Positions 1 through 64,000 of a stretch of DNA of 64,000 nucleotides are shown here, one piece after another. The position numbers and the translations under genes are program-made. The first letter of the stretch is position 1, and every line of letters begins with the position of its first letter. This stretch comes from Longitalea luteola (lineage in GTDB: Bacteria; Bacteroidota; Bacteroidia; Chitinophagales; Chitinophagaceae). The notes under the pieces are model-generated. The model worked only from the letters and a program-made list of their open reading frames with translations, made no database searches and had not been told where the DNA came from. The DNA lies in the NCBI RefSeq assembly GCF_017356035.1, contig NZ_JAFIQX010000015.1:1-64000 (forward strand). The letters run 5' to 3'.

Positions 1-225
1 GGGGAGTTCGGGATATTAATTTCTTCTTATTTAGACTCCAAAAAATCTATGCTTAACAACCTAATCCCCCAACAATTTGACTTGATCCCTTATTACGCAC
101 ACAATGTGAAGGATCAAGGGATCAGGTTGAATGTGGTTAAACCGTGTGAACTTTACAGTTTCAGTACTGTTTTGTTCAACAACCGTAAATTGAAAAGAAA
201 AATACATTTTGACATTCCACATTAA
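1..225 (+). CDS. Possible C-terminal end of a gene cut by the window edge
   Basis: Frame 1 is open from the first base to a TAA at 223-225, giving about 74 residues ending in a basic tail (NNRKLKRKIHFDIPH). The reading has an ordinary amino-acid mix and no low complexity, but I recognise no family and cannot see its start. It would overlap the first 17 bases of the SRPBCC gene in another frame. It may be the tail of a real upstream gene or a chance open frame in AT-rich DNA. Confidence 0.25.
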   Translation, partial: GEFGILISSYLDSKKSMLNNLIPQQFDLIPYYAHNVKDQGIRLNVVKPCELYSFSTVLFNNRKLKRKIHFDIPH

Positions 226-664
226 CAATACAGTCACCATAAACGCACCGGCCTCCATTGTGTGGACGACCATCACCCAACCACACCTGATGAAACAATG
301 GATGGGCGACGCATCCATGCAACTCGATATTCGAACCAGCTGGGCTATAAACAGTGCGATCATTATTGCAGGATTTCACCACCTGCCGTTTGAAAACAAG
401 GGAACTGTGTTGCAATTTGAACCCGGCAAACGGCTTCAGTATAGCCATTTAAGTTCCCTGTCGAGACTACCAGACGAACCTCACAATTATTCGATCGTTA
501 CGTTTGAGCTCAATGCAGCCAATAATGCAACGATGTTAACGCTCACCATTGATAATTTCCCAACCGAAACCATTTATCGCCACCTGGCTTTTTACTGGCA
601 AACGACCATTGTGCTCATAAAAAAGTTTATTGAAGAAAACCTGTCAGCCCTTACAACCACCTGA
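209..664 (+). CDS. SRPBCC/START-like ligand-binding domain protein (AHSA1-type)
   Basis: About 151 residues. The N-terminus (NNTVTINAPASIVWTTITQP, then MKQWMG) is the typical opening of the SRPBCC/AHSA1 helix-grip fold, in which a beta strand leads into 'A-P-x-x-x-V-W' and a short helix. Members bind hydrophobic ligands or act as Aha1-like activators; no catalytic residue can be assigned. The frame has a stop at 191-193, so only TTG at 209 or ATT at 206 can start it near the N-terminus of the domain; no ATG is available there. The gene stands alone, with clpS 250 bp downstream behind its own promoter. The family is fairly sure, the ligand unknown. Confidence 0.75.
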   Translation: MTFHINNTVTINAPASIVWTTITQPHLMKQWMGDASMQLDIRTSWAINSAIIIAGFHHLPFENKGTVLQFEPGKRLQYSHLSSLSRLPDEPHNYSIVTFELNAANNATMLTLTIDNFPTETIYRHLAFYWQTTIVLIKKFIEENLSALTTT

Positions 665-859
665 CCATAACAGTTATTTAAAGCGGCTGCACTAAACGCA
701 GCGGTCAACTGCCGAAACTGGAATAATCGCCATAGCTAGGGACGGAAAATACAAGCCGCGCCGGGTAAAGAATTGGACTTTTTTGTAGAACTCATAGCTA
801 TCTGTTCTAAATGAACTAATTACGTGATAATCACCTAATATTAAAAACCGATAAAAGGG

Positions 860-891
860 CTTGCTATGCGTAGGGTATTTTTATAAATTTG
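860..891 (+). promoter_or_regulatory. Putative Bacteroidota promoter of clpS
   Basis: TAAATTTG at 884-891 fits the Bacteroidota -7 pattern TAnnTTTG exactly. CTTG at 860-863, 20 bp upstream, resembles the -33 TTTG. The predicted start of transcription lies about 15 nt before the clpS ATG at 913. Confidence 0.55.
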
Positions 892-912
892 TAGCGGAAT
901 AAACCATTATAT

Positions 913-1209
913 ATGGCTATTGACGCACCGGTAAAACCACATTACGAAGAGGATACGGATGTGCTTACCACATTGGACGAACCATACAGTTTAATTGTAT
1001 GGAATGATGAGGTAAATACATTTGAATGGGTAATTGAAACCCTGATAGAAGTGTGCGGCCACTCCACAGAACAGGCCGAACAATGCGCTTATATTATCCA
1101 TTTCCAGGGTAAATATGCCGTAAAACAAGGTTCTTACGACGAATTAAAACCACAATGCGATGCCATCACCGACCGTGGAATTGGCGCTACGCTTGAAGTA
1201 TTGGCCTGA
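913..1209 (+). CDS. clpS: ATP-dependent Clp protease adaptor ClpS
   Basis: 98 residues, the usual size for ClpS. The core 'YSLIVWNDEVNTFEWVIETL' matches the N-degron binding face of the family (hydrophobic strand, then N-D-x-x-x-T/N-x-x-x-V). The C-terminal half, with A-E-Q-C-A-Y-I-I-H and G-K-x-x-V-K-x-G, matches the ClpA/ClpC-docking fold. ClpS recognises proteins with destabilising N-terminal residues and hands them to the Clp unfoldase-protease. The next gene on the same strand, 117 bp downstream, is aat, which creates such N-degrons, so the two form a functional N-end-rule pair. Confidence 0.95.
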   Translation: MAIDAPVKPHYEEDTDVLTTLDEPYSLIVWNDEVNTFEWVIETLIEVCGHSTEQAEQCAYIIHFQGKYAVKQGSYDELKPQCDAITDRGIGATLEVLA

Positions 1210-1326
1210 TGCGGTCAACTAATGCACTCAGTTTTGCCTGCCACCGGCCCGTAGCCATCGGGCTCCTGAACAACACCTTACATTCTTCTTTTTGTCTATA
1301 TTTACGCCAACCAACCACACTTCGGC

Positions 1327-1977
1327 ATGCCTTTGTTTGCGCTGAATAAAGAGATAATTTTTCCACCCGTTCACCTCGCTGAACCAGATGGATTATTAGC
1401 TGTTGGTGGAGACCTGTCAACGGAACGTTTATTGCTGGCTTACCGGCAGGGCATTTTCCCCTGGTATGAAGGACAACACATTCTATGGTGGTGCCCCAAC
1501 CCGCGTTTCATTTTAACGCCGGCCACCCTGAAAGTGAGCAAAAGCATGAAACAGCTGTTGAAAAGACAAGCATTTACTTTCACTACGAACAAAGCTTTTG
1601 CCGAGGTAATCAATAATTGCAAAAATATAAACCGGCCCGGACAAAGCGGTACCTGGATCACCAACTCCATGAAAGATGCCTACATCCGGTTACACAAGCA
1701 GGGATATGCGCACAGCGCTGAAGTATGGCTGAATGATGAACTGGTAGGCGGTTTATATGGAATCCGGCTGGGCAAAGTGTTTTTTGGTGAAAGTATGTTC
1801 AGTAAATTAAGCAATGCAAGCAAATATGCCTTCATCAGTTATGTTCAGCAGCTGCAGGAAGAAGGTGTACAGCTGATCGATTGCCAGGTATACACCGAAC
1901 ACCTGGAAAGCCTGGGCGCCCACATGATCCCCCGGGAAGAATTTATTGAGTTAATAAAAATGCTCATTCCCGAATAA
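1327..1977 (+). CDS. aat: Leucyl/phenylalanyl-tRNA--protein transferase
   Basis: 216 residues, standard length. It transfers Leu or Phe from aminoacyl-tRNA to the N-terminal Lys/Arg of proteins, making N-degrons for ClpS. Family landmarks are FPP (18-20 region), GLLAVGGDLS, YRQGIFPWY, 'WWCPNPRFIL', SGTWITNSM, AHSAEVW, GGLYGIRLGKVFFGESMFS and DCQVYTEHLESLGAHMIPR. These are the conserved blocks of the GNAT-like Aat fold. The start at ATG 1327 gives the usual short N-terminus. Co-directional with clpS and probably co-transcribed; I saw no convincing separate promoter. Confidence 0.97.
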   Translation: MPLFALNKEIIFPPVHLAEPDGLLAVGGDLSTERLLLAYRQGIFPWYEGQHILWWCPNPRFILTPATLKVSKSMKQLLKRQAFTFTTNKAFAEVINNCKNINRPGQSGTWITNSMKDAYIRLHKQGYAHSAEVWLNDELVGGLYGIRLGKVFFGESMFSKLSNASKYAFISYVQQLQEEGVQLIDCQVYTEHLESLGAHMIPREEFIELIKMLIPE

Positions 1978-2017
1978 AGAAAAAAAGGAGGCCTTCCGTA
2001 ACAGAAGACGCTCCTTT
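1978..2017 (-). terminator. Hairpin terminator at the convergent end of aat and a lipoprotein gene
   Basis: AAGGAG (1985-1990) can pair with CTCCTT (2011-2016), with a second small stem CTTC/GAAG inside. Read on the minus strand it is followed by seven or more T residues (complement of 1978-1986), so it best serves the minus-strand gene ending at 2038. It may also help stop aat transcripts. Confidence 0.55.
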
Positions 2018-2037
2018 AATGAATTAACAAGTATATA

Positions 2038-2529
2038 TTACTTACTATACGTAGCTACCGAATAATGTTTCAGTGTAGTTACTTTCAACTGATCATTCTT
2101 CACATATACTTTCTTGTATTCCCTGAACTGATCGTGATTATCCATAAAACCTACGATACAGGAATATTTATCCTCCCCTTTTTGAATAACAGGCTTCGGT
2201 GCTTTTCCCATATCAGGGAGTTTCAACGTATCATCACCTTCCAGCTCTTCGTACTTTACTTTCATAATGTATTGAAAAGTTTTAGGTGTTTCATACAGCC
2301 TGACAGAAAAATACCAATCGTTCAATGGATTATCCGTTTTTTCCTTGTGTTCTGCCACCGGTTCGGGATTCACCGTAGCACGCTCGAGCGGCACTTTCTC
2401 TGCCGGAGCTTCTGCTTTGATAGGTGCGGCCGTTTTTGCCTCATCCGCTTTGGGTACTGCTTCTTTGGGTGCTGCCTCACGACACCCGGCTGCAAGCAAA
2501 CAGCATAGTAACAGGTTGCGTCTTTTCAT
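2038..2529 (-). CDS. Hypothetical lipoprotein
   Basis: 163 residues. The start MKRRNLLLCCLLAAGC is a lipoprotein signal peptide with lipobox L-A-A-G-C, so the mature protein should begin at Cys16 and be anchored to a membrane. Residues about 17-60 are an Ala/Lys/Glu/Pro-rich linker. The remaining ~100 residues contain mixed strands (DWYFSVRLYET, FQYIMKVKYEEL, KYSCIVGFMDN). I do not recognise a family. It is convergent with aat and separated from the exonuclease gene by about 110 bp. Confidence 0.75.
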   Translation of the reverse strand: MKRRNLLLCCLLAAGCREAAPKEAVPKADEAKTAAPIKAEAPAEKVPLERATVNPEPVAEHKEKTDNPLNDWYFSVRLYETPKTFQYIMKVKYEELEGDDTLKLPDMGKAPKPVIQKGEDKYSCIVGFMDNHDQFREYKKVYVKNDQLKVTTLKHYSVATYSK

Positions 2530-2641
2530 AGTGTGGGTTATTTATGTCGCCTTTCTTTCACAAGTTTAGTACCAAAAAAGTTGAGAAGCAGAAGTGTTAA
2601 CTGGTATTGAGATCCATTTCACGATCATCTATTGACCATTC

Positions 2642-4012
2642 TTATGAAAAACTGATTTTCTTATTTGGGTAACGCTCAACATACTGATATACCAGTCCCC
2701 TGATATAATCATTTTCAGGATATGGGGTAAGATAATTCTTCAATTCTTCGCGGCTGGTAATGCCAACGCCTGCAGGTATATAGCCCATACCATAAAACTT
2801 GCCTTTTTCCATCAGGATACAACTGTGCTCATCACGCTGGTGACCCGCATCAACCACGGCGAAACTGGGCAGCCATTCTTCAAGCCATTGCAACGCCTGC
2901 AGAACCCGTTCGTTATATACTGCCACCGGTTCCTTATGCTCACAGGCGCCCAAACAGACAGCTTCACCACTTCCGGCACAGGGCCCGGGTGCTGTTTGCA
3001 TAAAGCATAATTTCGGACATAAATTAAAACGCTGCATCAGCTGATTGACCAGGCGATGGCCTTCTATCAACAAATTGAATGTATACAGCGGTTGCAGGTG
3101 TTTTTTCTTTTTATCGATGGCCAGCCGCAGGTAGCCGCTATTGTCTTCGAACATATATAATCCATACGAATGGGCGAAGCGTTTCTGGCTGCTATTGAAT
3201 TCGGGCCATAGTCTTTTGATCTCTACACTTTCCAGGATAAAAGCCATCAATTCGGTACTGCAAGATTGATAACTTATACTGAAGATATTCCGCAAAAAAT
3301 CCTGCCGTTGCTTTCCTGCTCCATTATGCGTAAAATGACTGCTCACCCGGTATTTCAGGTTCTTGGCCTTTCCGACATAGATGACTTTCCCGGTTTGATT
3401 GTGGAAATAATATACGCCTGGCGTGTAAGGCAGCTGATCTACCTGTTCTTTAGGCAAATTGGGTGGCAGCGACTGTTCTTTGGCGCCCCGCTTTATAAAT
3501 TGCTGGATATACGGCTCAGCGTTATGCTGCAGCAGGTGCTCCAGCAAACGTACAGTGGCATCGGTATCGCCCCCCGCCCGGTGCCGGTTGTAAATAGTGA
3601 TACCAAAATGACGGCACAGGTTACCCAGACTGTAAGAAGGCAAACCGGGGAATACTTTTTTGGACAGCCGGACCGTACATAGCTTATTGCAGACCAGATC
3701 ATAACCGGCTGCATCAAAATGATGTTTTAAAAAGGAGTAGTCGAAATTTACATTATGGGCTACAAAGATCTTTCCTTGTAGTAACTCGTATAATTTAGGC
3801 GCCAGTTCTTCAAAAGAAGGGGCATCGGCCACCATGTCGTTGGAAATGCCGGTTAACACCTGAATATAATACGGGATCGTTCGAACAGGCCTTACCAGGC
3901 TTTCAAACCGGTTTATAACAGATTGTCCATCATGCAACACAATAGCAATCTCCGTTATATCGTTATTGGCAGCGTACCCGCCGGTAGTTTCTATATCAAC
4001 GATAGCGTACAT
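2642..4012 (-). CDS. DnaQ-like 3'-5' exonuclease fused to a UvrC-type GIY-YIG nuclease
   Basis: 456 residues with two nuclease modules. Residues 1-165 are a DEDDh exonuclease: D6-I-E8-T-T near the start, HNVNFDYSFLKHHF in the middle, and HRAGGDTDATVRLLEHLL as Exo III. Residues about 195-275 are a GIY-YIG domain (TPGVYYFHN, then VIYVGKAKNLKYRVSSHF), the fold of the UvrC N-terminal nuclease and Cho. The C-terminus contains a Cys cluster (CPKLCFMQT, CAGSG, CLGACEH) as in UvrC-like proteins. Exonuclease-GIY-YIG fusions occur in Bacteroidota and are inferred to act in DNA repair, possibly as a Cho-like incision enzyme. The gene stands alone between two gaps. Confidence 0.9.
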   Translation of the reverse strand: MYAIVDIETTGGYAANNDITEIAIVLHDGQSVINRFESLVRPVRTIPYYIQVLTGISNDMVADAPSFEELAPKLYELLQGKIFVAHNVNFDYSFLKHHFDAAGYDLVCNKLCTVRLSKKVFPGLPSYSLGNLCRHFGITIYNRHRAGGDTDATVRLLEHLLQHNAEPYIQQFIKRGAKEQSLPPNLPKEQVDQLPYTPGVYYFHNQTGKVIYVGKAKNLKYRVSSHFTHNGAGKQRQDFLRNIFSISYQSCSTELMAFILESVEIKRLWPEFNSSQKRFAHSYGLYMFEDNSGYLRLAIDKKKKHLQPLYTFNLLIEGHRLVNQLMQRFNLCPKLCFMQTAPGPCAGSGEAVCLGACEHKEPVAVYNERVLQALQWLEEWLPSFAVVDAGHQRDEHSCILMEKGKFYGMGYIPAGVGITSREELKNYLTPYPENDYIRGLVYQYVERYPNKKISFS

Positions 4013-4040
4013 AGATCGATCGTAAAGTTACAAAGAACCA

Positions 4041-4236
4041 CCGGAAGCCCGAAGCCTAAAGCCGGAAGTCAGAAATCGGAAGTCAGAAGCCGGAAGCCGG
4101 AAACCTGAAGTCGGAAGTCAGAAGAGACTTAATGCTTAACACTCTTCATATTATTTCAATATATTGAATTTCAGACCTCGGACCTCAGACCTCAGACGTC
4201 TGACCTCAGACCTCAGACCTCAGACCTGAGACCTCA
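4041..4236. repeat. Inverted-arm heptamer array (GAAGTCG / CAGACCT words)
   Basis: The left arm at 4041-4126 is a run of degenerate heptamers of the type GGAAGTC, AGAAGCC and GAAGTCG. The right arm at 4171-4236 is a run of CAGACCT and CAGACGT words, broadly the reverse complement of the left arm. The ~45 bp centre is AT-rich and unrelated. The whole could fold into a long imperfect hairpin. It lies just upstream of the divergent exonuclease gene. The same words recur inside valS (6184-6258). Confidence 0.8.
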
Positions 4237-4299
4237 TTAATCCTACCCATGCCTTTTTAATCCGTCCCGCATTGTTAAACCTCAAAAAATCCGTTGTCC

Positions 4300-4410
4300 A
4301 TGCAAAAATTCAACATGCAGGAAGCCGGAGAAAAGAGGACTTTAGTAGCAGTGGTAGTAGTATTCTTCATTGCGCTGGTTCTGTTTTCTTACTGGTTTAC
4401 GCAGGGTTAA
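4300..4410 (+). CDS. Small single-pass membrane protein (36 residues)
   Basis: ATG at 4300 to TAA at 4408-4410 encodes 36 residues. A polar N-terminus (MQKFNMQEAGEKRT) is followed by one strongly hydrophobic segment (LVAVVVVFFIALVLFSYWF) and a short TQG tail. It resembles the 38-residue ORF at 4871: both have G-E-x-x...V-A just before the membrane segment and an F...L-x-S-Y aromatic end. No obvious promoter or ribosome-binding site was seen. The paired structure and composition argue for a real microprotein; the function is unknown. Confidence 0.5.
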   Translation: MQKFNMQEAGEKRTLVAVVVVFFIALVLFSYWFTQG

Positions 4411-4673
4411 TGGCTTTGCCGTCATTTGAAGTAAACGCTTAGTATGGAGCGCAAAGCTTATGACCGTCACAATTCCCGCCTTTGTGCTTCATACTTTATT
4501 GTTACCCATTTTACCCGGTAATTTAACTGTAACCCGGGCCCGGACTGGCATTTTTAGCCTACCCCTCCCTGTTAACTTTGAGCTTTACGGCTGTGAGCAG
4601 CCTCATGCTCACTTAATTTTGATCAATAAGTTGTCCCGTTACCATATTTTGCTTTTTTTTTAAATAGGTAACA

Positions 4674-4705
4674 TTTGCAGTTCTAACAACTGTGTATTAT
4701 TTTTG
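4674..4705 (+). promoter_or_regulatory. Putative Bacteroidota promoter upstream of the 38-residue ORF
   Basis: TTTG at 4674-4677, 20 bp, then TATTTTTG at 4698-4705: a full match to TTTG-N19/20-TAnnTTTG. Transcription would begin near 4711, giving a leader of about 160 nt before the ATG at 4871. Confidence 0.6.
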
Positions 4706-4870
4706 TCTTGGCTTTATTTACATCAGCCTGGCATTTCACTGACCGTGTTATATCCTTCCTGAACAACCACGGCTTTAGTTTCTTTAATACCCTATACTTC
4801 GTAAGCCTGTGAAGACCGATTGCATGATCGTACTACGGATTTAATCATTCATTTAAAAAAAACGTAGCGT

Positions 4871-4987
4871 ATGAAAAAGTCAACGCACAATCACTTCCAT
4901 CTGGGCGAAAACGGTAAGGTAGCATTAATGGCAATTGGTTTTTTAAGCTTCATCATGTTGCTATCATACCTGTATTGGTATGCTTAG
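4871..4987 (+). CDS. Small single-pass membrane protein (38 residues)
   Basis: ATG at 4871 to TAG at 4985-4987 encodes 38 residues. A basic, His-rich N-terminus (MKKSTHNHFHLGENGK) precedes one membrane segment (VALMAIGFLSFIMLLSYLYW) and the tail YA. It looks like a diverged paralogue of the ORF at 4300. It has a consensus promoter about 160 nt upstream and a terminator-like hairpin 30 nt downstream, so it has the layout of a complete monocistronic unit. Membrane location is predicted; the role is unknown. Confidence 0.6.
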   Translation: MKKSTHNHFHLGENGKVALMAIGFLSFIMLLSYLYWYA

Positions 4988-5018
4988 TTGTTAAGCTGGT
5001 ACAACCTTACTGAAACAC

Positions 5019-5104
5019 AAAAAAAGCTTCCGGTATCCCGACAGTGATATTGGACAAGGAATTATTTTGTAAGCATTCCGGAAATGGCGGGGTGCTTTTT
5101 TTTT
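5019..5104 (+). terminator. Terminator-like hairpin with long T-tract
   Basis: AAAAAAAGC at 5019-5027 pairs with GCTTTTTTT at 5094-5102, with an inner TTCCGG (5028-5033) / CCGGAA (5078-5083) stem. It ends in a run of nine T residues (5096-5104). It follows the 38-residue ORF by about 30 nt and probably ends its transcript. The A/T symmetry would allow action on both strands. Confidence 0.5.
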
Positions 5105-5186
5105 GCCTACCCCCTAACGCCCTAAAGGGTGAATTAAACGAATACCCAAACGAATACCTCTGCCCATTTAACTTCAACCCGCCCCC

Positions 5187-5476
5187 CTGTAACCTGCAAC
5201 CTGAAACCTGAAACCTGTAACCTGTAACTTGCATGCCCTACAACCTGAAACCTGTAACCTGCAACCTGAAACCTGTAACCTGTAACTTGCATGCCCTACA
5301 ACCTGAAACCTGTAACCTGCAACCTGTAACCCTGCAACCTGTAACCTGCAACCTGTAACTTGCATGCCCTGCAACCTGCAACCTGCAACCTGTAACCTGT
5401 AACCCCTGCAACCTGTAACCTGTAACCCCTGCAACCTGAAACCTGAAACCTGCAACCTGTAACCTGAAACCCCTGC
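5187..5476. repeat. Heptamer array of AACCTGN words upstream of valS
   Basis: About 290 bp made almost wholly of heptamers AACCTGT, AACCTGA and AACCTGC. They are interrupted by a longer unit containing AACTTGCATGCCCTACAAC that recurs (5226-5244, 5284-5302, with a variant near 5357-5375). All words have the same orientation, unlike the inverted arrays elsewhere. Minus-strand open frames through it (runs of QVAGCRLQ) are artefacts of the repeat. Confidence 0.9.
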
Positions 5477-5529
5477 AAACTTTTCAATCCTGGCCTGAAC
5501 TCCCCCTTCAGGGGGTCGGGGGGATTTAC

Positions 5530-5555
5530 TACCTTTGCCCTCCCTTAAAAGGAGA
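5530..5555 (+). promoter_or_regulatory. -7 promoter-like motif and ribosome-binding site of valS
   Basis: TACCTTTG at 5530-5537 fits TAnnTTTG; I see no good -33 TTTG at the right spacing. AAAAGGAGA at 5547-5555 is a purine-rich Shine-Dalgarno-like stretch about 10 nt before the ATG at 5566 and supports that start. Confidence 0.45.
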
Positions 5556-5565
5556 CTACATATCT

Positions 5566-8283
5566 ATGGAACTAAGCAAAAACTACCAGCCCAAAGCGGT
5601 GGAGGACAAATGGAGTAAGCATTGGAAATCAAAAAGATATTTCAACAGCACGCCCGACGATCGAAAACCGTTCACTGTGGTGATCCCCCCGCCCAACGTT
5701 ACCGGGGTATTACATATGGGTCATACCCTCAACGAAACGGTGCAGGACATTCTCGTGCGTAAAGCCCGCATGAGCGGCTTCAATGCCTGCTGGGTGCCAG
5801 GCAGCGACCATGCCTCTATTGCTACCGAAAGCAAGGTGGTTCAAATGCTCGAAAAAGTAAATGGCATTAAAAAAAGCGACCTCACCCGCGAAGAGTTCCT
5901 GAAACATGCTTTTGAATGGAAGGAAAAATACGGCGGCATCATTTACCACCAGATCGAAAAACTGGGCTGCAGTGTCGACTGGGACCGGGTTGCTTTTACC
6001 ATGGATCATGACTACTACAAAGCCGTTATCAGGGTCTTCGTTGACCTCTACAATAAAAAAATGATCTATCGCGGCGCCCGCATGATCAACTGGGACCCCG
6101 CCGCAAAAACCGCCCTCAGCGATGAAGAGGTGGAATATAAAGAAGTACAGGGGACACTGTATTACGTAAAATATGCTGTTCAATCCGAAGCCGGAAGTCG
6201 GAAGTCAGAAACCGCAAATACGGGCACTTCTGACCTCAGACCTCAGACTTCAGACTTCATCATCATTGCCACCCAGCGCCCCGAAACCATTATGGGCGAT
6301 ACCGCCGTTTGCGTTAACCCGAATGATGAACGCTTTGCCCACTTAAAAGGCAAAAAAGTAATTGTGCCCCTGGTGAACCGGGCCGTACCGGTAATTTTTG
6401 ATGAATATGTTGACCCTGCCTTTGGTACCGGCGCCCTGAAAGTGACTCCGGCGCATGACATCAACGACTATAACCTGGGTTTAAAACATAATCTGCCTGT
6501 TATTGACACCCTCAATGAAGACGGCACCCTGAATGAAGCCGCTGAGGTTTGCGTGGGTATGGACCGCTTCGAGGCGCGTAAAAAAGTGGTGGAAATGCTG
6601 CAGGAGCAGGGTCTGCTCGTGAAAGAAGAAGAGTACACTACCCGCCTGGGCTTCTCACAGCGCAGTCTGGCCGTTGTTGAACCACGCATTTCTACCCAGT
6701 GGTTTGTGACCATGCGCTCCCTGGCCGATAAAGCCCTGGCAGCGGTTAGCAGTGGTGAAGTAAGGATCCACCCCGGCGATAAATTCATGGCTACGTACCG
6801 CTACTGGCTCGAAAATGTAAAAGACTGGTGTATCAGCCGTCAGTTATGGTGGGGCCAGCGTATTCCCGCCTGGTACGACGACAATGGCAATTGCTATGTA
6901 GCCGAAACGGAAGAAGAAGCAGTACGCATGTGGGCAGAAAACATCCAGCCCGGCGCTACCGGCTCAATAACCAATTCTCCTTACACCAATCACCCGCTCC
7001 GCCAGGACGACGACGTGCTCGACACCTGGTTCTCAAGCTGGTTATGGCCTATAGAAGTATTTAAAGGCATTACCTATCCCGGTAATCCCGATATAAATTA
7101 TTACTATCCCACGTCGGTGCTGGTAACCGGACAGGATATCATTTTCTTCTGGGTGGCGCGAATGATCATGGCCGGCATGGAATACATGAACGTAAAACCG
7201 TTCAGCGATGTGTACTTTACCGGTATGGTGCGCGATAAACTGGGCAGAAAAATGAGTAAACAGCTCGGCAATTCACCCGACCTGCTCATGCTGATCGATA
7301 AATACGGCGCCGATGCCGTTCGCTTCGGCATCATGATCTCCTCCCCTGCCGGTAATGACCTGCTGTTCGACGAAACCTCGCCTGAACAGGGCAGCAAATT
7401 CAATAACAAGATGTGGAATGCCCTGAAACTGGTGAAAATGTGGGAGGCAAAGGTCAGCGAGCGACCTTCAACAACGAATGGCCAGGCGCAGTTCGCCATC
7501 AACTGGTTTGAAAACAGGTTACAACAAGCCAAGGCCGACATTGAGCAACTGTACAAAGACTTTAAGCTCAGCGAAGGATTAAAAACACTTTACTCCCTCA
7601 TCTGGGACGATTTCTGCAGCTGGTACCTGGAATGGGTAAAGCCCGGCATGGATCAGCCTATCGATAAAGCAGTATACGATAAAACCGTTTCCTTCTTTAC
7701 CGATCTGATGCAAATGTTGCATCCGTATATGCCTTTCATAACCGAAGAAATTTATCAATTGCTGGCGCCCCGGGCGGAAGACCTGTGCATAAAACAATTT
7801 GCCCCCCTGCAAAACACCGATGCTATTGTATTGCGGGAAGGACAATTGCTGAAAGATGTAATTACCGGCTTACGCGATGTACGGGTTAAGAACCAGATCA
7901 AACCAAAAGAACCGATCAAACTATACATCCAGAGCGAAAACAATGAGCTGTACAAAGCCATTGAGCCCATTCTGAACAAGCAGGTGAATATTGAAGAATT
8001 AACATTTGTTACTGAGCCTGTAGCGCAAACCATTACAGCGGTGATCGGCAAGGACAAATTCTACATTGAGACTGAAGGCGCTGTAGATACCAGCGCGCAA
8101 AAAGAGGAGTTGTTAAAGGAGCTCGATCGCCTGAAAAAATTCCTTGAATCAGTTAATAAAAAGTTAAGCAATGAAAGGTTCATACAATCTGCACGGCCGG
8201 ATGTCGTTCAATTAGAGCAAAAGAAAAAACTGGATGCCGAAGAAAAGATTAAGGTCCTTGAAAGTAGCCTTCAAAACCTCTAA
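5566..8283 (+). CDS. valS: Valine--tRNA ligase
   Basis: 905 residues, a class I synthetase charging tRNA-Val and editing threonyl-tRNA. The HIGH motif is HMGH in PPPNVTGVLHMGHTLN (about 44-59) and KMSKS is KMSKQ in GRKMSKQLGN. The editing domain has ATQRPETIMGDTAV, and the C-terminus is the usual coiled-coil arm (about 830-905). Residues about 207-231 (SEAGSRKSET...PQTSDF) are encoded by an inserted repeat at 6184-6258 of the GAAGTCG/CAGACCT type found in intergenic DNA. The insertion is in frame and sits in a loop just before the editing-domain ATQRPET strand, where length varies in the family, so the enzyme is probably still active. Confidence 0.98.
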   Translation: MELSKNYQPKAVEDKWSKHWKSKRYFNSTPDDRKPFTVVIPPPNVTGVLHMGHTLNETVQDILVRKARMSGFNACWVPGSDHASIATESKVVQMLEKVNGIKKSDLTREEFLKHAFEWKEKYGGIIYHQIEKLGCSVDWDRVAFTMDHDYYKAVIRVFVDLYNKKMIYRGARMINWDPAAKTALSDEEVEYKEVQGTLYYVKYAVQSEAGSRKSETANTGTSDLRPQTSDFIIIATQRPETIMGDTAVCVNPNDERFAHLKGKKVIVPLVNRAVPVIFDEYVDPAFGTGALKVTPAHDINDYNLGLKHNLPVIDTLNEDGTLNEAAEVCVGMDRFEARKKVVEMLQEQGLLVKEEEYTTRLGFSQRSLAVVEPRISTQWFVTMRSLADKALAAVSSGEVRIHPGDKFMATYRYWLENVKDWCISRQLWWGQRIPAWYDDNGNCYVAETEEEAVRMWAENIQPGATGSITNSPYTNHPLRQDDDVLDTWFSSWLWPIEVFKGITYPGNPDINYYYPTSVLVTGQDIIFFWVARMIMAGMEYMNVKPFSDVYFTGMVRDKLGRKMSKQLGNSPDLLMLIDKYGADAVRFGIMISSPAGNDLLFDETSPEQGSKFNNKMWNALKLVKMWEAKVSERPSTTNGQAQFAINWFENRLQQAKADIEQLYKDFKLSEGLKTLYSLIWDDFCSWYLEWVKPGMDQPIDKAVYDKTVSFFTDLMQMLHPYMPFITEEIYQLLAPRAEDLCIKQFAPLQNTDAIVLREGQLLKDVITGLRDVRVKNQIKPKEPIKLYIQSENNELYKAIEPILNKQVNIEELTFVTEPVAQTITAVIGKDKFYIETEGAVDTSAQKEELLKELDRLKKFLESVNKKLSNERFIQSARPDVVQLEQKKKLDAEEKIKVLESSLQNL
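6184..6258. repeat. Inverted-arm repeat inserted in frame within valS
   Basis: The left arm at 6186-6210 holds GGAAGTCGGAAGTCAGAA. The right arm at 6227-6258 holds CTTCTGACCTCAGACCTCAG and two further CAGACTT words. The centre is about 16 nt. The words match those of the array at 4041-4236. The insert is 75 bp (25 codons), keeps the reading frame and contains no stop. Confidence 0.85.
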
Positions 8284-8914
8284 GAGAACAACGACGGTTT
8301 CATATATCTTCAAAAGCATACTGTTCACTGCAGTATGCTTTTGTTATTTACAACCCTCAGCAATAGCGCAAAAGCTTAACCTCGATCAGCGGGTATTGAT
8401 CAATATGATGGAGAACCGTTCGGAGGGTGTTACGAAACTGATGCAGGGTATTTCTGACAACACCCAGCTGGTATCAGTGCTCATTCCTGCTACCGTGGTA
8501 GCCGCCGGTTTGATCGATAACAATAAAATGACGCTCAAGAAAGGCCTGTATCTGGCAGAATCCGCCGCCGCAGCCACCTTCATATCGTATGGAATGAAAT
8601 ATTCCTTTAAAAGATCAAGACCCTTTATGGTTACCCCGGGCTTAACGGCTGCCGGAACAGGCAGCAGTCCCTCCTTCCCTTCAGGCCATACTTCAGTAGC
8701 CTTTGCATCGGCCACCTCACTCACCCTGGCTTATCCCAAATGGTATGTAGCCGTACCCGCTTACACGTGGGCTGCCTCAGTAGGTTATTCCCGCATGTAC
8801 CTGGGCGTTCATTATCCCAGTGATGTGCTGGCAGGCGCAGTGATTGGCGCCGGCAGCGCCTGGCTCATGCACAAAGCCAATAAGTGGCTGTTCAGGAAAA
8901 AACCGAAAGATTAA
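8234..8914 (+). CDS. PAP2-family membrane-associated phosphatase
   Basis: 226 residues. The three PAP2 signature blocks are present: K-x6-RP (KYSFKRSRP), PSGH (SFPSGHTSVAFA), and SR-x5-H-x3-D (SRMYLGVHYPSDVLAG). These enzymes dephosphorylate lipid phosphates such as phosphatidate or undecaprenyl pyrophosphate. The N-terminus contains a hydrophobic signal-like segment (YIFKSILFTAVCFCYL...AIAQ). ATG at 8234 overlaps the last 50 bases of valS; a shorter form from TTG 8258 is possible, and no ATG occurs between there and the hydrophobic segment. Substrate is not assignable from sequence alone. Confidence 0.88.
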   Translation: MPKKRLRSLKVAFKTSKRTTTVSYIFKSILFTAVCFCYLQPSAIAQKLNLDQRVLINMMENRSEGVTKLMQGISDNTQLVSVLIPATVVAAGLIDNNKMTLKKGLYLAESAAAATFISYGMKYSFKRSRPFMVTPGLTAAGTGSSPSFPSGHTSVAFASATSLTLAYPKWYVAVPAYTWAASVGYSRMYLGVHYPSDVLAGAVIGAGSAWLMHKANKWLFRKKPKD

Positions 8915-9206
8915 TTTGATAATTCGATAATTCGATAATTTGATAATGAGATACAACCCAAACGTCTTCCTCAAAGCAAACAACTGCATGTAAACTTATT
9001 TCTGCTGCTTTTTGGGGTTTACTTGCAGGGGAGTATTACATTATCACATTTTCACATTATCAAATCATCACATCGCCTTCATTAGCTAATCAGCACATCA
9101 GCTAATTAGCACATTATCCGGCGTATTCCATTATCACATCATCACATTATCAAATTATCACATCGCCTTCATTAGCTAATCAGCACATCAGCTAATTAGC
9201 ACATTA
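8912..9206. repeat. Inverted-arm octamer array (GATAAT / GCTAAT words) with duplicated right arm
   Basis: The left arm at 8912-8949 has TTGATAAT and TCGATAAT words. The right arm has ATTATCAC/ATTATCAAA words, then TTAGCTAATCAGCACATCAG. This right arm occurs twice as a direct repeat of about 78 bp (about 9038-9117 and 9128-9206, offset ~90 bp). Between the arms is an ~85 bp unique centre. It follows the PAP2 stop directly. Confidence 0.85.
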
Positions 9207-9333
9207 GATTTGCCTGGCCCGGTTTTTTTTATATACTTTCTCAGCACCTGTAAGTCCACATATTAATCACCTATGATATCCTTTTAAAAGAAAGGAACCA
9301 ATTAACATTCTTTAATTCATTTTTAATACTTGA

Positions 9334-9362
9334 GCGAATACTATAGCAAATATGGTATTCGC
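9334..9362. promoter_or_regulatory. Perfect inverted repeat upstream of the stressosome operon
   Basis: GCGAATAC (9334-9341) and GTATTCGC (9355-9362) form a perfect 8-bp inverted repeat with a 13-nt spacer, 140 bp before the rsbR start. It has no T-tract, so it looks more like an operator for a dimeric regulator than a terminator. The region around it (9207-9501) is AT-rich and otherwise shows no clear TAnnTTTG promoter. Confidence 0.4.
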
Positions 9363-9501
9363 ATAGCTATGTTTATACGTTATAGATAACAGATATAATC
9401 TATGTCAATAATAGCAAACGACTGCCAACCATCTATAAGAACCTTGTTTTTAGCTGGTTATTCTATAAAGCATACTTTTAAAACTTCAATTTTTCTATCT
9501 A

Positions 9502-10365
9502 ATGAAACAAGACATTTCAAAACTCCTACAAAAGAAAAGAAAGAACATACTTGAAGACTGGATGAATTCACAACTCGCAGATGCGGGATTGAGAGAAGAC
9601 CTGATGAGTAATGATGAATTGCGTGAACAAAGTGCTGAGCTGCTCGATTCATTGCTGAAAGGCATCACTGAAAAGAATCTGACCGATTTTAACGCAGAAG
9701 CCTTCGCACCCGTTTACGAGATCCTGTCTGGTATTTCTATCTCGAGGGCACGTCAGGGATTTTCTCCCCGTGAAACCGGTGTGTTTGTGTTCAGCCTGAA
9801 AGATGCTCTGTTGAAAACGCTTGTTACAGAATTACAGAACGACCAGGAAACACTGATGCAGGCCCTGGTCACCATCAATAAATTACTCGATAACCTTGGC
9901 ATCATTACCTTTGAGACCTTCATTAAAGGCCGTGAAGAAGTGATCCTTCGCCAGACAGATGAAATAGCCGAAATTTCAACACCGGTAATTCAGGTGTGGG
10001 ATGGTATTCTGGCATTGCCAATTATTGGAACACTTGACAGCGCCCGCACCCAGGTGGTTATGGAAAACCTGTTGCAGCACATCGTTGAAACAGGAAGTAC
10101 TATTGCCATCCTTGACATTTCGGGTGTGCCCGCCGTTGACTCACTGGTGGCGCAGCATATCATTAAAACAGTAGCGGCTACCCGCCTGATGGGCGCTGAA
10201 TGTATTATCAGCGGTATCAGACCCGAAATTGCGCAAACAGTTGTTCACCTGGGTATCGATCTTTCGAACATCATGACAAAAGCTACCCTGGCAAATGCCC
10301 TAAAACATGCTTTCAGCATGCTTAGACTCGACGTTAAACGAATTCAAAAAGAAAAAGAAAAATAA
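9502..10365 (+). CDS. rsbR: RsbR-type stressosome protein with C-terminal STAS domain
   Basis: 287 residues. Residues 1-150 are a helical N-terminal domain of the RsbRD/RsbT co-antagonist type (KKRKNILEDWMNSQ...RQGFSPRETGVFVFSLK). Residues 160-280 are a STAS domain. The region GVPAVDSLVAQHIIKT...GIRPEIAQTVVHLGID is very close to Bacillus RsbR. The Thr in EIAQT corresponds to the RsbT-phosphorylated Thr205, while the Thr171 position appears to be Ser. With RsbS it should form the stressosome that holds RsbT until stress. First gene of a tightly packed operon; the next gene begins 9 nt later. Confidence 0.92.
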   Translation: MKQDISKLLQKKRKNILEDWMNSQLADAGLREDLMSNDELREQSAELLDSLLKGITEKNLTDFNAEAFAPVYEILSGISISRARQGFSPRETGVFVFSLKDALLKTLVTELQNDQETLMQALVTINKLLDNLGIITFETFIKGREEVILRQTDEIAEISTPVIQVWDGILALPIIGTLDSARTQVVMENLLQHIVETGSTIAILDISGVPAVDSLVAQHIIKTVAATRLMGAECIISGIRPEIAQTVVHLGIDLSNIMTKATLANALKHAFSMLRLDVKRIQKEKEK

Positions 10366-10374
10366 GAAGGACCT

Positions 10375-10785
10375 ATGGACAGGATACCTATTCTCAGAAT
10401 GGGGAAATTTTTACTCGTTACCATTCAAATTGACCTGTATGACCGGCTGGCTACTAACCTGGAAACTGACCTGGTATACATGGTTAACAAAACCGGGGCG
10501 AAAGGTGTTTTGATCGACATTTCTGCTTTAAGCATTGTAGATTCCTTTATGGGGCGCATCCTCGGTAATATCGGCAGTATGGCCCGGATCATGGATGCTG
10601 AAACTGTAGTGGTAGGCATGCAGCCTGCCGTAGCCATAACCCTGGTTGAACTGGGCCTTGAACTGAAAGGCGTACATACCGCTCTGAATGTTGAAAAAGG
10701 AATGGAATTGTTGAGAAACAAAATCAAAGATCTGGACTATGAAGAAGAAGATGAAATAGAAGCCAATGAGGATAGTACTGAATAA
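10375..10785 (+). CDS. rsbS: Stressosome scaffold protein RsbS (STAS)
   Basis: 136 residues, a single STAS domain (8-115) plus an acidic tail (YEEEDEIEANEDSTE). IPILRMGKFLLVTIQIDL and IDISALSIVDSFMGRIL are characteristic of RsbS. Ser57 in VDSF aligns with the Ser59 phosphorylated by RsbT in Bacillus. RsbS forms the stressosome core with RsbR and binds RsbT in the resting state. The acidic extension is longer than I would expect for RsbS. An rsbR-rsbS-rsbT order is classical. Confidence 0.93.
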   Translation: MDRIPILRMGKFLLVTIQIDLYDRLATNLETDLVYMVNKTGAKGVLIDISALSIVDSFMGRILGNIGSMARIMDAETVVVGMQPAVAITLVELGLELKGVHTALNVEKGMELLRNKIKDLDYEEEDEIEANEDSTE

Positions 10786-10792
10786 GGATACT

Positions 10793-11179
10793 ATGAAAAT
10801 AGAAAAGGAACAGGACGTTGTTCCTTTTCGCAATCGCGTAAAGGAATATGCGGTAAAGATTGGAATGAGTGTCGTCAATCAAACCAAACTAATTACCGCA
10901 GCCAGCGAGCTGGTTAGAAATATGTTGAAATATGCCAATGGTGGCATCACGGTCATCGAAGTGATCAGCGAAGGAAGGAACAGTGGCATCCGGTTGACCT
11001 TCGTTGACAAAGGCCCGGGCATCAAAGACATTGCGCTGGCCATGAAGGACGGGTTCTCCACCGGAAAAAGTCTGGGACTGGGATTGCCAGGCGCCAAAAG
11101 GCTGGTAAATGAATTTGAAATCAAAAGCAGTGTAGGCGAAGGAACTACTGTTTCAATAATCAAGTGGAAGAATGGGTAA
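10793..11179 (+). CDS. rsbT: Switch serine/threonine kinase RsbT
   Basis: 128 residues from ATG 10793; an upstream in-frame ATG at 10766 would overlap rsbS, but AAGGAT five bases before 10793 supports the shorter form. It is a GHKL ATPase of the RsbT/RsbW class: N box ASELVRNMLKYANGG, G1 box VDKGPGIKD, G2 region STGKSLGLGLPGAKRLV. It phosphorylates RsbR and RsbS and, when released, activates a downstream partner. Here no RsbU homologue is adjacent; the following ATPase-PP2C and histidine kinase are candidate partners. It overlaps the next gene by 8 bp. Confidence 0.93.
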   Translation: MKIEKEQDVVPFRNRVKEYAVKIGMSVVNQTKLITAASELVRNMLKYANGGITVIEVISEGRNSGIRLTFVDKGPGIKDIALAMKDGFSTGKSLGLGLPGAKRLVNEFEIKSSVGEGTTVSIIKWKNG

Positions 11180-12185
11180 TGCACATGTTTTATTCAAAGC
11201 CAATGACAGGAGCTATTTCGCGATCCTGAAAAAAGAAATACGCGCCCTGGCCCTTACTCTCAATTTCAGCGAACGCCGCATCAGTGAAATTGATATTATA
11301 GTGGCTGAAATGGCCACCAACCTGGTAAAACATGCGGGGGGCGGACAAATACTCGCTAAGCTGATCCGGGAAAACGACCTCGACGGCATCGAGATCATGA
11401 GTATGGATAACGGTCCGGGTATAGCCGATATCAACAAAATGGTGCGGGATGGTGAAACCACTAAAAGCACCCTCGGCCTCGGGCTGGGTGCCATGCAGCG
11501 GTTATCAGATACATTTCAGATCTATTCGCAAAAGAACTGGGGCACTGTAATTTTATGCCGCAAATATGTGAAGGAGCCGCCCGGTCATGCAAAACAACCT
11601 GCGGCTGAAATAAGATCGGTAGTAATACCCAAACCGGGAGAAACCAAATGCGGGGATAGTTTCTTTCACATTGCAAACAAAAACCATATTAAATTATTCC
11701 TGGCCGATGGCCTGGGCCATGGTGCAGAAGCCGCCAGGGCTGTACAGGAGGCAGGCATGGCTTTTGCAATTTGCCAGGAGCTTCATCCTCCTGATATATT
11801 GCGCTTTATAAATTCATCGGTAAGAAAAACAAGGGGATTGGTTGGTATGGTCGCAGTGTATGATATAGCTAAGAAAATCTGGGAAATATGCGGTGTTGGA
11901 AACATTACCACCAAAATAAACGGGCCGTCCGTTAGCAAGAACTATATGTCGTATAACGGCATTATAGGGTTGAATGTGCCTCGTTTGTTACATACCCAAA
12001 CGTTCATGCATGAAAAAGGCCAGTATATGATCATGTGCAGCGATGGCCTCCGCAGCCGGTGGGACCCCCTGAAATATCCAGGCATCCTTCGATACGATCT
12101 TTCGATGCTGGCATTGTCCCTGATAAAAGACTTTTCCCGCAATACCGATGACGCATCTGTAGCTATTTGTAAAATAAATAACTGA
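11172..12185 (+). CDS. RsbT-like ATPase fused to a PP2C (SpoIIE/RsbX-type) phosphatase
   Basis: 337 residues with two modules. Residues 1-135 are a GHKL ATPase like RsbT (N box IVAEMATNLVKHAGGG, G1 MDNGPGIAD, G2 TTKSTLGLGLGAM). Residues about 150-337 are a PP2C-type SpoIIE phosphatase (KPGETKCGDSF, FLADGLGHGAEAA, MIMCSDGL, DDASVAI). The phosphatase half resembles RsbX, which resets stressosomes by dephosphorylating RsbR and RsbS. Carrying kinase-like and phosphatase halves in one chain suggests a reset switch in this operon. The overlap with rsbT indicates translational coupling. Confidence 0.9.
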   Translation: MGNAHVLFKANDRSYFAILKKEIRALALTLNFSERRISEIDIIVAEMATNLVKHAGGGQILAKLIRENDLDGIEIMSMDNGPGIADINKMVRDGETTKSTLGLGLGAMQRLSDTFQIYSQKNWGTVILCRKYVKEPPGHAKQPAAEIRSVVIPKPGETKCGDSFFHIANKNHIKLFLADGLGHGAEAARAVQEAGMAFAICQELHPPDILRFINSSVRKTRGLVGMVAVYDIAKKIWEICGVGNITTKINGPSVSKNYMSYNGIIGLNVPRLLHTQTFMHEKGQYMIMCSDGLRSRWDPLKYPGILRYDLSMLALSLIKDFSRNTDDASVAICKINN

Positions 12186-12187
12186 TT

Positions 12188-13828
12188 ATGGAAGATATTG
12201 CGAAAGTTGGGCTGGATAATGAGATGGACCTTATCATTGCGCATAAACGCTCGATGAAACTGGCCGAATTACTGGGATTATCACTTTCAGCCCAAACGTC
12301 ATTTGCGACAGCAGTATCGGAAGTAGCCAGGAACACCATCGAGAACGGCAAAAGCGGCTCACTGGTATTGGGGGTAGATGGTCAAAAACACAATAAACAG
12401 ATCCAGTTCATTGTTGCTGCCATAAAAAATGACAAGAACGCCGGCAATAACATGAACGGTCTGGAATATGCCAAAAAGCTGGTGAATAAGTATTCCGTTT
12501 CCAGTACCGATTCAGAAACCTTCATAGAATTGTTCTATGCCGTTCCTCATGTGGTGAAAATGGATATGAACCGGCGTGATGAATGGCGCACCATCTTTCG
12601 CAATGAGCCTTCTTTCTCGCCTTATGAAGAAATAAAAAGACAGAACGAACGGCTGCAGGAAATGTCCGTCCGCTTACAAAAAAGCGAAGCGCAGTATAAA
12701 ACGCTTACCAACTCACTGCCGCTGATGATCTTTTCCATGCAACCCGATGGCCTGCTCATCTATGCCAATGAATGGCTGATCCGGTATACCGGTGAAAGCA
12801 TCGATTCATTAAACGCCATGCAGTGGAAGCAGGTAGTACATCAAGAAGATTACGATGCGTTCATCCTGTTCTTCAATAAGAAGATACCACCTGATGCCGC
12901 CACTATAAAAACCCAGGCCCGCATAAAACAACACACGAGCGGCGAATACCTGTGGCACCAGATCTCCGTTTCGCCATTTTTGAACGAACGCGGCGAATTA
13001 CAGTACTGGATAGGATACCTGGTAGATATACATGCGCAAAAAGTTTTTGAAGAAACGCTGAAAGACAATATTGAATTAAAACAGGTTCGGGATGAATTGA
13101 AAGACAACCAGGGCAAACTGGAAAAATATATCGGTGAGCTGAACCAGAGCAATTTCGAATTACAGCAATTTGCTTTTGTTGCTTCACACGACCTGCAGGA
13201 ACCGGTACGGAAACTGATGCTGTACAGCGATTATATGCTGAACCGCTACACAGAACATATGGACCCGAAAGGGATCGAATATTTAAGGATCATTCATTCC
13301 GTATCGGGCCGCATGCGTACACTTATCCAGGACCTGCTGGCTTTTTCGCAGATCAATAAATCGCAGATCCACTTCGACGAAGTGAACCTGAATAAAGTAG
13401 CCAACTATGCCCTGCAGGACTTGCAATTAGCCATTGAAGACAAAAAAGCAGTGGTGAACATTGAGCAGTTGCCCATTGTTGATGGAGATGAAAGCCTGTT
13501 GCGGCAACTGTTCGAAAACCTTATTACGAACTCACTGAAATACTGCCGCTGCGATGTACAGCCTGAAATAAATATCAGTTACCAACGGGTAGGCAATAAC
13601 CACGAGATCATTTTTAAAGACAACGGCATAGGTTTCGACGAAAAATACACACCACAGATATTCAAGCTGTTTCAACGTTTGCATGCACGCGATCAATATG
13701 AAGGAACCGGTTTGGGACTGGCCATATGTTTAAAGATCGTTGAGATCCACAGAGGCAGTATCCGTGCCGCCTCCAGTGAAGGCAACGGCGCCAGTTTCTA
13801 TGTTACATTACCAATCAGAACATCATAA
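12188..13828 (+). CDS. Histidine kinase with N-terminal RsbT-like domain and PAS domain
   Basis: 546 residues. Residues 1-130 resemble an RsbT/RsbW ATPase (SAQTSFATAVSEVARNTIENG as N box), but the DxGxG ATP loop is not recognisable, so this copy may only bind partners. Then follow a coiled linker (150-170), a PAS domain (about 172-285), a second coiled coil (290-320), HisKA with His334 (FVASHDLQEPVRKL), and HATPase_c (LFENLITNSLKY, DNGIGFDEKY, GTGLGLAICLKIV). The gene begins 2 nt after the phosphatase and ends 1 nt before the receiver gene. It therefore probably links stressosome state to phosphotransfer. Confidence 0.9.
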   Translation: MEDIAKVGLDNEMDLIIAHKRSMKLAELLGLSLSAQTSFATAVSEVARNTIENGKSGSLVLGVDGQKHNKQIQFIVAAIKNDKNAGNNMNGLEYAKKLVNKYSVSSTDSETFIELFYAVPHVVKMDMNRRDEWRTIFRNEPSFSPYEEIKRQNERLQEMSVRLQKSEAQYKTLTNSLPLMIFSMQPDGLLIYANEWLIRYTGESIDSLNAMQWKQVVHQEDYDAFILFFNKKIPPDAATIKTQARIKQHTSGEYLWHQISVSPFLNERGELQYWIGYLVDIHAQKVFEETLKDNIELKQVRDELKDNQGKLEKYIGELNQSNFELQQFAFVASHDLQEPVRKLMLYSDYMLNRYTEHMDPKGIEYLRIIHSVSGRMRTLIQDLLAFSQINKSQIHFDEVNLNKVANYALQDLQLAIEDKKAVVNIEQLPIVDGDESLLRQLFENLITNSLKYCRCDVQPEINISYQRVGNNHEIIFKDNGIGFDEKYTPQIFKLFQRLHARDQYEGTGLGLAICLKIVEIHRGSIRAASSEGNGASFYVTLPIRTS

Positions 13829-13829
13829 T

Positions 13830-14234
13830 ATGGCAACAACCAAAGCGAAAATCTTACTGGCCGACGATGATGCAGATGACCGCGCTATTCTGCAGGATGC
13901 TATGATGGAACTGGAAGCAGACCAAATGCTTTGCTTTGCACACAATGGTGAAGAAGCTTTGCGCATCCTGGGCAACGATTTTGATGCCGAATTCCGGCCA
14001 TCATTGATCATTCTGGATCTGAACATGCCTAAACTGAATGGCACCGAAACGCTGCGCCGCATCAAAAGCGATGCGCGATTTAACAATATTCCCGTGATCA
14101 TTTACAGCACCTCGTTAAATCCGCTCGAAAAAGAAAAATGTATGTTGCTGGGCGCCCATTCCTACATCACCAAACCAGTAACTTTCAAAGAAAGTATGGA
14201 TACGGCGAAAGCATTCCTCGAATTTTGTGAATAA
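13830..14234 (+). CDS. Receiver-only response regulator (Rcp1-like)
   Basis: 134 residues from ATG 13830, one base after the kinase stop; a longer frame from 13740 lies inside the kinase and is less likely. It is a single REC domain: acidic pocket DDD at 12-14, phospho-acceptor Asp63 (IILDLNMPK), conserved Ser/Thr (YSTS) and Lys (SYITKPV). There is no output domain, as in Rcp1-type regulators that act by protein contact or in a phosphorelay. It is the last gene of the stressosome operon and the likely partner of the preceding kinase. Confidence 0.93.
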   Translation: MATTKAKILLADDDADDRAILQDAMMELEADQMLCFAHNGEEALRILGNDFDAEFRPSLIILDLNMPKLNGTETLRRIKSDARFNNIPVIIYSTSLNPLEKEKCMLLGAHSYITKPVTFKESMDTAKAFLEFCE

Positions 14235-14240
14235 CAAGAA

Positions 14241-14424
14241 TGGTTTGTGGTTTGTGGTTTATAGTTTATGGTTTATGGTTTATAGTTTTAGCCTCGCGAC
14301 TAATAGCTAACTAAATAACTAAATAACTGAATAACTGAATAACTGAATAACTGAACAACTGAACAACTGAGAACTTTGAACTTTGAACTTTGAACTGTGA
14401 ACTGTGAACTGTGAACTTTGAACT
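14241..14424. repeat. Arrays of GGTTTNT, TAACTGAA and GAACTTT words
   Basis: Three word families sit side by side in the convergent gap after the response regulator: GGTTTGT/GGTTTAT (14241-14287), AATAACTG octamers (about 14308-14372) and GAACTTT/GAACTGT heptamers (about 14373-14424). The last reaches the stop codon of the minus-strand gene. They do not pair with one another as clearly as the arms of the other arrays. Confidence 0.8.
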
Positions 14425-17243
14425 TATCGTCCCAACAAATTGATTGGCAAAATAAACTCCCACTGGTTCGGCCCAAGCCCCTCCACTTCCCCATCGAACA
14501 ACCGGCTGTAACGAATGCCGAAACTCACCGGATATTCATTCCACCATTTCGTATCAAAAAAGACCTCGCCGCCTGCAGATCGTAACTGCCAGGTAGTATT
14601 ACCCCTGAAATATTGCAGTTCAGTGTAATCATAGAAGGCATTGGCCCGCACTCGCAGAAAATAAACAATATTCGCGATCCCCAGGTCAGGATACACCAGC
14701 GGGAAATGATAATTGACGCCCACCTTGTACATGTCGGGAATGGTACGGGCATTGATGGCCAGATATCCCCTGGAAAATGGAAAACTGTTCGAAAAACTAT
14801 AATCCCCAACGGTATCGCGCTTTTGATAAGCCCCGGTGATCACGAGGTTATGCGTAGGCGCCGCACCCGGAAGATACAGGGCCCCACTCGTCAACCATTG
14901 AAACCCGCTGTAGGTAGTAAGGATCGTTCGATAGCGGCTCAGCAGACTGAGGCCGTATCGCGGATAAATATGTTGCCGCGCTACCTGCGATTGCATGGTG
15001 AACTGAACAGACCCATCAGCAAACTCAAACTGTTTGTCGGGGTAACGGCCTTTGGCAAAATTCGTATAGTTCACCTGGTGGTGATTAATCCCACCCGAGA
15101 CCACCAGGCGCCGGTTGAACCGCCCGCCATTTAAGGTAAAAGGGAACTGCAGACCCAGCCTGCCGTTGAGCTCGTTCCAGGTCTTGGTGGCCGGACTGTC
15201 ATTCTCTTTCCGGTCGAAGGTTCCGGCAACGCCCAGGGTAAGATAAGGCCACCAGCCGCCATAAATGGCCGTAGCACCCACTTCCTTGAACTTCTCGTCG
15301 GTATTGTAATTAAAATAGATCTCCGTTTGCAGCGTGTTCAGCACGTTCTGACCGATCAGCGAAAAAGTATAGTCGGGTTCGGCGATATACGGCCGCCAGC
15401 TGTGGAAATTGATGAGGTTAAATGATTTCCGGTAACGGCTGATGGGATACACCCTATTTGTATCAACTGGTAAAGGCTGATCCTTTTGTAAGGGATCCAG
15501 TTCATACACAAACAAAGGCGCTGTAAACGCTTGAGCGCTCACAGGCTGCCAGTTTTCCGCTGTAACCGGTTCTTGTACCATATGATAACCAGCCGCTGTA
15601 AAAGCGGTATAAATGGCTTTATTGTTCCGCGCGCTCCATTGGTAATTACCGGTGCCGGTATTGGCCGGCGTTCGCAATTGGAAGATGCTGCCGTTAACCC
15701 ATGCATACAACTCATCTTTTAACTCACCCGCAGCTGTAAACGTTATGGTATCGCCCTGTACCGCCGGAAAGCCAACCACCCGGTTGGTGCGCCGGAACAA
15801 TTCCTTCAAAGAACCATCATTGATATTAACCAGCGCCAGCGTGTTTACTCCCGCCGCAGTACGAATGCCCGACACTACGGTTTGCTGATCAAAAAATTTA
15901 GGCTGGCTATAGAACAATCCTTCGGGGTTAGGCACTTTTTTCACGACAGCGCCCGAAGCGGCATCCAGGATATGCAGGCTGGCCGCGCCGCCGGGCTGTA
16001 CATCAACTGCAACGATCTGTTTACCATCACTTGAAATATCCGGCGCAAAATAATTCGACCGGTGCGTAACAGTCTGTTGCCGGCCGCTCTTTACATCGAG
16101 CACCTTCAGCACGCTGTAGTTTTTCCAGGCCCACTGCACATCGGCTTCATAAGCCGCATACACGATCCTGCCATTTCTGTATGAAAAGTAATTGTCCAGC
16201 GAAATATCCTTTGTTCGTATCCTGGTGTCTGTGTGGCTGCCCAGGTCCCGGATATAAAATGCCGGAATTCTTTTATAGCTGCTTTTTACCAGCACTACCG
16301 ACTCATCGGTTACCCATTGCGGAAACTCTTCATCGCCCGCAAAATGCCGTTGCTGCTGCGCCCAGTTGCTCACCGCATCACTTTTTACAGAGTCAGCATA
16401 GTTTTTGAAATAGTTGATAGCATCCTGCCGGAATGTATGATAGTTTACCTGGCTGTATTTTTTAATAGCGCGTTGAAATGGATAGAACACGCCCTTAAAC
16501 CGGGCCGCATCATCGGTGACCTGTTTCCAGAATTCAGGTCCGAACTTTTCCCGGCCATAAGCCACCTGCATATAGCCAAGCCGGTAATGATCGGGTACAA
16601 GATCGCGCAGTGAACCATTGCGCAATTTCATCCAGGAATAATCTTTATTGGCGAACCATAGCGACCGGTAATCATTGAAGAAAAAAGGGAGCCGCCCCCT
16701 GCCCTGCCTGCTTTTTAACGTTTCCTGGTACACGGCGTCACCTTCCCAGAACCAGTTGGGAATGGCTGCGCTGTTCGCCATGGCCAGTCCTTCCTGCCCA
16801 AACAAATAGTAAGCAACCCTTGACAAACCTTTGCGGAAATTATTATACTGCTGCACATGGCGGTATTCATGAAGGGCCAGGGTATGATACCACGGTAAGG
16901 TACCCAGCTCAAACGGATTTTGCGGCGGCATCAGGTAGAACTCACTGCGCCAGGGGCCTAATCCCACATAGGCATTGGAGATAGTAGTGCGTGGTTGCAG
17001 AACGATACTGATCTTGCGCAGCCGGTTACCGATCGTTGGCGTTGTTTCAACAGCGAGTCGTTGCGAAGTAGTGGCTATATCGGCAGCCTGTTTTTCCAGG
17101 CCCAGGCCGCCAGGAAAAATGATCCGCACGGTGTCGGTATTGATCTGGTTCCATTTTGTTGACGGAGGATGCCCACCAAACTGTTGTGCGTGCAATAAAC
17201 CATATACGGGTAAACAACAGATAAATAGAAAAAGCTTTCTCAT
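14424..17243 (-). CDS. Secreted HExxH peptidase-like, beta-propeller and outer-membrane barrel-like protein
   Basis: 939 residues with signal peptide 1-19 (MRKLFLFICCLPVYGLLHA). The N-terminal domain carries HEYRH at 125-129 followed by W-E167-G-D-A, the arrangement of a gluzincin metallopeptidase (HExxH plus downstream Glu). Residues about 300-600 have repeating strand patterns typical of TolB/WD40-like propellers (FSYRNGRIVYAAYE, APDISSDGKQIVAV). Residues 600-939 look like alternating amphipathic strands ending in an aromatic-rich C-terminus, as in outer-membrane barrels. I infer a surface-anchored protein with a peptidase-like head; activity is unproven. Monocistronic and convergent with the stressosome operon. 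Confidence 0.7.
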   Translation of the reverse strand: MRKLFLFICCLPVYGLLHAQQFGGHPPSTKWNQINTDTVRIIFPGGLGLEKQAADIATTSQRLAVETTPTIGNRLRKISIVLQPRTTISNAYVGLGPWRSEFYLMPPQNPFELGTLPWYHTLALHEYRHVQQYNNFRKGLSRVAYYLFGQEGLAMANSAAIPNWFWEGDAVYQETLKSRQGRGRLPFFFNDYRSLWFANKDYSWMKLRNGSLRDLVPDHYRLGYMQVAYGREKFGPEFWKQVTDDAARFKGVFYPFQRAIKKYSQVNYHTFRQDAINYFKNYADSVKSDAVSNWAQQQRHFAGDEEFPQWVTDESVVLVKSSYKRIPAFYIRDLGSHTDTRIRTKDISLDNYFSYRNGRIVYAAYEADVQWAWKNYSVLKVLDVKSGRQQTVTHRSNYFAPDISSDGKQIVAVDVQPGGAASLHILDAASGAVVKKVPNPEGLFYSQPKFFDQQTVVSGIRTAAGVNTLALVNINDGSLKELFRRTNRVVGFPAVQGDTITFTAAGELKDELYAWVNGSIFQLRTPANTGTGNYQWSARNNKAIYTAFTAAGYHMVQEPVTAENWQPVSAQAFTAPLFVYELDPLQKDQPLPVDTNRVYPISRYRKSFNLINFHSWRPYIAEPDYTFSLIGQNVLNTLQTEIYFNYNTDEKFKEVGATAIYGGWWPYLTLGVAGTFDRKENDSPATKTWNELNGRLGLQFPFTLNGGRFNRRLVVSGGINHHQVNYTNFAKGRYPDKQFEFADGSVQFTMQSQVARQHIYPRYGLSLLSRYRTILTTYSGFQWLTSGALYLPGAAPTHNLVITGAYQKRDTVGDYSFSNSFPFSRGYLAINARTIPDMYKVGVNYHFPLVYPDLGIANIVYFLRVRANAFYDYTELQYFRGNTTWQLRSAGGEVFFDTKWWNEYPVSFGIRYSRLFDGEVEGLGPNQWEFILPINLLGR

Positions 17244-17303
17244 TCTTTGAGACTATATATGCCTGAAAATAGTTCATTTTTCTATATACGGTCATTTTCA
17301 TCC

Positions 17304-17920
17304 CGAGATTTTGGGATTTCGAGATTTTGGGATTTCGAGATTTTGGGATTTCGAGATTTCTGATTTTGAGATTTCTGATTTGGGATCTTGCGGCTGCGAA
17401 ATGGAGGTATTTGAAGTTGAGTCGGAGTTCCGGCTTATAAGCAAATCTCAAAATCTCGAAATCCCGAAATCAGAAATGGATTATTAGTTTGGGATCTTGT
17501 GGCTGCGAAATGGAGGTATTTGAAGTTGAGTCGGAGTTCAGGCTTATAAGCAAATCTCGAAATCCCGAAATCCCGAAATCAGAAATGGATTTCTAATTTG
17601 GGATTTTGCAGCTGCGAATTTGAAGTATTTGAAGTTAGTCGGAGTTCCGGCTTATAAGCAAATCTCGAAATCTCGAAATCCCGAAATCAGAAATGGATTT
17701 CTAATTTGGGATCTTGTGGCTGCGAAATGGAGGTATTTGAAGTTGAGTCGGACTTCCGGCTTATAAGCAAATCTCAAAATCTCGAAATCCCGAAATCAGA
17801 AATGGATTATTAGTTTGGGATTTTGCGGCTGCGAATTTGAAGTATTTGAAGTTAGTGGGAGTTCCGGCTTATAAGCAAATCTCGAAATCCCGAAATCAGA
17901 AATCAGAAATGGATTTCTGT
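17304..17920. repeat. Five tandem ~109-bp units with GATTTCGG-word arms
   Basis: An opening array of GATTTTGG/GATTTCGA octamers (17304-17380) is followed by five near-identical units starting at about 17381, 17490, 17599, 17707 and 17816 (period 108-109 bp). Each unit has a core (GGCTGCGAA...GGCTTATAAGC) followed by words CGAAATCC and CGAAATCAGAAATGG, complementary to the opening array. Units differ by a few substitutions and small indels. The period is not a multiple of three and all frames are broken, so it is not coding. It fills the divergent gap between the barrel-like gene and prsW. Confidence 0.9.
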
Positions 17921-17999
17921 TGTGGAACTTGTATCTTGGGCCCGATTGCTTTGCTGTACCATGTCTGTCTCCCTTTGGGGGTAAAACATATTTGTAAAC

Positions 18000-18713
18000 A
18001 TGCTTTCGTTACTAGCTTTGGCCATTGCGCCGGGTGCGGCTATCACATTGTATATCTATTCGAGGGATAAATATGACCGGGAACCGCTAAAGCCCTTGCT
18101 GATCTCATTTTTACTGGGTATGGTGGCCACGGCGCCGGCGATTTATATGCAGGTTGTACTGAAACCGGTATTGTATCTCCGGTTTCCCGGATTCACCATC
18201 TGGTATTACTTTTTACTTTCATTTATTGTGGTGGCCGCCAGTGAAGAAGGCAGCAAGTATCTCATGCTGCGGGGCTATGCGTATCGCAACAAAGCCTTTA
18301 ACGAACCCTTCGATGGCATCATTTATTCGGTAATGATCAGCATGGGATTCGCCACGCTGGAAAACATCGACTATGTGCTGAATTATGGATTCAGGACCGG
18401 CCTCATCCGTTTGTTCATATCAGTACCTTCCCATGGCGCTTTTGCTGTATTAATGGGCTATCATGTAGGCCTGGCCAAATTCGATAAACCACATGCCATT
18501 CGGCACATTGTAAAAGGACTGCTGCTCGCCATCTTCTTTCATGGTGCATTCGATTTCTTTTTGTTATTGCAGAACAGCTCACAGGTAAAACAATATGTTT
18601 CGAATGGATTGCTGATCACCGGCGCCCTGGTGGCCTGGTATTTTGCCATTCGTATGGCGGTGAAATCGATCCGGCTGCACGAGGAACTATCGCGGCAGCA
18701 AAATACGATGTGA
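18000..18713 (+). CDS. PrsW-family intramembrane metalloprotease
   Basis: 237 residues, polytopic. The family motifs are present: EEGSKY (E-E-x-x-K) in VVAASEEGSKYLML, F-x-x-x-EN (GFATLENIDYVL), SVPSHGAFA and FFHGAFDF with the metal-binding His residues. The N-terminal IAPGAAITLYIYSRDKYDREP is also typical. PrsW proteases cleave membrane proteins such as anti-sigma factors within the membrane; the target here is unknown. The start ATG 18000 places the first membrane segment at the N-terminus. The TGA stop is itself part of the GATAAT repeat that follows. Confidence 0.9.
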   Translation: MLSLLALAIAPGAAITLYIYSRDKYDREPLKPLLISFLLGMVATAPAIYMQVVLKPVLYLRFPGFTIWYYFLLSFIVVAASEEGSKYLMLRGYAYRNKAFNEPFDGIIYSVMISMGFATLENIDYVLNYGFRTGLIRLFISVPSHGAFAVLMGYHVGLAKFDKPHAIRHIVKGLLLAIFFHGAFDFFLLLQNSSQVKQYVSNGLLITGALVAWYFAIRMAVKSIRLHEELSRQQNTM

Positions 18714-18793
18714 TGATTTGATAATGTGATAATACAGACAGCTTTTATTGCATTTCTAATTATCACATTTGCTGATTATCACTTTTGCTAATT
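18706..18793. repeat. Short inverted GATAAT-word element overlapping two gene ends
   Basis: The left arm at 18706-18734 (words GATGTGAT, TTGATAAT, GTGATAAT) starts within the last codons of prsW. The right arm at 18757-18793 (ATTATCAC, ATTTGCTG, ATTATCAC) runs into the 3' end of the acetyltransferase gene and supplies its last residues. The centre is only ~22 bp. A hairpin of this kind at a convergent junction could end transcription from both sides. Confidence 0.75.
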
Positions 18794-19290
18794 TTCTTTT
18801 CCATAACATAGTCTATCATAAAATAGCCGTTGCCGATATCAATGTCCTCTTCTTTTATAATGGTGAAACCCAGTTTCTCATAGAAAAAGCGTGCTTTATT
18901 ATAGCGGTTCACGTTCAGGCGCAAGGCATGAATGGCCTGTGGATTTAGTTGTTCAATGATGTAATCGATCAATTTCTTCCCAATGCCCTGGCCCTGGGTA
19001 TCCTGGTGAACGTAGATCTTATGCAGTTTGCTAACGCCGGGCTCTATGGTAGAATAAGAAGCAAAACCTACCGGTTTGCCGCCTGACTCAACCATCAAAA
19101 AAATATGCTTCAGCTCCAGCAGCTGATTACGAAGCGAGGCATTGCTGTAAATGAGGTTGAGCATATACGCCAGTTGCTCCGGCGACAGGATCTCTCCATA
19201 GGTCACCGGCCATATCTCCCGCGCCAGCCGTTCAATAGTTATAAGGTCATCAACAGTTGCATACCCGATATTTATCATGCTCTCATACAT
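18763..19290 (-). CDS. GNAT-family N-acetyltransferase
   Basis: 175 residues. The acetyl-CoA binding motif A is clear in KIYVHQDTQGQGIGKKLIDYII (Q-x-x-G-x-G/A). HALRLNVNRYNKARFFYEKLGFTII is the usual motif B with Asn and the YEKLGF element. The N-terminus (VDDLITIERLAREIWPVTYGEIL) is common in single-domain GNATs of Bacteroidota. The substrate is unknown. Start may be ATG 19290 or in-frame ATG 19278. The last eight residues (SKSDNQQM) are encoded by the right arm of a GATAAT repeat, so the original stop may have been replaced. Confidence 0.88.
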   Translation of the reverse strand: MYESMINIGYATVDDLITIERLAREIWPVTYGEILSPEQLAYMLNLIYSNASLRNQLLELKHIFLMVESGGKPVGFASYSTIEPGVSKLHKIYVHQDTQGQGIGKKLIDYIIEQLNPQAIHALRLNVNRYNKARFFYEKLGFTIIKEEDIDIGNGYFMIDYVMEKKISKSDNQQM

Positions 19291-19331
19291 TTTACATTAT
19301 CACATTAGCTAATTAGCTAATTAGCTAATTA
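19287..19331. repeat. ATTATCAC / TTAGCTAA word array
   Basis: A ~45 bp run of ATTATCAC followed by three TTAGCTAA words fills the gap between the acetyltransferase start and the stop of the queuosine-precursor transporter gene. TTAGCTAA is itself palindromic, so the array can fold locally. Confidence 0.75.
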
Positions 19332-20102
19332 TCCTTCCTTTCCCATAGCGGCCAGTTTCATTTGTTTAGCCGTTTCAGGGCCCAGGTATTTCTCTATCTG
19401 CCTTTCTGCTATATAAATAACGGGGGTCAGGATCAGCGCCATAAGGAATTTATAAGTATAGTTCATTACCCCAATGGCCAGGATCTGCTGCCAGGTGAAA
19501 ATGCCGCTGAAAGCAATGAACAATACAATATAGCTATCTACCAGTTGAGATACCACGGTTGAACCCGTTGCCCGCAGCCATACATGTTTTTCACCGGTAC
19601 GTTTCTTTATCTTGTGAAATACCGTCACATCGACGATCTGGCTCACCAGGAAGGCCACCAGGCTGCCGACGATGATGCGCATACCCTGCCCAAACACACT
19701 GTCAAAAGCGATCTGCATATCGGGAACACCCTGTTTGGTCCGGCTGGTGACCCAGAAATCAGCAGCCGGCACATGAATGGCCAGGTAAAACATCAGGAAG
19801 GCATAAGAGATCAGTCCCACCGCAATGAAACTGATGCGGCGCACGGCTTTAGGCCCATAGAACTCATTGATGATATCGGTCATCACAAACTCCAGTGGCC
19901 ATAACAGTACCCCGCAGGTAAGCGTAAAGGCAAGGCCGGGCTGACCGAAAAGGGTGATATTAGCGGGCTGGGTATTCAGCAATTTTTCCAGGGAGAACAG
20001 TTTGGTACCTATACATTCCGCGATCAGGGCATTGGCAACAAAAAATGCGGTGAAAAATACAAACAGCCGGGTCGGTTTATCCTTAATAATAGACTGGATC
20101 AT
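19329..20102 (-). CDS. yhhQ: Queuosine precursor transporter (YhhQ/VUT family)
   Basis: 257 residues, polytopic membrane protein with about six hydrophobic segments. Family features include the opening RLFVFFTAFFVANALIAECIGTKLFS, the charged loop LEFVMTDIINEFYGPKAVRR, and QIVDVTVFHKIKKRTGEKHVWLRATGSTVVSQLVDSYIVLFIAF. YhhQ imports queuosine precursors (preQ0/preQ1) for tRNA modification. Its stop is next to a short repeat array. It overlaps the upstream 96-residue membrane gene by four bases (ATGA), so the two are probably translated together. Confidence 0.93.
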   Translation of the reverse strand: MIQSIIKDKPTRLFVFFTAFFVANALIAECIGTKLFSLEKLLNTQPANITLFGQPGLAFTLTCGVLLWPLEFVMTDIINEFYGPKAVRRISFIAVGLISYAFLMFYLAIHVPAADFWVTSRTKQGVPDMQIAFDSVFGQGMRIIVGSLVAFLVSQIVDVTVFHKIKKRTGEKHVWLRATGSTVVSQLVDSYIVLFIAFSGIFTWQQILAIGVMNYTYKFLMALILTPVIYIAERQIEKYLGPETAKQMKLAAMGKEG

Positions 20103-20389
20103 CTTGTAAAAAGTATTATCTGGGGCAATAAAAAAAGAAAATTAGCAATTATAAGCCATCTCGGGAAATGTTTCCACGCGGCTTTGCGTTTCAGGATAAA
20201 AACCAGCATGAACAGGTTTACCCCTATATTCAACAGAAAAGCGATCAAAATGCCCAAAATAAGTACCAGGGATACAAGTTCGCCGGGCTGGCCTTCTTTA
20301 AGCACGGGATAAAGCCGCATAACCCACACTAACACAAAGCAAACATTACAAATAAAAGCCACCCGACTGAAAAATATTAAACTTTGCAT
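20099..20389 (-). CDS. Small three-pass membrane protein
   Basis: 96 residues with three predicted membrane segments: about 4-26 (LIFFSRVAFICNVCFVLVWVM), 38-66 (ELVSLVLILGILIAFLLNIGVNLFMLVFI) and 77-94 (WLIIANFLFLLPQIILF). Short basic loops lie between them. I recognise no family. It overlaps the yhhQ start by four bases and so probably belongs to the same transcript, but nothing visible ties it to queuosine transport. Confidence 0.75.
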   Translation of the reverse strand: MQSLIFFSRVAFICNVCFVLVWVMRLYPVLKEGQPGELVSLVLILGILIAFLLNIGVNLFMLVFILKRKAAWKHFPRWLIIANFLFLLPQIILFTR

Positions 20390-20446
20390 ATAGTCAACTT
20401 CCTGTAAAATTGCATTATTTTGCCCAACTATTAATTATTTGCAGTA

Positions 20447-23080
20447 ATGAAGAAAACACTCTGGCAGCAGGTAATGCCACATCTGATATCCGTTGCTATT
20501 TTTCTGATAGTAGCCATGCTCTTTGCCAAACCGGCGCTGGAATCTGACACGGTGATGAAACAGGGAGATATTATTAACTGGCAGGGCATGGTTCACCAGT
20601 CAGATGTATACAAAGAAAAACATGGCCATTATCCATTATGGACGCCAAGCATGTACGCAGGTATGCCTGCTTACCAGATCGCCACGGATGGCCCGTGGAC
20701 ACCGTTGGTTTTTATAGACGCACTGTTGAAGCTGGGCCTGCCCAAACCCATAAACATCTTCTTCCTGGCCTGCATATGTTTTTATTTCCTCTGTATGTGC
20801 CTCCGTATTCGGCCCTGGGTAGCTGTTATCGGCGGCCTGGCCTTTGCCTATAGTACCACATTCCCCATATTCATAACGGCCGGCCACGATACACAAATGC
20901 TGTCACTGGCCTATGCACCAGCTGTTCTGGGCGGCATCATATTACTATTCGATGGAAAATATATCAGCGGATTTATTGTCACTGCCTTATTCGCTGCCCT
21001 GCAAATTTCCGGAGGCCACCAGCAGGTAAGTTATTATATGTTCCTGGTGATCGGAGTCATGGTGGTATTCTTTCTGATCCGGGCCTTCCGCTCCGGAAAA
21101 GCAGTTCCCCAATTAAAAGCAACAGGCCTGGCAGCAGTGGCCTGTATCTTGGGCATCCTGTTCAACGCGATCGTACTGTTAACCGTGTACGAATATTCGA
21201 AAGAATCGAAACGCGGCGGTCAATTGGTGATGCCGGATAAACGGAACACGAAGGATGTTATGAAAGGCGATAAAACAAAAGGCCTTAGTAAAGATTATGC
21301 GTTCCAGTGGAGCTATGGCTGGACGGAATCACTCACCCTCATGTTCCCCGGTGTAATGGGTTATGGCCAGCATTATGCAGAACGCGACGGCGATCAGTTC
21401 ATGTATCCCAAGCTGGATGAGAACTCACATGTAGCCACACACCTGCAGGAAAAGTTGAACCTGCCAGAAGACCAGGCTACCAATATCGCTTTCCAGTTAA
21501 GCGGAAATTTATATTGGGGCGATCAGCCCTTTACAGCAGGCCCTATTTACCTGGGCGCTATCGTGTGTTTGTTGTTCATATTTTCCATGGTATACCTCGA
21601 TGGTAAACATAAATGGTGGATCCTGACAGCCGCTATCCTCGGTATTTTACTGGCGCTGGGCAAACATTTCGCCGCCTTCAACTACTTTTTGTTCGACTAC
21701 CTGCCATTCTACAATAAGTTCAGGGTGCCAACCATGGCGCTGGAAATTACCGGACTCGTATTGCCCATAGGCGCTGCCATGGGGCTCGAGAAACTGGTAG
21801 CTACCGGCCACGTGGATCTTAAGGACCTGAAGCTGGCCAGCATAATAACCGGTACGGTGTTCCTCGTGGCAGCGGGCATTTATTTCTCGGCAGATTACAG
21901 CAATGAGAATAAAAAACGTACTGCGGCCATTAGCCAGGTAATGAGTGGCGGCATGACGGCCTCAACGATGGCAGCCCTTGATTCCATCAACCGCACATTT
22001 CCTGCTCAGCCAGATAACCGGATTTATGAAAATTTTTTATTTCAGGCAAAGGCCGATCCTTCCGTTGCACGCGGCATCATCAACGCTTTGCGCGAAGACC
22101 GCCAGGCGGCCTATGGCAAAACGTTGGTCAGCTCCCTGATCTTCGTACTGATAGGCCTTGGTATTTTATACCTGTATGCCGTAAAAAAGATAAACGCAAT
22201 AATACTGCTGGCAGGTATTGGTCTGGCAACGATCATCGACCTGATGATCATCGACACCAAATACCTGAACAGTTACAGCTTTGGCAGCAAGGAAAATTAC
22301 GAAGCGTCCACATTCCCGCTAACAGCTGCTGACCATGAAATTCTGAAAGACAAAGACCCCAATTTCAGGGTGTATAATACAACGGCTGGTGATCCGTTCC
22401 AGGGTGACTCCCGCACTTCGTATTATCATAAGTCAATAGGTGGTTACCACCCCGCCCGTTTAGGCATCTATGATGACCTGATGACCTATCAATTGATGGA
22501 TGGGGAGAACCAGGCGGTGATCAATATGCTCAACGTAAAATACCGGATCGAGCAGAACCGCCAGACGAACAGCCTCGAAGCCGTGCCAAACCCCAATGCC
22601 TTAGGCAATGTGTGGTTTGTAAAAAACGTCCAATACGTTGATGGTCCTGTTAAAGAAATGCAGGCTCTCAATAATTTCAACCCGGCAGAGACAGCCATCG
22701 TTGACAATTCCTATAAATCGATGTTAAGCGGAGCAGTTCCCGCCGACAGCGGCGCATCCATCAAACAGGTAGCCTTCGATTTCGAGAACATCAAGTATGA
22801 AAGCAACAGCAATGCGCCCCATGTAGCCGTTTTCAGTGAGATCTTCTACAAAGAATGGAAGGCCTACATCGATGGAAAACCTGCCCCCATAGCCAAAGCC
22901 AATTATGTGTTACGCGCCCTGTTGATACCCGCAGGCAAACACAATATTGAATTTAAATTTGAACCAACCACCTTCCGTACCGGTTATACGTTATCAGCCA
23001 TTACAGGCTGGCTGATAGCATTGCTGCTGGCAGCTTATATCGGCTGGCAGATCTGGTTGCGTAATAAGAAAACCAAGTAA
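20447..23080 (+). CDS. YfhO-family large membrane protein
   Basis: 877 residues with about a dozen membrane segments. The N-terminal membrane helix is followed by an extracytoplasmic loop (DTVMKQGDIINWQGMVHQSD...PLWTPSMYAGMPAYQI), which is the hallmark of Bacteroidota YfhO proteins. Its D/E and W-x-P positions resemble GT-C glycosyltransferases. A soluble domain (about 640-850, RVYNTTAGDPFQGDSRTSYYH...FSEIFYKEWKAYIDGKPA) precedes the last membrane helix. YfhO proteins are thought to modify surface glycopolymers. It is followed by a strong terminator and then a glycosyltransferase gene. Confidence 0.9.
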   Translation: MKKTLWQQVMPHLISVAIFLIVAMLFAKPALESDTVMKQGDIINWQGMVHQSDVYKEKHGHYPLWTPSMYAGMPAYQIATDGPWTPLVFIDALLKLGLPKPINIFFLACICFYFLCMCLRIRPWVAVIGGLAFAYSTTFPIFITAGHDTQMLSLAYAPAVLGGIILLFDGKYISGFIVTALFAALQISGGHQQVSYYMFLVIGVMVVFFLIRAFRSGKAVPQLKATGLAAVACILGILFNAIVLLTVYEYSKESKRGGQLVMPDKRNTKDVMKGDKTKGLSKDYAFQWSYGWTESLTLMFPGVMGYGQHYAERDGDQFMYPKLDENSHVATHLQEKLNLPEDQATNIAFQLSGNLYWGDQPFTAGPIYLGAIVCLLFIFSMVYLDGKHKWWILTAAILGILLALGKHFAAFNYFLFDYLPFYNKFRVPTMALEITGLVLPIGAAMGLEKLVATGHVDLKDLKLASIITGTVFLVAAGIYFSADYSNENKKRTAAISQVMSGGMTASTMAALDSINRTFPAQPDNRIYENFLFQAKADPSVARGIINALREDRQAAYGKTLVSSLIFVLIGLGILYLYAVKKINAIILLAGIGLATIIDLMIIDTKYLNSYSFGSKENYEASTFPLTAADHEILKDKDPNFRVYNTTAGDPFQGDSRTSYYHKSIGGYHPARLGIYDDLMTYQLMDGENQAVINMLNVKYRIEQNRQTNSLEAVPNPNALGNVWFVKNVQYVDGPVKEMQALNNFNPAETAIVDNSYKSMLSGAVPADSGASIKQVAFDFENIKYESNSNAPHVAVFSEIFYKEWKAYIDGKPAPIAKANYVLRALLIPAGKHNIEFKFEPTTFRTGYTLSAITGWLIALLLAAYIGWQIWLRNKKTK

Positions 23081-23094
23081 TGGCTTAACATATT

Positions 23095-23129
23095 ATACCC
23101 GTTGCTCCACAGCAACGGGTATCTTTTTT
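23095..23129 (+). terminator. Intrinsic terminator after the YfhO gene
   Basis: ATACCCGTTGCT (23095-23106), loop CCAC, then AGCAACGGGTAT (23111-23122): a perfect 12-bp stem followed by C and six T residues (23124-23129). The next base is the A of the ATG start of the following glycosyltransferase gene, so terminator and start codon touch. Confidence 0.9.
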
Positions 23130-24251
23130 ATGAAAGAGAGCAACACACACCTTGCTTCCCTCGTTTCTTATAAGATCTTTCCTCCTGTGATGGGCGGGCA
23201 AAGAGCTATTGCATTATTGAACAAATACCTGGCCCGGCATGTACGCTTCACCTGCATCACTACCCGAAGTAATGATCCAGCGCTCGCCGAAGGCTACCAG
23301 TTGATAACAGTTTGGTCGGATTCGCCGCTCCGGTATATCAATCCATTTACTTTCTTTACCATTCGGTCTGTCATTCGCCGCCGTCAGATCACCCATATCC
23401 AGCTGGAGCATCCGTATTTCGGCTGGCTGGGATTGTTATTGAAATGGTTTACCGGCGTGAGGCTGATTGTGCGGTCACATAATATCGAGGGATTACGATG
23501 GAAGATCCTGGGCAAATGGTGGTGGAAAGCACTGTGGCATTACGAAAAGTTCATCCATAAACAGGCCCACTATAATTTTTTTATGCAGGATAGCGACCGC
23601 CTGTATGCTATTGAACATTTTAATCTGCAACCCCAGCGGTGTTTGACCATTACCTATGGCATTGAATGGCAAACGCCCCCCACCGCTGAAGAAAAAAATA
23701 TTGCCAGGCAGTCACTGGTTACCCGCCATGCCATTCCTGACGATCATTGTATCTTACTGTTCAACGGAGCGTTTAATTATAAACCTAATCTGAATGGCCT
23801 TGAAAAGATCGTGCATGAGGTATTGCCGGCCCTTGATAAAAAAGCGTCTTTTAAATACACTATGCTCGTCTGCGGTAAAGACATCCCCGCTGCCATTACA
23901 CAGTTAAACAAGCCAAATCTGATCATTGCCGGTTTTGTTGACGACATTACCACTTATTTTAAAGGAGCCGATATTTTCCTAAATCCTATTTTCGAAGGAG
24001 GCGGCATAAAAACCAAGCTGGTAGAAGCACTGGCGCATAACATGAATGCAGTATCAACAAGCCATGGCGCCATAGGTATTGATCCCGCCATTTGTAATGA
24101 TAAGCTGCAAATAACCGACGACACGATAAATGGTTTTGCTGAAAAGATCGTGCAGCTGTCAACCTGTAAAAAAGCTATTCCTCCTGCTTTTTTCGATCAG
24201 TTCTATTGGGATAATATTGCCCAAAAAGCCGCCAGGTTTATTGAAGTATAA
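23130..24251 (+). CDS. Glycosyltransferase family 4-like protein
   Basis: 373 residues with a GT-B fold. The N-terminal domain contains KIFPPVMGGQRAIALLNKYL (nucleotide-sugar glycosyltransferase start with a G-G loop) and LIVRSHNIEGLRW. The C-terminal donor-binding domain contains LLFNGAFNYKPNLNGLEKI, IIAGFVDDITTYFKGADIFLNPIFEGGGIKTKLVEALAHN (E-x7-E motif region) and a short helix end. It probably adds a sugar to a surface glycan. ATG 23130 directly follows the T-tract of a terminator, leaving no room for a ribosome-binding site. The next in-frame Met would remove the conserved N-terminal strand, so the start is retained. Confidence 0.88.
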   Translation: MKESNTHLASLVSYKIFPPVMGGQRAIALLNKYLARHVRFTCITTRSNDPALAEGYQLITVWSDSPLRYINPFTFFTIRSVIRRRQITHIQLEHPYFGWLGLLLKWFTGVRLIVRSHNIEGLRWKILGKWWWKALWHYEKFIHKQAHYNFFMQDSDRLYAIEHFNLQPQRCLTITYGIEWQTPPTAEEKNIARQSLVTRHAIPDDHCILLFNGAFNYKPNLNGLEKIVHEVLPALDKKASFKYTMLVCGKDIPAAITQLNKPNLIIAGFVDDITTYFKGADIFLNPIFEGGGIKTKLVEALAHNMNAVSTSHGAIGIDPAICNDKLQITDDTINGFAEKIVQLSTCKKAIPPAFFDQFYWDNIAQKAARFIEV

Positions 24252-24265
24252 CTTGTTTGCGGCTG

Positions 24266-25015
24266 TTAGCGTATACCAAACCGGTTTAAGAATTCTTCTT
24301 TACGGCGCGTGGCCACTTCTATTATGGCATTATCGCTCATTTCAATCACCCCGCCCCTGCCCTTATGGTATTTTACCACAAAGTTCAGGTTAATGATGTG
24401 CGAATTGTGAATGCGGAAAAACAGATCTGAAGGAAGGATCTCTTCGTATTCTTTAACCATCCGCGACGAAACATATTTCTGGTTGCCGGTAGTATGAACG
24501 TAGGTATAACCGCCTTTGGCTTCAAAACGGATGATGTCCGCCATTTGAACAAACACGAGCCCTTCATTATTAGGCAGGGCAATTTTCTGCAGGGCAGAAT
24601 TGGGTTTGTTGATATTGAAGAGCAGGGTCTGCAGTTGCTCATTGATGTTCTTGAACCGGATACGCTCGCGGGCTTTCAGCACAGCCGTTCTTAATTCGTC
24701 CATGCTTACCGGTTTTAATAAATAATCCAGGGCGCTGTATTTAAACGCTTTCAGTGTATAGGAATCAAAGGCGGTAATGAAAATGATCTCAAAATTTACG
24801 GGCATTATCCTGTCGAGCAGGTCAAACGCATTACCATGCGGCATTTCAATATCCAGGAAAACCAGATCGGGTTTTAGGGAAGCAATCAATGGGATGGCCG
24901 TTTCAGCGCTTACAGCCTCGCCGACGACCCGGACATCGGGACAGCTTTCGCCTAACAATCCCTGTAAAATGCGCAGGTTCTTTGGTTCGTCGTCTACAAT
25001 TAAAGCGTTAATCAT
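24266..25015 (-). CDS. LytTR-family response regulator
   Basis: 249 residues. The N-terminal receiver has DDE (8-10), phospho-acceptor Asp55 (LVFLDIEMP), and the usual Lys in YLLKPVS. The C-terminal LytTR DNA-binding domain (about 140-249) contains IRFEAKGGYTYVHT, SSRMVKEYEEILPSDLFFRIHNSHIINLNFV and the closing RRKEEFLNRFG. It is the cognate regulator of the sensor kinase encoded 21 bp upstream on the same strand. Its position at the end of the polysaccharide operon makes control of surface glycan genes plausible but unproven. Confidence 0.95.
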   Translation of the reverse strand: MINALIVDDEPKNLRILQGLLGESCPDVRVVGEAVSAETAIPLIASLKPDLVFLDIEMPHGNAFDLLDRIMPVNFEIIFITAFDSYTLKAFKYSALDYLLKPVSMDELRTAVLKARERIRFKNINEQLQTLLFNINKPNSALQKIALPNNEGLVFVQMADIIRFEAKGGYTYVHTTGNQKYVSSRMVKEYEEILPSDLFFRIHNSHIINLNFVVKYHKGRGGVIEMSDNAIIEVATRRKEEFLNRFGIR

Positions 25016-25036
25016 ACTACAAAGAAAAAGAATATA

Positions 25037-27937
25037 TTAATTAACTGGGAAACTTATTGTCACCCTGGTACCCAGGGAATTGTGAAATTCGTCCTCCAGA
25101 TCATCGATATGCATCGTTATCTTTTGCTCATGTTCAAGGTTGAACATATCGATTCGGTCTGCGGTTAATGATAAACCCTTACTTTGATAATTAATAGGAG
25201 AAATGCTTTTGTACTGCATTGCTGCTTTTCTGCCCACGCCATTGTCTTCGAGGATGCAAACCAGGTGGTCCTTATCCCGTTTAACGGTTATCGTCACCAT
25301 ACCGTTTTTGTCACGGCGAAAACGCAATCCGTGCCGCACGCTGTTCTCCACAAACGGTTGCAATATCATCGGTGGAATATAATGGTCTGCGGGGTCCACC
25401 GCATCTGCTATGACCACCTTGTAGGAAAAAGCATCTTCCAGCCTCGTTTTTTCCAGTTCCAGGTAGTTGGTGAGGTAATCCAGTTCTTCTTCCAGGCTGA
25501 TCTCGGGCCGCGAGGAAAAGTCAAGCGTTTGCCTGATGAGCCGTGAAAATCCCGAAATGAATTTATTAGCCCCGGCCACGTCGGCGTCCATTACATAATG
25601 CTGTATCGAGTTCAGGCTGTTAAAAATAAAATGCGGATTCATCTGCGCCTTACGCGACAGCTGTTCCAGTTCGTTTATCCGTTTATTCGTAGCCGTTTTT
25701 TCCTGCTCCCGCTTTCTTACCCGGCGAACGATCAACACCACTATCAGTCCGGTGATGGCCAGGAATAACGCACCCATCAACAGCTTGAACCAGATCTCTT
25801 CATACCACAATTTATCGATCGTAAAACGGATGGCCAGGATCTTGCTGTGTACATCGAATTTGTTGATGGCCTCCAGTTGCAGCATATAATCACCCGAAGG
25901 CAGCGTGGGATAATTTAAAAAAGTTTCCCGCGTTTCATGCCACGCGCTATCCAATCCCACCAACCGGTACCGGTAACGGATATCGCCGTTCGATTTATAG
26001 GAAATACCTACGAAATTGAACCGGATATTGTTCTTCTCATGAGGGATCACTGCCGGGGCATTGCTGGCATCAAAGGTTTCCCCTTCAATGGTAATGCCGG
26101 TAAAACGCAGATCACATCGCGACTGTCGCAACATCTTCTCTTCGTCGAAGAAAGAGATGCCTCCCGGGCTGCCAACGAATACTTTATTGTTATATACAAA
26201 GACCGTATTGATGACATCAGAGAGCAGTCCGTCGTTGGTGGTAAATTTTTCAATAGGAAAGCCTGGCCATAATACGTTCACTTTATTCAATCCCATATTG
26301 GTGCCTACCCACAAATTTCCTTTGTCTAAAAAAAGGGTGCGGCAGATGCTGCTCGTCAATCCACTGCTGCTGGAAATGCGTTTAATAAGCTTACCGTCCT
26401 TCCAGGCTATCAAACCATCGCCTGAAGTGGCTACCCACAATACATGATTTACATCTTCCCGAACGGCGGCTATGCGGCCCTGAAATTCTTTTAACAGGGA
26501 TCCCATGTAATGTGCCTTTTTATCAGGATCAAGACGGTATAAGCCGTTCTGGGTGCCTAAATAAATAGTATCATTATCCGAATAAACACAGGTGGCCCGG
26601 GAATGCCATAGCGTATCCATCACTTTCAGTGTTTGCTGGTCAATGGATAAAACGCATTTTTCAGAGGCTACCAATAACGTATTCCGGTGCAAACAGAAAT
26701 CCTTGACAGATACATCCCTTAGAAGGGATGTCAAATGCGTAAGGTCAGGCGACAGTTTTGCCAGGTAATTTTTAGATCCTATGATCACCGTGTTATCGCC
26801 CGTGGTGGTCACGATCATCCTTGAATTGGGACTGGCATGCTTAAAGACCTTCTGGTTTTCCATTTTGTCGCCATGCAGCTTGAAACGGTAAATACTATTC
26901 AATGTACTACCTGCCAGGATCCAGTCTTTATACTTTAGAATAGACAATACCAGGAAATTCTGGCGGTCTTTTGAAGAAAAGTCCAGGTTCAATGTAACGG
27001 CTGAATTCAGCCGGTAAACGCCTTTTCCGAGGGTACTGAACCACCAGTTGCCTTCCGAATCCTTTAACATGTTCAACACCCCGATATCGGGCAGGTAATG
27101 CTGAACACTGTCGGGATTGTTCACAGACCAAACCCAGGCGCCGTCCAGCGTACAGGCGGCGATGTTTTGATTATCGACCGCAGAAACATTCATATACTGG
27201 TCGTTCCCCGTTAACAAATGAAACTTTGTTTTCTTATGCTCGGGCGTTGATATAACCGACAACTCTTCGGGAGCGTTTCGCCACAACAATAAGGCACCTC
27301 TGCCCGCCGCATAATTATAATGTTTCACCTGGTATTCAACCGTTTTCCAAAGCGTAAGCCGACCATCTTTTAAAATATAGAATTTATCATCCAGCATAAC
27401 CCAGAAGCCGCCGGCCGGGCGGCCACTGATCAACGTTAAATAACCCAGCGGTTTGTCACCATTTTTCACAATGGTGATTACCTCGCCGTTCGTTTTCACT
27501 AAATGTAACCTCGACATTTCCTGTAACAGCACATTGCCGTCGGGATCTTCGGCAAACCGTAAGATGTTTTCCTGGATCTGTATTTTTTTCAGCAGCGAAT
27601 CGTTTTCACTGTTGTAAAATTTACCTTTATAATAATAGCAGACGGATTTTTGGAAGGGCGACAACCACACCCGGCCTTTTGAATCGGGAAACAATTGAAT
27701 GATATCATTATCGGGAAGGCCGTCCTCCCGGGTAAAGTTCTTGAAATGGGTGCCGTCAAAACGGCTTAATCCGGTTTCGGTTCCAAACCATATAAACCCA
27801 TCCTTGTCCTGGGCCATGCAAAAGACCGTGGATCCGGCCAGGCCCTCCTTCGTATCATAGTGGGTATAGCTGTACTCCTGGCCAAATGCCCATCCAGGTA
27901 AGCAGAACAGAAAAGCCAGTACAATAAGGTTGCGCAT
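25037..27937 (-). CDS. LytS-type sensor kinase with two-component-regulator propeller
   Basis: 966 residues. Signal peptide 1-19 (MRNLIVLAFLFCLPGWAFG), then a periplasmic beta-propeller made of repeats such as DKDGFIWFGTETGLSRFDG and DNDTIYLGTQNGLYRLD. A Y_Y_Y domain follows (NNIRFNFVGISYKSNGDIRYRYRLVGLDSAWHET...). One membrane helix lies near 715-737. The kinase core has the LytS-type His near residue 768 (QMNPHFIFNSLNSIQHYVM) and the ATPase motif LEDNGVGRKAA. It senses an extracellular signal, often a glycan or cell-envelope cue in this class, and phosphorylates the LytTR regulator encoded next. Confidence 0.95.
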   Translation of the reverse strand: MRNLIVLAFLFCLPGWAFGQEYSYTHYDTKEGLAGSTVFCMAQDKDGFIWFGTETGLSRFDGTHFKNFTREDGLPDNDIIQLFPDSKGRVWLSPFQKSVCYYYKGKFYNSENDSLLKKIQIQENILRFAEDPDGNVLLQEMSRLHLVKTNGEVITIVKNGDKPLGYLTLISGRPAGGFWVMLDDKFYILKDGRLTLWKTVEYQVKHYNYAAGRGALLLWRNAPEELSVISTPEHKKTKFHLLTGNDQYMNVSAVDNQNIAACTLDGAWVWSVNNPDSVQHYLPDIGVLNMLKDSEGNWWFSTLGKGVYRLNSAVTLNLDFSSKDRQNFLVLSILKYKDWILAGSTLNSIYRFKLHGDKMENQKVFKHASPNSRMIVTTTGDNTVIIGSKNYLAKLSPDLTHLTSLLRDVSVKDFCLHRNTLLVASEKCVLSIDQQTLKVMDTLWHSRATCVYSDNDTIYLGTQNGLYRLDPDKKAHYMGSLLKEFQGRIAAVREDVNHVLWVATSGDGLIAWKDGKLIKRISSSSGLTSSICRTLFLDKGNLWVGTNMGLNKVNVLWPGFPIEKFTTNDGLLSDVINTVFVYNNKVFVGSPGGISFFDEEKMLRQSRCDLRFTGITIEGETFDASNAPAVIPHEKNNIRFNFVGISYKSNGDIRYRYRLVGLDSAWHETRETFLNYPTLPSGDYMLQLEAINKFDVHSKILAIRFTIDKLWYEEIWFKLLMGALFLAITGLIVVLIVRRVRKREQEKTATNKRINELEQLSRKAQMNPHFIFNSLNSIQHYVMDADVAGANKFISGFSRLIRQTLDFSSRPEISLEEELDYLTNYLELEKTRLEDAFSYKVVIADAVDPADHYIPPMILQPFVENSVRHGLRFRRDKNGMVTITVKRDKDHLVCILEDNGVGRKAAMQYKSISPINYQSKGLSLTADRIDMFNLEHEQKITMHIDDLEDEFHNSLGTRVTISFPVN

Positions 27938-27977
27938 ATAGGCTGGTTAACAGAGAATAACAGATTGATTGCCGGAA

Positions 27978-29099
27978 TTATAAGACCTGGTTGATGCTGG
28001 CCCATAACAGGTTCGCTGTTCGCTCCCACGAAAAAGCCCCTTTTCGTACCCGCCCTTTTTGAATAAGCGCCTGCCTTACGGTAGCGTCCCTTACCATGGT
28101 TTCCATGGCATGTGCAATGTCGGTTACGTTATAGGGGTCTACCAGTAAGGCCGCATCGCCGGCCACTTCAGGCATCGACGTTACATTGGAAGTTATAACA
28201 GGCACATCACATTGCATGGCCTCGATCAACGGAATGCCGAATCCTTCAAAGTAAGGCACGAATGACAAACAAAAAGCAGCGCCAAATACGTTCTTCAGCT
28301 CTTCCGCCGGCAGCCGGCCTGTAAAGATCACATCCTGCCCATGCTGCATGTTCGTTTTACAGGCATGCATTTCATCGGTCTTGAACATTTCCCTGCCCAC
28401 CAGCAGCAGTTTCATTGGCGAACCTGTATTATTCTTGAACAGCTCAAATGCCTGCATGAGACGGATAATATTCTTCCGGGGATGCAGTGTGCCCACGAAC
28501 AGGAAATACTCGCTTCCTCCGGTGTACTTTTCTCTTACACTTTTTTTAACTGCCTCGTCTACCGGTTCATAAAAAGAATTGATGCCATTGTATACTACAT
28601 CAATTTTATCGGGGTTGGTTTTATAGGTAGTTACAATGTCTTTTTTACTGTATTCTGAAACAGTACCCAGCCGGGCTGCTCTTTCAATATATTTCGGAAA
28701 GAAATAATTATAATAATTCCTGTTCGTCCATTTCAGGTCTTCAGGAATATGATGGAAATTGATATCATGAACGACCCCGTACTGTTTCCCGTGCCAGCCC
28801 AGGCATAAAATACCATCCGGCGAATAAAACAGGTCGGGATCTATTTTTTTCAACAGCCGGCGCACACTCCATTCGAACCACATCACATTCAATACTGCAT
28901 GTTTGGCAGGCGGAAACAGGTTGTGGGGAATAATATTGTCGGCAAATACAAACTCGTTATGGATGCCCGAATCGAATAAAAAATGAAACTGGATCTGCGG
29001 ATTTTGCCGCACGATATGCAGCAACGTATTGTAGGCGAACCAGCCAATACCATCCATCTGACCTTTACGAAACACCCGAGTGTTCACAACAATTTTCAT
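27978..29099 (-). CDS. Glycosyltransferase family 4 (GT1-like)
   Basis: 373 residues. N-terminal Rossmann half: [26 protein letters not shown] and [33 protein letters not shown]-terminal donor half: [91 protein letters not shown]. The E-G-F-G-I-P-x-x-E motif is characteristic of GT4. It is the last biosynthetic gene of the minus-strand surface-polysaccharide operon, 22 bp after a GT2 gene. The sugar and acceptor are unknown. Confidence 0.93.
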
Positions 29100-29121
29100 T
29101 CAGCAGAATTTGATCGATCCA

Positions 29122-30111
29122 TCAACGGATCACTTTCTTAACCATTTTGAAAAAGCCTCTTCCAAAAGCCGATTGATCCAGTTGTATCGCAATACGGATC
29201 CTGAATACATCGCGGGGCCGGAAGGCCTGGCCGGGTATAAGGTCGGCAGCAAAGGTCTCACACTTCGCTACCCAATCCCCCACTTTCAGGCTGCGTTTAT
29301 TTACAGGTGTTTTCAACAACCGGTGCGACAGCGTTTCACAATTGTATAAAAGAAATTGATGGCCATACCTGGTTACCACTTCTTTTATGCGCTGGTCTTT
29401 TTGCATCATCTCTTTTAAAAACTGTACATACCGGCTAAAGGCCTGCTGGTACACCATGCCATTCGTTACCCGGGAAGTGCTCTGGTGAAGCCGGTAAGAA
29501 AAACATTCCCTGAATGACGTGGCTTTGTAACCCATGCTGGCCAGGTGCACCCAAAGGCTGTAATCGGCAAAAAGCAGGTTGGGATAATCCACGGGCATCC
29601 CGCCTGCCGCATCAAAATCACGGGAGCGCATCAAATATCCGGTACCCGTGCTTTCCAGTAATTTGGTAAACTGAAAGGCAAGGAACTCATGACCGTATTG
29701 CACTTCGTCCATAGGCAAACACGGCCTTACCAGTGCCCCGGTTTCGTTTATGTAAGTAAAATGTGTCTGGTATAAGGTGGCCTTCGGATGGCGGGCGATC
29801 AACGCATCCATTTCCTGCAGGTAATGCGGATACAGCAGATCATCATGACCGATCATGGTCATGAATTCGTTTTTGGGAATGTCCTTTATCCGGCCCCAGT
29901 TCTCTTCAATAGACAGTGGTCTGTCTGAACGGTAAACAATGATCCTGTTATCATTCAGCGCGCTTATCCATTCAACAGTTCCGTCGGTGCTGTTGTTATC
30001 GAGCACGATAAGGTTAAAATCCGTATAAATCTGTCGTAAAATGCTTTGAACGCATTCCTTCACATATTCACCGCCGTTACGAACTGGTAGTATGATGCTG
30101 TATTTGGGCAT
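29122..30111 (-). CDS. Glycosyltransferase family 2
   Basis: 329 residues with a GT-A fold. The start YSIILPVRNGGEYVKECVQSILRQ, LIVLDNNSTDGT and the D-x-D-like loop GHDDLLYPHYLQEMD are family 2 landmarks. The C-terminal third is helical and ends in a basic tail (RGFFKMVKKVIR), consistent with peripheral membrane attachment. It lies in the surface-polysaccharide operon between another GT2 gene and a GT4 gene. Its partner sugar cannot be read from sequence. Confidence 0.93.
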   Translation of the reverse strand: MPKYSIILPVRNGGEYVKECVQSILRQIYTDFNLIVLDNNSTDGTVEWISALNDNRIIVYRSDRPLSIEENWGRIKDIPKNEFMTMIGHDDLLYPHYLQEMDALIARHPKATLYQTHFTYINETGALVRPCLPMDEVQYGHEFLAFQFTKLLESTGTGYLMRSRDFDAAGGMPVDYPNLLFADYSLWVHLASMGYKATSFRECFSYRLHQSTSRVTNGMVYQQAFSRYVQFLKEMMQKDQRIKEVVTRYGHQFLLYNCETLSHRLLKTPVNKRSLKVGDWVAKCETFAADLIPGQAFRPRDVFRIRIAIQLDQSAFGRGFFKMVKKVIR

Positions 30112-30157
30112 ACTTTAATATTATGGGTGCAGTTCACTGGAATAACGGAAACAAGGT

Positions 30158-31129
30158 TCAAATATATTTTTTTTCAGATCTAAACGCCCTTACCCAACTG
30201 TTGTATGGGAATTTAAAGTAAAAAATAATGAGTTTGAATACATACCTGGGATAAAAACGCTGCATAAATGGCAGCTCCAGGATCTTGGCTGAATTTTTGG
30301 CCACATCTTCAACAAACCGGCTATTCTTATTATTATAAGTAAAGTACTTTCGCAGGGCAAATGAATTTGCAATAAACCATCCGCCCAAATGTTTCATTAA
30401 TGCATCCACCCCATTTTTCTGATATACATTTTGTTTGAACTTTTCAGTAATAAGCCGATAAAATTCTTTACAACCTATATAGTATAATTCGAAGTTGCTT
30501 TTTGAAAAGTTACTATCATGTGCATACAAATTGCTGAACACTTTATTAATAAAAACGCCACCGCCAAATTCACTGCAGAGCGCCAACAGGGCGTGGTCGG
30601 CTAAATGCGGGCTGCCGAAGTCTGGCATTCCCCCGACCTTATAAGCAATTTCTCTTTTTAGTAAACAACTTGACCAAAGAAAATGCGGTGTCAATACCGG
30701 GTGTAAAAGCTGAAACAAAAAATCGTCAGGGCCAAAGGTTTCTATGGCACCGGCTTCTTTACCCGGTCTGTTACAACCACAATACACAGGATAGGAAGGA
30801 TAAGCGGTTGCTACAGCTAACATCTCCTCTATCATTGTGGGTATTACCGGATCGTCATCGGTAACCATGATCACATACTCCCCTTTCGACCGTTCAATAC
30901 TTTTATTAAAACTTTTAACCATGCCCAGGTTGGTATCGTTGGCGAAATACCTGAACCTGGGGTCATTCATGCCTGTTACAACACTTTCTGCGCTTTTAGT
31001 GGGATCATTATCAGAAACCACCACTTCAAACTGAGCATAAGTTTGGGTAGCCAGTAACTGCAATTGCTTTTTTAAAAGAACCGGCCGGTTATAAGTAGAA
31101 ATACAAAAGCTTACTTTCGGATCAACCAT
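30158..31129 (-). CDS. Glycosyltransferase family 2
   Basis: 323 residues. The N-terminal GT-A domain shows VSFCISTYNRPVLLKKQLQLL, FEVVVSDNDPTKSAESVV, MVKSFNKSIERSKGEYVIMVTDDDPVIP (metal-binding D-D-D). The remainder (CGCNRPGKEAG..., HLADHALLALCSEFGG) is variable acceptor-binding sequence. It starts 7 bp after the CmcI-like gene stop and so is clearly co-transcribed. It probably adds one residue of the same glycan as its neighbours. Confidence 0.93.
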   Translation of the reverse strand: MVDPKVSFCISTYNRPVLLKKQLQLLATQTYAQFEVVVSDNDPTKSAESVVTGMNDPRFRYFANDTNLGMVKSFNKSIERSKGEYVIMVTDDDPVIPTMIEEMLAVATAYPSYPVYCGCNRPGKEAGAIETFGPDDFLFQLLHPVLTPHFLWSSCLLKREIAYKVGGMPDFGSPHLADHALLALCSEFGGGVFINKVFSNLYAHDSNFSKSNFELYYIGCKEFYRLITEKFKQNVYQKNGVDALMKHLGGWFIANSFALRKYFTYNNKNSRFVEDVAKNSAKILELPFMQRFYPRYVFKLIIFYFKFPYNSWVRAFRSEKKYI

Positions 31130-31136
31130 ACATTGA

Positions 31137-31874
31137 TCATTTAATTTTCTTTAAATACCCATCTGGCGCTACACTTATCAACAGTTTATTATTAATGGCG
31201 GTATCAATTTCAAACTGATCATTATTCTTTAAAAATTCGTACACAGCGGTTTTGGGATTATCTCCAATACCCCAGGGACGTTTTTCTTTGAAATAGCCTT
31301 CGGGCAGATCTTCTACAATTGTATCAAACACCACTATGTAAGATCCCGGCGTAACAAAGGGTGCATAGAACTGCAACTCTTTCAACACGTGGTCTTGTGT
31401 GTGATTGGAATCAAGACTTACGAGCACAGTTTGCTTTCCTTTTACTACTGTTTTTACCTGCTCAACCAGGTTTGGGTCAATAGATGAGCCCTGGATCATT
31501 TTAATGCGCTTGAACATGGGGTGCGCTTCAATTTCCCGGCGATTGTGCTCACGGATATCAATATCGATACCCAATACCTCGCCCTTTCCGATCAACTCCA
31601 ATAAGGAAGCATAGTAGATCAACGATCCGCCATGGGCAATACCGGTTTCAATGATGAGATCGGGTTTCAGTTCCCAGATGATCTCCTGCATGGCTATCAT
31701 ATCCTGGGGATATTGAATGATCGGACGCCCCATCCAGGAAAAGTTATACGAGTATTGCGCCTTGTTCGATTCTATATTAAATGCCTCGGCTGCCTGTTGC
31801 AGGGAAACGTTTTTGCCATTACCGTTAATACGCTGTATTCGTTCATCAATAAACGCTTTGATCGGGTTATTCAT
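31137..31874 (-). CDS. CmcI-family (cephalosporin hydroxylase-like) SAM-dependent methyltransferase
   Basis: 245 residues. The core PDLIIETGIAHGGSLIYYASLL is the SAM-binding motif I of the CmcI family. DIREHNRREIEAHPMFKRIKMIQGSSID and VLVSLDSNHTQDHVLKELQFYAPFV are its downstream blocks. Despite the 'hydroxylase' family name, members near sugar genes are usually O-methyltransferases (as in rhamnosyl O-methyltransferases), so sugar O-methylation is inferred here. It overlaps the epimerase/reductase gene by 8 bp. Confidence 0.88.
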   Translation of the reverse strand: MNNPIKAFIDERIQRINGNGKNVSLQQAAEAFNIESNKAQYSYNFSWMGRPIIQYPQDMIAMQEIIWELKPDLIIETGIAHGGSLIYYASLLELIGKGEVLGIDIDIREHNRREIEAHPMFKRIKMIQGSSIDPNLVEQVKTVVKGKQTVLVSLDSNHTQDHVLKELQFYAPFVTPGSYIVVFDTIVEDLPEGYFKEKRPWGIGDNPKTAVYEFLKNNDQFEIDTAINNKLLISVAPDGYLKKIK

Positions 31875-32724
31875 TAGTCAAAATGTTTTTTAATTTGGTA
31901 TTATCACCCCAAAAACGCATCGGCTCATAATCGGGGTACGGATAGTAACCGAGATTAAGCGTAATGCTTTGTTTTTTTTGCGCCAGGTAATCGTTTACAA
32001 AATCTTTAATGGTAACAGGTTGTCCGCTACAACAATTTATGATACCGTTAACCTGGTTCTGCAAAGCGATCTTTACTATGTATTCCGCCACCTTTTCAAC
32101 CGGCAAATAGTCACGTACCTGTTCCCCCCCACTCATGTTGAACACCGGCTCATGGGCAGCCAGGGCCGCGTCCAGTTGCGAAAGTAAGGATTTCGGATTT
32201 TGCCCCTTTCCATACATATAAAAAAGGCGTATCCATTTAAGCATGAACGGATATTGCTGTTGTAGCTGTTGTAATTGCACCTGAAGTAAATGCTTTGCCC
32301 GGGCATAAGGATTATCGGGAAATACCTCCATATCTTCCCGTAAACAGCCCTCCTGCATTCCATATTCAAAACAGGTTCCGGTAACAGCCAAGTTGGTAAG
32401 GCCATGTTGTACCATGTTTTGCAGAAAAGTAAAATGGCGAGGTAAATTAATATCAGTATGAAAAGAGGATTTATAATTCGGTAACCCTTCCCAGGCCAGA
32501 TGTATCATAATATCCGGCTCATTGAAGTACCGGTAATAATCAACGGAAGTATCTGTTGCTTCCAGTTGAAAAGGTATATACTGTACCCAGGGGTACCATG
32601 AAAAAGTGCTGGCTTTCTGCTCATTGGCCGAACTGGCAATTACTGCAAATTGCTGCTGCAGCAATTCCTGCACCACATAATTTCCGATAAACCCGGTAGC
32701 TCCAGTCACCAATACTTTTTTCAT
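31867..32724 (-). CDS. NAD-dependent epimerase/dehydratase-type sugar reductase
   Basis: 285 residues, short-chain dehydrogenase fold of the extended family. The NAD(P) motif GATGFIGNYVVQELL is at 8-22, and the catalytic region includes TGTCFEYGMQEG followed by YARAKHLLQVQL (Y-x-x-x-K). Next to CDP-glucose 4,6-dehydratase, 3,5-epimerase and a C-methyltransferase it most likely performs the final 4-keto reduction of a CDP-6-deoxysugar. That role is inferred from position. It is followed 21 bp upstream-in-map by the C-methyltransferase gene of the same operon. Confidence 0.85.
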   Translation of the reverse strand: MKKVLVTGATGFIGNYVVQELLQQQFAVIASSANEQKASTFSWYPWVQYIPFQLEATDTSVDYYRYFNEPDIMIHLAWEGLPNYKSSFHTDINLPRHFTFLQNMVQHGLTNLAVTGTCFEYGMQEGCLREDMEVFPDNPYARAKHLLQVQLQQLQQQYPFMLKWIRLFYMYGKGQNPKSLLSQLDAALAAHEPVFNMSGGEQVRDYLPVEKVAEYIVKIALQNQVNGIINCCSGQPVTIKDFVNDYLAQKKQSITLNLGYYPYPDYEPMRFWGDNTKLKNILTNE

Positions 32725-32745
32725 AGAATTGTTTTCAGACAGACC

Positions 32746-33972
32746 TTATACTATTTCTACTTTCGGAATGGGTATAATGAACCGACCACCCCATTCCTTT
32801 ATATAAGCCAGTTGCCTGGTGATCTCGTCTTTCAGGTTCCAGGGCAATATGATTACATACTGAGGTTTTGTTTGTTTTAAATGTGCTTCATTCACTACCG
32901 GAATATGGCTGGCGGGCAACCATTTTCCCTGCTTGTGCGGATTGGCATCCACTACAAAATCAATAAGATCACTTTTAATGCCACAATAATTCAACAGCGT
33001 GTTGCCTTTTGCGGCAGCACCATAGGCCGCCACAGTTGCCTGCTCGCGCTTTAATTTAACCAGCAGCTCAGTGAGATCGAGTTTAACCTTCAATGCTTTT
33101 TGCTGAAAGTTATCGTAATAAGCAAGGGTGTTCATGCCTTTGCTCTCTTCCTTTTGCAACAATTGCTCCACGGCTTTACCGATGGCATTACTGGTATCTT
33201 CTGTGTGTTTACCATATATCCGCAAAGAACCGCCATGAGTAGGTAGCTCTTCCACGTCAAATATTTCCAGGCCCTGTGCAGCAAATATCCTTTCTACCGT
33301 ACTGAACGACAGATATGAAAAATGTTCATGATAAATTGTATCGAACTGGTTATTTTCTACCAGTTGCATCAGGTGAGGAAACTCCATAGTGATAACGCCC
33401 TGCGGTTTCAACGCCAGCTTCAGCCCTTTCACAAAATCCACAATATCGGGCACATGGGCCAGTACATTATTACCCAGTAACAGATCTGCCTGAATATTTT
33501 TCTGCCGAAGTTCAGTAGCCAGCCGTACACCAAAAAAATCAACAATGGACTTAATCCCTTTTTCCATGGCCACTTTCGCCGTATTGGCCGTAGGTTCTAT
33601 GCCCAATACCGGGATCTGTTGCTGATGAAAATACTGTAGCAGATAACCATCGTTCGAGGCAATTTCTATTACCTGTGAATTGGAATTGAAGCCAAAACGC
33701 GCCACCATCTTGTTGGTATATTCCCGTGCATGGTTGAGCCAGGTAGTGGAATAGGATGAAAAATATACGTAATCACTATTGAAAATAGCGTCGGATTTTT
33801 GGTATTCATCAACCTGAACCAGGAAGCATTTATGACAGGTAAATACTTTTAATGGAAAAAACGTTTCCGGTTCATTCAGTTGCTCCCGGCTTAAGAAAGA
33901 ATTGGAAGCCGGTGAATTAACCAGGTCAATAAAAACATGCTTCAGTTCGGTTTTACAAAATCTGCATTGCAT
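32746..33972 (-). CDS. NDP-hexose C-methyltransferase (TylC3-like)
   Basis: 408 residues from ATG 33972; a longer frame begins at 34035 but would overlap rfbC, and MQCRFC is the typical start. It has the three family parts: an N-terminal zinc module (C3, C6, C46, C49), a SAM-binding core (QVIEIASNDGYLLQYF, VLGIEPTANTA, LLGNNVLAHVPDIVDFVKGL, HEHFSYLS) and a C-terminal domain (VAAYGAAAKGNTLLNYCGI, VDANPHKQGKWLPASHIPV). Enzymes of this type add a methyl group at C-3 of 4-keto-6-deoxysugars, making branched sugars. Only one base separates it from the rfbC stop. Confidence 0.9.
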   Translation of the reverse strand: MQCRFCKTELKHVFIDLVNSPASNSFLSREQLNEPETFFPLKVFTCHKCFLVQVDEYQKSDAIFNSDYVYFSSYSTTWLNHAREYTNKMVARFGFNSNSQVIEIASNDGYLLQYFHQQQIPVLGIEPTANTAKVAMEKGIKSIVDFFGVRLATELRQKNIQADLLLGNNVLAHVPDIVDFVKGLKLALKPQGVITMEFPHLMQLVENNQFDTIYHEHFSYLSFSTVERIFAAQGLEIFDVEELPTHGGSLRIYGKHTEDTSNAIGKAVEQLLQKEESKGMNTLAYYDNFQQKALKVKLDLTELLVKLKREQATVAAYGAAAKGNTLLNYCGIKSDLIDFVVDANPHKQGKWLPASHIPVVNEAHLKQTKPQYVIILPWNLKDEITRQLAYIKEWGGRFIIPIPKVEIV

Positions 33973-33973
33973 A

Positions 33974-34519
33974 TTAAATTCCTTTAAAATCATCAGTAAG
34001 GTACGGGTGTCCGGCATCTCTTGCCGATAATACACCCGCGGGCAGGGGCCAGTTTATTTTTACCATCGGATCATCATAACGGATCCCGCCTTCTGCGTTA
34101 GGCGTATAAAATTCAGAATGATGATAGATCAGTTCACAATTATCGGTCAGGCATTGAAAGCCATGCGCAAACCCTTCGGGTATATATAGCATTCTTTTGT
34201 TGGCAGCTGACAATTCAGTTCCGAACCATTGCAAAAAAGTTGCCGAATCCTTTCTGATGTCAACAATAACGTCAAATACAGCACCTGCTATACAACGTAC
34301 CATTTTTATTTCACGAAAAGGTGGCAACTGATAATGCATGCCCCGTATCGATCCTTTTTTATAGGTAGTTGAATGGTTCAGTTGAACCCATTTTTTTATA
34401 TGCCCCATCTGCTCAAACTCCTTTTCACAATAGAAACGGGCAAACCATCCGCGGTCGTCACTGAAAGGCTCCAGCTCCACCACAAAACTGCCGGCTAATG
34501 ACGTAGGCGTAAATTTCAT
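33974..34519 (-). CDS. rfbC: dTDP-4-dehydrorhamnose 3,5-epimerase family protein
   Basis: 181 residues, a cupin-fold epimerase of the RmlC/RfbC family. Conserved blocks are FSDDRGWFARFY, QLNHSTTYKKGSIRGMHYQ (catalytic His), KMVRCIAGAVFDVIVDIRKDS, MLYIPEGFAHGFQCL and YDDPMVKINWP. In this operon the substrate is probably a CDP-4-keto-6-deoxyhexose rather than the dTDP sugar, because the neighbours are RfbF and RfbG and no dTDP-glucose genes are present. It overlaps the rfbG stop by four bases. Confidence 0.93.
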   Translation of the reverse strand: MKFTPTSLAGSFVVELEPFSDDRGWFARFYCEKEFEQMGHIKKWVQLNHSTTYKKGSIRGMHYQLPPFREIKMVRCIAGAVFDVIVDIRKDSATFLQWFGTELSAANKRMLYIPEGFAHGFQCLTDNCELIYHHSEFYTPNAEGGIRYDDPMVKINWPLPAGVLSARDAGHPYLTDDFKGI

Positions 34520-35601
34520 AGGCCAAAGTAAACTTTGATTTGCTGAAACGTAAATCCGGCCTGTTGATCCGTCGCCTGCTTATACCAGGCTATCGCTTGC
34601 TGAATGGCCCTGGAGGCATCCCATTGAGGCTGCCAACCCAATTCTTTCATTGAACGTGTAATGTCTAGTTTCAACAACCCGGCTTCATGCACCTGGGTTG
34701 GGTCCGATACATCTTCCCAGGAACCGCTCCCCCATGAATCAATAGCTTTTTGTACCAGCTCCTGCACCGTAAGGTGATCATCAGCCAGCGGTCCGAAGTT
34801 ATAGGCTTTGGAAAATTGCAACGGCGCCCCGTTTAATAATCCACCTAATAGTAAATAGCCACCTATCGGTTCCAGCACATGCTGCCAGGGGCGCACAGCG
34901 CGGGGATTCCGTACAGCAATTGTTCTTCCCTGCTGCAGCGAACGCACAATATCAGGCACAATACGGTCGCGGCTATAATCACCACCACCGATCACATTCC
35001 CTGCCCGCACACTGGCAATCGCCTTTTGGTGGCGGTTGTAATGCGCAGTATTGAAAAACGAATTCCTGAAAGAGTTCACTACCAGTTCGGCACAGGCCTT
35101 ACTGGCGCTATACGGATCATACCCACCTAAAACATCCTGCTCAGTATATAATATATCCTTTTCCTTGTTCTCATACACTTTATCCGTAGTGATCACCACG
35201 ACCGTGCATTTTCCCGGAAGCTGGGTTATCCCTTCCAGTAAATTGGCGGTACCTGTTACATTCACATCAAAAGTTTCGGCCGGGATCTCATAAGAACGCC
35301 TCACCAGCGGCTGGGCGGCGAGGTGAAAAACGTAGTCGGGCTGAAAACTAATCAGCTCCGCTATCAGCTTGTTTTTATCCCTGATATCAGCAATGACGCT
35401 CTCACCGGTCTTATGTGGCAGAAGCAGATCAAATAGTCCGTTCTCGTAATCAGGAGCCAGCGCGTACCCTTTTACTGTGGCGCCTAATGAATAAAGGGTA
35501 GCTGTTAACCAGCTGCCCTTAAACCCGGTGTGTCCGGTAACAAAAACCTTCTTATTCTTATAGTATGCAGATAATTGTTGTCCTATTGCCAGATTTTCCA
35601 T
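34516..35601 (-). CDS. rfbG: CDP-glucose 4,6-dehydratase
   Basis: 361 residues from ATG 35601; an in-frame ATG at 35622 would add seven residues and overlap rfbF further. It has the NAD motif GHTGFKGSWLTATL, FHLAAQPLVRRSY, the T-x-D-K-V-Y block (VVITTDKVYENKE) and the catalytic Y-x-x-x-K in YDPYSASKACAELV, plus RAGNVIGGGDYSRDRIVPD and RPWQHVLEPIGGYL. It converts CDP-glucose to CDP-4-keto-6-deoxyglucose, the branch point for CDP-deoxysugars. It uses the product of rfbF immediately upstream. Confidence 0.95.
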   Translation of the reverse strand: MENLAIGQQLSAYYKNKKVFVTGHTGFKGSWLTATLYSLGATVKGYALAPDYENGLFDLLLPHKTGESVIADIRDKNKLIAELISFQPDYVFHLAAQPLVRRSYEIPAETFDVNVTGTANLLEGITQLPGKCTVVVITTDKVYENKEKDILYTEQDVLGGYDPYSASKACAELVVNSFRNSFFNTAHYNRHQKAIASVRAGNVIGGGDYSRDRIVPDIVRSLQQGRTIAVRNPRAVRPWQHVLEPIGGYLLLGGLLNGAPLQFSKAYNFGPLADDHLTVQELVQKAIDSWGSGSWEDVSDPTQVHEAGLLKLDITRSMKELGWQPQWDASRAIQQAIAWYKQATDQQAGFTFQQIKVYFGL

Positions 35602-36362
35602 TTTGCCTGATTGTTTTGCCATAGAGACTCCAGTTCCAGCTTGTCACGCATGGCATCCATACATTTCCAGAAACCGTAGTGTTTATAAGCCATCAACTGC
35701 TTATCTTTCGACAACTGTTCCATGGGATCGTCTTCCCACATGGTATTATCCATATCCCCGTTCAGATAATTGAATACCTCAGGACGAAGCACAAAAAAAC
35801 CACCATTGATCCATTTGCCATCGCCTTTTGGTTTTTCCTTGAATGCATCAACAATGCCGCTGTTACCGATTTCCATACCCCCAAACCGGGCTTCCGGTTG
35901 AATGGCTGTAACGGTAGCGATCTTGCCATGCGATTTATGAAATTTCACCAATTCGGGCAGGTTAATATCCGAAACCCCGTCGCCATAGGTGAGCATAAAA
36001 TCTTCATTACCGATATACTTCTGGATTCGCTTTAACCGGCCGGCCGTTTTGGTTGACAGCCCCGTATCGACCAATGTAACCTTAAATGATTCAACATTGG
36101 TATAATGTACGTCAAGCTTATTGCTGCCTAATTCAATAGTGATGTCAGAATTATGCAGATAGTACTGCATGAAATATTCTTTTATCAAAAACCCTTTATA
36201 ACCCAGGCAAATTATAAAGTCATCAAACCCGTAATGGCTGTAAATTTTCATGATATGCCATAAAATGGGTTTTCCCCCAATCTCAACCATTGGCTTTGGA
36301 CGGGTATCGGTTTCTTCAGCAATGCGGGTCCCCAGTCCACCTGCAAATATGACAACTTTCAT
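35583..36362 (-). CDS. rfbF: Glucose-1-phosphate cytidylyltransferase
   Basis: 259 residues, nucleotidyltransferase fold. The N-terminal signature AGGLGTRIAEETDTRPKPMVEIGGKPILWHIMKIY is diagnostic. Further blocks are FMLTYGDGVSDIN (metal-binding Asp), KIATVTAIQPEARFGG and WINGGFFVLRPEVFNYL. It makes CDP-glucose from CTP and glucose 1-phosphate. It is the first gene of the minus-strand operon and has a -7 promoter motif about 16 nt upstream. Its 3' end overlaps the rfbG start. Confidence 0.96.
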   Translation of the reverse strand: MKVVIFAGGLGTRIAEETDTRPKPMVEIGGKPILWHIMKIYSHYGFDDFIICLGYKGFLIKEYFMQYYLHNSDITIELGSNKLDVHYTNVESFKVTLVDTGLSTKTAGRLKRIQKYIGNEDFMLTYGDGVSDINLPELVKFHKSHGKIATVTAIQPEARFGGMEIGNSGIVDAFKEKPKGDGKWINGGFFVLRPEVFNYLNGDMDNTMWEDDPMEQLSKDKQLMAYKHYGFWKCMDAMRDKLELESLWQNNQAKWKIWQ

Positions 36363-36377
36363 AATTTAAAATTGCTG

Positions 36378-36385
36378 CAAAACTA
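36378..36385 (-). promoter_or_regulatory. -7 promoter motif of the polysaccharide operon
   Basis: On the minus strand 36385-36378 reads TAGTTTTG, matching TAnnTTTG, about 16 nt before the rfbF ATG. I see no TTTG at the -33 distance, so the assignment rests on one element and on its position ahead of the first gene. Confidence 0.4.
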
Positions 36386-36676
36386 ACTGTATTTCAGTTA
36401 TATCGCATAATTAAACACTTAAATTTTAAAAATGCGGCACAGGCCGGTAATGACTTTACACTAAGCTTATTATCAACATCTTAAACAAAAAACAGCACCT
36501 AAAGAAGAACCTGCCGGAACAATACATGGCAGGCCCGCCAACGGTTGGCCTGCTTCACGCCTATAGCCAAAAACTGCACGGATTTGCCTTAAAACAGCAC
36601 AGTTATTAGTTTCAGTTAATGCCGCAACATTTTTTTTATACCTTGGTCCCAAATGTTGTATTAACCCTAATACCAA
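36386..36676. other. Divergent gap between the polysaccharide operon and the DNRLRE gene
   Basis: No gene, repeat array or clear hairpin is visible here. ATACCTTGG near 36640-36648, about 30 nt before the ATG at 36677, resembles the TAnnTTTG motif with one mismatch and may belong to the DNRLRE gene promoter. Confidence 0.4.
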
Positions 36677-39600
36677 ATGAAACAATTTTACCTTTTAATT
36701 CTTTTTGCCAACATTTTCATAGACGGGTTTTCCCAGATCAGGGGAACTTATTCCGGAAGGATCAACAGCACTTCCGAAACAACCCATTGTATGACTATCC
36801 GGGGCAACCGCACCAATGGCAGGTTCAAACAGTTACTGCTCGATTCCAAAGGCAGCTATCAGTCTGACACTTCGCAGCCGGAAATAGTCGCCGCTGCCTG
36901 GACCTGTGCTTCAGGCGGTTATAATACCTGTAATTTCAGGGGCCTGTTCAGGTACGATGTGAGCAGTGTGCCTGCCAATGCAGTAATTACGAGCGCAAAA
37001 CTTTACCTGTATGCCAAAACCAATGCTATCAATGGTTATTATGGCACCCCCATGTACGGAAATGCCAATACCGCCCTGTTGCAAAAAGTTACCTCCGGAT
37101 GGACGGTAGCCAACACCGGCTGGCTGAATCAACCGGCGGCCACTGCCACCAATCAGAAAACACTGCCCCAAAGCACGAGTGCTGTGCAGAATTATGTAGT
37201 AGATGTGACCGATTTCGTGCAATCATGGGTAAACCAGCCCGCCACCAATTACGGCATGCTGCTGCGTTTGCAAAACGAAAGCTATTACAATAGCATGATC
37301 TTTAATTCGGGACAAGCTACAGATACTGCGCTGCAGCCCCTGCTCGAGATCTGTTACCAGCTGCCGCCAACGCCACCAACCTGCAACAATTCATTGGTCA
37401 TAACCGGCGACCGTTCCAGCGGAAAATTCCAGCAGGCGCTTATGAGCACCTGGCACCCGACTGCTTCAGACACTGCACAAAATGAGATCGTTGCCGCTGC
37501 CTGGACCTGTTCCTCTGGCGGCTTCCCAACCTGCAGTTTCAGGAGTATGCTGCGGTATAATGTGAGCAGCATTCCCGCCAATGCAGTTGTTTCCAGCGCC
37601 AGGCTGTACCTGTATGCCAAAACGAATAACATCAATGGCAACTATGGCAATCCAACTTTCGGTAGTGCCAATACCACCCTGCTGCAAAAAGCAACATCGC
37701 CGTGGAACAATGCTACCGTAGCCTGGAACAACCAGCCGGCGGTAACAACAACCGGCCAGAAAATACTGCCGCAAAGCACCAGCACAGCCCAGAACTATAT
37801 AGTAGATGTAACCGATTTTGTACAATCATGGGTAAATAAACCCGATAGCAATTTCGGCATGATGCTGCGCTTGCAGGCCGAAGAGTATTACAACAGCATG
37901 ATCTTTAATTCGGGACAGGCGACAGATTCTACCCTGCGACCCCGCCTGGAGATCTGCTATTCACTTCCGGGTGCAGACAGCTGTAAAGCGAACTTTACTG
38001 ATTCAATCTGGTCAAATAATTCATTTAACCGCCTGTTCACAGCGGTGCCAACACATAACAATACCAAAAAACCAGTGCAGGTTTGCTGGATCTTCGGTGA
38101 CGGAACAGACACCTGCTTCAGTTATAACCCAGGCACCACTGGCAATTATTCAATAGACCATAATTACAGAGCAGCAGGCGCGTATACCGTATGCGTTAAG
38201 ATCGCGTATGAAGGCGGCTGTGTAGCAGAAAAATGCAGGACCATCACAGTGGTAGCGCCACCGGTTCCCCCTGTTTGTAATAATATGCTGGTCATTAGAG
38301 GAAACCGGGCAGATGGTAAATTCCAGCAGGCGCTTATGAGCACCTGGCACCCGACTGCTTCAGACACTGCACAAAATGAGATCGTTGCCGCTGCCTGGAC
38401 CTGTTCCTCCGGCGGCTTCCCAACCTGCAGTTTCAGGAGTATGCTGCGGTATAATGTGAGCAGCATTCCCGCCAATGCAGTTGTTTCCAGCGCCAGGCTG
38501 TACCTGTATGCCAAAACGAATAACATCAATGGCAACTATGGCAATCCAACTTTCGGTACCGCTAATACCACCCTGCTGCAAAAAGCAACATCGCCATGGA
38601 ACAATGCTACCGTAGCCTGGAACAACCAGCCGGCGGTTACAACAACCGGTCAGAAAATACTGCCGCAAAGCACCAACACTGCCCAGAACTATATAGTAGA
38701 TGTAACCGATTTTGTACAATCATGGGTAAATAAACCCGATAGCAATTTCGGCATGATGCTGCGCTTGCAGGCCGAAGAATATTACAACAGTATGATCTTT
38801 AATTCAGGACAGGCGACAGATTCTACCCTGGTGCCCCGGCTCGAGATCTGTTATACAGTGCCGGCAACGGGTACAGACAGCTGCCGCGGTAATTTCACCG
38901 ATTCGATCGTAGAAAACAACCCGCTGAAAAAACTGTTCATTGCCAGCACCTGGCATTCTGCCAATAAAAAGCCGGTACAGATCTGCTGGAACTTTGGCGA
39001 TGGAAAAGATACCTGTTTCAATTACATTTCATCGAGCACCAATTATAACATCACCCACACATATCCCAAGCATGGTAACTACAATGTTTGCGTTACCATC
39101 AAATACGATGGCGGTTGTGTAACTACCAGGTGCAGAACGATCACTGTTTTTGGAACACCGTCTACCACACCTGCCTGCACCAACAGCAAATCGTTGATTG
39201 TACTGGGCGACAGGATGAGCGGCAAATTCAAACAGTTGTTCCTGGATAGCAATGCACCTTTTGCAGCAGACACCAGCCAGCCCGAACTAGGCGCTGCCGC
39301 CTGGACCTGTTATAGCGGTGGCTACCCCACCTGTAATTTCAGATCGCTGTTCCGTTATGAGTTGAGCAGTTTGCCCACCAATACAAGGATCACCAGCGCC
39401 AAATTGCACCTGTATGCCAAAAGCAATAATATCAATGGCCTGTACGGCAGTCCAACCTACGGCAGCAGTAACAACGCCCTGTTACAACAGGTAACTGCCC
39501 CCTGGACGGTAGGCGGCACCGGCTGGAACAACCAGCCAGTTACCACCACCGAACGGCAAAAACAACTGCCACAAAGTTCGTCAACCGCTCAGGACTATGT

Positions 39601-40045
39601 GGTTGATGTAACTGATTTCGTACAAACATGGGTGAAACAGCCCGAACAAAATCATGGTATGTTGTTGCGTTTGCAGGCGGAGCAATACTATAACAGCCTT
39701 ATCTTTAATTCAGGCCAGGCGCCCGATTCGTTAAAGCCCCGGCTCGAGATCTGCTACCAGATCGAAGCCGCAGACAGCAACAAAGTAGAAGTAAAATTAT
39801 ATCCAAACCCAACCACCGGACCCTTACTGGCATGGGTGTATACCAGCAATGCTCAGAAAGGCTCGGCGAGCCTGCATGACCTGAGCGGTAACCTGAAACA
39901 GGTGCTCAAGTCTTCCATTACCTACTATGCAGGTGTGAACGTACTCACCTTTTATATCAACCGGGTGAGTGTTCCTGCCGGTCATTACTATGTGAGAATA
40001 TGGGTAGGAGGAACACTTCAGACATTTAAAGTACTGGTATTATAA
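36677..40045 (+). CDS. Secreted DNRLRE/PKD repeat protein with type IX sorting domain
   Basis: 1122 residues. Signal peptide 1-20 (MKQFYLLILFANIFIDGFSQ). Four DNRLRE-type carbohydrate-binding-like domains lie at about 38-228, 235-428, 533-728 and 833-1030. Each has AAAWTC, FR-x-L/M-RY, SSxPxNaxxxSAxLxLYAK and YVVDVTDFVQ(S/T)WV. PKD-like domains lie between domains 2-3 (430-530) and 3-4 (731-830). The C-terminus from 1037 (VKLYPNPTTG...GTLQTFKVLVL) is a type A T9SS sorting domain, so the protein should be exported and attached to the cell surface. Domains 2 and 3 are nearly identical at the DNA level. Probably an adhesin or glycan-binding surface protein. Confidence 0.92.
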   Translation: MKQFYLLILFANIFIDGFSQIRGTYSGRINSTSETTHCMTIRGNRTNGRFKQLLLDSKGSYQSDTSQPEIVAAAWTCASGGYNTCNFRGLFRYDVSSVPANAVITSAKLYLYAKTNAINGYYGTPMYGNANTALLQKVTSGWTVANTGWLNQPAATATNQKTLPQSTSAVQNYVVDVTDFVQSWVNQPATNYGMLLRLQNESYYNSMIFNSGQATDTALQPLLEICYQLPPTPPTCNNSLVITGDRSSGKFQQALMSTWHPTASDTAQNEIVAAAWTCSSGGFPTCSFRSMLRYNVSSIPANAVVSSARLYLYAKTNNINGNYGNPTFGSANTTLLQKATSPWNNATVAWNNQPAVTTTGQKILPQSTSTAQNYIVDVTDFVQSWVNKPDSNFGMMLRLQAEEYYNSMIFNSGQATDSTLRPRLEICYSLPGADSCKANFTDSIWSNNSFNRLFTAVPTHNNTKKPVQVCWIFGDGTDTCFSYNPGTTGNYSIDHNYRAAGAYTVCVKIAYEGGCVAEKCRTITVVAPPVPPVCNNMLVIRGNRADGKFQQALMSTWHPTASDTAQNEIVAAAWTCSSGGFPTCSFRSMLRYNVSSIPANAVVSSARLYLYAKTNNINGNYGNPTFGTANTTLLQKATSPWNNATVAWNNQPAVTTTGQKILPQSTNTAQNYIVDVTDFVQSWVNKPDSNFGMMLRLQAEEYYNSMIFNSGQATDSTLVPRLEICYTVPATGTDSCRGNFTDSIVENNPLKKLFIASTWHSANKKPVQICWNFGDGKDTCFNYISSSTNYNITHTYPKHGNYNVCVTIKYDGGCVTTRCRTITVFGTPSTTPACTNSKSLIVLGDRMSGKFKQLFLDSNAPFAADTSQPELGAAAWTCYSGGYPTCNFRSLFRYELSSLPTNTRITSAKLHLYAKSNNINGLYGSPTYGSSNNALLQQVTAPWTVGGTGWNNQPVTTTERQKQLPQSSSTAQDYVVDVTDFVQTWVKQPEQNHGMLLRLQAEQYYNSLIFNSGQAPDSLKPRLEICYQIEAADSNKVEVKLYPNPTTGPLLAWVYTSNAQKGSASLHDLSGNLKQVLKSSITYYAGVNVLTFYINRVSVPAGHYYVRIWVGGTLQTFKVLVL
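37424..38830 (+). repeat. Near-identical ~513-bp direct repeats within the DNRLRE gene
   Basis: Positions 37424-37936 and 38318-38830 (offset 894 bp) encode DNRLRE domains 2 and 3 and match except for roughly a dozen, mostly silent, single-base differences that I counted by eye. Domains 1 and 4 are far more diverged. This implies a recent duplication of a DNRLRE-PKD unit or ongoing gene conversion. Confidence 0.9.
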
Positions 40046-40065
40046 CCAGGCATATATAAAGAAAG

Positions 40066-40100
40066 ATCCCGTTCCAGGATTATACCGGAACGGGATTTTT
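40066..40100 (+). terminator. Intrinsic terminator after the DNRLRE gene
   Basis: ATCCCGTTCC (40066-40075) and GGAACGGGAT (40087-40096) form a 10-bp stem around an 11-nt loop, followed by TTTTT. It lies 20 nt after the stop codon. Confidence 0.9.
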
Positions 40101-40231
40101 CTTAATTGCACCCCTTATCATGAAACTTTTTATCTGGCATCCCTACTCTTTGTCCCTACAGTTACGTAAGGTTCAAAAAACATTGCCTCACTATAAAAGA
40201 CAATGCACGCAATGACCGTAAACCAGATACC

Positions 40232-40330
40232 TGTAATTTCATGGTACTATTACGGTTCGCAAACAGAAGAATATTTAACAGCATGATCTTTAACTCGGGC
40301 CAGGCGCCCAATGCGTTAAAGCCGCGGCTG
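40232..40330 (+). pseudogene. Decayed fragment of a DNRLRE domain
   Basis: 40276-40330 closely matches the end of a DNRLRE domain of the upstream gene (AACAGCATGATCTTTAACTC, then GGCCAGGCGCCC...TTAAAGCC...CGGCTGG). The stretch before it (ACCTGTAATTTCATGG near 40230) recalls the middle of the domain (ACCTGTAATTTCAG), so an internal deletion joined the two. No open frame remains. It is probably a leftover of another repeat unit. Confidence 0.7.
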
Positions 40331-40388
40331 GGGGGCCACTTAATTTTGAAATAGCGAGGATTTCAATTTACTAAAGACCTGAAAAGAG

Positions 40389-40414
40389 CAACGCCAACCT
40401 TCCGGTTGGCGTTG
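40389..40414 (-). terminator. Strong hairpin downstream of the LamG gene
   Basis: CAACGCCAACC (40389-40399), loop TTCC, GGTTGGCGTTG (40404-40414): a perfect 11-bp stem. On the minus strand it is followed by CTCTTTTC, so it most likely ends the transcript of the LamG lipoprotein gene. Confidence 0.75.
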
Positions 40415-40461
40415 TATTGTAATCAGTTTCTTGAAGTTTCGTATTCTACATAAAAATACGC

Positions 40462-41304
40462 TTACTGGGCATCTTTAAATACTTCTGAGAGCTTACTGAT
40501 CTCACAATCTGTCAGCAGGCGTTTATAAAGCCGCACTTCGTCTATCTTTCCATCAATTGATAATATATCATTTTTCCACCAGCCACCAATTAAGAGGTCG
40601 CCATTATCACATGATTTTACCTTTGTAAATGTTCTTGTGGTGGAGGATTGCAACACGCCGTCCAAATATATTTTCTGAACACCACCGGCAAATGAAGCTA
40701 CGATATTATACCATCTGCCAGGCTGTGTTGGTCCACTGGCATACACGGCGCCTCCCGGGTCGTATGAATATAGTTTTGAACAATCGTCAGTACCCGGAAC
40801 CACGGCAAAATTCCATTTGTTATCCGAAGGTTGACTTTGCTGTATTGCGAATACATGCGACTGTACAGTTTCATAGTTTGCTCTGCTTACACCGGCATGC
40901 CTGCGGTTAATAGTATTTACCATTACCTGGAAAGAAACCGTTATCGTATCTGCATTCAGCTTATTGCTTCCAGGAACTATTAAGTAATCATTAACGCCAT
41001 CAAAACCTGCGGCTTTACCTGTTCTACCTAAGAAATCTGTTGTAAGGTAAGCCCCATTCTTTGAGGTGGCATTGTTACCATTTCCACTTTCATCATTGAA
41101 ATTACCATTGAAGGGAAAATAAGCCAACAGACCTTTGGTAAGGTCAGTCTTGCAGGAGGTATCGGGTGGTGGTGGAATATAAATCGTGTCACAATTGCAG
41201 GTAGAATCCTGAGCGGGATCGCAATCCTTTTTACATTCTTCGCAATCTTTCGTACATGCCACCACACTTGCAATGACTATTAAGCTTACCAGTATTTTTT
41301 TCAT
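40462..41304 (-). CDS. LamG-domain lipoprotein
   Basis: 280 residues. Lipoprotein signal MKKILVSLIVIASVVAC with Cys17 as the lipidated residue, followed by a Cys/Asp-rich stretch (CTKDCEECKKDCDPAQDSTCNCD). Residues about 60-275 are a LamG/concanavalin-like jelly roll: GLLAYFPFNGNFNDESGNGNNAT, GRTGKAAGFDGVNDYLIVPGS, PGRWYNIVASFAGGVQKIYLDGVLQ, LLIGGWWKNDILSIDGKIDEVRLYKRLLTDCEI. Such domains bind carbohydrates or surface ligands. It has its own consensus promoter and terminator, so it is monocistronic. Likely a surface-exposed glycan-binding lipoprotein. Confidence 0.9.
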   Translation of the reverse strand: MKKILVSLIVIASVVACTKDCEECKKDCDPAQDSTCNCDTIYIPPPPDTSCKTDLTKGLLAYFPFNGNFNDESGNGNNATSKNGAYLTTDFLGRTGKAAGFDGVNDYLIVPGSNKLNADTITVSFQVMVNTINRRHAGVSRANYETVQSHVFAIQQSQPSDNKWNFAVVPGTDDCSKLYSYDPGGAVYASGPTQPGRWYNIVASFAGGVQKIYLDGVLQSSTTRTFTKVKSCDNGDLLIGGWWKNDILSIDGKIDEVRLYKRLLTDCEISKLSEVFKDAQ

Positions 41305-41334
41305 GCTATTGAGGGGTTAAATGGACAGATCCCA

Positions 41335-41365
41335 CAAAAATAATAAAGTCTGCCACAGATGCAAA
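41335..41365 (-). promoter_or_regulatory. Consensus Bacteroidota promoter of the LamG lipoprotein gene
   Basis: On the minus strand TTTG (41365-41362), 19 bp, then TATTTTTG (41342-41335): a full match to TTTG-N19/20-TAnnTTTG. The ATG lies about 30 nt downstream at 41304. Confidence 0.65.
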
Positions 41366-41450
41366 CAAAAATGCAAATAACGGCAATAAATACGGTGAAT
41401 TACACAGTGGGTAAACAAACCGTATATGCGAAGTGAACTTATCGCTGGCA

Positions 41451-42215
41451 TCAAGCCCTCTGTGTTAAAAACGAAAGAAATCTATCCAACCCCTTTCTTT
41501 TCTCGGGCGTAAGCGCATAACTGATATGCCCGGTGTAATATTTGTGCAGGTCGAAGACCGGGTATGGGTTTTCAGCCACGGCTTTATCGATATTTTCGAG
41601 CCCCAGTTTATTGGCCGCATTAAAATCTGCAATAAAATCATCCGGCAACGGTTTATTGCTCACCCAGGCGGCAAAAACAAAATCTAACCCGGTCATTTTG
41701 ATCCAGGCTTCGCCCAGGTCATACATATAAGTTGAAACCTTCCGCTGTTCCAATGCCCGGTCGCCAATGACTACGCCCGCGGTGGTTCCTTTGATAGATG
41801 CCCGGTAATCAGACCGCGTATCAACGAGCTCCGGTTCAATTTGCCAGTATTTACGTAACAACAGTTTAGCAAGAGCCACGGAAGTCCGGCTCTGGTAATC
41901 GAGTAGTACTCTTTCTATCTTTTCTATCGGAACTTCACTAAAAATGCCCACGGAAGCCACCGGTCCTGTACATCCTATACAATAGTCGGTAATGATATGA
42001 TGCTCTTTTAGCTGCGGGATCACCGCCACAGGAACCAGGCCCACATCAATTGTTCCCTCCACCAGCATCCTTGCTACATTGGCCGGGTAATCTTCTATCA
42101 ATAATAGCTTATCCGCCACAGGCGCACGCTGAATTCCATAAATTAAAGGCTTCGTATTGAGATAATTAACAATTCCAACCTTAATCTTATTCAATTGAAT
42201 TAATTTTGCGGTCAC
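41451..42215 (-). CDS. mqnA: Chorismate dehydratase MqnA (futalosine menaquinone pathway)
   Basis: 254 residues from GTG 42215; a TTG at 42194 would give MNKIKVGIVNYL, also a normal start for this family. Landmarks are IVNYLNTKPLIYGI, MLVEGTIDVGLVPVAVIPQL, CIGCTGPVASVGIFSEVP, LLDYQSRTSVALAKLLL, GVVIGDRAL and FVFAAWVSNKPLP. MqnA dehydrates chorismate to 3-enolpyruvyl-benzoate, the first step of the futalosine route to menaquinone. It is divergent from purB with only ~36 bp between them. Confidence 0.93.
   Translation of the reverse strand: MTAKLIQLNKIKVGIVNYLNTKPLIYGIQRAPVADKLLLIEDYPANVARMLVEGTIDVGLVPVAVIPQLKEHHIITDYCIGCTGPVASVGIFSEVPIEKIERVLLDYQSRTSVALAKLLLRKYWQIEPELVDTRSDYRASIKGTTAGVVIGDRALEQRKVSTYMYDLGEAWIKMTGLDFVFAAWVSNKPLPDDFIADFNAANKLGLENIDKAVAENPYPVFDLHKYYTGHISYALTPEKRKGLDRFLSFLTQRA
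42201..42208 (+). promoter_or_regulatory. -7 promoter motif of purB
   Basis: TAATTTTG at 42201-42208 fits TAnnTTTG. It lies inside the first codons of the divergent mqnA frame and would start purB transcription about 40 nt before the ATG at 42252. No -33 TTTG is seen. Confidence 0.4.
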
Positions 42216-42251
42216 AAAGGTACTCGACGAGCCTTAAAACAACAATTGTTC

Positions 42252-43598
42252 ATGGAACTAAACGCACTCACGGCCATTTCTCCGGTTGACGGACGTTATC
42301 GCCACCAGGTTCAACATTTAGATGACTATTTTTCCGAATTCGCGCTCATAAAATACCGCGTACTGGTAGAAGTAGAGTATGTGCGGTTCCTGGCCGACAA
42401 AAAATTCTTCACCCTTACCCCCGCACAGAAAAAAGCTTTGCAGGAAGTTTGTGAGAATTTCTCCATTGAAGACGCTCAAAAGATAAAAGACACAGAAAAG
42501 ATCACCAACCACGACGTAAAGGCCGTGGAATATTTTCTGAAACAAAAAATGGCTGCGATCGATGCTGAAAACCTGCAGGAATGGGTGCACTTTGGGCTGA
42601 CCTCGCAGGATATTAATAATACGGCCATTCCGCTCTCATGGAAACAGGCCATCGAAAATGAATACCTCCCTGCCCTGCTGAACTTCAACCGGCAGCTGGA
42701 GATCCTGGCTACCGACTGGAAGGAAGTTTCCATGCTGGCGCATACGCATGGACAGCCAGCCAGTCCAACCCGCCTGGGAAAAGAGATCATGGTCTTTGTA
42801 GAACGCATCGGCAACCAGGTAGAACAGATCATAAACATCCCTGTTACCGCCAAGTTTGGTGGGGCTACCGGTAACTTCAATGCCCATTCGGTGGCCTTTC
42901 CCGAAAAAGACTGGATTGCCCTGGGCAACGAATTCGTGGAAGGCGTGCTGGGTTTGCAACGTCAGCAGTTCACTACACAAATTGAACACTACGATAACCT
43001 GGCCGCGCATTTCGATTCCATGAAGCGTATCAACAACATCCTGATCGACCTTTGCCGCGATATGTGGACCTACATTTCCATGGACTACTTTAAACAACGC
43101 ACGCTGAAGGGCGAAGTAGGTTCCAGCGCCATGCCGCACAAGGTTAACCCCATCGATTTTGAAAATGCGGAAGGTAATCTGGGTATTGCCAATGCGCTGC
43201 TCGAGCACCTGGCTGCCAAATTACCGGTAAGCCGTTTGCAACGCGATCTTACCGACTCCACCGTATTGCGTAATATCGGTGTTCCTTTTGCACATATCAT
43301 ACTCGCTATAAAATCCATTGAAAAAGGATTGGGCAAACTGGTATTGAATGCCGCCGCTATTAATTCCGACCTGGAAGATAACTGGGCGGTGGTGACCGAA
43401 GGCATTCAAACCATCTTACGCCGCGAAAATTATCCTCAGCCATACGAGGCATTGAAAGAACTCACCCGCGGTAAAAATGGCATTAACCAGGAAACCATTC
43501 ACCAGTTCATCGACGGACTCAAAGTTTCCGCCGCCATTAAAAAAGAATTGAAAAAGATCACGCCGCAGAATTATACGGGGGTGAATCCTGAATTTTAG
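42252..43598 (+). CDS. purB: Adenylosuccinate lyase
   Basis: 448 residues from ATG 42252 (MELNALTAISPVDGRY); a TTG two codons earlier is less likely. It belongs to the fumarase/aspartase superfamily with the signature GSSAMPHKVNPIDFENAEGN. HFGLTSQDINNTAIPLSW and MLAHTHGQPASPTRLGKE carry the catalytic and substrate-binding residues. It cleaves SAICAR and adenylosuccinate in purine synthesis. The length matches the E. coli-type enzyme. It is followed by an inverted GATAAT repeat at the convergent junction with the tandem-acetyltransferase gene. Confidence 0.98.
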   Translation: MELNALTAISPVDGRYRHQVQHLDDYFSEFALIKYRVLVEVEYVRFLADKKFFTLTPAQKKALQEVCENFSIEDAQKIKDTEKITNHDVKAVEYFLKQKMAAIDAENLQEWVHFGLTSQDINNTAIPLSWKQAIENEYLPALLNFNRQLEILATDWKEVSMLAHTHGQPASPTRLGKEIMVFVERIGNQVEQIINIPVTAKFGGATGNFNAHSVAFPEKDWIALGNEFVEGVLGLQRQQFTTQIEHYDNLAAHFDSMKRINNILIDLCRDMWTYISMDYFKQRTLKGEVGSSAMPHKVNPIDFENAEGNLGIANALLEHLAAKLPVSRLQRDLTDSTVLRNIGVPFAHIILAIKSIEKGLGKLVLNAAAINSDLEDNWAVVTEGIQTILRRENYPQPYEALKELTRGKNGINQETIHQFIDGLKVSAAIKKELKKITPQNYTGVNPEF

Positions 43599-43600
43599 AC

Positions 43601-43738
43601 TAATGTGATGATGTGATAATGTGATGATTGAATACAATTATTTAAATGCTTTCGCGTGAAGTTCCATCAAGTACGGACTGCTGAACGTTGAAGCATTATC
43701 AAATTATCAAATTATTGAATTATCACATTATCACATTG
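43601..43738. repeat. GATAAT-word inverted element with GCGAAAGC core
   Basis: The left arm at 43601-43630 (GTGATGAT, GTGATAAT words) begins directly after the purB stop. The right arm at 43696-43738 (ATTATCAA, ATTATCAC words) ends in the stop region of the minus-strand gene. The ~65 bp centre holds GCTTTCGCG (43648-43656, reverse complement CGCGAAAGC), shared with the elements at 44764 and 48737. Confidence 0.85.
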
Positions 43739-44756
43739 GTATCGTGTATCTCCACCACAAATTGCCACCCAGGCTGGAAAGCAGAACAAACCCATTCTTC
43801 TCCACCACTCTGATAGATGGTTTATTGTCGGCACGCGTTTCGGCAAATACCGTTTTTATATCAGGGCGGCTGGCCGCCCATTGCAACAAGCCTTTCACGG
43901 CTTCAGTCATGTACCCCTTGTTCTGCATCGCCGGCATGGTACCATAACCGATCTCCACCTCGCCACTGGCTGTAGGCACCCCTTTAAATCCTATCTCTGC
44001 TACGATCACTTTGCTTTGTTTATCTACCACCAGCCAGAAGGTATGGAATAAATAATCGTCGCCGGCCCTTTCCATTGCGGGCAGCGTAATTTGCGAAACC
44101 CTGCTTGCAACCGGGGGCGAAACAGTACGGCCGAATGGCGTTAGCCCCAGGGCTTTTTCCAGTTGATCGCCTGCTTTCAGGTACAATTCCAATTGATTGA
44201 TTGTAAGTGGAAATAAATGAAGCCTTTCTGTTTCTATAACGTTCGGATTGTGGCTGGTAAAATAACACAGCATTTTATTACCTTCCCTGATATCGGGTTG
44301 TTTTTTGAACCCACTCCGCAACAATACTTTTTGCGATGCAATATTCTCCTGTTCTGTAATGGCCACGATCTGCGGCAGCTTCATTGTGTCAAAAGCATAC
44401 CGGCGGCCAGCCAGGGTGCTTTCCGTAGCATACCCCCTGCCCCAATAATCTTTCAGTAAAGCATAGCCTAATTGTATTTCGGTGTGCCGTTTTGGATCGG
44501 TAGTTTCAACAGGAATAATAGCAAAGGAGCCAACGAAGGTTCCGGAATCTTTTTCCGCCATGGCCCAGCGGCCCATCAGTGGATGTTGTTCGTAGAACTG
44601 GATGTTCCGCCTGAGAAAGATCAAACACTCCTGCCGGTCGCGCGGTTCGCGGATGTATCTCATGATCTCGGCATCTCCGTTGATAGCGAAGAAATTGGCT
44701 TCATCGGCCAATGTATAGCGACGAATAAGCAACCGGTTTGTTTCGAAAATAACCAT
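43731..44756 (-). CDS. Tandem GNAT acetyltransferase (two RimJ/RimL-type domains)
   Basis: 341 residues with two GNAT domains in one chain. Domain 1 (1-170) has ETNRLLIRRYTLADEANFF, LGYALLKDYWGRGYATE and ENIASQKVLLRSGF. Domain 2 (173-341) has IETERLHLFPLTINQLELYL, IGYGTMPAMQNKGYMTEAVKGLL and NKPSIRVVEKNGFVLL. Both keep the acetyl-CoA loop (G-R-G-Y / N-K-G-Y) and the Asn-Ser/x-x-V-x-x-x-x-G-F element, so both may be active. The family acetylates protein N-termini or small molecules; the substrate is unknown. The gene is flanked on both sides by GATAAT repeat elements. Confidence 0.9.
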   Translation of the reverse strand: MVIFETNRLLIRRYTLADEANFFAINGDAEIMRYIREPRDRQECLIFLRRNIQFYEQHPLMGRWAMAEKDSGTFVGSFAIIPVETTDPKRHTEIQLGYALLKDYWGRGYATESTLAGRRYAFDTMKLPQIVAITEQENIASQKVLLRSGFKKQPDIREGNKMLCYFTSHNPNVIETERLHLFPLTINQLELYLKAGDQLEKALGLTPFGRTVSPPVASRVSQITLPAMERAGDDYLFHTFWLVVDKQSKVIVAEIGFKGVPTASGEVEIGYGTMPAMQNKGYMTEAVKGLLQWAASRPDIKTVFAETRADNKPSIRVVEKNGFVLLSSLGGNLWWRYTIPM

Positions 44757-44763
44757 ACCACCT

Positions 44764-44899
44764 GATTAGATAATGTGATAATTTGATAATGTGATAACGG
44801 CCTATTGCGAAAGCTTCTTTTAAATGCTAACCTAACGCGAAGCACCCGCACAACTTGTATTTAATTATCAAATTAGCTAATTATCATATTATCACATTG
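44764..44899. repeat. GATAAT-word inverted element with GCGAAAGC core
   Basis: The left arm at 44764-44798 (GTGATAAT, TTGATAAT, GTGATAAC) and the right arm at 44863-44899 (ATTATCAA, TTAGCTAA, ATTATCAT, ATTATCAC) flank a ~65 bp centre. The centre has GCGAAAGC at 44807-44814, then ACGCGAAGC and AACTTGTATTTAATTATCA. The latter is shared almost base for base with the element at 48737. It separates prfC (stop side) from the acetyltransferase start on the minus strand. Confidence 0.85.
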
Positions 44900-44901
44900 C
44901 T

Positions 44902-46500
44902 CTACACTGCTTCTTTATGGATCTCACTGGTAAAGTGGAACTCTATATCGGGGTTATTGGTGCGTTCGGTATTCAGGAACCATTCGCTTTGGGCGAGGTA
45001 CACCAGGTGCCCGTCTTTATCGGTGGCGATATTGTTCGATTTAAAGCGGGTGAAATCATCCAGCTTTTTAGGATCGGCACTGGTGATCCAGCAGGCTTTG
45101 TAATAAGGCAAGGCCCTGAACTCGCACGAAGCACCGTACTCTTGCAACAGGCGGTACTGGATCACCTCGAACTGCAGGTCGCCCACACAGCCAATGATCT
45201 TTTTATTACCGCCGAACTGTGTGAACAGCTGCGCAACACCCTCATCCGTAAGCTGCAAAAGACCTTTTTCCAGTTGCTTGGTTTTCATCGGGTCTTTATT
45301 GATCACCTCTTTAAATATTTCAGGCGAAAACGAGGGAATGCCGGTAAAGTAAAAATTTTCTCCTTCAGTGAGCGTATCGCCGATCTTGAAGTTGCCGGTA
45401 TCAAACAAACCCACCACGTCGCCAGGGTATGCTTCTTCAATAACATCCTTGTCGCGGGCCATGAAAGTATAAGGGTTACTGAACCTGACATCTTTATCGA
45501 GCCGTACGTGATGGAAATATTTGTTCCGCTCGAACCGGCCGCTGCAAACCCGTAAAAACGCAATACGGTCGCGGTGTTTGGGATCGAGGTTGGCATGGAT
45601 CTTAAAAATAAAGCCAGAGAACTTGTCTTCTGTCGGCGGAATATCGCGAACAGAAGTAGGCCGCGGACGTGGAATGGGTGCAATGCGGATGAAAGTATCC
45701 AGCATTTCCTTTACTCCGAAGTTGTTGATGGCGCTGCCGAAGAAAACAGGGGCTACTTTACCCGACAGGTAATCATTGACCGGCAATTCGCCGTAAACGC
45801 CTTCAATGAGTTCGACGTCCTCGCGTAAGATGGCTGCATCCTTCTCGCCCAGTTTTTCGTCGAGCACGGGCAGGCTCAGGTCAGAGATCTGCACCGCATC
45901 TTCATCATCGGTAACCTTGGTATTGGCGGTGAAGAGCAGCAGGTTCTTATCGTGCAGGTTATACACTCCCTTGAAGTCCTTACCACTGTTGATGGGCCAG
46001 GTCATGGGGTGCAGGGAGATCTTCAATTCATTTTCTATTTCTTCCAGCAGGTCGAACCGGTTCTTGCCATCGCGGTCCATTTTGTTGATGAACACGATCA
46101 CCGGGGTGTCGCGCATGCGGCACACTTCCATCAGGCGGCGGGTCTGTTCTTCGACCCCGTTCACGCTGTCAACCACCAGGATAACGCTGTCGACGGCTGT
46201 AAGGGTGCGGTATGTATCTTCCGCAAAATCCTTGTGACCAGGGGTATCGAGCAGGTTAATTAAAATATTTTTGTACTCGAAGCTCATTACCGACGTGGCC
46301 ACCGAGATACCTCTCTGGCGTTCTATTTCCATAAAGTCGCTGGTAGCGTGTTTTTTGATCTTGTTGCTTTTTACCGCGCCGGCCGTTTGAATGGCGCCGC
46401 CGAACAGCAGGAATTTCTCGGTAAGGGTTGTTTTACCGGCGTCAGGGTGCGAGATAATAGCAAAAGTGCGTCGTTTATGAATTTCGTTGTTGTATTTCAT
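44902..46500 (-). CDS. prfC: Peptide chain release factor 3
   Basis: 532 residues from ATG 46500 ([20 protein letters not shown]); the frame is open further upstream, but that part has no family match. GTPase motifs: G1 [10 protein letters not shown], switch [14 protein letters not shown]3 [12 protein letters not shown]4 INKMDRDG. The later sequence (YSLHP..., [33 protein letters not shown]) matches RF3 rather than EF-G. RF3 recycles RF1/RF2 after termination. A GATAAT repeat element follows its stop directly. Confidence 0.97.
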
Positions 46501-46688
46501 TGTGTTATATACTTTCAGGAGGCAAAATCGGTCTCCCGAAAATTGCCGCAAAGGTAAGGTTTGCCGCGGGATTTTTTGGTGTCTTTCACAGACTATTACT
46601 ACCCGTTTGGTATGCAAACTGTTAAAAATCAGACTTAATAAAATAAGTGCCGCAAAAAGCAGTTTAACAATAGCCCAAACCGCCATTC

Positions 46689-47002
46689 ATGAAAAAAAAG
46701 ATCGCACTGGCCGCGCTGCTTTTCAGTTTCATCTTTTCACAGGCTCAAACGCCCGATGCCCTCGTGCGGGCCGTACGGGAAAACCTAACCTCCACCAGTT
46801 AAACGAACGATTGTCTGCCGAAGAAAAACAATTGCTCGAAAAAATCTGCCAGTCGAAGGAAAAGACAAACTTCTCACGCGGGGGTTGTTATAGTCCGCAA
46901 AGTAAGGAGATCAACGCTGTTCTTTCCGAAAATCTATCTCACCTGGCCAATTTGGTAATAGAACAGTGTCATTTGGCAAATAGCTTCGCCGCTCCGCATT
47001 AG
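46689..47002 (+). pseudogene. Degraded secreted-protein gene (signal peptide plus shifted remainder)
   Basis: ATG 46689 opens MKKKIALAALLFSFIFSQAQ, a clear signal peptide. The frame ends after 37 residues at TAA 46800-46802, just after VRAVRENLTSTS. In the next frame the sequence continues plausibly as LHQLNERLSAEEKQLLEKICQSKEK...CYSPQSKEINAVLSENLSHLANL to a stop at 47000-47002. This looks like a short secreted protein broken by a frameshift, or two overlapping scraps. Family unknown. It stands divergently upstream of prfC. Confidence 0.5.
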
Positions 47003-47030
47003 CACATTATCAAATCATCACATCAGAATT
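46998..47030. repeat. Short ATTATCAA / GCACAT word run
   Basis: A ~33 bp run (TTAGCACATTATCAAATCAT, then CACATCAG) of the same words as in the long arrays. It fills the gap between the degraded ORF and the stop of the MgtC-family gene. Only one arm is present. Confidence 0.6.
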
Positions 47031-47655
47031 CAAATTTCTCCACATTCGCGTCATTCAACATATAATGGATAAACGCATTGTGCTGCTCCCGGGAGCCTTC
47101 CGCTTCCCACGTGCCCCAAACGGTTTGCTGGTGCCGGCATTGCGGTCCGCGCCGGAAGCTCAGCTGGTGTTGTTTCATCAATGCTTCATAATGTTCAAAG
47201 ACCTTGTCGCGGTAGGTACAGGTGATCTTATAGGTATGGGTGCGGTTAATCCGGTCCATCCAGGTTTCAATGACCGTGAACGCCTGCAGGATGCCTACCA
47301 GGATGATACAGCCCATCAAAGATGCGTACTGATGGCCTGCACCAACGCCCATGCCCAGGGCCGCCGTTACCCAAATGGTAGCCGCGGTGGTAACACCATT
47401 GATGCCGGTGCCACCCATAAAGATCACCCCGGCGCCCACAAACCCGATCCCCGCAACAATGCCGCCGGCGATACGGTCGGGCGAATGCTCATGGCCGATC
47501 TCCATGGAAAACATGGTGAACATGGTTGAACCGAGGCAGATCAGCATCAGCGTACGCAAGCCGGCCGATTTACTATGATACTCTCTTTCGGCGCCAATAA
47601 TGCCCCCGATCAATACAGAGATGAGCAATTTGGTTATTATGTCCAATGTTTCCAT
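47023..47655 (-). CDS. MgtC/SapB-family membrane protein
   Basis: 210 residues from ATG 47655 (METLDIITKLLISVLIGGIIG); an in-frame ATG at 47691 would add 12 residues. The first ~130 residues are the MgtC membrane domain: GGIIGAEREYHSKSAGLRTLMLICLGSTMFTMFS, DRIAGGIVAGIGFVGAGVIF and GVTTAATIWVTAALGMGVGAG. The C-terminal ~75 residues form a soluble ACT-like tail (HTYKITCTYRDKVFEHYEALMKQH). MgtC proteins affect magnesium homeostasis and ATP synthase regulation in some bacteria; the role in this organism is not known. Confidence 0.92.
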   Translation of the reverse strand: METLDIITKLLISVLIGGIIGAEREYHSKSAGLRTLMLICLGSTMFTMFSMEIGHEHSPDRIAGGIVAGIGFVGAGVIFMGGTGINGVTTAATIWVTAALGMGVGAGHQYASLMGCIILVGILQAFTVIETWMDRINRTHTYKITCTYRDKVFEHYEALMKQHQLSFRRGPQCRHQQTVWGTWEAEGSREQHNAFIHYMLNDANVEKFEF

Positions 47656-47700
47656 GGTTGGTAAGTTGAAGAATTTATGAAACAAGCCCATGCGGGTTCG

Positions 47701-47862
47701 GGGTTACCAGTTACCCGTTGCCAGCCCCTAAATTCAGCAGGCTAACCCATTGGCAGGCGGTCTGTGTGTTTGCCCGGTAACCGGAAACCGGTAACTCGTA
47801 ACAGCTAACTTAAAGCGACGACACCTGAAACATGTAACTTGTAACCCTGAAACTAGTATCTT
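47701..47862. repeat. GTAAC-word repeats between mgtC-like and epimerase genes
   Basis: Left words GGTTACCAGTTACCCG (about 47703-47718) and a central CCGGTAACCGGAAACCGGTAAC (split words, about 47780-47801), then right words CCTGAAAC, ATGTAACTTGTAACC (about 47823-47852). The word GTAACCTG links it with the array upstream of valS. ATACCTGG-like promoter sequence is absent, but GTATCTTGG at 47853-47861 may be a weak -7 element for the next gene. Confidence 0.55.
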
Positions 47863-47868
47863 GGCCCC

Positions 47869-48738
47869 ATGTTTACCATCGAAAACCAACAGATCAAAGC
47901 CGTTATCAAAGCCAAAGGCGCCGAGCTTACCCAGTTAGTTCACAAAGAGCACCAGCTCGATTATATGTGGGCCGGTGATCCTGCTGTTTGGGGCAAACAT
48001 TCGCCGGTATTGTTCCCTATAGTAGGTGCATTAAAAAATAATACCTATTTCTGTAACGGGCAGAACTACCAGCTGCCGCGGCATGGTTTTGCGCGCGACA
48101 AACAATTTGCCATTGAAGAGCAAAAGGCCGATACCATCACCTTTCTGTTGCGCCACGATGCAGAAACGCTCACTGTTTTTCCATTTCCGTTTGAATTCCG
48201 CATCCGCTATACCCTGGTCGAAAACGCCCTCGCAGTGGCCTATGAAGTACTGAATACCGGCGATAACGTCATGTATTTTTCCGTTGGCGCCCACCCGGCG
48301 TTTAAAATACCGCTGGTGCCAGGCACTGAATATACCGATTATTATCTCCAGTTCAATCAAACGGAGACCGCCCCCCGCTGGCCTATTTCACCCGAGGGAC
48401 TGATTGAATCGTCGCCACTGCCGTTACTTGAAAACAGCAACCGGCTGAATTTGTCGAAAGACCTATTTCAAAAAGACGCACTGGTTTTCAAGGGAATGAG
48501 TGCTACGATTGTCACTTTGGGTTCCGGTAAAACAGATCATGGTTTCCGTTTCGATTATCCGGGCTTTCCATTTCTCGGCATCTGGGCAGCCAAAAACGCC
48601 GATTTTGTTTGTATCGAACCCTGGTGCGGCATTGCCGACAGCGTAAGCACCAACCAGCAGCTGCAGGATAAAGAAGGGATCAATAAACTGGAAGCGAGTG
48701 AGTCCTTCACCCGAACATGGACTATTACTTTATACTAA
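47869..48738 (+). CDS. Aldose 1-epimerase family protein (LacX-like)
   Basis: 289 residues, galactose-mutarotase-like beta-sandwich. Landmarks are KAKGAELTQLVHKEHQLDYMWAGDPAVWGKHSPVLFPIVGALKN, LPRHGFARDKQF (catalytic His region), YFSVGAHPAFKIPL and FVCIEPWCGIADSV (catalytic Glu region). The LacX-like subgroup is common in Bacteroidota and probably interconverts anomers of a sugar or phosphosugar. The ATG at 47869 gives the usual short N-terminus (MFTIENQQIKAVIKAKGAEL). A GATAAT element follows its stop. Confidence 0.92.
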   Translation: MFTIENQQIKAVIKAKGAELTQLVHKEHQLDYMWAGDPAVWGKHSPVLFPIVGALKNNTYFCNGQNYQLPRHGFARDKQFAIEEQKADTITFLLRHDAETLTVFPFPFEFRIRYTLVENALAVAYEVLNTGDNVMYFSVGAHPAFKIPLVPGTEYTDYYLQFNQTETAPRWPISPEGLIESSPLPLLENSNRLNLSKDLFQKDALVFKGMSATIVTLGSGKTDHGFRFDYPGFPFLGIWAAKNADFVCIEPWCGIADSVSTNQQLQDKEGINKLEASESFTRTWTITLY

Positions 48739-48882
48739 TGTAATAATGTGATAATATGATGATGTGATGATGCTTACATGTAACAGTCAATTATCAAAGG
48801 CTACCTCACGCGAAAGCTATAGCAGTAACTTGTATTTCAATTATCACATTATCAAATTATCAAATTAGCTAATTATTCCAAT
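48737..48882. repeat. GATAAT-word inverted element with GCGAAAGC core
   Basis: The left arm at 48737-48775 (GTAATAAT, GTGATAAT, GATGATGT) starts at the stop codon of the epimerase gene. The right arm at 48838-48882 (ATTATCAC, ATTATCAA, TTAGCTAA) follows a ~65 bp centre carrying CGCGAAAGC (48809-48817) and AACTTGTATTTCAATTATCA. These core words match the elements at 43601 (inverted) and 44764. Confidence 0.85.
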
Positions 48883-48939
48883 GGTCATCGAACACAACCA
48901 CTTAACACACTGACTATTTAACAATTGGAGCGTTCAATT

Positions 48940-48947
48940 TACATTTG
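48940..48947 (+). promoter_or_regulatory. -7 promoter motif abutting the ABC permease start
   Basis: TACATTTG at 48940-48947 fits TAnnTTTG and ends only 3 nt before the ATG at 48951. ATTT at 48916-48919 lies at -33 spacing. If used, the mRNA would begin at or next to the start codon. Confidence 0.45.
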
Positions 48948-48950
48948 GTC

Positions 48951-50201
48951 ATGCGCCGTGTTCTCGAAATACTGAGCAGTAGCCTCAACCTCACCTGGCA
49001 GGAATTCAAAAGCCATAAGATTCGCACCTTGCTGTCGCTGACCGGGGTGGCCTTTGGTATTTTTTGCATCATCAGCGTGCTGGCTACCGTCGACAGTCTC
49101 GAATACCAGGTTCAGAAAGACATCAAGGCCCTGGGCACCAATACCGTTTACATCGATAAATGGGTGTATGCCGGCGGTCCCGACTATCCCTGGTGGCGCT
49201 ATGTAAAACGCCCTGCTCCCACCTACGAAGAAATGCAACTGGTTAAACAAAAAGTACCGGCAGCCGCCAATGTAGCCTTCAATATCAGCACTACAGGTTA
49301 TGTGGGTTTTGAGAACGATGTGGTGAACAATATCAATTATTACGGTATCACCGAAGAATTTGTAAATATTCAACCGGTAGAGATCCAGATCGGCCGCTAC
49401 CTGCAACCCGCCGATTACGATTTTGCCGCCAACGTGGTTGTGCTGGGTTACACCGTTGCCGAAACCCTGTTCGGCAAAGCAGAAAAAGCTCCCGGCAAAA
49501 CGCTTGTCCTTAAATCGGGCAAACGCGCCCTGGTGGTCGGACTGATCAAAAAACAGGGCCGCGGAATAGTAGGCGGCTGGGAGTACGATAACAGCGTTCT
49601 CATGCCGCTGGGCTTTATGAAACAAATGGTGCGGGAAAAGAACAGCAACCCCATCATCATGGTGCAGGGTAAAGAATCGGTGCCCATGGAGCAGCTACGT
49701 GATGAGCTCACAGGCGCCATGCGTTCCATCCGCAAATTAAAACCCACCCAGGAAGACGATTTTGCCCTGAACGATATCGACGCTTTCAGCAGTTTTGCCA
49801 GCAATATCTTCAGCGGCATCAATAAAGGCGGCTGGGCCATTGCCACGCTTTCGTTGATCGTAGGCATGTTCGGCGTGGCCAATATCATGTTCGTGACCGT
49901 GCGGGAACGCACGCCGCAGATCGGACTGAAAAAGGCCATCGGCGCCAAACGCTCAGTTATCCTGACCGAATTCCTGCTTGAAAGCGCGTTCCTTTGCATC
50001 ATGGGCGGACTGCTCGGGCTGATCGTCGTATTCTTGCTCACCCTCGCCTCACAGGCCATCTTTGGATTTGCCGTGTTCATCGCTCCCAAGATCCTGATCC
50101 TGGCCATCACCATTTGTATCATCGTAGGCGTATTAGCCGGCATCATCCCCGCGTCTATTGCCGCAAAAATGGATCCCGTTGTTGCGATACGCAGCAAGTA
50201 A
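48951..50201 (+). CDS. ABC transporter permease (MacB/FtsX family)
   Basis: 416 residues from ATG 48951 (MRRVLEILSSSLNLTWQEFKSHKIRTLLSLTGVAFG); TTG 48945 is an alternative. It has the MacB topology: one membrane helix near the N-terminus, a periplasmic domain (about 50-280, MacB_PCD), and three C-terminal helices with the FtsX motif ERTPQIGLKKAIGAKRSVILTEFLLESAFLCIMGGLLGL. MacB-like permeases work with an ATPase and often an adaptor to move lipoproteins or export peptides. No ATPase gene is adjacent here, so the partner lies elsewhere. Confidence 0.93.
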   Translation: MRRVLEILSSSLNLTWQEFKSHKIRTLLSLTGVAFGIFCIISVLATVDSLEYQVQKDIKALGTNTVYIDKWVYAGGPDYPWWRYVKRPAPTYEEMQLVKQKVPAAANVAFNISTTGYVGFENDVVNNINYYGITEEFVNIQPVEIQIGRYLQPADYDFAANVVVLGYTVAETLFGKAEKAPGKTLVLKSGKRALVVGLIKKQGRGIVGGWEYDNSVLMPLGFMKQMVREKNSNPIIMVQGKESVPMEQLRDELTGAMRSIRKLKPTQEDDFALNDIDAFSSFASNIFSGINKGGWAIATLSLIVGMFGVANIMFVTVRERTPQIGLKKAIGAKRSVILTEFLLESAFLCIMGGLLGLIVVFLLTLASQAIFGFAVFIAPKILILAITICIIVGVLAGIIPASIAAKMDPVVAIRSK

Positions 50202-50202
50202 A

Positions 50203-50370
50203 TTAATGTGATAATTAGCAAATGTGATAATTTGATAATTAAATAGCAATTCCTGTCACAAACTATTGTATTGCTCTCGCGCGAGATTAGCCTTTAATAA
50301 AGACTATTACCCTGTAAGCATTATCACATCATCACATCATCACATCATCACATCATCACATTAGCTAATT
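50203..50370. repeat. GATAAT-word inverted element between the ABC permease and tsaD
   Basis: The left arm at 50203-50245 has GTGATAAT, TTGATAAT words. The right arm at 50318-50370 has ATTATCAC, then five ATCATCAC words and TTAGCTAA. The ~70 bp centre holds GCTCTCGCG (50271-50279), close to the reverse complement of the CGCGAAAGC core seen in sister elements. The perfect CATCACAT run of the right arm looks freshly expanded. Confidence 0.85.
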
Positions 50371-50379
50371 ACCATTGCT

Positions 50380-50387
50380 TATATTTG
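50380..50387 (+). promoter_or_regulatory. -7 promoter motif abutting the tsaD start
   Basis: TATATTTG at 50380-50387 fits TAnnTTTG and lies 4 nt before the GTG start of tsaD at 50392. No -33 TTTG is found because that position lies in the repeat arm. If active, it would give a leaderless transcript. Confidence 0.4.
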
Positions 50388-50391
50388 CAAA

Positions 50392-51435
50392 GTGAGTATT
50401 ACAATCCTGGCAATCGAATCTTCCTGCGACGAAACATCCGCAGCCATCATCCGCGACGGGGCCATCCTGTCTAATTTTATCGCCAACCAAACCGTGCACG
50501 AACAATATGGTGGCGTTGTGCCCGAACTGGCTTCCCGCGCCCATATGCAGCATATAGTGCCCGTTATTCAGGCAGCCTTACAAAAAGCAGCACAGGCGGC
50601 TGGTGAACCGGCCAATGAAGCCGCTGCACATACCCTGTTGCAGTCGGTAAACGCGATCGCCTTTACGCAGGCGCCCGGACTGATAGGCTCCTTACTGGTA
50701 GGCGCGCAATTTGCCAAATCACTGGCACTGGCCCTGAATGTACCACTCATCGCCGTGCACCACATGCAGGCGCACGTGCTGGCTAACCTCATTGAGGATC
50801 CCAAACCCGAATTTCCCTTCCTCTGCCTCACCGTTAGCGGCGGCCATACCCAGATCGTATTGTGCGAATCGCCCCTCTCCCTGAAAGTGATCGGTGAAAC
50901 CATGGACGATGCCGCCGGTGAAGCCTTTGATAAATCGGCCAAACTGCTGGGCCTGCCCTACCCTGGCGGACCGTTGATCGATAAATATGCACGGTCGGGT
51001 AACCCAAACCGGTTTAAATTTCCTGAACCGCAAATACCCGGATTGAACTTCAGCTTCAGCGGACTTAAAACTGCTATCCTGTATTTTTTGCAGGAGAACA
51101 CGGCTGCCAATCCCCGCTTTATAGAGGAGAACCTGGCCGATATCTGCGCTTCCATCCAGCACCGCATTGTGTCAATTCTGCTGAACAAGGTAAAAGCAGC
51201 CGCCCTTACCACAGGCATCGATCAGATCTGTATTGCCGGTGGCGTATCAGCCAACAGCGGACTGCGCAACGCGTTTACTGAAATGGGTGAGAAATACAAA
51301 TGGAAGACCTTCATCCCTGCCTTCCAATATTGCACCGACAATGCGGCCATGATCGCCATGACTGCACACTACAAATACCTGGAAGGTGATTTTGCTGATC
51401 TGAGCGCCAGTCCAACTGCGAGAGCTGAATGGTAA
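50392..51435 (+). CDS. tsaD: tRNA N6-adenosine threonylcarbamoyltransferase TsaD
   Basis: 347 residues from GTG 50392 (MSITILAIESSCDETSAAII). TsaD transfers the threonylcarbamoyl group to A37 of ANN-decoding tRNAs. The metal-binding motif H-x-x-x-H is HHMQAHVLANL. Other family blocks are GGVVPELASRAHMQHI, FTQAPGLIGSLLVGAQFAKSLAL, LCLTVSGGHTQIVL, ETMDDAAGEAFDKSAKLLGLPYPGGP, FSFSGLKTAIL, ICIAGGVSANSGLR and YCTDNAAMIAM. The length is normal. It is flanked by repeat arrays on both sides. Confidence 0.98.
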   Translation: MSITILAIESSCDETSAAIIRDGAILSNFIANQTVHEQYGGVVPELASRAHMQHIVPVIQAALQKAAQAAGEPANEAAAHTLLQSVNAIAFTQAPGLIGSLLVGAQFAKSLALALNVPLIAVHHMQAHVLANLIEDPKPEFPFLCLTVSGGHTQIVLCESPLSLKVIGETMDDAAGEAFDKSAKLLGLPYPGGPLIDKYARSGNPNRFKFPEPQIPGLNFSFSGLKTAILYFLQENTAANPRFIEENLADICASIQHRIVSILLNKVKAAALTTGIDQICIAGGVSANSGLRNAFTEMGEKYKWKTFIPAFQYCTDNAAMIAMTAHYKYLEGDFADLSASPTARAEW

Positions 51436-51436
51436 A

Positions 51437-51540
51437 GCCAATTAGCTAATAAGCTAATGTGCTAATAAGCTAATGTGCTGATTAGCTAATGTGCTGATTA
51501 GCTAATGTGCTGATTAGCTAATGTGCTGATGTGCTAATTT
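51437..51540. repeat. GCTAAT / GTGCTGAT word array after tsaD
   Basis: A ~100 bp run of TTAGCTAA, GCTAATGT and GCTGATTA words, including a 16-bp unit GCTAATGTGCTGATTA repeated about three times in tandem. Its reverse complement is the TTAGCTAATCAGCACAT arm at 9080-9117 and 9170-9206. Only one orientation is present here. Confidence 0.85.
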
Positions 51541-51608
51541 CTCCCATACCTCATGACTCGCTATTGTCCGCATACCGTCAAACTATTAACGAATACTGAG
51601 TAAGTATA

Positions 51609-51684
51609 AACTTTGAACTGTGAACTTTGAACTTTGAACTTTGAACTTTGAACTTTGAACTTTGAACTTTAAACTGTGAACTTC
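51609..51684. repeat. GAACTTT heptamer array
   Basis: About ten heptamers GAACTTT, with GAACTGT variants, run up to the start of the methyltransferase gene. It is the same word as at 14373-14424. It ends about 10 nt before the ATG at 51693, so it occupies the expected promoter and ribosome-binding region. Confidence 0.85.
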
Positions 51685-51692
51685 GAAGAAGA

Positions 51693-52406
51693 ATGCCAAA
51701 TTCCTATTTCCAATTCAAACAATTCACGATCCACCAGAACCAATGCGCCCTTAAGGTATGCACCGACGCCTGTATCCTTGGCGCCTGGTTTTCGGCCAAG
51801 ATCCCGCAATACGCCACGGTGCTCGATATCGGCAGCGGTACGGGTTTGCTCATGATGATGCTCGCTCAACGCTCCCAGGCCGAGATCCACGGCATCGAGA
51901 TCGACCTGGCCGCTTACAGGCAGGCAAAGGAAAACATCAGCCAGAACGCCTGGGCAATGCGTATGAAGGTGTTTCCGGGCGATGCCCGCACCTTCCACTT
52001 TCCATTGCAATATGAATTCATTATTTCCAACCCGCCATTCTTTGAAGACGATCTGCAATCGACCGATGACCGCGAGCAGATCGCCAAACACAGCAAACAC
52101 CTTACGCTTGAAGAATTGATCCAGGTGATCGCTGACAACCTGCAGCCGCATGGCGCCTTTGGCATTCTGCTTCCCTATCACCGCTGGGAGTATTTCAATA
52201 CCCTGGCCACCCGGTATAATTTCTCGTTAACCGAAAAGCTGTTCGTCAAACAGAGCCCACGACACAATCATTTCCGCGCCATCCTGCATTACACCCGCAA
52301 CCAGGACCATTTTGCGCCCACCTTTGAACTTACCATCCAGCAAGCCGATGGTAATTATACGCCGGAGTTTGTGGAGCTGATGAAAGATTATTACTTGTAT
52401 CTGTAA
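51693..52406 (+). CDS. trmN6: tRNA1(Val) (adenine-37-N6)-methyltransferase-like protein
   Basis: 237 residues, class I SAM methyltransferase. MPNSYFQFKQFTIHQNQCALKVCTDACILGAW is the characteristic N-terminus of the TrmN6/YfiC family. Motif I is VLDIGSGTGLLMMMLAQR, and the catalytic adenine-N6 motif NPPF occurs in FIISNPPFFEDDL. It probably methylates A37 of tRNA-Val. Its gene neighbours tsaD, which also modifies A37 of tRNAs, though a 258-bp repeat-filled gap separates them. A perfect hairpin repeat follows the stop. Confidence 0.92.
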   Translation: MPNSYFQFKQFTIHQNQCALKVCTDACILGAWFSAKIPQYATVLDIGSGTGLLMMMLAQRSQAEIHGIEIDLAAYRQAKENISQNAWAMRMKVFPGDARTFHFPLQYEFIISNPPFFEDDLQSTDDREQIAKHSKHLTLEELIQVIADNLQPHGAFGILLPYHRWEYFNTLATRYNFSLTEKLFVKQSPRHNHFRAILHYTRNQDHFAPTFELTIQQADGNYTPEFVELMKDYYLYL

Positions 52407-52412
52407 AGAAAG

Positions 52413-52505
52413 TAGTTTAAAGTTTTATGTTCAAAGTTTTAAGTTTAAAGAACTATGCTTGCAACTTAAAACTTTGAACTTTAAACTTAGAACTTAAAAC
52501 TTAGA
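52413..52505. repeat. AAAGTTT-word inverted array forming a perfect 17-bp hairpin
   Basis: GTTCAAAGTTTTAAGTT (52429-52445) and AACTTAAAACTTTGAAC (52463-52479) are perfect reverse complements around a 17-nt loop. Further imperfect pairing extends outwards. It lies at the convergent junction of the tRNA methyltransferase and a minus-strand gene, where it would suit a two-way terminator. Confidence 0.85.
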
Positions 52506-52846
52506 TTATAGATGGCAAAGGGGTTAATACCAACATATACATCAAATGACCCGGAATTACCCTGGTTGTCCGCAATCTGAACATAATCCTGGTATAGCCC
52601 GGGAGTAGTCCAATGGATAGTGACATACAGGGGACCTGCCGCCGGATCGGTATTCTGCGCCACTATTGTGCCCGAAGATACGCTCCAGGTATAAGTAGCG
52701 CCAGGCGCAACCGGTGTAGCGTAAAATGTGTAGTTGGATGTACCGGAGATCACATGTTCACCGGTGATAGGAATGTTTGCTGAAAATGCCGGAGTGGTGA
52801 ACGCAAAGGAAAGAAGAACAAGAACAGATAAAATGCTTGTTTTCAT
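52487..52846 (-). CDS. Small secreted Ig/PKD-like protein
   Basis: 119 residues with signal peptide 1-22 (MKTSILSVLVLLSFAFTTPAFS). The mature part of ~97 residues (ITGEHVISGTSNYTFYATPVAPGATYTWSVSSGTIV...VTIHWTTPGLYQDYVQIADNQGNSGSFDVYVGI) has the strand pattern and T-Y-T-W-S-V motif of PKD-like/Ig-like domains common in Bacteroidota surface proteins. No sorting domain or anchor is seen, so it is probably periplasmic or released. The last few codons lie in the AAAGTTT repeat. Confidence 0.75.
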   Translation of the reverse strand: MKTSILSVLVLLSFAFTTPAFSANIPITGEHVISGTSNYTFYATPVAPGATYTWSVSSGTIVAQNTDPAAGPLYVTIHWTTPGLYQDYVQIADNQGNSGSFDVYVGINPFAIYNLSFKF

Positions 52847-53171
52847 AAAATGGTTTTTGGTTAATATGAAAAACGTTCAACTGGAAATAAAGATAACTGA
52901 AAAAGGATCTTGCATTTGCATAACAGTTAGTTTGTTAGTCACACCTCGTTGGCATTCCTGTCATTCATAACCCGTAACCGAAAATCATTAAACCTTATAA
53001 CATGATAATCAGCAACATAAATAGCATTGTAATATATATTCGTAAACTATAAGGTAAAAATCGAATATTTGTTCATCCGTATCCGTTTGAAAAGCGGTGA
53101 AACACGCTGATAGGCGACCAGGACCAAACCTTGTCTGATTGTTGATTCCCGTGTTAAAAACCGAAACATAC
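52847..53171. other. Divergent gap with no recognised feature
   Basis: AT-rich DNA between the small secreted protein and the lipoprotein gene. I see no repeat array, hairpin or consensus TAnnTTTG promoter; a minus-strand open frame at 53009-53245 has no protein-like features. Confidence 0.4.
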
Positions 53172-54074
53172 ATGAAAAGCAAACCGTGTTTTTGTTTTCC
53201 CTTGCTACCGTTCGTATTGCTGCTTGTATTTGTTGCGTGCAACAAAGCCGATCATCCAGAGGAAGAAACTGATGAAACTAAAAATGCAACCAGTACGACC
53301 CCGTTGTTAGTAAACTCCGCCCGATGCCCCAATGCCCCCAATTACGGGGACACGATCATTTTTACAAAACCGAGGATTGGCGGCGATATTTTTGTTTCAC
53401 CTGTCAATAACATAGGCGTTCCGGGAACGTATTTGTCGTGGCCCGAAGGGCTCAGGCTCAACAGGAGCACGGGAGCCATTAACGTATCGCAAAGTGAAAC
53501 CGGTGTCCGTTACAATATTGCTTTCATTAAAGACGGCACCAAGGATACCTGTGTAAGCCAGCTCATCGTTGGCGGTATGACCTACCTGGATCATATCTAT
53601 GTGCTCGACCAGAACGATACGCTTGCCAAACCCATCTTTAATGCTGATCCTTTTGGTCCTTCGATCTGCGACAATAGCGACGATACCGATTATCCCGACA
53701 ATAACAGTAACGGCAATGCCAAATGCGTATTCGATGATGCAGTGCCCGGCTCAAGAGCCAATGACCAGCATTTACGCGTACGGTCAACGAGCGGCATCAT
53801 TAACCTGAAACGATCAGTAGCCGAAGGCCTGTTTGGCATTAACCCCAGGAACGGTACTAGCAAAATAATTCCGATAGAATATAAACTGAACGATGCCAGT
53901 CAGCGGGCCGCCCAGCGGATTACCGTACAGGTGATCTATTATGACAAGGCATCGAACATTCCCATTTCCCTGCAACAGGAAATTTCCAGCAAAAATCTCA
54001 GCATGTTCTCTTACCAGGTTGTCAATGGAAAACCCAGGCCACCATTGCTGATCATTGCCGGCTTATTGCGTTAA
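53172..54074 (+). CDS. Hypothetical lipoprotein upstream of the CHAT protein
   Basis: 300 residues from ATG 53172 (MKSKPCFCFPLLPFVLLLVFVAC); the frame extends to 53139 but that adds 11 residues before the signal. Lipobox F-V-A-C places the lipidated Cys at residue 23. An acidic linker (NKADHPEEETDETKN) follows. The mature part has a Cys-containing strand region (RCPNAPNYGDTIIFTKPRIGGDIFVSP) and an Ig-like pattern (GLRLNRSTGAINVSQSETGVRYNIAFIKDG). I do not recognise a family. It ends 18 bp before the TPR-CHAT gene and is probably co-transcribed, so it may be its cell-surface or envelope partner. Confidence 0.78.
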   Translation: MKSKPCFCFPLLPFVLLLVFVACNKADHPEEETDETKNATSTTPLLVNSARCPNAPNYGDTIIFTKPRIGGDIFVSPVNNIGVPGTYLSWPEGLRLNRSTGAINVSQSETGVRYNIAFIKDGTKDTCVSQLIVGGMTYLDHIYVLDQNDTLAKPIFNADPFGPSICDNSDDTDYPDNNSNGNAKCVFDDAVPGSRANDQHLRVRSTSGIINLKRSVAEGLFGINPRNGTSKIIPIEYKLNDASQRAAQRITVQVIYYDKASNIPISLQQEISSKNLSMFSYQVVNGKPRPPLLIIAGLLR

Positions 54075-54092
54075 TCTTATCTTCGCCAACCC

Positions 54093-56930
54093 ATGATAAA
54101 AATGGCGCGGGCAATTTTACGGGATTTGACATGGAAAGGCTGGCTGCTGCTGGCCGGCTGGCTGGTTTGTTCATACCATACCGGTAACCCGGACGATCCC
54201 GGGGCACTACGGGCCATGTACAGCAAGGCCAACCGCCTGTTCAATACGCCGAATCCCACCGACCTGAGTGACAGCCTTGCCCTCGAAGCCTTTCAGCAGG
54301 TGCTGGATATGGCGAAGCAAGCAGGATCGGCGCCGGATTCCATCCTGTTCTATACCCATTTAAAAAAAGGCATCCTGCTCGATGTAGCTACCCGTTATAC
54401 GCAGGCCATAACAGCCTACAGGCAGGCATATAACATAAAACAACGGAATCCGCAATGGAGCGATTCGCTGTTGTTTGAAGTAGCAGCACATATCGGTTCT
54501 GCTTATTACCACCTGAACAATTTCGATTCGGCCAGTTATTTTCTGCTGTTGGCAGAAACCCTGGCGCAACGTTTTCCTGCCGTGCCCGAAAAAGAACGGC
54601 TGTACAATGACCTCGGCGTTCTGTATTATGAGAACGGCAACTATTTACAGAGCCGTAACTACTTTACACATGCCCTGGGCATCATCAATAAGAAGCCTGA
54701 AAAAGACGCCGCCTGGGTAGTGAATATCGAGAACAATATGGCAGCCGCCAGTTACAAGCTCGGACAGTTTCAGCAGGCCATTGCCTTATATCAGACGATC
54801 TGCTCACGCAACCTGTTCACCAGCCAGATTTTCCTGAATATGGGACTGGCCTATAAAGCCATGGGCAATTATCAACAGGCGCTGCGCTCATTTCACCGGG
54901 TAAAGGCCACTACCCTGCCCCAGGTATACAACGAATTAGGCCATACGCACAGCTTGTTACAGCATCCCGATTCAGCCAACTATTATCTTACCCGGTTCGA
55001 AAAAGCCACCGGCAATGCAATGCCCAATAGTATTTATACCGGCATGAACCATTTATACCGGGCTGAGTGGCTGCTGCAACTACATCAATATGAACCGGCC
55101 TTAGAAAAACTGCAGCAGGCGATCATCCAGTTCAGCGGACATTTTCGCAATAAAGATATTTTTACTGATCCCGCCCGGTTCACCGGCACCTTTACATCAT
55201 ACCGGCTTTTTGATGCCCTCTTTAAAAAAGCCGCTACATTCGAAGCGTTATACGGCAAACAGCGCCAGGAAAAGCATTTGCAGGCCGCCCTGAACACCTA
55301 TAACAGTGCCATTGCCCTGTTACGCTATATCGAAAAGAGCTATGATACTGATGAAGCGAAATTATTCCTCAAGAACAATAGTCAGCAGGTTTACCAAAAC
55401 GCGGTGCAGGTTTGTATGCAACTGCATGCCCTGCATCCGGCAGGGGGTTATGCACAACAGGCATTCGTGATTGCGGAACGCAATAAGGCTTCGGTGGTGT
55501 ACAGCGGTGTAACTGAAAAAGGCATTCGCAAAACAACAGGCATCGATCCCGCATTGTCAATACAGGAACGGAACATCAAATACAACCTGGCGCGGTTGAG
55601 CATCAGAACCGATCAAACGCAGGACAGCGCCGCGCTGCTTGCCCTCGCCAGTGAGAAAGCCAGGTACGAGCTGCAGCTTGCACAGTTACAGCATGCAGTT
55701 GAGCAGCACAGCGGTTATTATCAACTCAAATACAGCGACAGCTATCCACGCCCGGATTCACTGCAGCCATTGCTTGGGGGCCACCAGGCCGTAATCAGCT
55801 TTTACGCCACCGGAAACAGGCTGCATGTATATGTTGTTACACGGTCAGGCTTTCAGGTTACCAGCATCGACTCTTTTGCTTCTATACAACAGGCCACCAG
55901 GCAATGGCTTGACGCCCTGCAAAACACCGAAGCGGGCCGGCGTTTCAAAGGCGAGCCGTGGGGCGGACAACTCTACCGGCAACTGATAAAACCAATACAG
56001 GCGCTGGCCGGCCATAAGACGGAATGGATCATTATTCCCGACAATATTTTATACTACCTGCCTTTTGAATCACTGCCGGCAGAAGACAAGCCCAATGGCA
56101 AAACCTTGTTAGAGACCAATGAGATCAGCTACCAGTTCTCTGCCCGGTTTATTACAGCCGTGCACAAGCGCAGATCAGCGGCAACAGAAACATATGCTAC
56201 CCTTGCCTTTGCGCCTTTTGCAGCAGGCGGTTTGCCCTTTCCGCATCCTGAATATTCTTTTATGCAACAGCTGCCGGCTTCGGCCAGGGAGATCGCGTTT
56301 TTACCCGGCCGCTCATTTACCGGCGCACAGGCAACCAAAGATCAGTTCCTGCAACACCTGCAGCAATACCCCGTAGTGCACCTGGCCACGCATGCAATTG
56401 CGGATACCGGCAATAGTGCAGCCTCCTTTATTGCGTTCTACCCGCAAACCAAACAGCCGGCGCAGGATGCGCTTTACCTGGAAGAATTGTATGGATTGAA
56501 TATGGAAACCACGCAGCTGATGATCATCAGCGCCTGTGAAACGGGAAATGGACAACTCGTGAACAGTGAAGGCGTCTTGAGCCTCACCCGCGGATTTGCG
56601 TATGCCGGATGCGCCAGCCTGGTGAACAGTTTATGGAAGGCCGATGATGAAGCCACGGCGGCCATCCTGCATCAATTTCATAATTATCTTCAACAGGGAT
56701 ATACCAAATCAAAAGCATTGCGACAGGCCAAACTCGATTACCTGCATAGCAATGCGTTGCATAAGTCGCCCGGCTACTGGGCGCATCTGATACTGACAGG
56801 AGATGCCCGGCCATTGACAAAAGCGGTTAGCGGGGGCCGGTGGTTGCTTGTAACTGGCGGATTGGTGGCAGTATTATCTTTTGGGGTGATGTACTATAAA
56901 AGAAGAAAAAAGTCGACGTGGTTTTCCTAG
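54093..56930 (+). CDS. TPR-CHAT caspase-like protein, membrane anchored
   Basis: 945 residues. A hydrophobic segment near the N-terminus (GWLLLAGWLVCSYH) is followed by TPR-type helix pairs (about 70-460, e.g. DLGVLYYENGNYLQSRNYFTHAL, NMGLAYKAMGNYQQALRSF), a charged linker, and a C-terminal CHAT domain (about 570-910). Catalytic residues fit His767 (VHLATHAIAD) and Cys815 (LMIISACETGNG). A final membrane helix (RWLLVTGGLVAVLSFGVMYY) precedes a basic tail. CHAT proteins are caspase-like peptidases used in signalling and in some immune systems. Convergent with it lie an ECF sigma and an anti-sigma/TPR gene. Confidence 0.9.
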   Translation: MIKMARAILRDLTWKGWLLLAGWLVCSYHTGNPDDPGALRAMYSKANRLFNTPNPTDLSDSLALEAFQQVLDMAKQAGSAPDSILFYTHLKKGILLDVATRYTQAITAYRQAYNIKQRNPQWSDSLLFEVAAHIGSAYYHLNNFDSASYFLLLAETLAQRFPAVPEKERLYNDLGVLYYENGNYLQSRNYFTHALGIINKKPEKDAAWVVNIENNMAAASYKLGQFQQAIALYQTICSRNLFTSQIFLNMGLAYKAMGNYQQALRSFHRVKATTLPQVYNELGHTHSLLQHPDSANYYLTRFEKATGNAMPNSIYTGMNHLYRAEWLLQLHQYEPALEKLQQAIIQFSGHFRNKDIFTDPARFTGTFTSYRLFDALFKKAATFEALYGKQRQEKHLQAALNTYNSAIALLRYIEKSYDTDEAKLFLKNNSQQVYQNAVQVCMQLHALHPAGGYAQQAFVIAERNKASVVYSGVTEKGIRKTTGIDPALSIQERNIKYNLARLSIRTDQTQDSAALLALASEKARYELQLAQLQHAVEQHSGYYQLKYSDSYPRPDSLQPLLGGHQAVISFYATGNRLHVYVVTRSGFQVTSIDSFASIQQATRQWLDALQNTEAGRRFKGEPWGGQLYRQLIKPIQALAGHKTEWIIIPDNILYYLPFESLPAEDKPNGKTLLETNEISYQFSARFITAVHKRRSAATETYATLAFAPFAAGGLPFPHPEYSFMQQLPASAREIAFLPGRSFTGAQATKDQFLQHLQQYPVVHLATHAIADTGNSAASFIAFYPQTKQPAQDALYLEELYGLNMETTQLMIISACETGNGQLVNSEGVLSLTRGFAYAGCASLVNSLWKADDEATAAILHQFHNYLQQGYTKSKALRQAKLDYLHSNALHKSPGYWAHLILTGDARPLTKAVSGGRWLLVTGGLVAVLSFGVMYYKRRKKSTWFS

Positions 56931-57060
56931 TAATACGGATTAAAAAATTGCTCTGATGTGTGTACTCCGGACTACAGCAGGTTCTGCGTTATCCTTCGTG
57001 GTCAATGACGTCGACTTTTATGCGTTCACATCCGTGTTAAACGGATCAAATATTTTGTTA

Positions 57061-57412
57061 CGCTGAACGCTTAAGGCTTAAAGCATAACGCTTCCTTTTG
57101 GTAGTGCTCCGCGTGTTTGCTTTTGGCTTTCGGCGTTTTGCGTTCAGCATTTAGCGTTTTGCGTTTAGCGTTCGGCGTTTTAACGTTTGGCATTTTGCGT
57201 TAAAGAAGGTAACCGGGGTCCATTGCTGGGTGCCCGGTTACCGACAGAAAACTAAATCAGTGTGTAAATCAGGTCTTTAACTTGTTTCTCTGGTTGCTAT
57301 TTAATTTAGGGTTTAGGAATACTCTTATGCTTAAAACGTAGCGCCTGACGCTTAACGTTTGATTACGTTAGGTACTTCGCCTTTTGCCTCCAGCATCAGG
57401 CGTTTTGCGTAA
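57061..57412. repeat. GCGTTTN-word arrays in two opposed blocks
   Basis: Block 1 at 57061-57206 contains GCTTAAGG, GCGTTTTGCGTTCAGC, GCGTTTTGCGTTTAGC and similar heptamers. Block 2 at 57331-57412 contains CTTAAAACGTAGCGCC and TGACGCTTAACG, partly the reverse complement of block 1, plus GCGTTTTGCG again. An ~125 bp unrelated centre lies between them. The blocks follow the CHAT gene. Confidence 0.7.
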
Positions 57413-57439
57413 TATGTATGTTGCATCGTGCCCAATGAA

Positions 57440-57885
57440 TATTGTCACGAACGGGATGTACAAAAAAATCGTGAAGAAGGAACCATCCAGGTTTCTCTGC
57501 TGTGGCCGTAATACGACCACCCAGGTTTCCAATATCATGATCCGGTCTTCACGAATGGTGAAGCTATTCTCCATGAAGATGGAATCAAGCAGGTTTCTCT
57601 GTCGTGGAACCTCCGCCAACTGGCAGAGCACACTCAGGTTTCCGATATCATGATCCGGTCTTCACGGATGGTGAAGCTAAATATCCGTGAAGAAGGAACC
57701 ATCCAGGTTTCTCTGCTGTGGCCGTAATTACAACCACCCAGGTTTCCGATATTATGATTCAGATCCTCACGGAGGTGAAGAATATTCGTGAAGAAGGAAC
57801 CATCCAGGTTTCTCTGTTGTGGCCGTAACTACTGCCACCCAGGTTTCCGATACCATGATTCAAATCCTCACGAACGTAAAAGAGA
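57440..57885. repeat. Four tandem ~101-114-bp units between CHAT and anti-sigma genes
   Basis: Units begin near 57471, 57573, 57687 and 57788. Each has GTGAAGAAGGAACCATCCAG, GTTTCTCTGCTGTGG, CACCCAGGTTTCC and GATATCATGATCC-like blocks, then a short inverted pair around CTTCAC...GTGAAG. The second unit is the most diverged. Unit length is not a multiple of three and frames are broken, so it is not a protein repeat. It lies between the two convergent gene groups of the CHAT region. Confidence 0.85.
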
Positions 57886-57976
57886 ATTAATTTAAAAGAG
57901 CTGGTTCTATTTAATAGTAAAAGCTGACTAAAAGAATGTAACCGCGAATCGAACTTTTTTTAAAAAATATTTCAAA

Positions 57977-58756
57977 CTATCTGCCACCCTTGATCTTCAG
58001 GATCTGTAGATCGATATTCCCGATCCGGGCAGCCTGTTCGTGGTACAAATGACCCTTGTCGGCCCTGATCTTTGTTAACAAAGCAATGGCCTGTTGGGTG
58101 TCGTGGTTGGCCAGGTGAGTTAATGCACCATAAAACTGTGCTTCATCCTGGTAAAGATCATCAGCATTCCGGATGTTGTTCGCCAGCACCTGATCGAACA
58201 ATGTTGACGCAGAAGCATACTGGTGCAGCTGCAGGTGCGCCATACCGGCCAGGAATAAGGTTTTATTATCATTTAAAGAAGAAGTGCCAATAGTATTGAA
58301 GGCGGCGATTACAGACTGCCATTCTTGCTGGCGGTAAGCCTGCTCTATATCAGTGATGGTTGCCTGCCCTCTGGTAGTTGGTAGTGTATACGCTATGAAC
58401 GCTTCCTGATATACACGTGTTGCGCTTACCGAAAAATATTTATACGCTCCGGCGCCCGCCACGCAGAATAACAGGACTGCGGCTACCCGCCTGAGTGTAC
58501 GCATTTGCACACGCACACCTTTCTTAGATGGTTGTAATACCTCCGCAGGTTGTATGGTGCGGAAATTTTCTTTGACCGCAGCCACCTGGTCGTAGATGGC
58601 TGAATACTCTACTGCTTCCACAGCCAGTTGCAAAAATTCCCATTGACGGCGCGTTTCCTGATCGTTGTTGATCAGCGCTTCCATTTCCCGCATCTCCTTT
58701 TCTTCAAGGGTTCTGTCGAGGTAATTGATTAATAGTTGTTCATTACGGCCTTCCAT
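57977..58756 (-). CDS. Anti-sigma-like membrane protein with C-terminal TPR
   Basis: 259 residues. The N-terminal ~85 residues (LINYLDRTLEEKEMREMEALINNDQETRRQWEFLQ) are typical of Bacteroidota anti-sigma/zinc-less anti-sigma cytoplasmic domains. One membrane helix lies at about 92-109 (VAAVLLFCVAGAGAYKYF). The periplasmic part (130-259) has TPR-like helices (EQAYRQQEWQSVIAAF, LFLAGMAHLQLHQYASASTLFDQVLAN, FYGALTHLANHDTQQAIALLTKI). Its gene starts 1 nt after the ECF sigma stop, so the pair is co-translated. It probably holds the sigma factor until an envelope signal acts on the TPR part. Confidence 0.85.
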   Translation of the reverse strand: MEGRNEQLLINYLDRTLEEKEMREMEALINNDQETRRQWEFLQLAVEAVEYSAIYDQVAAVKENFRTIQPAEVLQPSKKGVRVQMRTLRRVAAVLLFCVAGAGAYKYFSVSATRVYQEAFIAYTLPTTRGQATITDIEQAYRQQEWQSVIAAFNTIGTSSLNDNKTLFLAGMAHLQLHQYASASTLFDQVLANNIRNADDLYQDEAQFYGALTHLANHDTQQAIALLTKIRADKGHLYHEQAARIGNIDLQILKIKGGR

Positions 58757-58757
58757 A

Positions 58758-59360
58758 TTAATCGGTCTGTTGGTTTACCATGTTGGCAATAACGGGATTT
58801 TGTTTCACCAGTTCCGTTAGCGCCTGCAGGCATTTATATTTTTTGTTACGCACCACCTGTTCATTTTCATAAGGCAGGTGATGTACTATATCCTTCATTG
58901 ACAAATTCTCATAATAAAAGAGCGTCAGCAATTTTTTGCAGGGTTCGCCCAACTTGCCCAGCACCGCCAGGAATTGTTGTTTTACCTCCCGGTTGGCGAT
59001 GTATTGACTAACGTCCATTTCAATTCCGTCGCGGCGCGTTTCAAACGCCTTTTCCCGGATACCGCTACGCGTTCTTTTCTTCATTTCATTCAACCACAGG
59101 TTTCTGGCAATAGCGGTTAAAAAGGTCTTTACACTGGCTTCTCCCCGGAATTTGCCTTTTTTGACCAGGTCAATGAAAGTGACCACTGTTTCCTGGAAGA
59201 TATCCTCCGCATCAGGCGGCGTACCGCTGTTAGCCAGGATAAAAGACTGAATTGTTTGGGAATACTGCTGGTAAATGAAAAAAATGGCGTTATTCAACTG
59301 ATCCCCGCTTCCGATGGCAGCAATTAGTTCTGCATCAGAATACATGTTGCCTTTTATCAT
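58758..59360 (-). CDS. ECF-type RNA polymerase sigma factor
   Basis: 200 residues. Sigma region 2 includes FIYQQYSQTIQSFILANSGTPPDAEDIFQETVVTFIDLV with the DAED-I-x-Q-E core-binding motif. Region 4 is LGEPCKKLLTLFYYENLSMKDIVHHLPYENEQVVRNKKYKCLQALTELV, a helix-turn-helix for -35 recognition. ATG 59360 follows GGAGA closely; ATG 59345 is an alternative. It should direct transcription of a small regulon, possibly including the TPR-CHAT operon on the opposite strand. Confidence 0.92.
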   Translation of the reverse strand: MIKGNMYSDAELIAAIGSGDQLNNAIFFIYQQYSQTIQSFILANSGTPPDAEDIFQETVVTFIDLVKKGKFRGEASVKTFLTAIARNLWLNEMKKRTRSGIREKAFETRRDGIEMDVSQYIANREVKQQFLAVLGKLGEPCKKLLTLFYYENLSMKDIVHHLPYENEQVVRNKKYKCLQALTELVKQNPVIANMVNQQTD

Positions 59361-60377
59361 TCTCCGATATTAATAGTAAACGCCGGTCCTGGTTTTGTAA
59401 CCGGCATGATCACTTTTTTAAAGATTTTCAAAAGTTTGCTGACTATTGGGCGTAAAAATAACGCAAGCAAGATTATAAGTGGATTAAAGTTTGTAGAATA
59501 ACCCATCAATTTGATACAAGTCAACATTTTAAGCGGGGCAATAATGCCAACCCAGCTTAGCCACTAACTATAATAATATATTACATTTTCCGCCTGCTTC
59601 GGATTTCGCCGTAAACGTTCCGCCCGAAATTCCATTCTAGCGGAACAATTCGCCGGAATTAATACCTCCAGCCGCAGGGATACTGCCCACCCGGAACAAA
59701 CCTCCCCCGTTTATGGCGCCAGTAATATCATTTACCCAGACCCGCCGGCAGGCAGGCCGACAAAGGCCAGGACATGGCCCACACTGATCATTTACGGGTA
59801 TAAAGCGCACCAATAACTGACTGCACAAGGCTCAAAGCCGGTAATTGAGCCATCGGACGTGAACCAATTGGATTGTGCGGAAAATGAACTGAAAAAATAA
59901 AGTTTCAGGTAATAAAGGTGAACATACCGGATGATTTCCGCATATATAAATCGCTTTCACTCAAAAACGCATAACCCATATTGTCTACCGGCCATATAGG
60001 AAATGCAGGCTGGCATAGTAGTGAATTTTGCCAAAATGACGAAACTACAACCGAATAGGGCAAAACATGAATTGATTGATTTAGAAAATAATAACAAGGT
60101 CAGTAACTTGCATTCGGAATGTAGGAACAACCCGGGTTCTTTCGAACGGAGATTTGTAGCGCCCTATCCATGTCATAAATTGTATTGCTTATCATTTTTG
60201 CATGCAGTTACAGCCAGCAGCGCATATCCGTGAACATGGATAATGTTTGCAGCTGTATACAACCTGTTAAAACCAAAAGAATGGCAACGCAGTTCTGAAT
60301 GAATGTGGCTGTGGACGCATATGTGCCCGACAACGGACAGGACACGAATTTGTCAACATTCATTTAAACCGGCGTGT
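59361..60377. other. 1-kb gap upstream of the ECF sigma gene
   Basis: A GCCGGT (59382-59387) / ACCGGC (59400-59405) inverted repeat lies 20-45 bp upstream of the sigma start and could be a regulatory site. A GC-richer stretch at 59637-59828 has an open minus-strand frame (VNDITGAINGGGLFRVGSIPAAGG) that may be a coding relic, but I recognise no family. The rest shows no gene or array. Confidence 0.4.
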
Positions 60378-60749
60378 ATGCCAAGACAATATAAAAAAGG
60401 GGTATTGGAGGCGGTGCGATGGGTCAAAAAAAATATCGATAATCATCCCAACAATGGCACCAGCACGGCTGCAATGGCTCGCATGGCAGGTGTTAGCCGC
60501 AATGCGCTGCAGGAAGTGTTCAAAGCAAAATATGGCACATCCATTGGCCAGTATAAATTAAATCTCCGCATGAAGCTGGCCGCACAACACCTTAAGACCG
60601 GAAAATCGATCAAGGAAACGGCCATCCTGTTACAGTATTCCTCTGCCAGCTCTTTCTGCAATGCTTTCAGGAGCTTCCATGAAGCCAGCCCTACCGACTG
60701 GTTAAAAAATCAAAAGCTGACTAACGCTAACAAACAGGCCAGGAATTAA
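60378..60749 (+). CDS. Stand-alone AraC-type helix-turn-helix protein
   Basis: 123 residues from ATG 60378 (MPRQYKKGVLEAVRW); the frame is open from 60303 but the earlier part has no family features. It consists only of the AraC DNA-binding domain with two HTH motifs: STAAMARMAGVSRNALQEVFKAKYGTSIGQYKLNLRMKLAAQHL and SIKETAILLQYSSASSFCNAFRSFHEASPTDWLKNQ. No ligand or dimerisation domain is present. It is a paralogue of the protein at 61467, with an unknown gene between them. It may bind DNA alone or with a partner. Confidence 0.85.
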   Translation: MPRQYKKGVLEAVRWVKKNIDNHPNNGTSTAAMARMAGVSRNALQEVFKAKYGTSIGQYKLNLRMKLAAQHLKTGKSIKETAILLQYSSASSFCNAFRSFHEASPTDWLKNQKLTNANKQARN

Positions 60750-60918
60750 CTACCCTACGCGCAGCCACATTGCACATGATACCGCCTATGTAAGCCGTCT
60801 ATACATTTACGCCACGAAAGAAGGATTGCTGAATAGCCAGGAAAAGGAATATTGCCTGAGAAGGAGTGTCTTACAACCTCCGATAGCAATCGGAACTTAA
60901 ATTTATGAAGGCCGTGGT

Positions 60919-61377
60919 ATGACAAAAGCAGAAAAAGACATATATGCTTTCCTGGATGATCATTTGGGGATCTATGACAATCCACATGGCATCGAGTTTA
61001 TCATGAACATCGATGACTCAGTGTTTGTGATCCACGCACTGAACCCGCCGCCGGAGCCCTATGCAGACTTTGGATTGTTGTACCCCAGCGCTGCCTTCAA
61101 CATCTTTGTAAGCGATTTTCAGTTCGCCAACAGCCGTGCCCTAACAACTTTGACGCCCGAGCAACTCTGGGACATGTATTATAAAGGCAAGGCCGAGATC
61201 TATTGTACCCTGGTAGTGAAGATCATATTTTATGCATTGTATTTTCGCCTGACCAAACACAATACAATGATCGTACGGGATGATTACGACCACGAACATG
61301 AAATAGGTGAAGTGTTTACCAGTGCGCACCAGTTCCTGGAGTATACGCAAACCCATTTCCTGCACTATGAAGGATGA
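60919..61377 (+). CDS. Hypothetical protein between two AraC-type HTH genes
   Basis: 152 residues. No signal peptide. The N-terminus (MTKAEKDIYAFLDDHLGIYDNPHGIEFIMNID) and the middle (SAAFNIFVSDFQFANSRALTTLTPEQLWDMYYKGKAEIYC) are ordinary soluble sequence. A hydrophobic stretch (LVVKIIFYALYF) lies near residue 95-106. The C-terminus is acidic and His-rich (DDYDHEHEIGE). I do not recognise a family. Its stop overlaps a small ORF leading into the second AraC-type gene, suggesting one transcript. Confidence 0.6.
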   Translation: MTKAEKDIYAFLDDHLGIYDNPHGIEFIMNIDDSVFVIHALNPPPEPYADFGLLYPSAAFNIFVSDFQFANSRALTTLTPEQLWDMYYKGKAEIYCTLVVKIIFYALYFRLTKHNTMIVRDDYDHEHEIGEVFTSAHQFLEYTQTHFLHYEG

Positions 61378-61477
61378 CCTGGCTGAAACCATGACCCTGC
61401 CTGCTGCGCCTTCGCGAAACTTTGATAAAGCGAGGCTTACAGGCTCACCATTAAACGGACCACACAATGACCGATGA
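61367..61477 (+). CDS. Possible 36-residue linking ORF
   Basis: ATG 61367 overlaps the end of the unknown gene (stop 61375-61377). Its TGA at 61475-61477 overlaps the ATG 61467 of the second AraC-type gene. The product MKDDLAETMTLPAAPSRNFD... is hydrophilic with no recognised motif. It may be a genuine coupling ORF or chance. Confidence 0.25.
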   Translation: MKDDLAETMTLPAAPSRNFDKARLTGSPLNGPHNDR

Positions 61478-61823
61478 CAGAAAAAGAGCCAACCGACATG
61501 TACTGCAGGCAGTATATGCCTTTAAAGGACTTCTCGACGACCATTGTTGCAATGGCGACTCGGCGGTGCAGCTGTCTGCCCAATTTGGTGTCAGCCGTAA
61601 TGTATTACAACGAAATTTCAAGACGAATTATGGCGTGGGCATCCGCGACTACAAGATGAAGCAACGTATGGAACGCGCCCGCCAGTTATTGGAGTCGGGT
61701 AAAGATGTAAAAGAAGTATCGATGCTATTGAATTACTCGCAGCAACGCGCATTCAGTGCGGCGTTCAAGAATTATTATGGCGTTACGCCTACTGTTTTTG
61801 CCCATACCTTGCCGGGGGTGTAA
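61467..61823 (+). CDS. Stand-alone AraC-type helix-turn-helix protein
   Basis: 118 residues, again only an AraC-type DNA-binding domain: SAVQLSAQFGVSRNVLQRNFKTNYGVGIRDYKMKQRMERARQLL (first HTH) and DVKEVSMLLNYSQQRAFSAAFKNYYGVTPTVFAHTL (second HTH). It aligns along its length with the protein at 60378. It is convergent with the GH127 gene and ends 10 bp from its stop. Probably a small transcription regulator; targets unknown. Confidence 0.85.
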   Translation: MTDDRKRANRHVLQAVYAFKGLLDDHCCNGDSAVQLSAQFGVSRNVLQRNFKTNYGVGIRDYKMKQRMERARQLLESGKDVKEVSMLLNYSQQRAFSAAFKNYYGVTPTVFAHTLPGV

Positions 61824-61833
61824 AGATCTTGCC

Positions 61834-64000
61834 CTACCCGGCTTTAGAGGCTTCGGGCTCCACCACCCACTCGTGAATACCCGTAGCATGCTCAACCGGC
61901 AGCTGCACTTCCAGTTTGAGGGCGTTAGTAGTTACCGGTTCAAAGTTCACTGAATTGTACTTGTCTTTTGCCAGCTCATACGCCGATGTATTTTTTACCG
62001 GCAGCCATTGCCCGTTTTTATTATAATAGATGGTCCATTTGGCCGGAATTCGGCACCCACCCCAGGGGCCATCATCGAACCAATACACCTTACAGGAAGA
62101 CACGGTACGCGCGCTGTTAAATTCATACTGCACCCATTCAGTAGTGTTCTTTTTGGGCCACCAGTGGAAGTAAGGTACGGAATTATCTTTTGAATCAACA
62201 GGCTCCAGTTGATCATGCACCGCCATTAAGCTCCTTGATTGTATACTCGCTGTTACCTTGCTGGTGTAGGCGATCGTAGGCGCCGGCTGTGGCCGCGCAG
62301 CGGCGGCGGTATAGGGTATCCACACCTGCATTTCCCCCGCCCCACGGTTATTCCACGCATAATAAGGGATGGCTGTAACAGTTTGTTCGCTGGTGAGCAG
62401 CTCAGTTGAATTTAACTGACGCCTCGAGCTCGTACCTGGCATAGTGATAATATTGACGCCATTTAACAGCTTATCGGTATAACGTACCTGCATGGCCGCA
62501 TTCTTGTCTACAACAATATTTTGTACGAGGCTATCCCTGTTGTCCCAGCCTTCGAGACAATATACGATTGGTCCCACCTGAATGGCAAAGCGCCCCTCGT
62601 TTGCCTTTACTTTTTCATTGGCATAAATAGGTTGCGGTTGCATGGGCAGGTCGAGCATGATCCTGTCGCCTTTTTGCCAGGTGCGTTGCAGCACCGCATA
62701 CCCTTTTGCCATTTTACAGGTAATCTTTTTTCCATTTATGGTTATGGTTGCTGCAGCCGGTTTGTCGGTCGTTGTATACAGATCACCGGGAACCGGCTCA
62801 CCCTTAGCCCATCGGGGAATGCGAATATGCAGGGCAAAGGCTGTAGGTTTGGCCAGATCTATTGTAATTGCGACCCGTCCGGCCCAGGGATAATTGGTTT
62901 GTTGCGTCAATTGCACTTTGCCTGTCGGCAGTTGGATGGTGCTGCTATTGTTCATGAAGAGATTCACATAAAGATCATTTTTATTCTGCGCATATACATA
63001 ACCCGGTACAGAAGGCAGAAAGCGCGTCATATTGGAAATACAGCAGGCGCAGGAGAACCAGGGACTGCGGTCATGCTGTCCCACGGAGGCAAGCGGATTC
63101 GGATAAAAGAACCGGGTGCCGTTTAACGACATTCCCGACAGTAAGCCATTGTACAGCGTACGTTCCAGCACGTCGATATAGCGGGCATCGCCATGGAGCA
63201 GGAACATGCGGCTGTTCCAGTACACATTGGCAATTGCAGCGCAGGTTTCGGCATAGGCGCTCATGTTGGGCAGGTAAAAAGCGTCGCCAAACGCCTCGCC
63301 ATTATTAGTAGCGCCGATTCCGCCAGTTATGTACAGCTTTTTGCTGACCACATCGTTCCAGATGGCATCGATGGCTTTCAGATAAGCGGTATCGCCGGTA
63401 AGTGCGGCAATATCGGCCATACCACTGTACATGTACGCTGCCCGTACGGCATGGCCTACTGCCTCGGTTTGATCAATTACCCGTTTGTTGGCCTGGTTAT
63501 ACTTATCACCATACGGACCACGAACATCCAGGAAGAACCTGGCAAGGTCGAGGTATTTCTTTTTCCCGGTAATGCGATAGAGTTTGGCCAGTCCGATCTC
63601 TACGATTTGGTGGCCGGGATAGATCTCTAATTTACCCCAGCCAAAATCTTTTACCAGCAGATCGGCATTCTTCAGCGCAATATTTAACAGATTCTTTTTC
63701 CCCGTGGCGTTGTAATGCGCATAGGCAGCCTCGTACAAATGACCGCTGTTATACAACTCGTGGCTTAGGATAGAATCTTTTACCCAGCGCCTGTCCCCAA
63801 TCCATTCGTGCGGCTTGGCGGGTTTAATGGTGCGAAAGGTGAAGAGGTAACCATCGGGCTCCTGTGCCTGAGCAATGATATCGATGAGAGAATCCAGGTA
63901 TTTGGATAACGCAGCATTGGGCGCCACCTGCAAGGCATAGGAAGCGCCTTCGATCCATTTGTATACATCGGTATCATCGAATGTGAATTGCGAGCACACC
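61834..64000 (-). CDS. GH127 beta-L-arabinofuranosidase (N-terminus outside the window)
   Basis: At least 721 residues; the frame runs off the window end, so the true start lies beyond 64000. By comparison with Bifidobacterium HypBA1, about 90 residues plus a signal peptide are missing. It matches GH127 (former DUF1680): FDDTDVYKWIEGASYAL, GGIGATNNGEAFGDAFYLPN, YAETCAAIANVYWNSRM and FSCACCISNMTRFLPS. The Glu in GEAFG, the Glu and Cys in AETC, and the paired Cys in CACC fit the catalytic and zinc ligands of the family. The last ~140 residues form an extra C-terminal domain (EWVQYEFNSARTVSSCKVYWFDDGPWGG) like a discoidin/CBM32 fold. It removes arabinofuranose from plant glycans. Confidence 0.93.
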   Translation of the reverse strand, partial: VCSQFTFDDTDVYKWIEGASYALQVAPNAALSKYLDSLIDIIAQAQEPDGYLFTFRTIKPAKPHEWIGDRRWVKDSILSHELYNSGHLYEAAYAHYNATGKKNLLNIALKNADLLVKDFGWGKLEIYPGHQIVEIGLAKLYRITGKKKYLDLARFFLDVRGPYGDKYNQANKRVIDQTEAVGHAVRAAYMYSGMADIAALTGDTAYLKAIDAIWNDVVSKKLYITGGIGATNNGEAFGDAFYLPNMSAYAETCAAIANVYWNSRMFLLHGDARYIDVLERTLYNGLLSGMSLNGTRFFYPNPLASVGQHDRSPWFSCACCISNMTRFLPSVPGYVYAQNKNDLYVNLFMNNSSTIQLPTGKVQLTQQTNYPWAGRVAITIDLAKPTAFALHIRIPRWAKGEPVPGDLYTTTDKPAAATITINGKKITCKMAKGYAVLQRTWQKGDRIMLDLPMQPQPIYANEKVKANEGRFAIQVGPIVYCLEGWDNRDSLVQNIVVDKNAAMQVRYTDKLLNGVNIITMPGTSSRRQLNSTELLTSEQTVTAIPYYAWNNRGAGEMQVWIPYTAAAARPQPAPTIAYTSKVTASIQSRSLMAVHDQLEPVDSKDNSVPYFHWWPKKNTTEWVQYEFNSARTVSSCKVYWFDDGPWGGCRIPAKWTIYYNKNGQWLPVKNTSAYELAKDKYNSVNFEPVTTNALKLEVQLPVEHATGIHEWVVEPEASKAG

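Follow-up and report, generated by a model that had tools for sequence, protein, structure and literature searches.

A heptamer array in frame in the valyl-tRNA synthetase gene of Longitalea luteola, and related arrays in enzyme loops of the Chitinophagaceae

The valyl-tRNA synthetase (ValRS) gene of Longitalea luteola, a bacterium of soil, carries 75 bp of tandem heptamers in frame, within a loop of the enzyme. We consider it probable (roughly 85%) that a dispersed, polarised heptamer-array element has been copied in frame into this gene, an element that spreads at the DNA level and survives where the reading frame and the fold tolerate it. The array is an insertion, its word family is dispersed through a genome that favours its own words, arrays of other words recur in the same loop of related species, and paired arms keep a fixed polarity. 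These results support, with qualifications, an earlier sequence-only reading of this DNA, which had not noticed the other heptamer words that many relatives carry in the same loop.

The valS insert and its close relatives

The valS product has the Pfam domain set expected of a ValRS (tRNA-synt_1, Anticodon_1 and Val_tRNA-synt_C), and the ValRS structure 1gax is both its best solved relative and the best solved match of its predicted model. The sequence-only reading held that the reading frame is kept across the array, and it is: the gene is a single uninterrupted ORF. Features are given below in the coordinates of the window, the whole 64,000-nucleotide stretch of DNA analysed here.

5566..8283, + strand: valS, valyl-tRNA synthetase, an intact uninterrupted ORF of 905 aa
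6184..6258, + strand: in-frame heptamer-array insert, codons 207-231 (from codon shuffles, four close relatives without the array, and words in common with an intergenic array)
6187..6210, + strand: left arm of the insert, G-bearing heptamers GAAGCCG GAAGTCG GAAGTCA GAA (from the sequence; stem partner detected)
6226..6259, + strand: right arm of the insert, C-bearing heptamers (tandem-repeat finder rows 6226-6259 and 6232-6259; stem partner detected)
4041..4124, + strand: left arm of an intergenic array of the same family
4171..4236, + strand: right arm of the same intergenic array

The stretch 6184-6258 codes for SEAGSRKSETANTGTSDLRPQTSDF, immediately N-terminal of the strand that runs into ATQRPET, and the right-arm units GACCTCA GACCTCA GACTTCA GACTTCA occupy 6232-6259. 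Two words are common to valS and the intergenic array without mismatch: a left word of 17 nt, GAAGTCGGAAGTCAGAA (6194-6210 in valS, 4107-4123 in the array), and a right word of 20 nt, TCTGACCTCAGACCTCAGAC (6229-6248 and 4199-4218). The earlier claim that words of the intergenic array lie inside valS is thus right about the family, while the words then quoted each carry one mismatch (at base 1 of the left and base 2 of the right). No 15-mer of the 4041-4236 array was found elsewhere in the 64 kb beyond valS, on either strand. When the codons of the valS loop were shuffled 500 times, no shuffle matched its period-7/8 self-match and none matched its self-complementary stem. The opposed arms described earlier are present, though their complementarity is imperfect. 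Folded as RNA they make a weak hairpin, with z values of -2.2 in isolation, -0.93 in the context of the flanks and -1.8 against codon shuffles. A pure 7-bp array is read as the same cyclic heptapeptide in any frame; for valS the peptides are EVGSQKS-like and DLRPQTS-like, both stop-free, whereas GACCTCA reversed contains TGA.

In the predicted structure (mean pLDDT 77.7), a strand at residues 189-206 leads into an unstructured turn and then a strand at 231-236, with residues 209-227 below pLDDT 50. The insert lengthens the turn of this β-hairpin, which lies where the CP1 editing domain begins, and is probably neutral for ValRS. Just upstream of valS lies a 286-bp array of another heptamer, CCTGNAA (5186-5471), which opens a frame of 93 aa on the minus strand, probably a spurious ORF.

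Alignment with close relatives had been set beforehand as the test of insertion. From 110 loci we obtained, with the window, 101 DNA-distinct rows. One of these, L081, is the valS of the window itself, which leaves 100 distinct genes; L081 was excluded from the loop and tree counts. The window ValRS, 90-91% identical to that of Longitalea arenae, has 30 residues between LYYVKY and IATQRPET. The same span is 15-16 residues long and heptamer-free, with both flanks intact, in L. arenae, Niastella sp. OAS944, N. yeongjuensis and N. vici. As four close relatives have such loops, the 75 bp are an insertion, and the test came out as the sequence-only reading had anticipated. Codons 207-231 are indeed array, but relative to the 15-16-residue loops the protein has gained a net 14-15 residues and not the 25 or so first described; the array therefore also overwrote part of the older loop.

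The loops of N. populi and N. caeni are 20 residues long, with a period-7/8 signal of another word and no stem (p 0.2), and by alignment the turn of Thermus ValRS is shorter. Since lengths differ among the relatives and Thermus, the loop is a tolerant site. The observation that would have spoken against an insertion, the same residues in all relatives, was not made: loop length and sequence differ from the window in six of the six closest. The target-site duplication that the alignment had been expected to reveal was not recognisable there, the loop itself being hypervariable, and we found no clean empty site; at 13 aligned intergenic gaps between this genome (G000) and G071, whose valS DNA and coordinates are those of L. 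arenae, none was seen by eye, the flanks having diverged too far. In L. arenae and N. vici (loci L001 and L005) the 'empty' valS loop holds a different dispersed palindrome, CCCCTTTAGGGGCCGGGG. It is present at low copy (0-12 matches per genome in six genomes, ≤1 mismatch), and this genome has it at G000:C11:751156.

Recurrence in ValRS loops and in other genes

Among the 13 distinct ValRS loops of at least 25 aa, 11 pass both codon-shuffle tests (p ≤ 0.002), and they do so with differing words, for example GTGAAAC/CTCACGT in L041, GATGACA/GTCATCC in L086 and AGTTGGC/GCCAACA in L092; L041 and L045 are related and have words in common. Codon shuffles detected no heptamer pattern in the remaining two long loops (L030 and L048), and of 42 loops of 13-18 aa, three and two reached p < 0.05 in the two tests, which is chance level. 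The RNA of some loops folds beyond codon-shuffled versions (z -5.9 for L019 and -4.6 for L086). We placed the positive genes, namely the 11 long loops with N. populi and N. caeni, on a FastTree phylogeny of 100 genes built without both valS loops; at least 10 state changes, gains and losses taken together, are needed for these 13. In this scoring L002 and L006, with a period signal only, counted as positive, and L050 and L075 (period-7/8 p < 0.01; loops of 10 and 16 aa) as non-positive.

Near residue 628 of the window protein, a second loop of ValRS reaches p < 0.01 in 21 of the 101 rows, where about one would be expected; the window's own second loop (codons ~628-637) gives no signal (p = 0.19). 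In-frame arrays in this loop include those of L020, L031, L060, L062, L064, L069 and L070. The two loops lie ~390 codons apart, and across the 15 genomes with a period signal in the first, a 9-mer common to both was found in 5 of 15 same-genome pairs vs 14 of 210 cross-genome pairs (p = 0.004). We also searched the flanks of valS as a source of words, using 21 loops of at least 19 aa from genes other than the window's valS and L081. Matches to loop 10-mers within a few kb were mostly few and near the shuffle mean, L020 being the clear exception (85 matches vs 1.3), and several of the flank matches fell in the second valS loop.

A census of the valS word family yielded 54 clusters across the genome; of the two routes named earlier, active spread of the repeat or strong local expansion, this speaks for spread and not for local expansion alone. 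Nine of the clusters lie well inside conserved ORFs (valS, ribF, ABC-F, tilS, gltX, metG, dnaX, a DEXH helicase and paaE), and a further seven overlap open sequence that precedes a probable start codon; comparison beyond this genome covered valS, ribF, ABC-F, tilS, gltX and paaE. For ribF, the riboflavin kinase loop is positive in 9 of 30 loci (p ≤ 0.004), and for ABC-F the linker in 6 of the 20 loci examined (p < 0.01; 30 were fetched and ten, L276-L285, stayed unaligned), with this genome included in both counts. The tilS loop that precedes the TAHH motif has an array, of varied words, in all nine genomes of the genus-level group and in none of four outside it. In these nine (L290 and L326-L333) heptamer arrays fill the loop, and its two halves often carry different words. 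Three of 13 rows are positive in the mutL linker; mutL is a mismatch-repair gene, and L324, L350 and L356 carry an in-frame GGCAATC-type heptamer array there.

Two of the census matches fared otherwise. We rejected gltX as an insertion, since all 11 complete relatives align with gaps of at most one residue (L349 is truncated), and paaE is doubtful as one, with no sizeable insert and an NCBIfam length of 356 residues vs 352 positions. In another genus, about 10 GAAGTCA units on the minus strand (G004:C1:3202243-3202324) end just before the gltX match at 3202327. Orthologue pairs were also compared for internal inserts of at least 7 aa: with the fetched part of G071, 101 pairs gave three, of which two are heptameric (valS here, ribF in G071), and with the fetched part of G121, 157 pairs gave six, one heptameric and five not.

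Genome background, word vocabulary and arm polarity

We found 132 arrays with 2-12-bp units in 956 kb of this genome, and 127 of them have period 7 (71 arrays) or period 8 (56); periods 2-6 and 9 are absent, and shuffled sequence produced no arrays. Most of the period-7 arrays (58 of 71) and every one of the 56 period-8 arrays lie outside ORFs of at least 100 aa, the latter though 50 of the 56 are open in some frame. A like bias towards period 7 is seen elsewhere: 200 kb of G121 held 12 arrays of period 7, three of period 8 and one each of periods 4, 6 and 11, and loci of other genera (808 kb, with their valS loops) held 25 of period 7, two of period 8, one of period 3 and three of period 11. 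Among intergenic gaps of at least 150 bp, arrays occupy 20 of 45 convergent, 14 of 78 divergent and 33 of 165 tandem gaps, a convergent excess (p = 0.001). The window also contains an octamer array, TAACTGAA, at 14308-14370, which lies beside TGGTTTA and GAACTTT heptamer arrays and is akin to the published TAACTGA repeats, and longer tandem repeats of 109 bp (with AAATCTCG octamers) and 101 bp, at 17370-17918 and 57470-57872.

The vocabulary of words was compared by searching for three of them in eight genomes, allowing ≤2 mismatches. This genome's word had 68 matches in its own genome, 11 in G004 (10 of them in one array), one each in G071 and G009 and none in the other four; the G004 loop word had nine in G004 and 0-1 in each of the seven others; and the G016 loop word had nine in G016, three in G071 and none in six others. 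The vocabulary is genome-biased, each of the three tested words being commonest in its own genome. A backwards-pattern control gave 106 matches in this genome, a count unusable as a null there because the pattern reads, by eye, as another resident heptamer word, of the AAGGCTGA type. The control of an earlier word-family search stood at 25 vs 84.

Two-armed clusters make up 26 of the 54 in the census, all with GAAGTC followed by GACTTC and none in the reverse order; the other 28 are single-armed at the threshold used. With pair classes defined after the pattern was seen and 11 repeat loci left out, inverted-word neighbours across families and genomes ran from G-bearing to C-bearing arm in 29 cases and the reverse way in one, six having no opposite skew. 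The corresponding counts were 7 vs 2 for unrelated-word pairs (four undecided; one of the seven is a single family on inspection) and 3 vs 4 for direct-word pairs (45 undecided). At wider spacing the ratio was 19:1 in this genome, 2:0 in G121, 4:1 in G071 and 5:0 in other genera. Nine of 11 valS loops follow the G-then-C rule, L046 and L019 being undecided, and several tilS loops, judged by eye, pair arms of different words in the same order. Because the rule is the same whichever strand is read, it cannot be a product of replication direction, and the different-word pairs in tilS suggest that the arms were made independently, each with its G-word pointing inward.

It is conceivable, as a long shot, that such pairs are scars of break healing, in which G-bearing repeats are added to both 3' ends of a broken chromosome before the ends are joined, by an enzyme that might be a reverse transcriptase carrying a 7-8-nt RNA template. 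Healing of this kind would produce a G-arm followed by a C-arm, arms of differing words and common single arms. Vertebrates are reported to have inserts made by telomerase at breaks (PMC2246262, PMC8537989), and break healing, if true, would give bacteria their own version of interstitial telomeric sequences, one that remodels essential enzymes.

Origin of the insert and its relation to known repeats

As we picture it, the element is built of a single arm or a pair, each made of tandem 7-bp units (8-bp ones elsewhere), and, where two arms of inverted words are present, the G-bearing arm comes first and the C-bearing arm second, on either strand. Each genome has word families of its own, dispersed among many intergenic sites. 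A process acting on the DNA, with no connection to ValRS, would place arms at new sites, the copying perhaps proceeding by polymerase slippage with template switching or by repeat addition at breaks. Most coding insertions would be lost, as we infer from the rarity of coding copies, and copies in genes would persist only with a frame-keeping length, a stop-free orientation of the word and a flexible surface loop. The sequence-only reading had selection keeping frame and loop position; both are kept, yet this is most simply seen as purifying selection on valS and not as selection for the insert.

Of the other explanations, local growth survives best, though we think it unlikely. A heptamer-like seed in the loop would have expanded in place by replication slippage, with nothing copied from elsewhere, which would suit the differing arm lengths among species, the over-representation of heptameric repeats in many bacteria (reported in the part of PMC4692102 drawn on) and the finding that the loop words of other genera are mostly unenriched within a few kb of valS. 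It fits poorly with exact words of 17 and 20 nt in common with an array 2 kb off and 54 clusters of the family, with genome-biased words, with two opposed arms of fixed polarity, and with words common to two ValRS loops ~390 codons apart.

A transposase-borne element, MITE- or REP-like and with heptamer-filled terminal inverted repeats, ranks next and seems to us improbable. The lack of a target-site duplication recognisable between such diverged flanks, the abundance of single-arm clusters (28 of 54 at the threshold used), the variation of words by genome and the ability of arms with differing words to pair (in tilS loops and in nine opposite-skew unrelated pairs, one of them a single family) all count against such an element, even if dispersal, inverted arms and fixed polarity speak for it. 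We hold it very improbable that the insert was kept for a function, as a useful mRNA hairpin or protein loop that tunes, for example, translation or editing: the window's own hairpin is weak in context (z -0.93), words and peptides vary by species, four near kin do without the insert and the loop is predicted to be disordered, and set against this are the repeated use of the same loop and the several loops, such as L019 and L086, that out-fold codon-shuffled versions. An ancestral loop conserved at the protein level has virtually no chance, since the alignment rules it out, with length and sequence differing in all six closest relatives and the signal sitting at the DNA level (codon shuffles), however old the loop position itself may be.

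A dispersed, polarised array element of the kind we favour has known relatives. The arrays have the head-to-tail 7-bp unit and the many dispersed, mainly intergenic copies of bacterial heptameric tandem repeats (SSR/STRR), and are a variant of that known kind. Vioque reportedly described, in 1997, STRR heptamers of heterocystous cyanobacteria with copies inside the RNase P RNA gene. Both cases have short tandem repeats within an essential gene, which there is an RNA gene and here takes an in-frame protein insert.

TAACTGA heptamers occur as direct repeats in Beggiatoaceae, cyanobacteria and some Bacteroidetes (MacGregor 2015, PMC4679880). In the parts of that paper considered here they resemble our arrays in their 7-bp unit, in their many dispersed, short, mostly intergenic and strain-specific arrays and in occasional ORF copies, and they show 7-nt indels between strains. 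Unlike them, our arrays have words that vary by genome and opposed arms of fixed polarity; and whereas TAACTGA insertions are described there as lying mainly at the protein periphery, ours recur in loops in the middle of conserved enzymes. The word TAACTGA itself is not in the valS array, whose words are GAAGTCN/GACCTCA. The GGGNATC heptamers of Xanthomonas and Nostoc are likewise dispersed SSRs, over-represented in non-coding DNA, but are a single G-quadruplex-type word for which the sections consulted describe no opposed arms (PMC4692102). Regulatory roles have been suggested for bacterial heptamer repeats in the available portions of these two papers (PMC4679880, PMC4692102).

The in-frame insertion of repeat DNA into protein genes whose function is known, in a way that the fold apparently tolerates, has a counterpart in the Rickettsia palindromic elements (Ogata 2000, 2002; as relayed in part by PMC10969869), and valS, ribF and tilS show it here. 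Those elements are described as ~150 bp long, in ten families and with a conserved peptide, unlike 75 bp of tandem heptamers whose words vary by species. In the open-licence PMC literature we found nothing that directly anticipates heptamer arrays recurring in frame in Chitinophagaceae, the polarity rule, or the same enzyme loops being colonised repeatedly by genome-specific words.

The arrays show that short repeats whose unit is not a triplet can add protein sequence to core enzymes time and again, at the same loops in many lineages, with words that each genome favours for itself. They amount to a natural experiment on which protein sites accept insertions, and their polarity rule is a constraint on any mechanism proposed for bacterial heptamer repeats.
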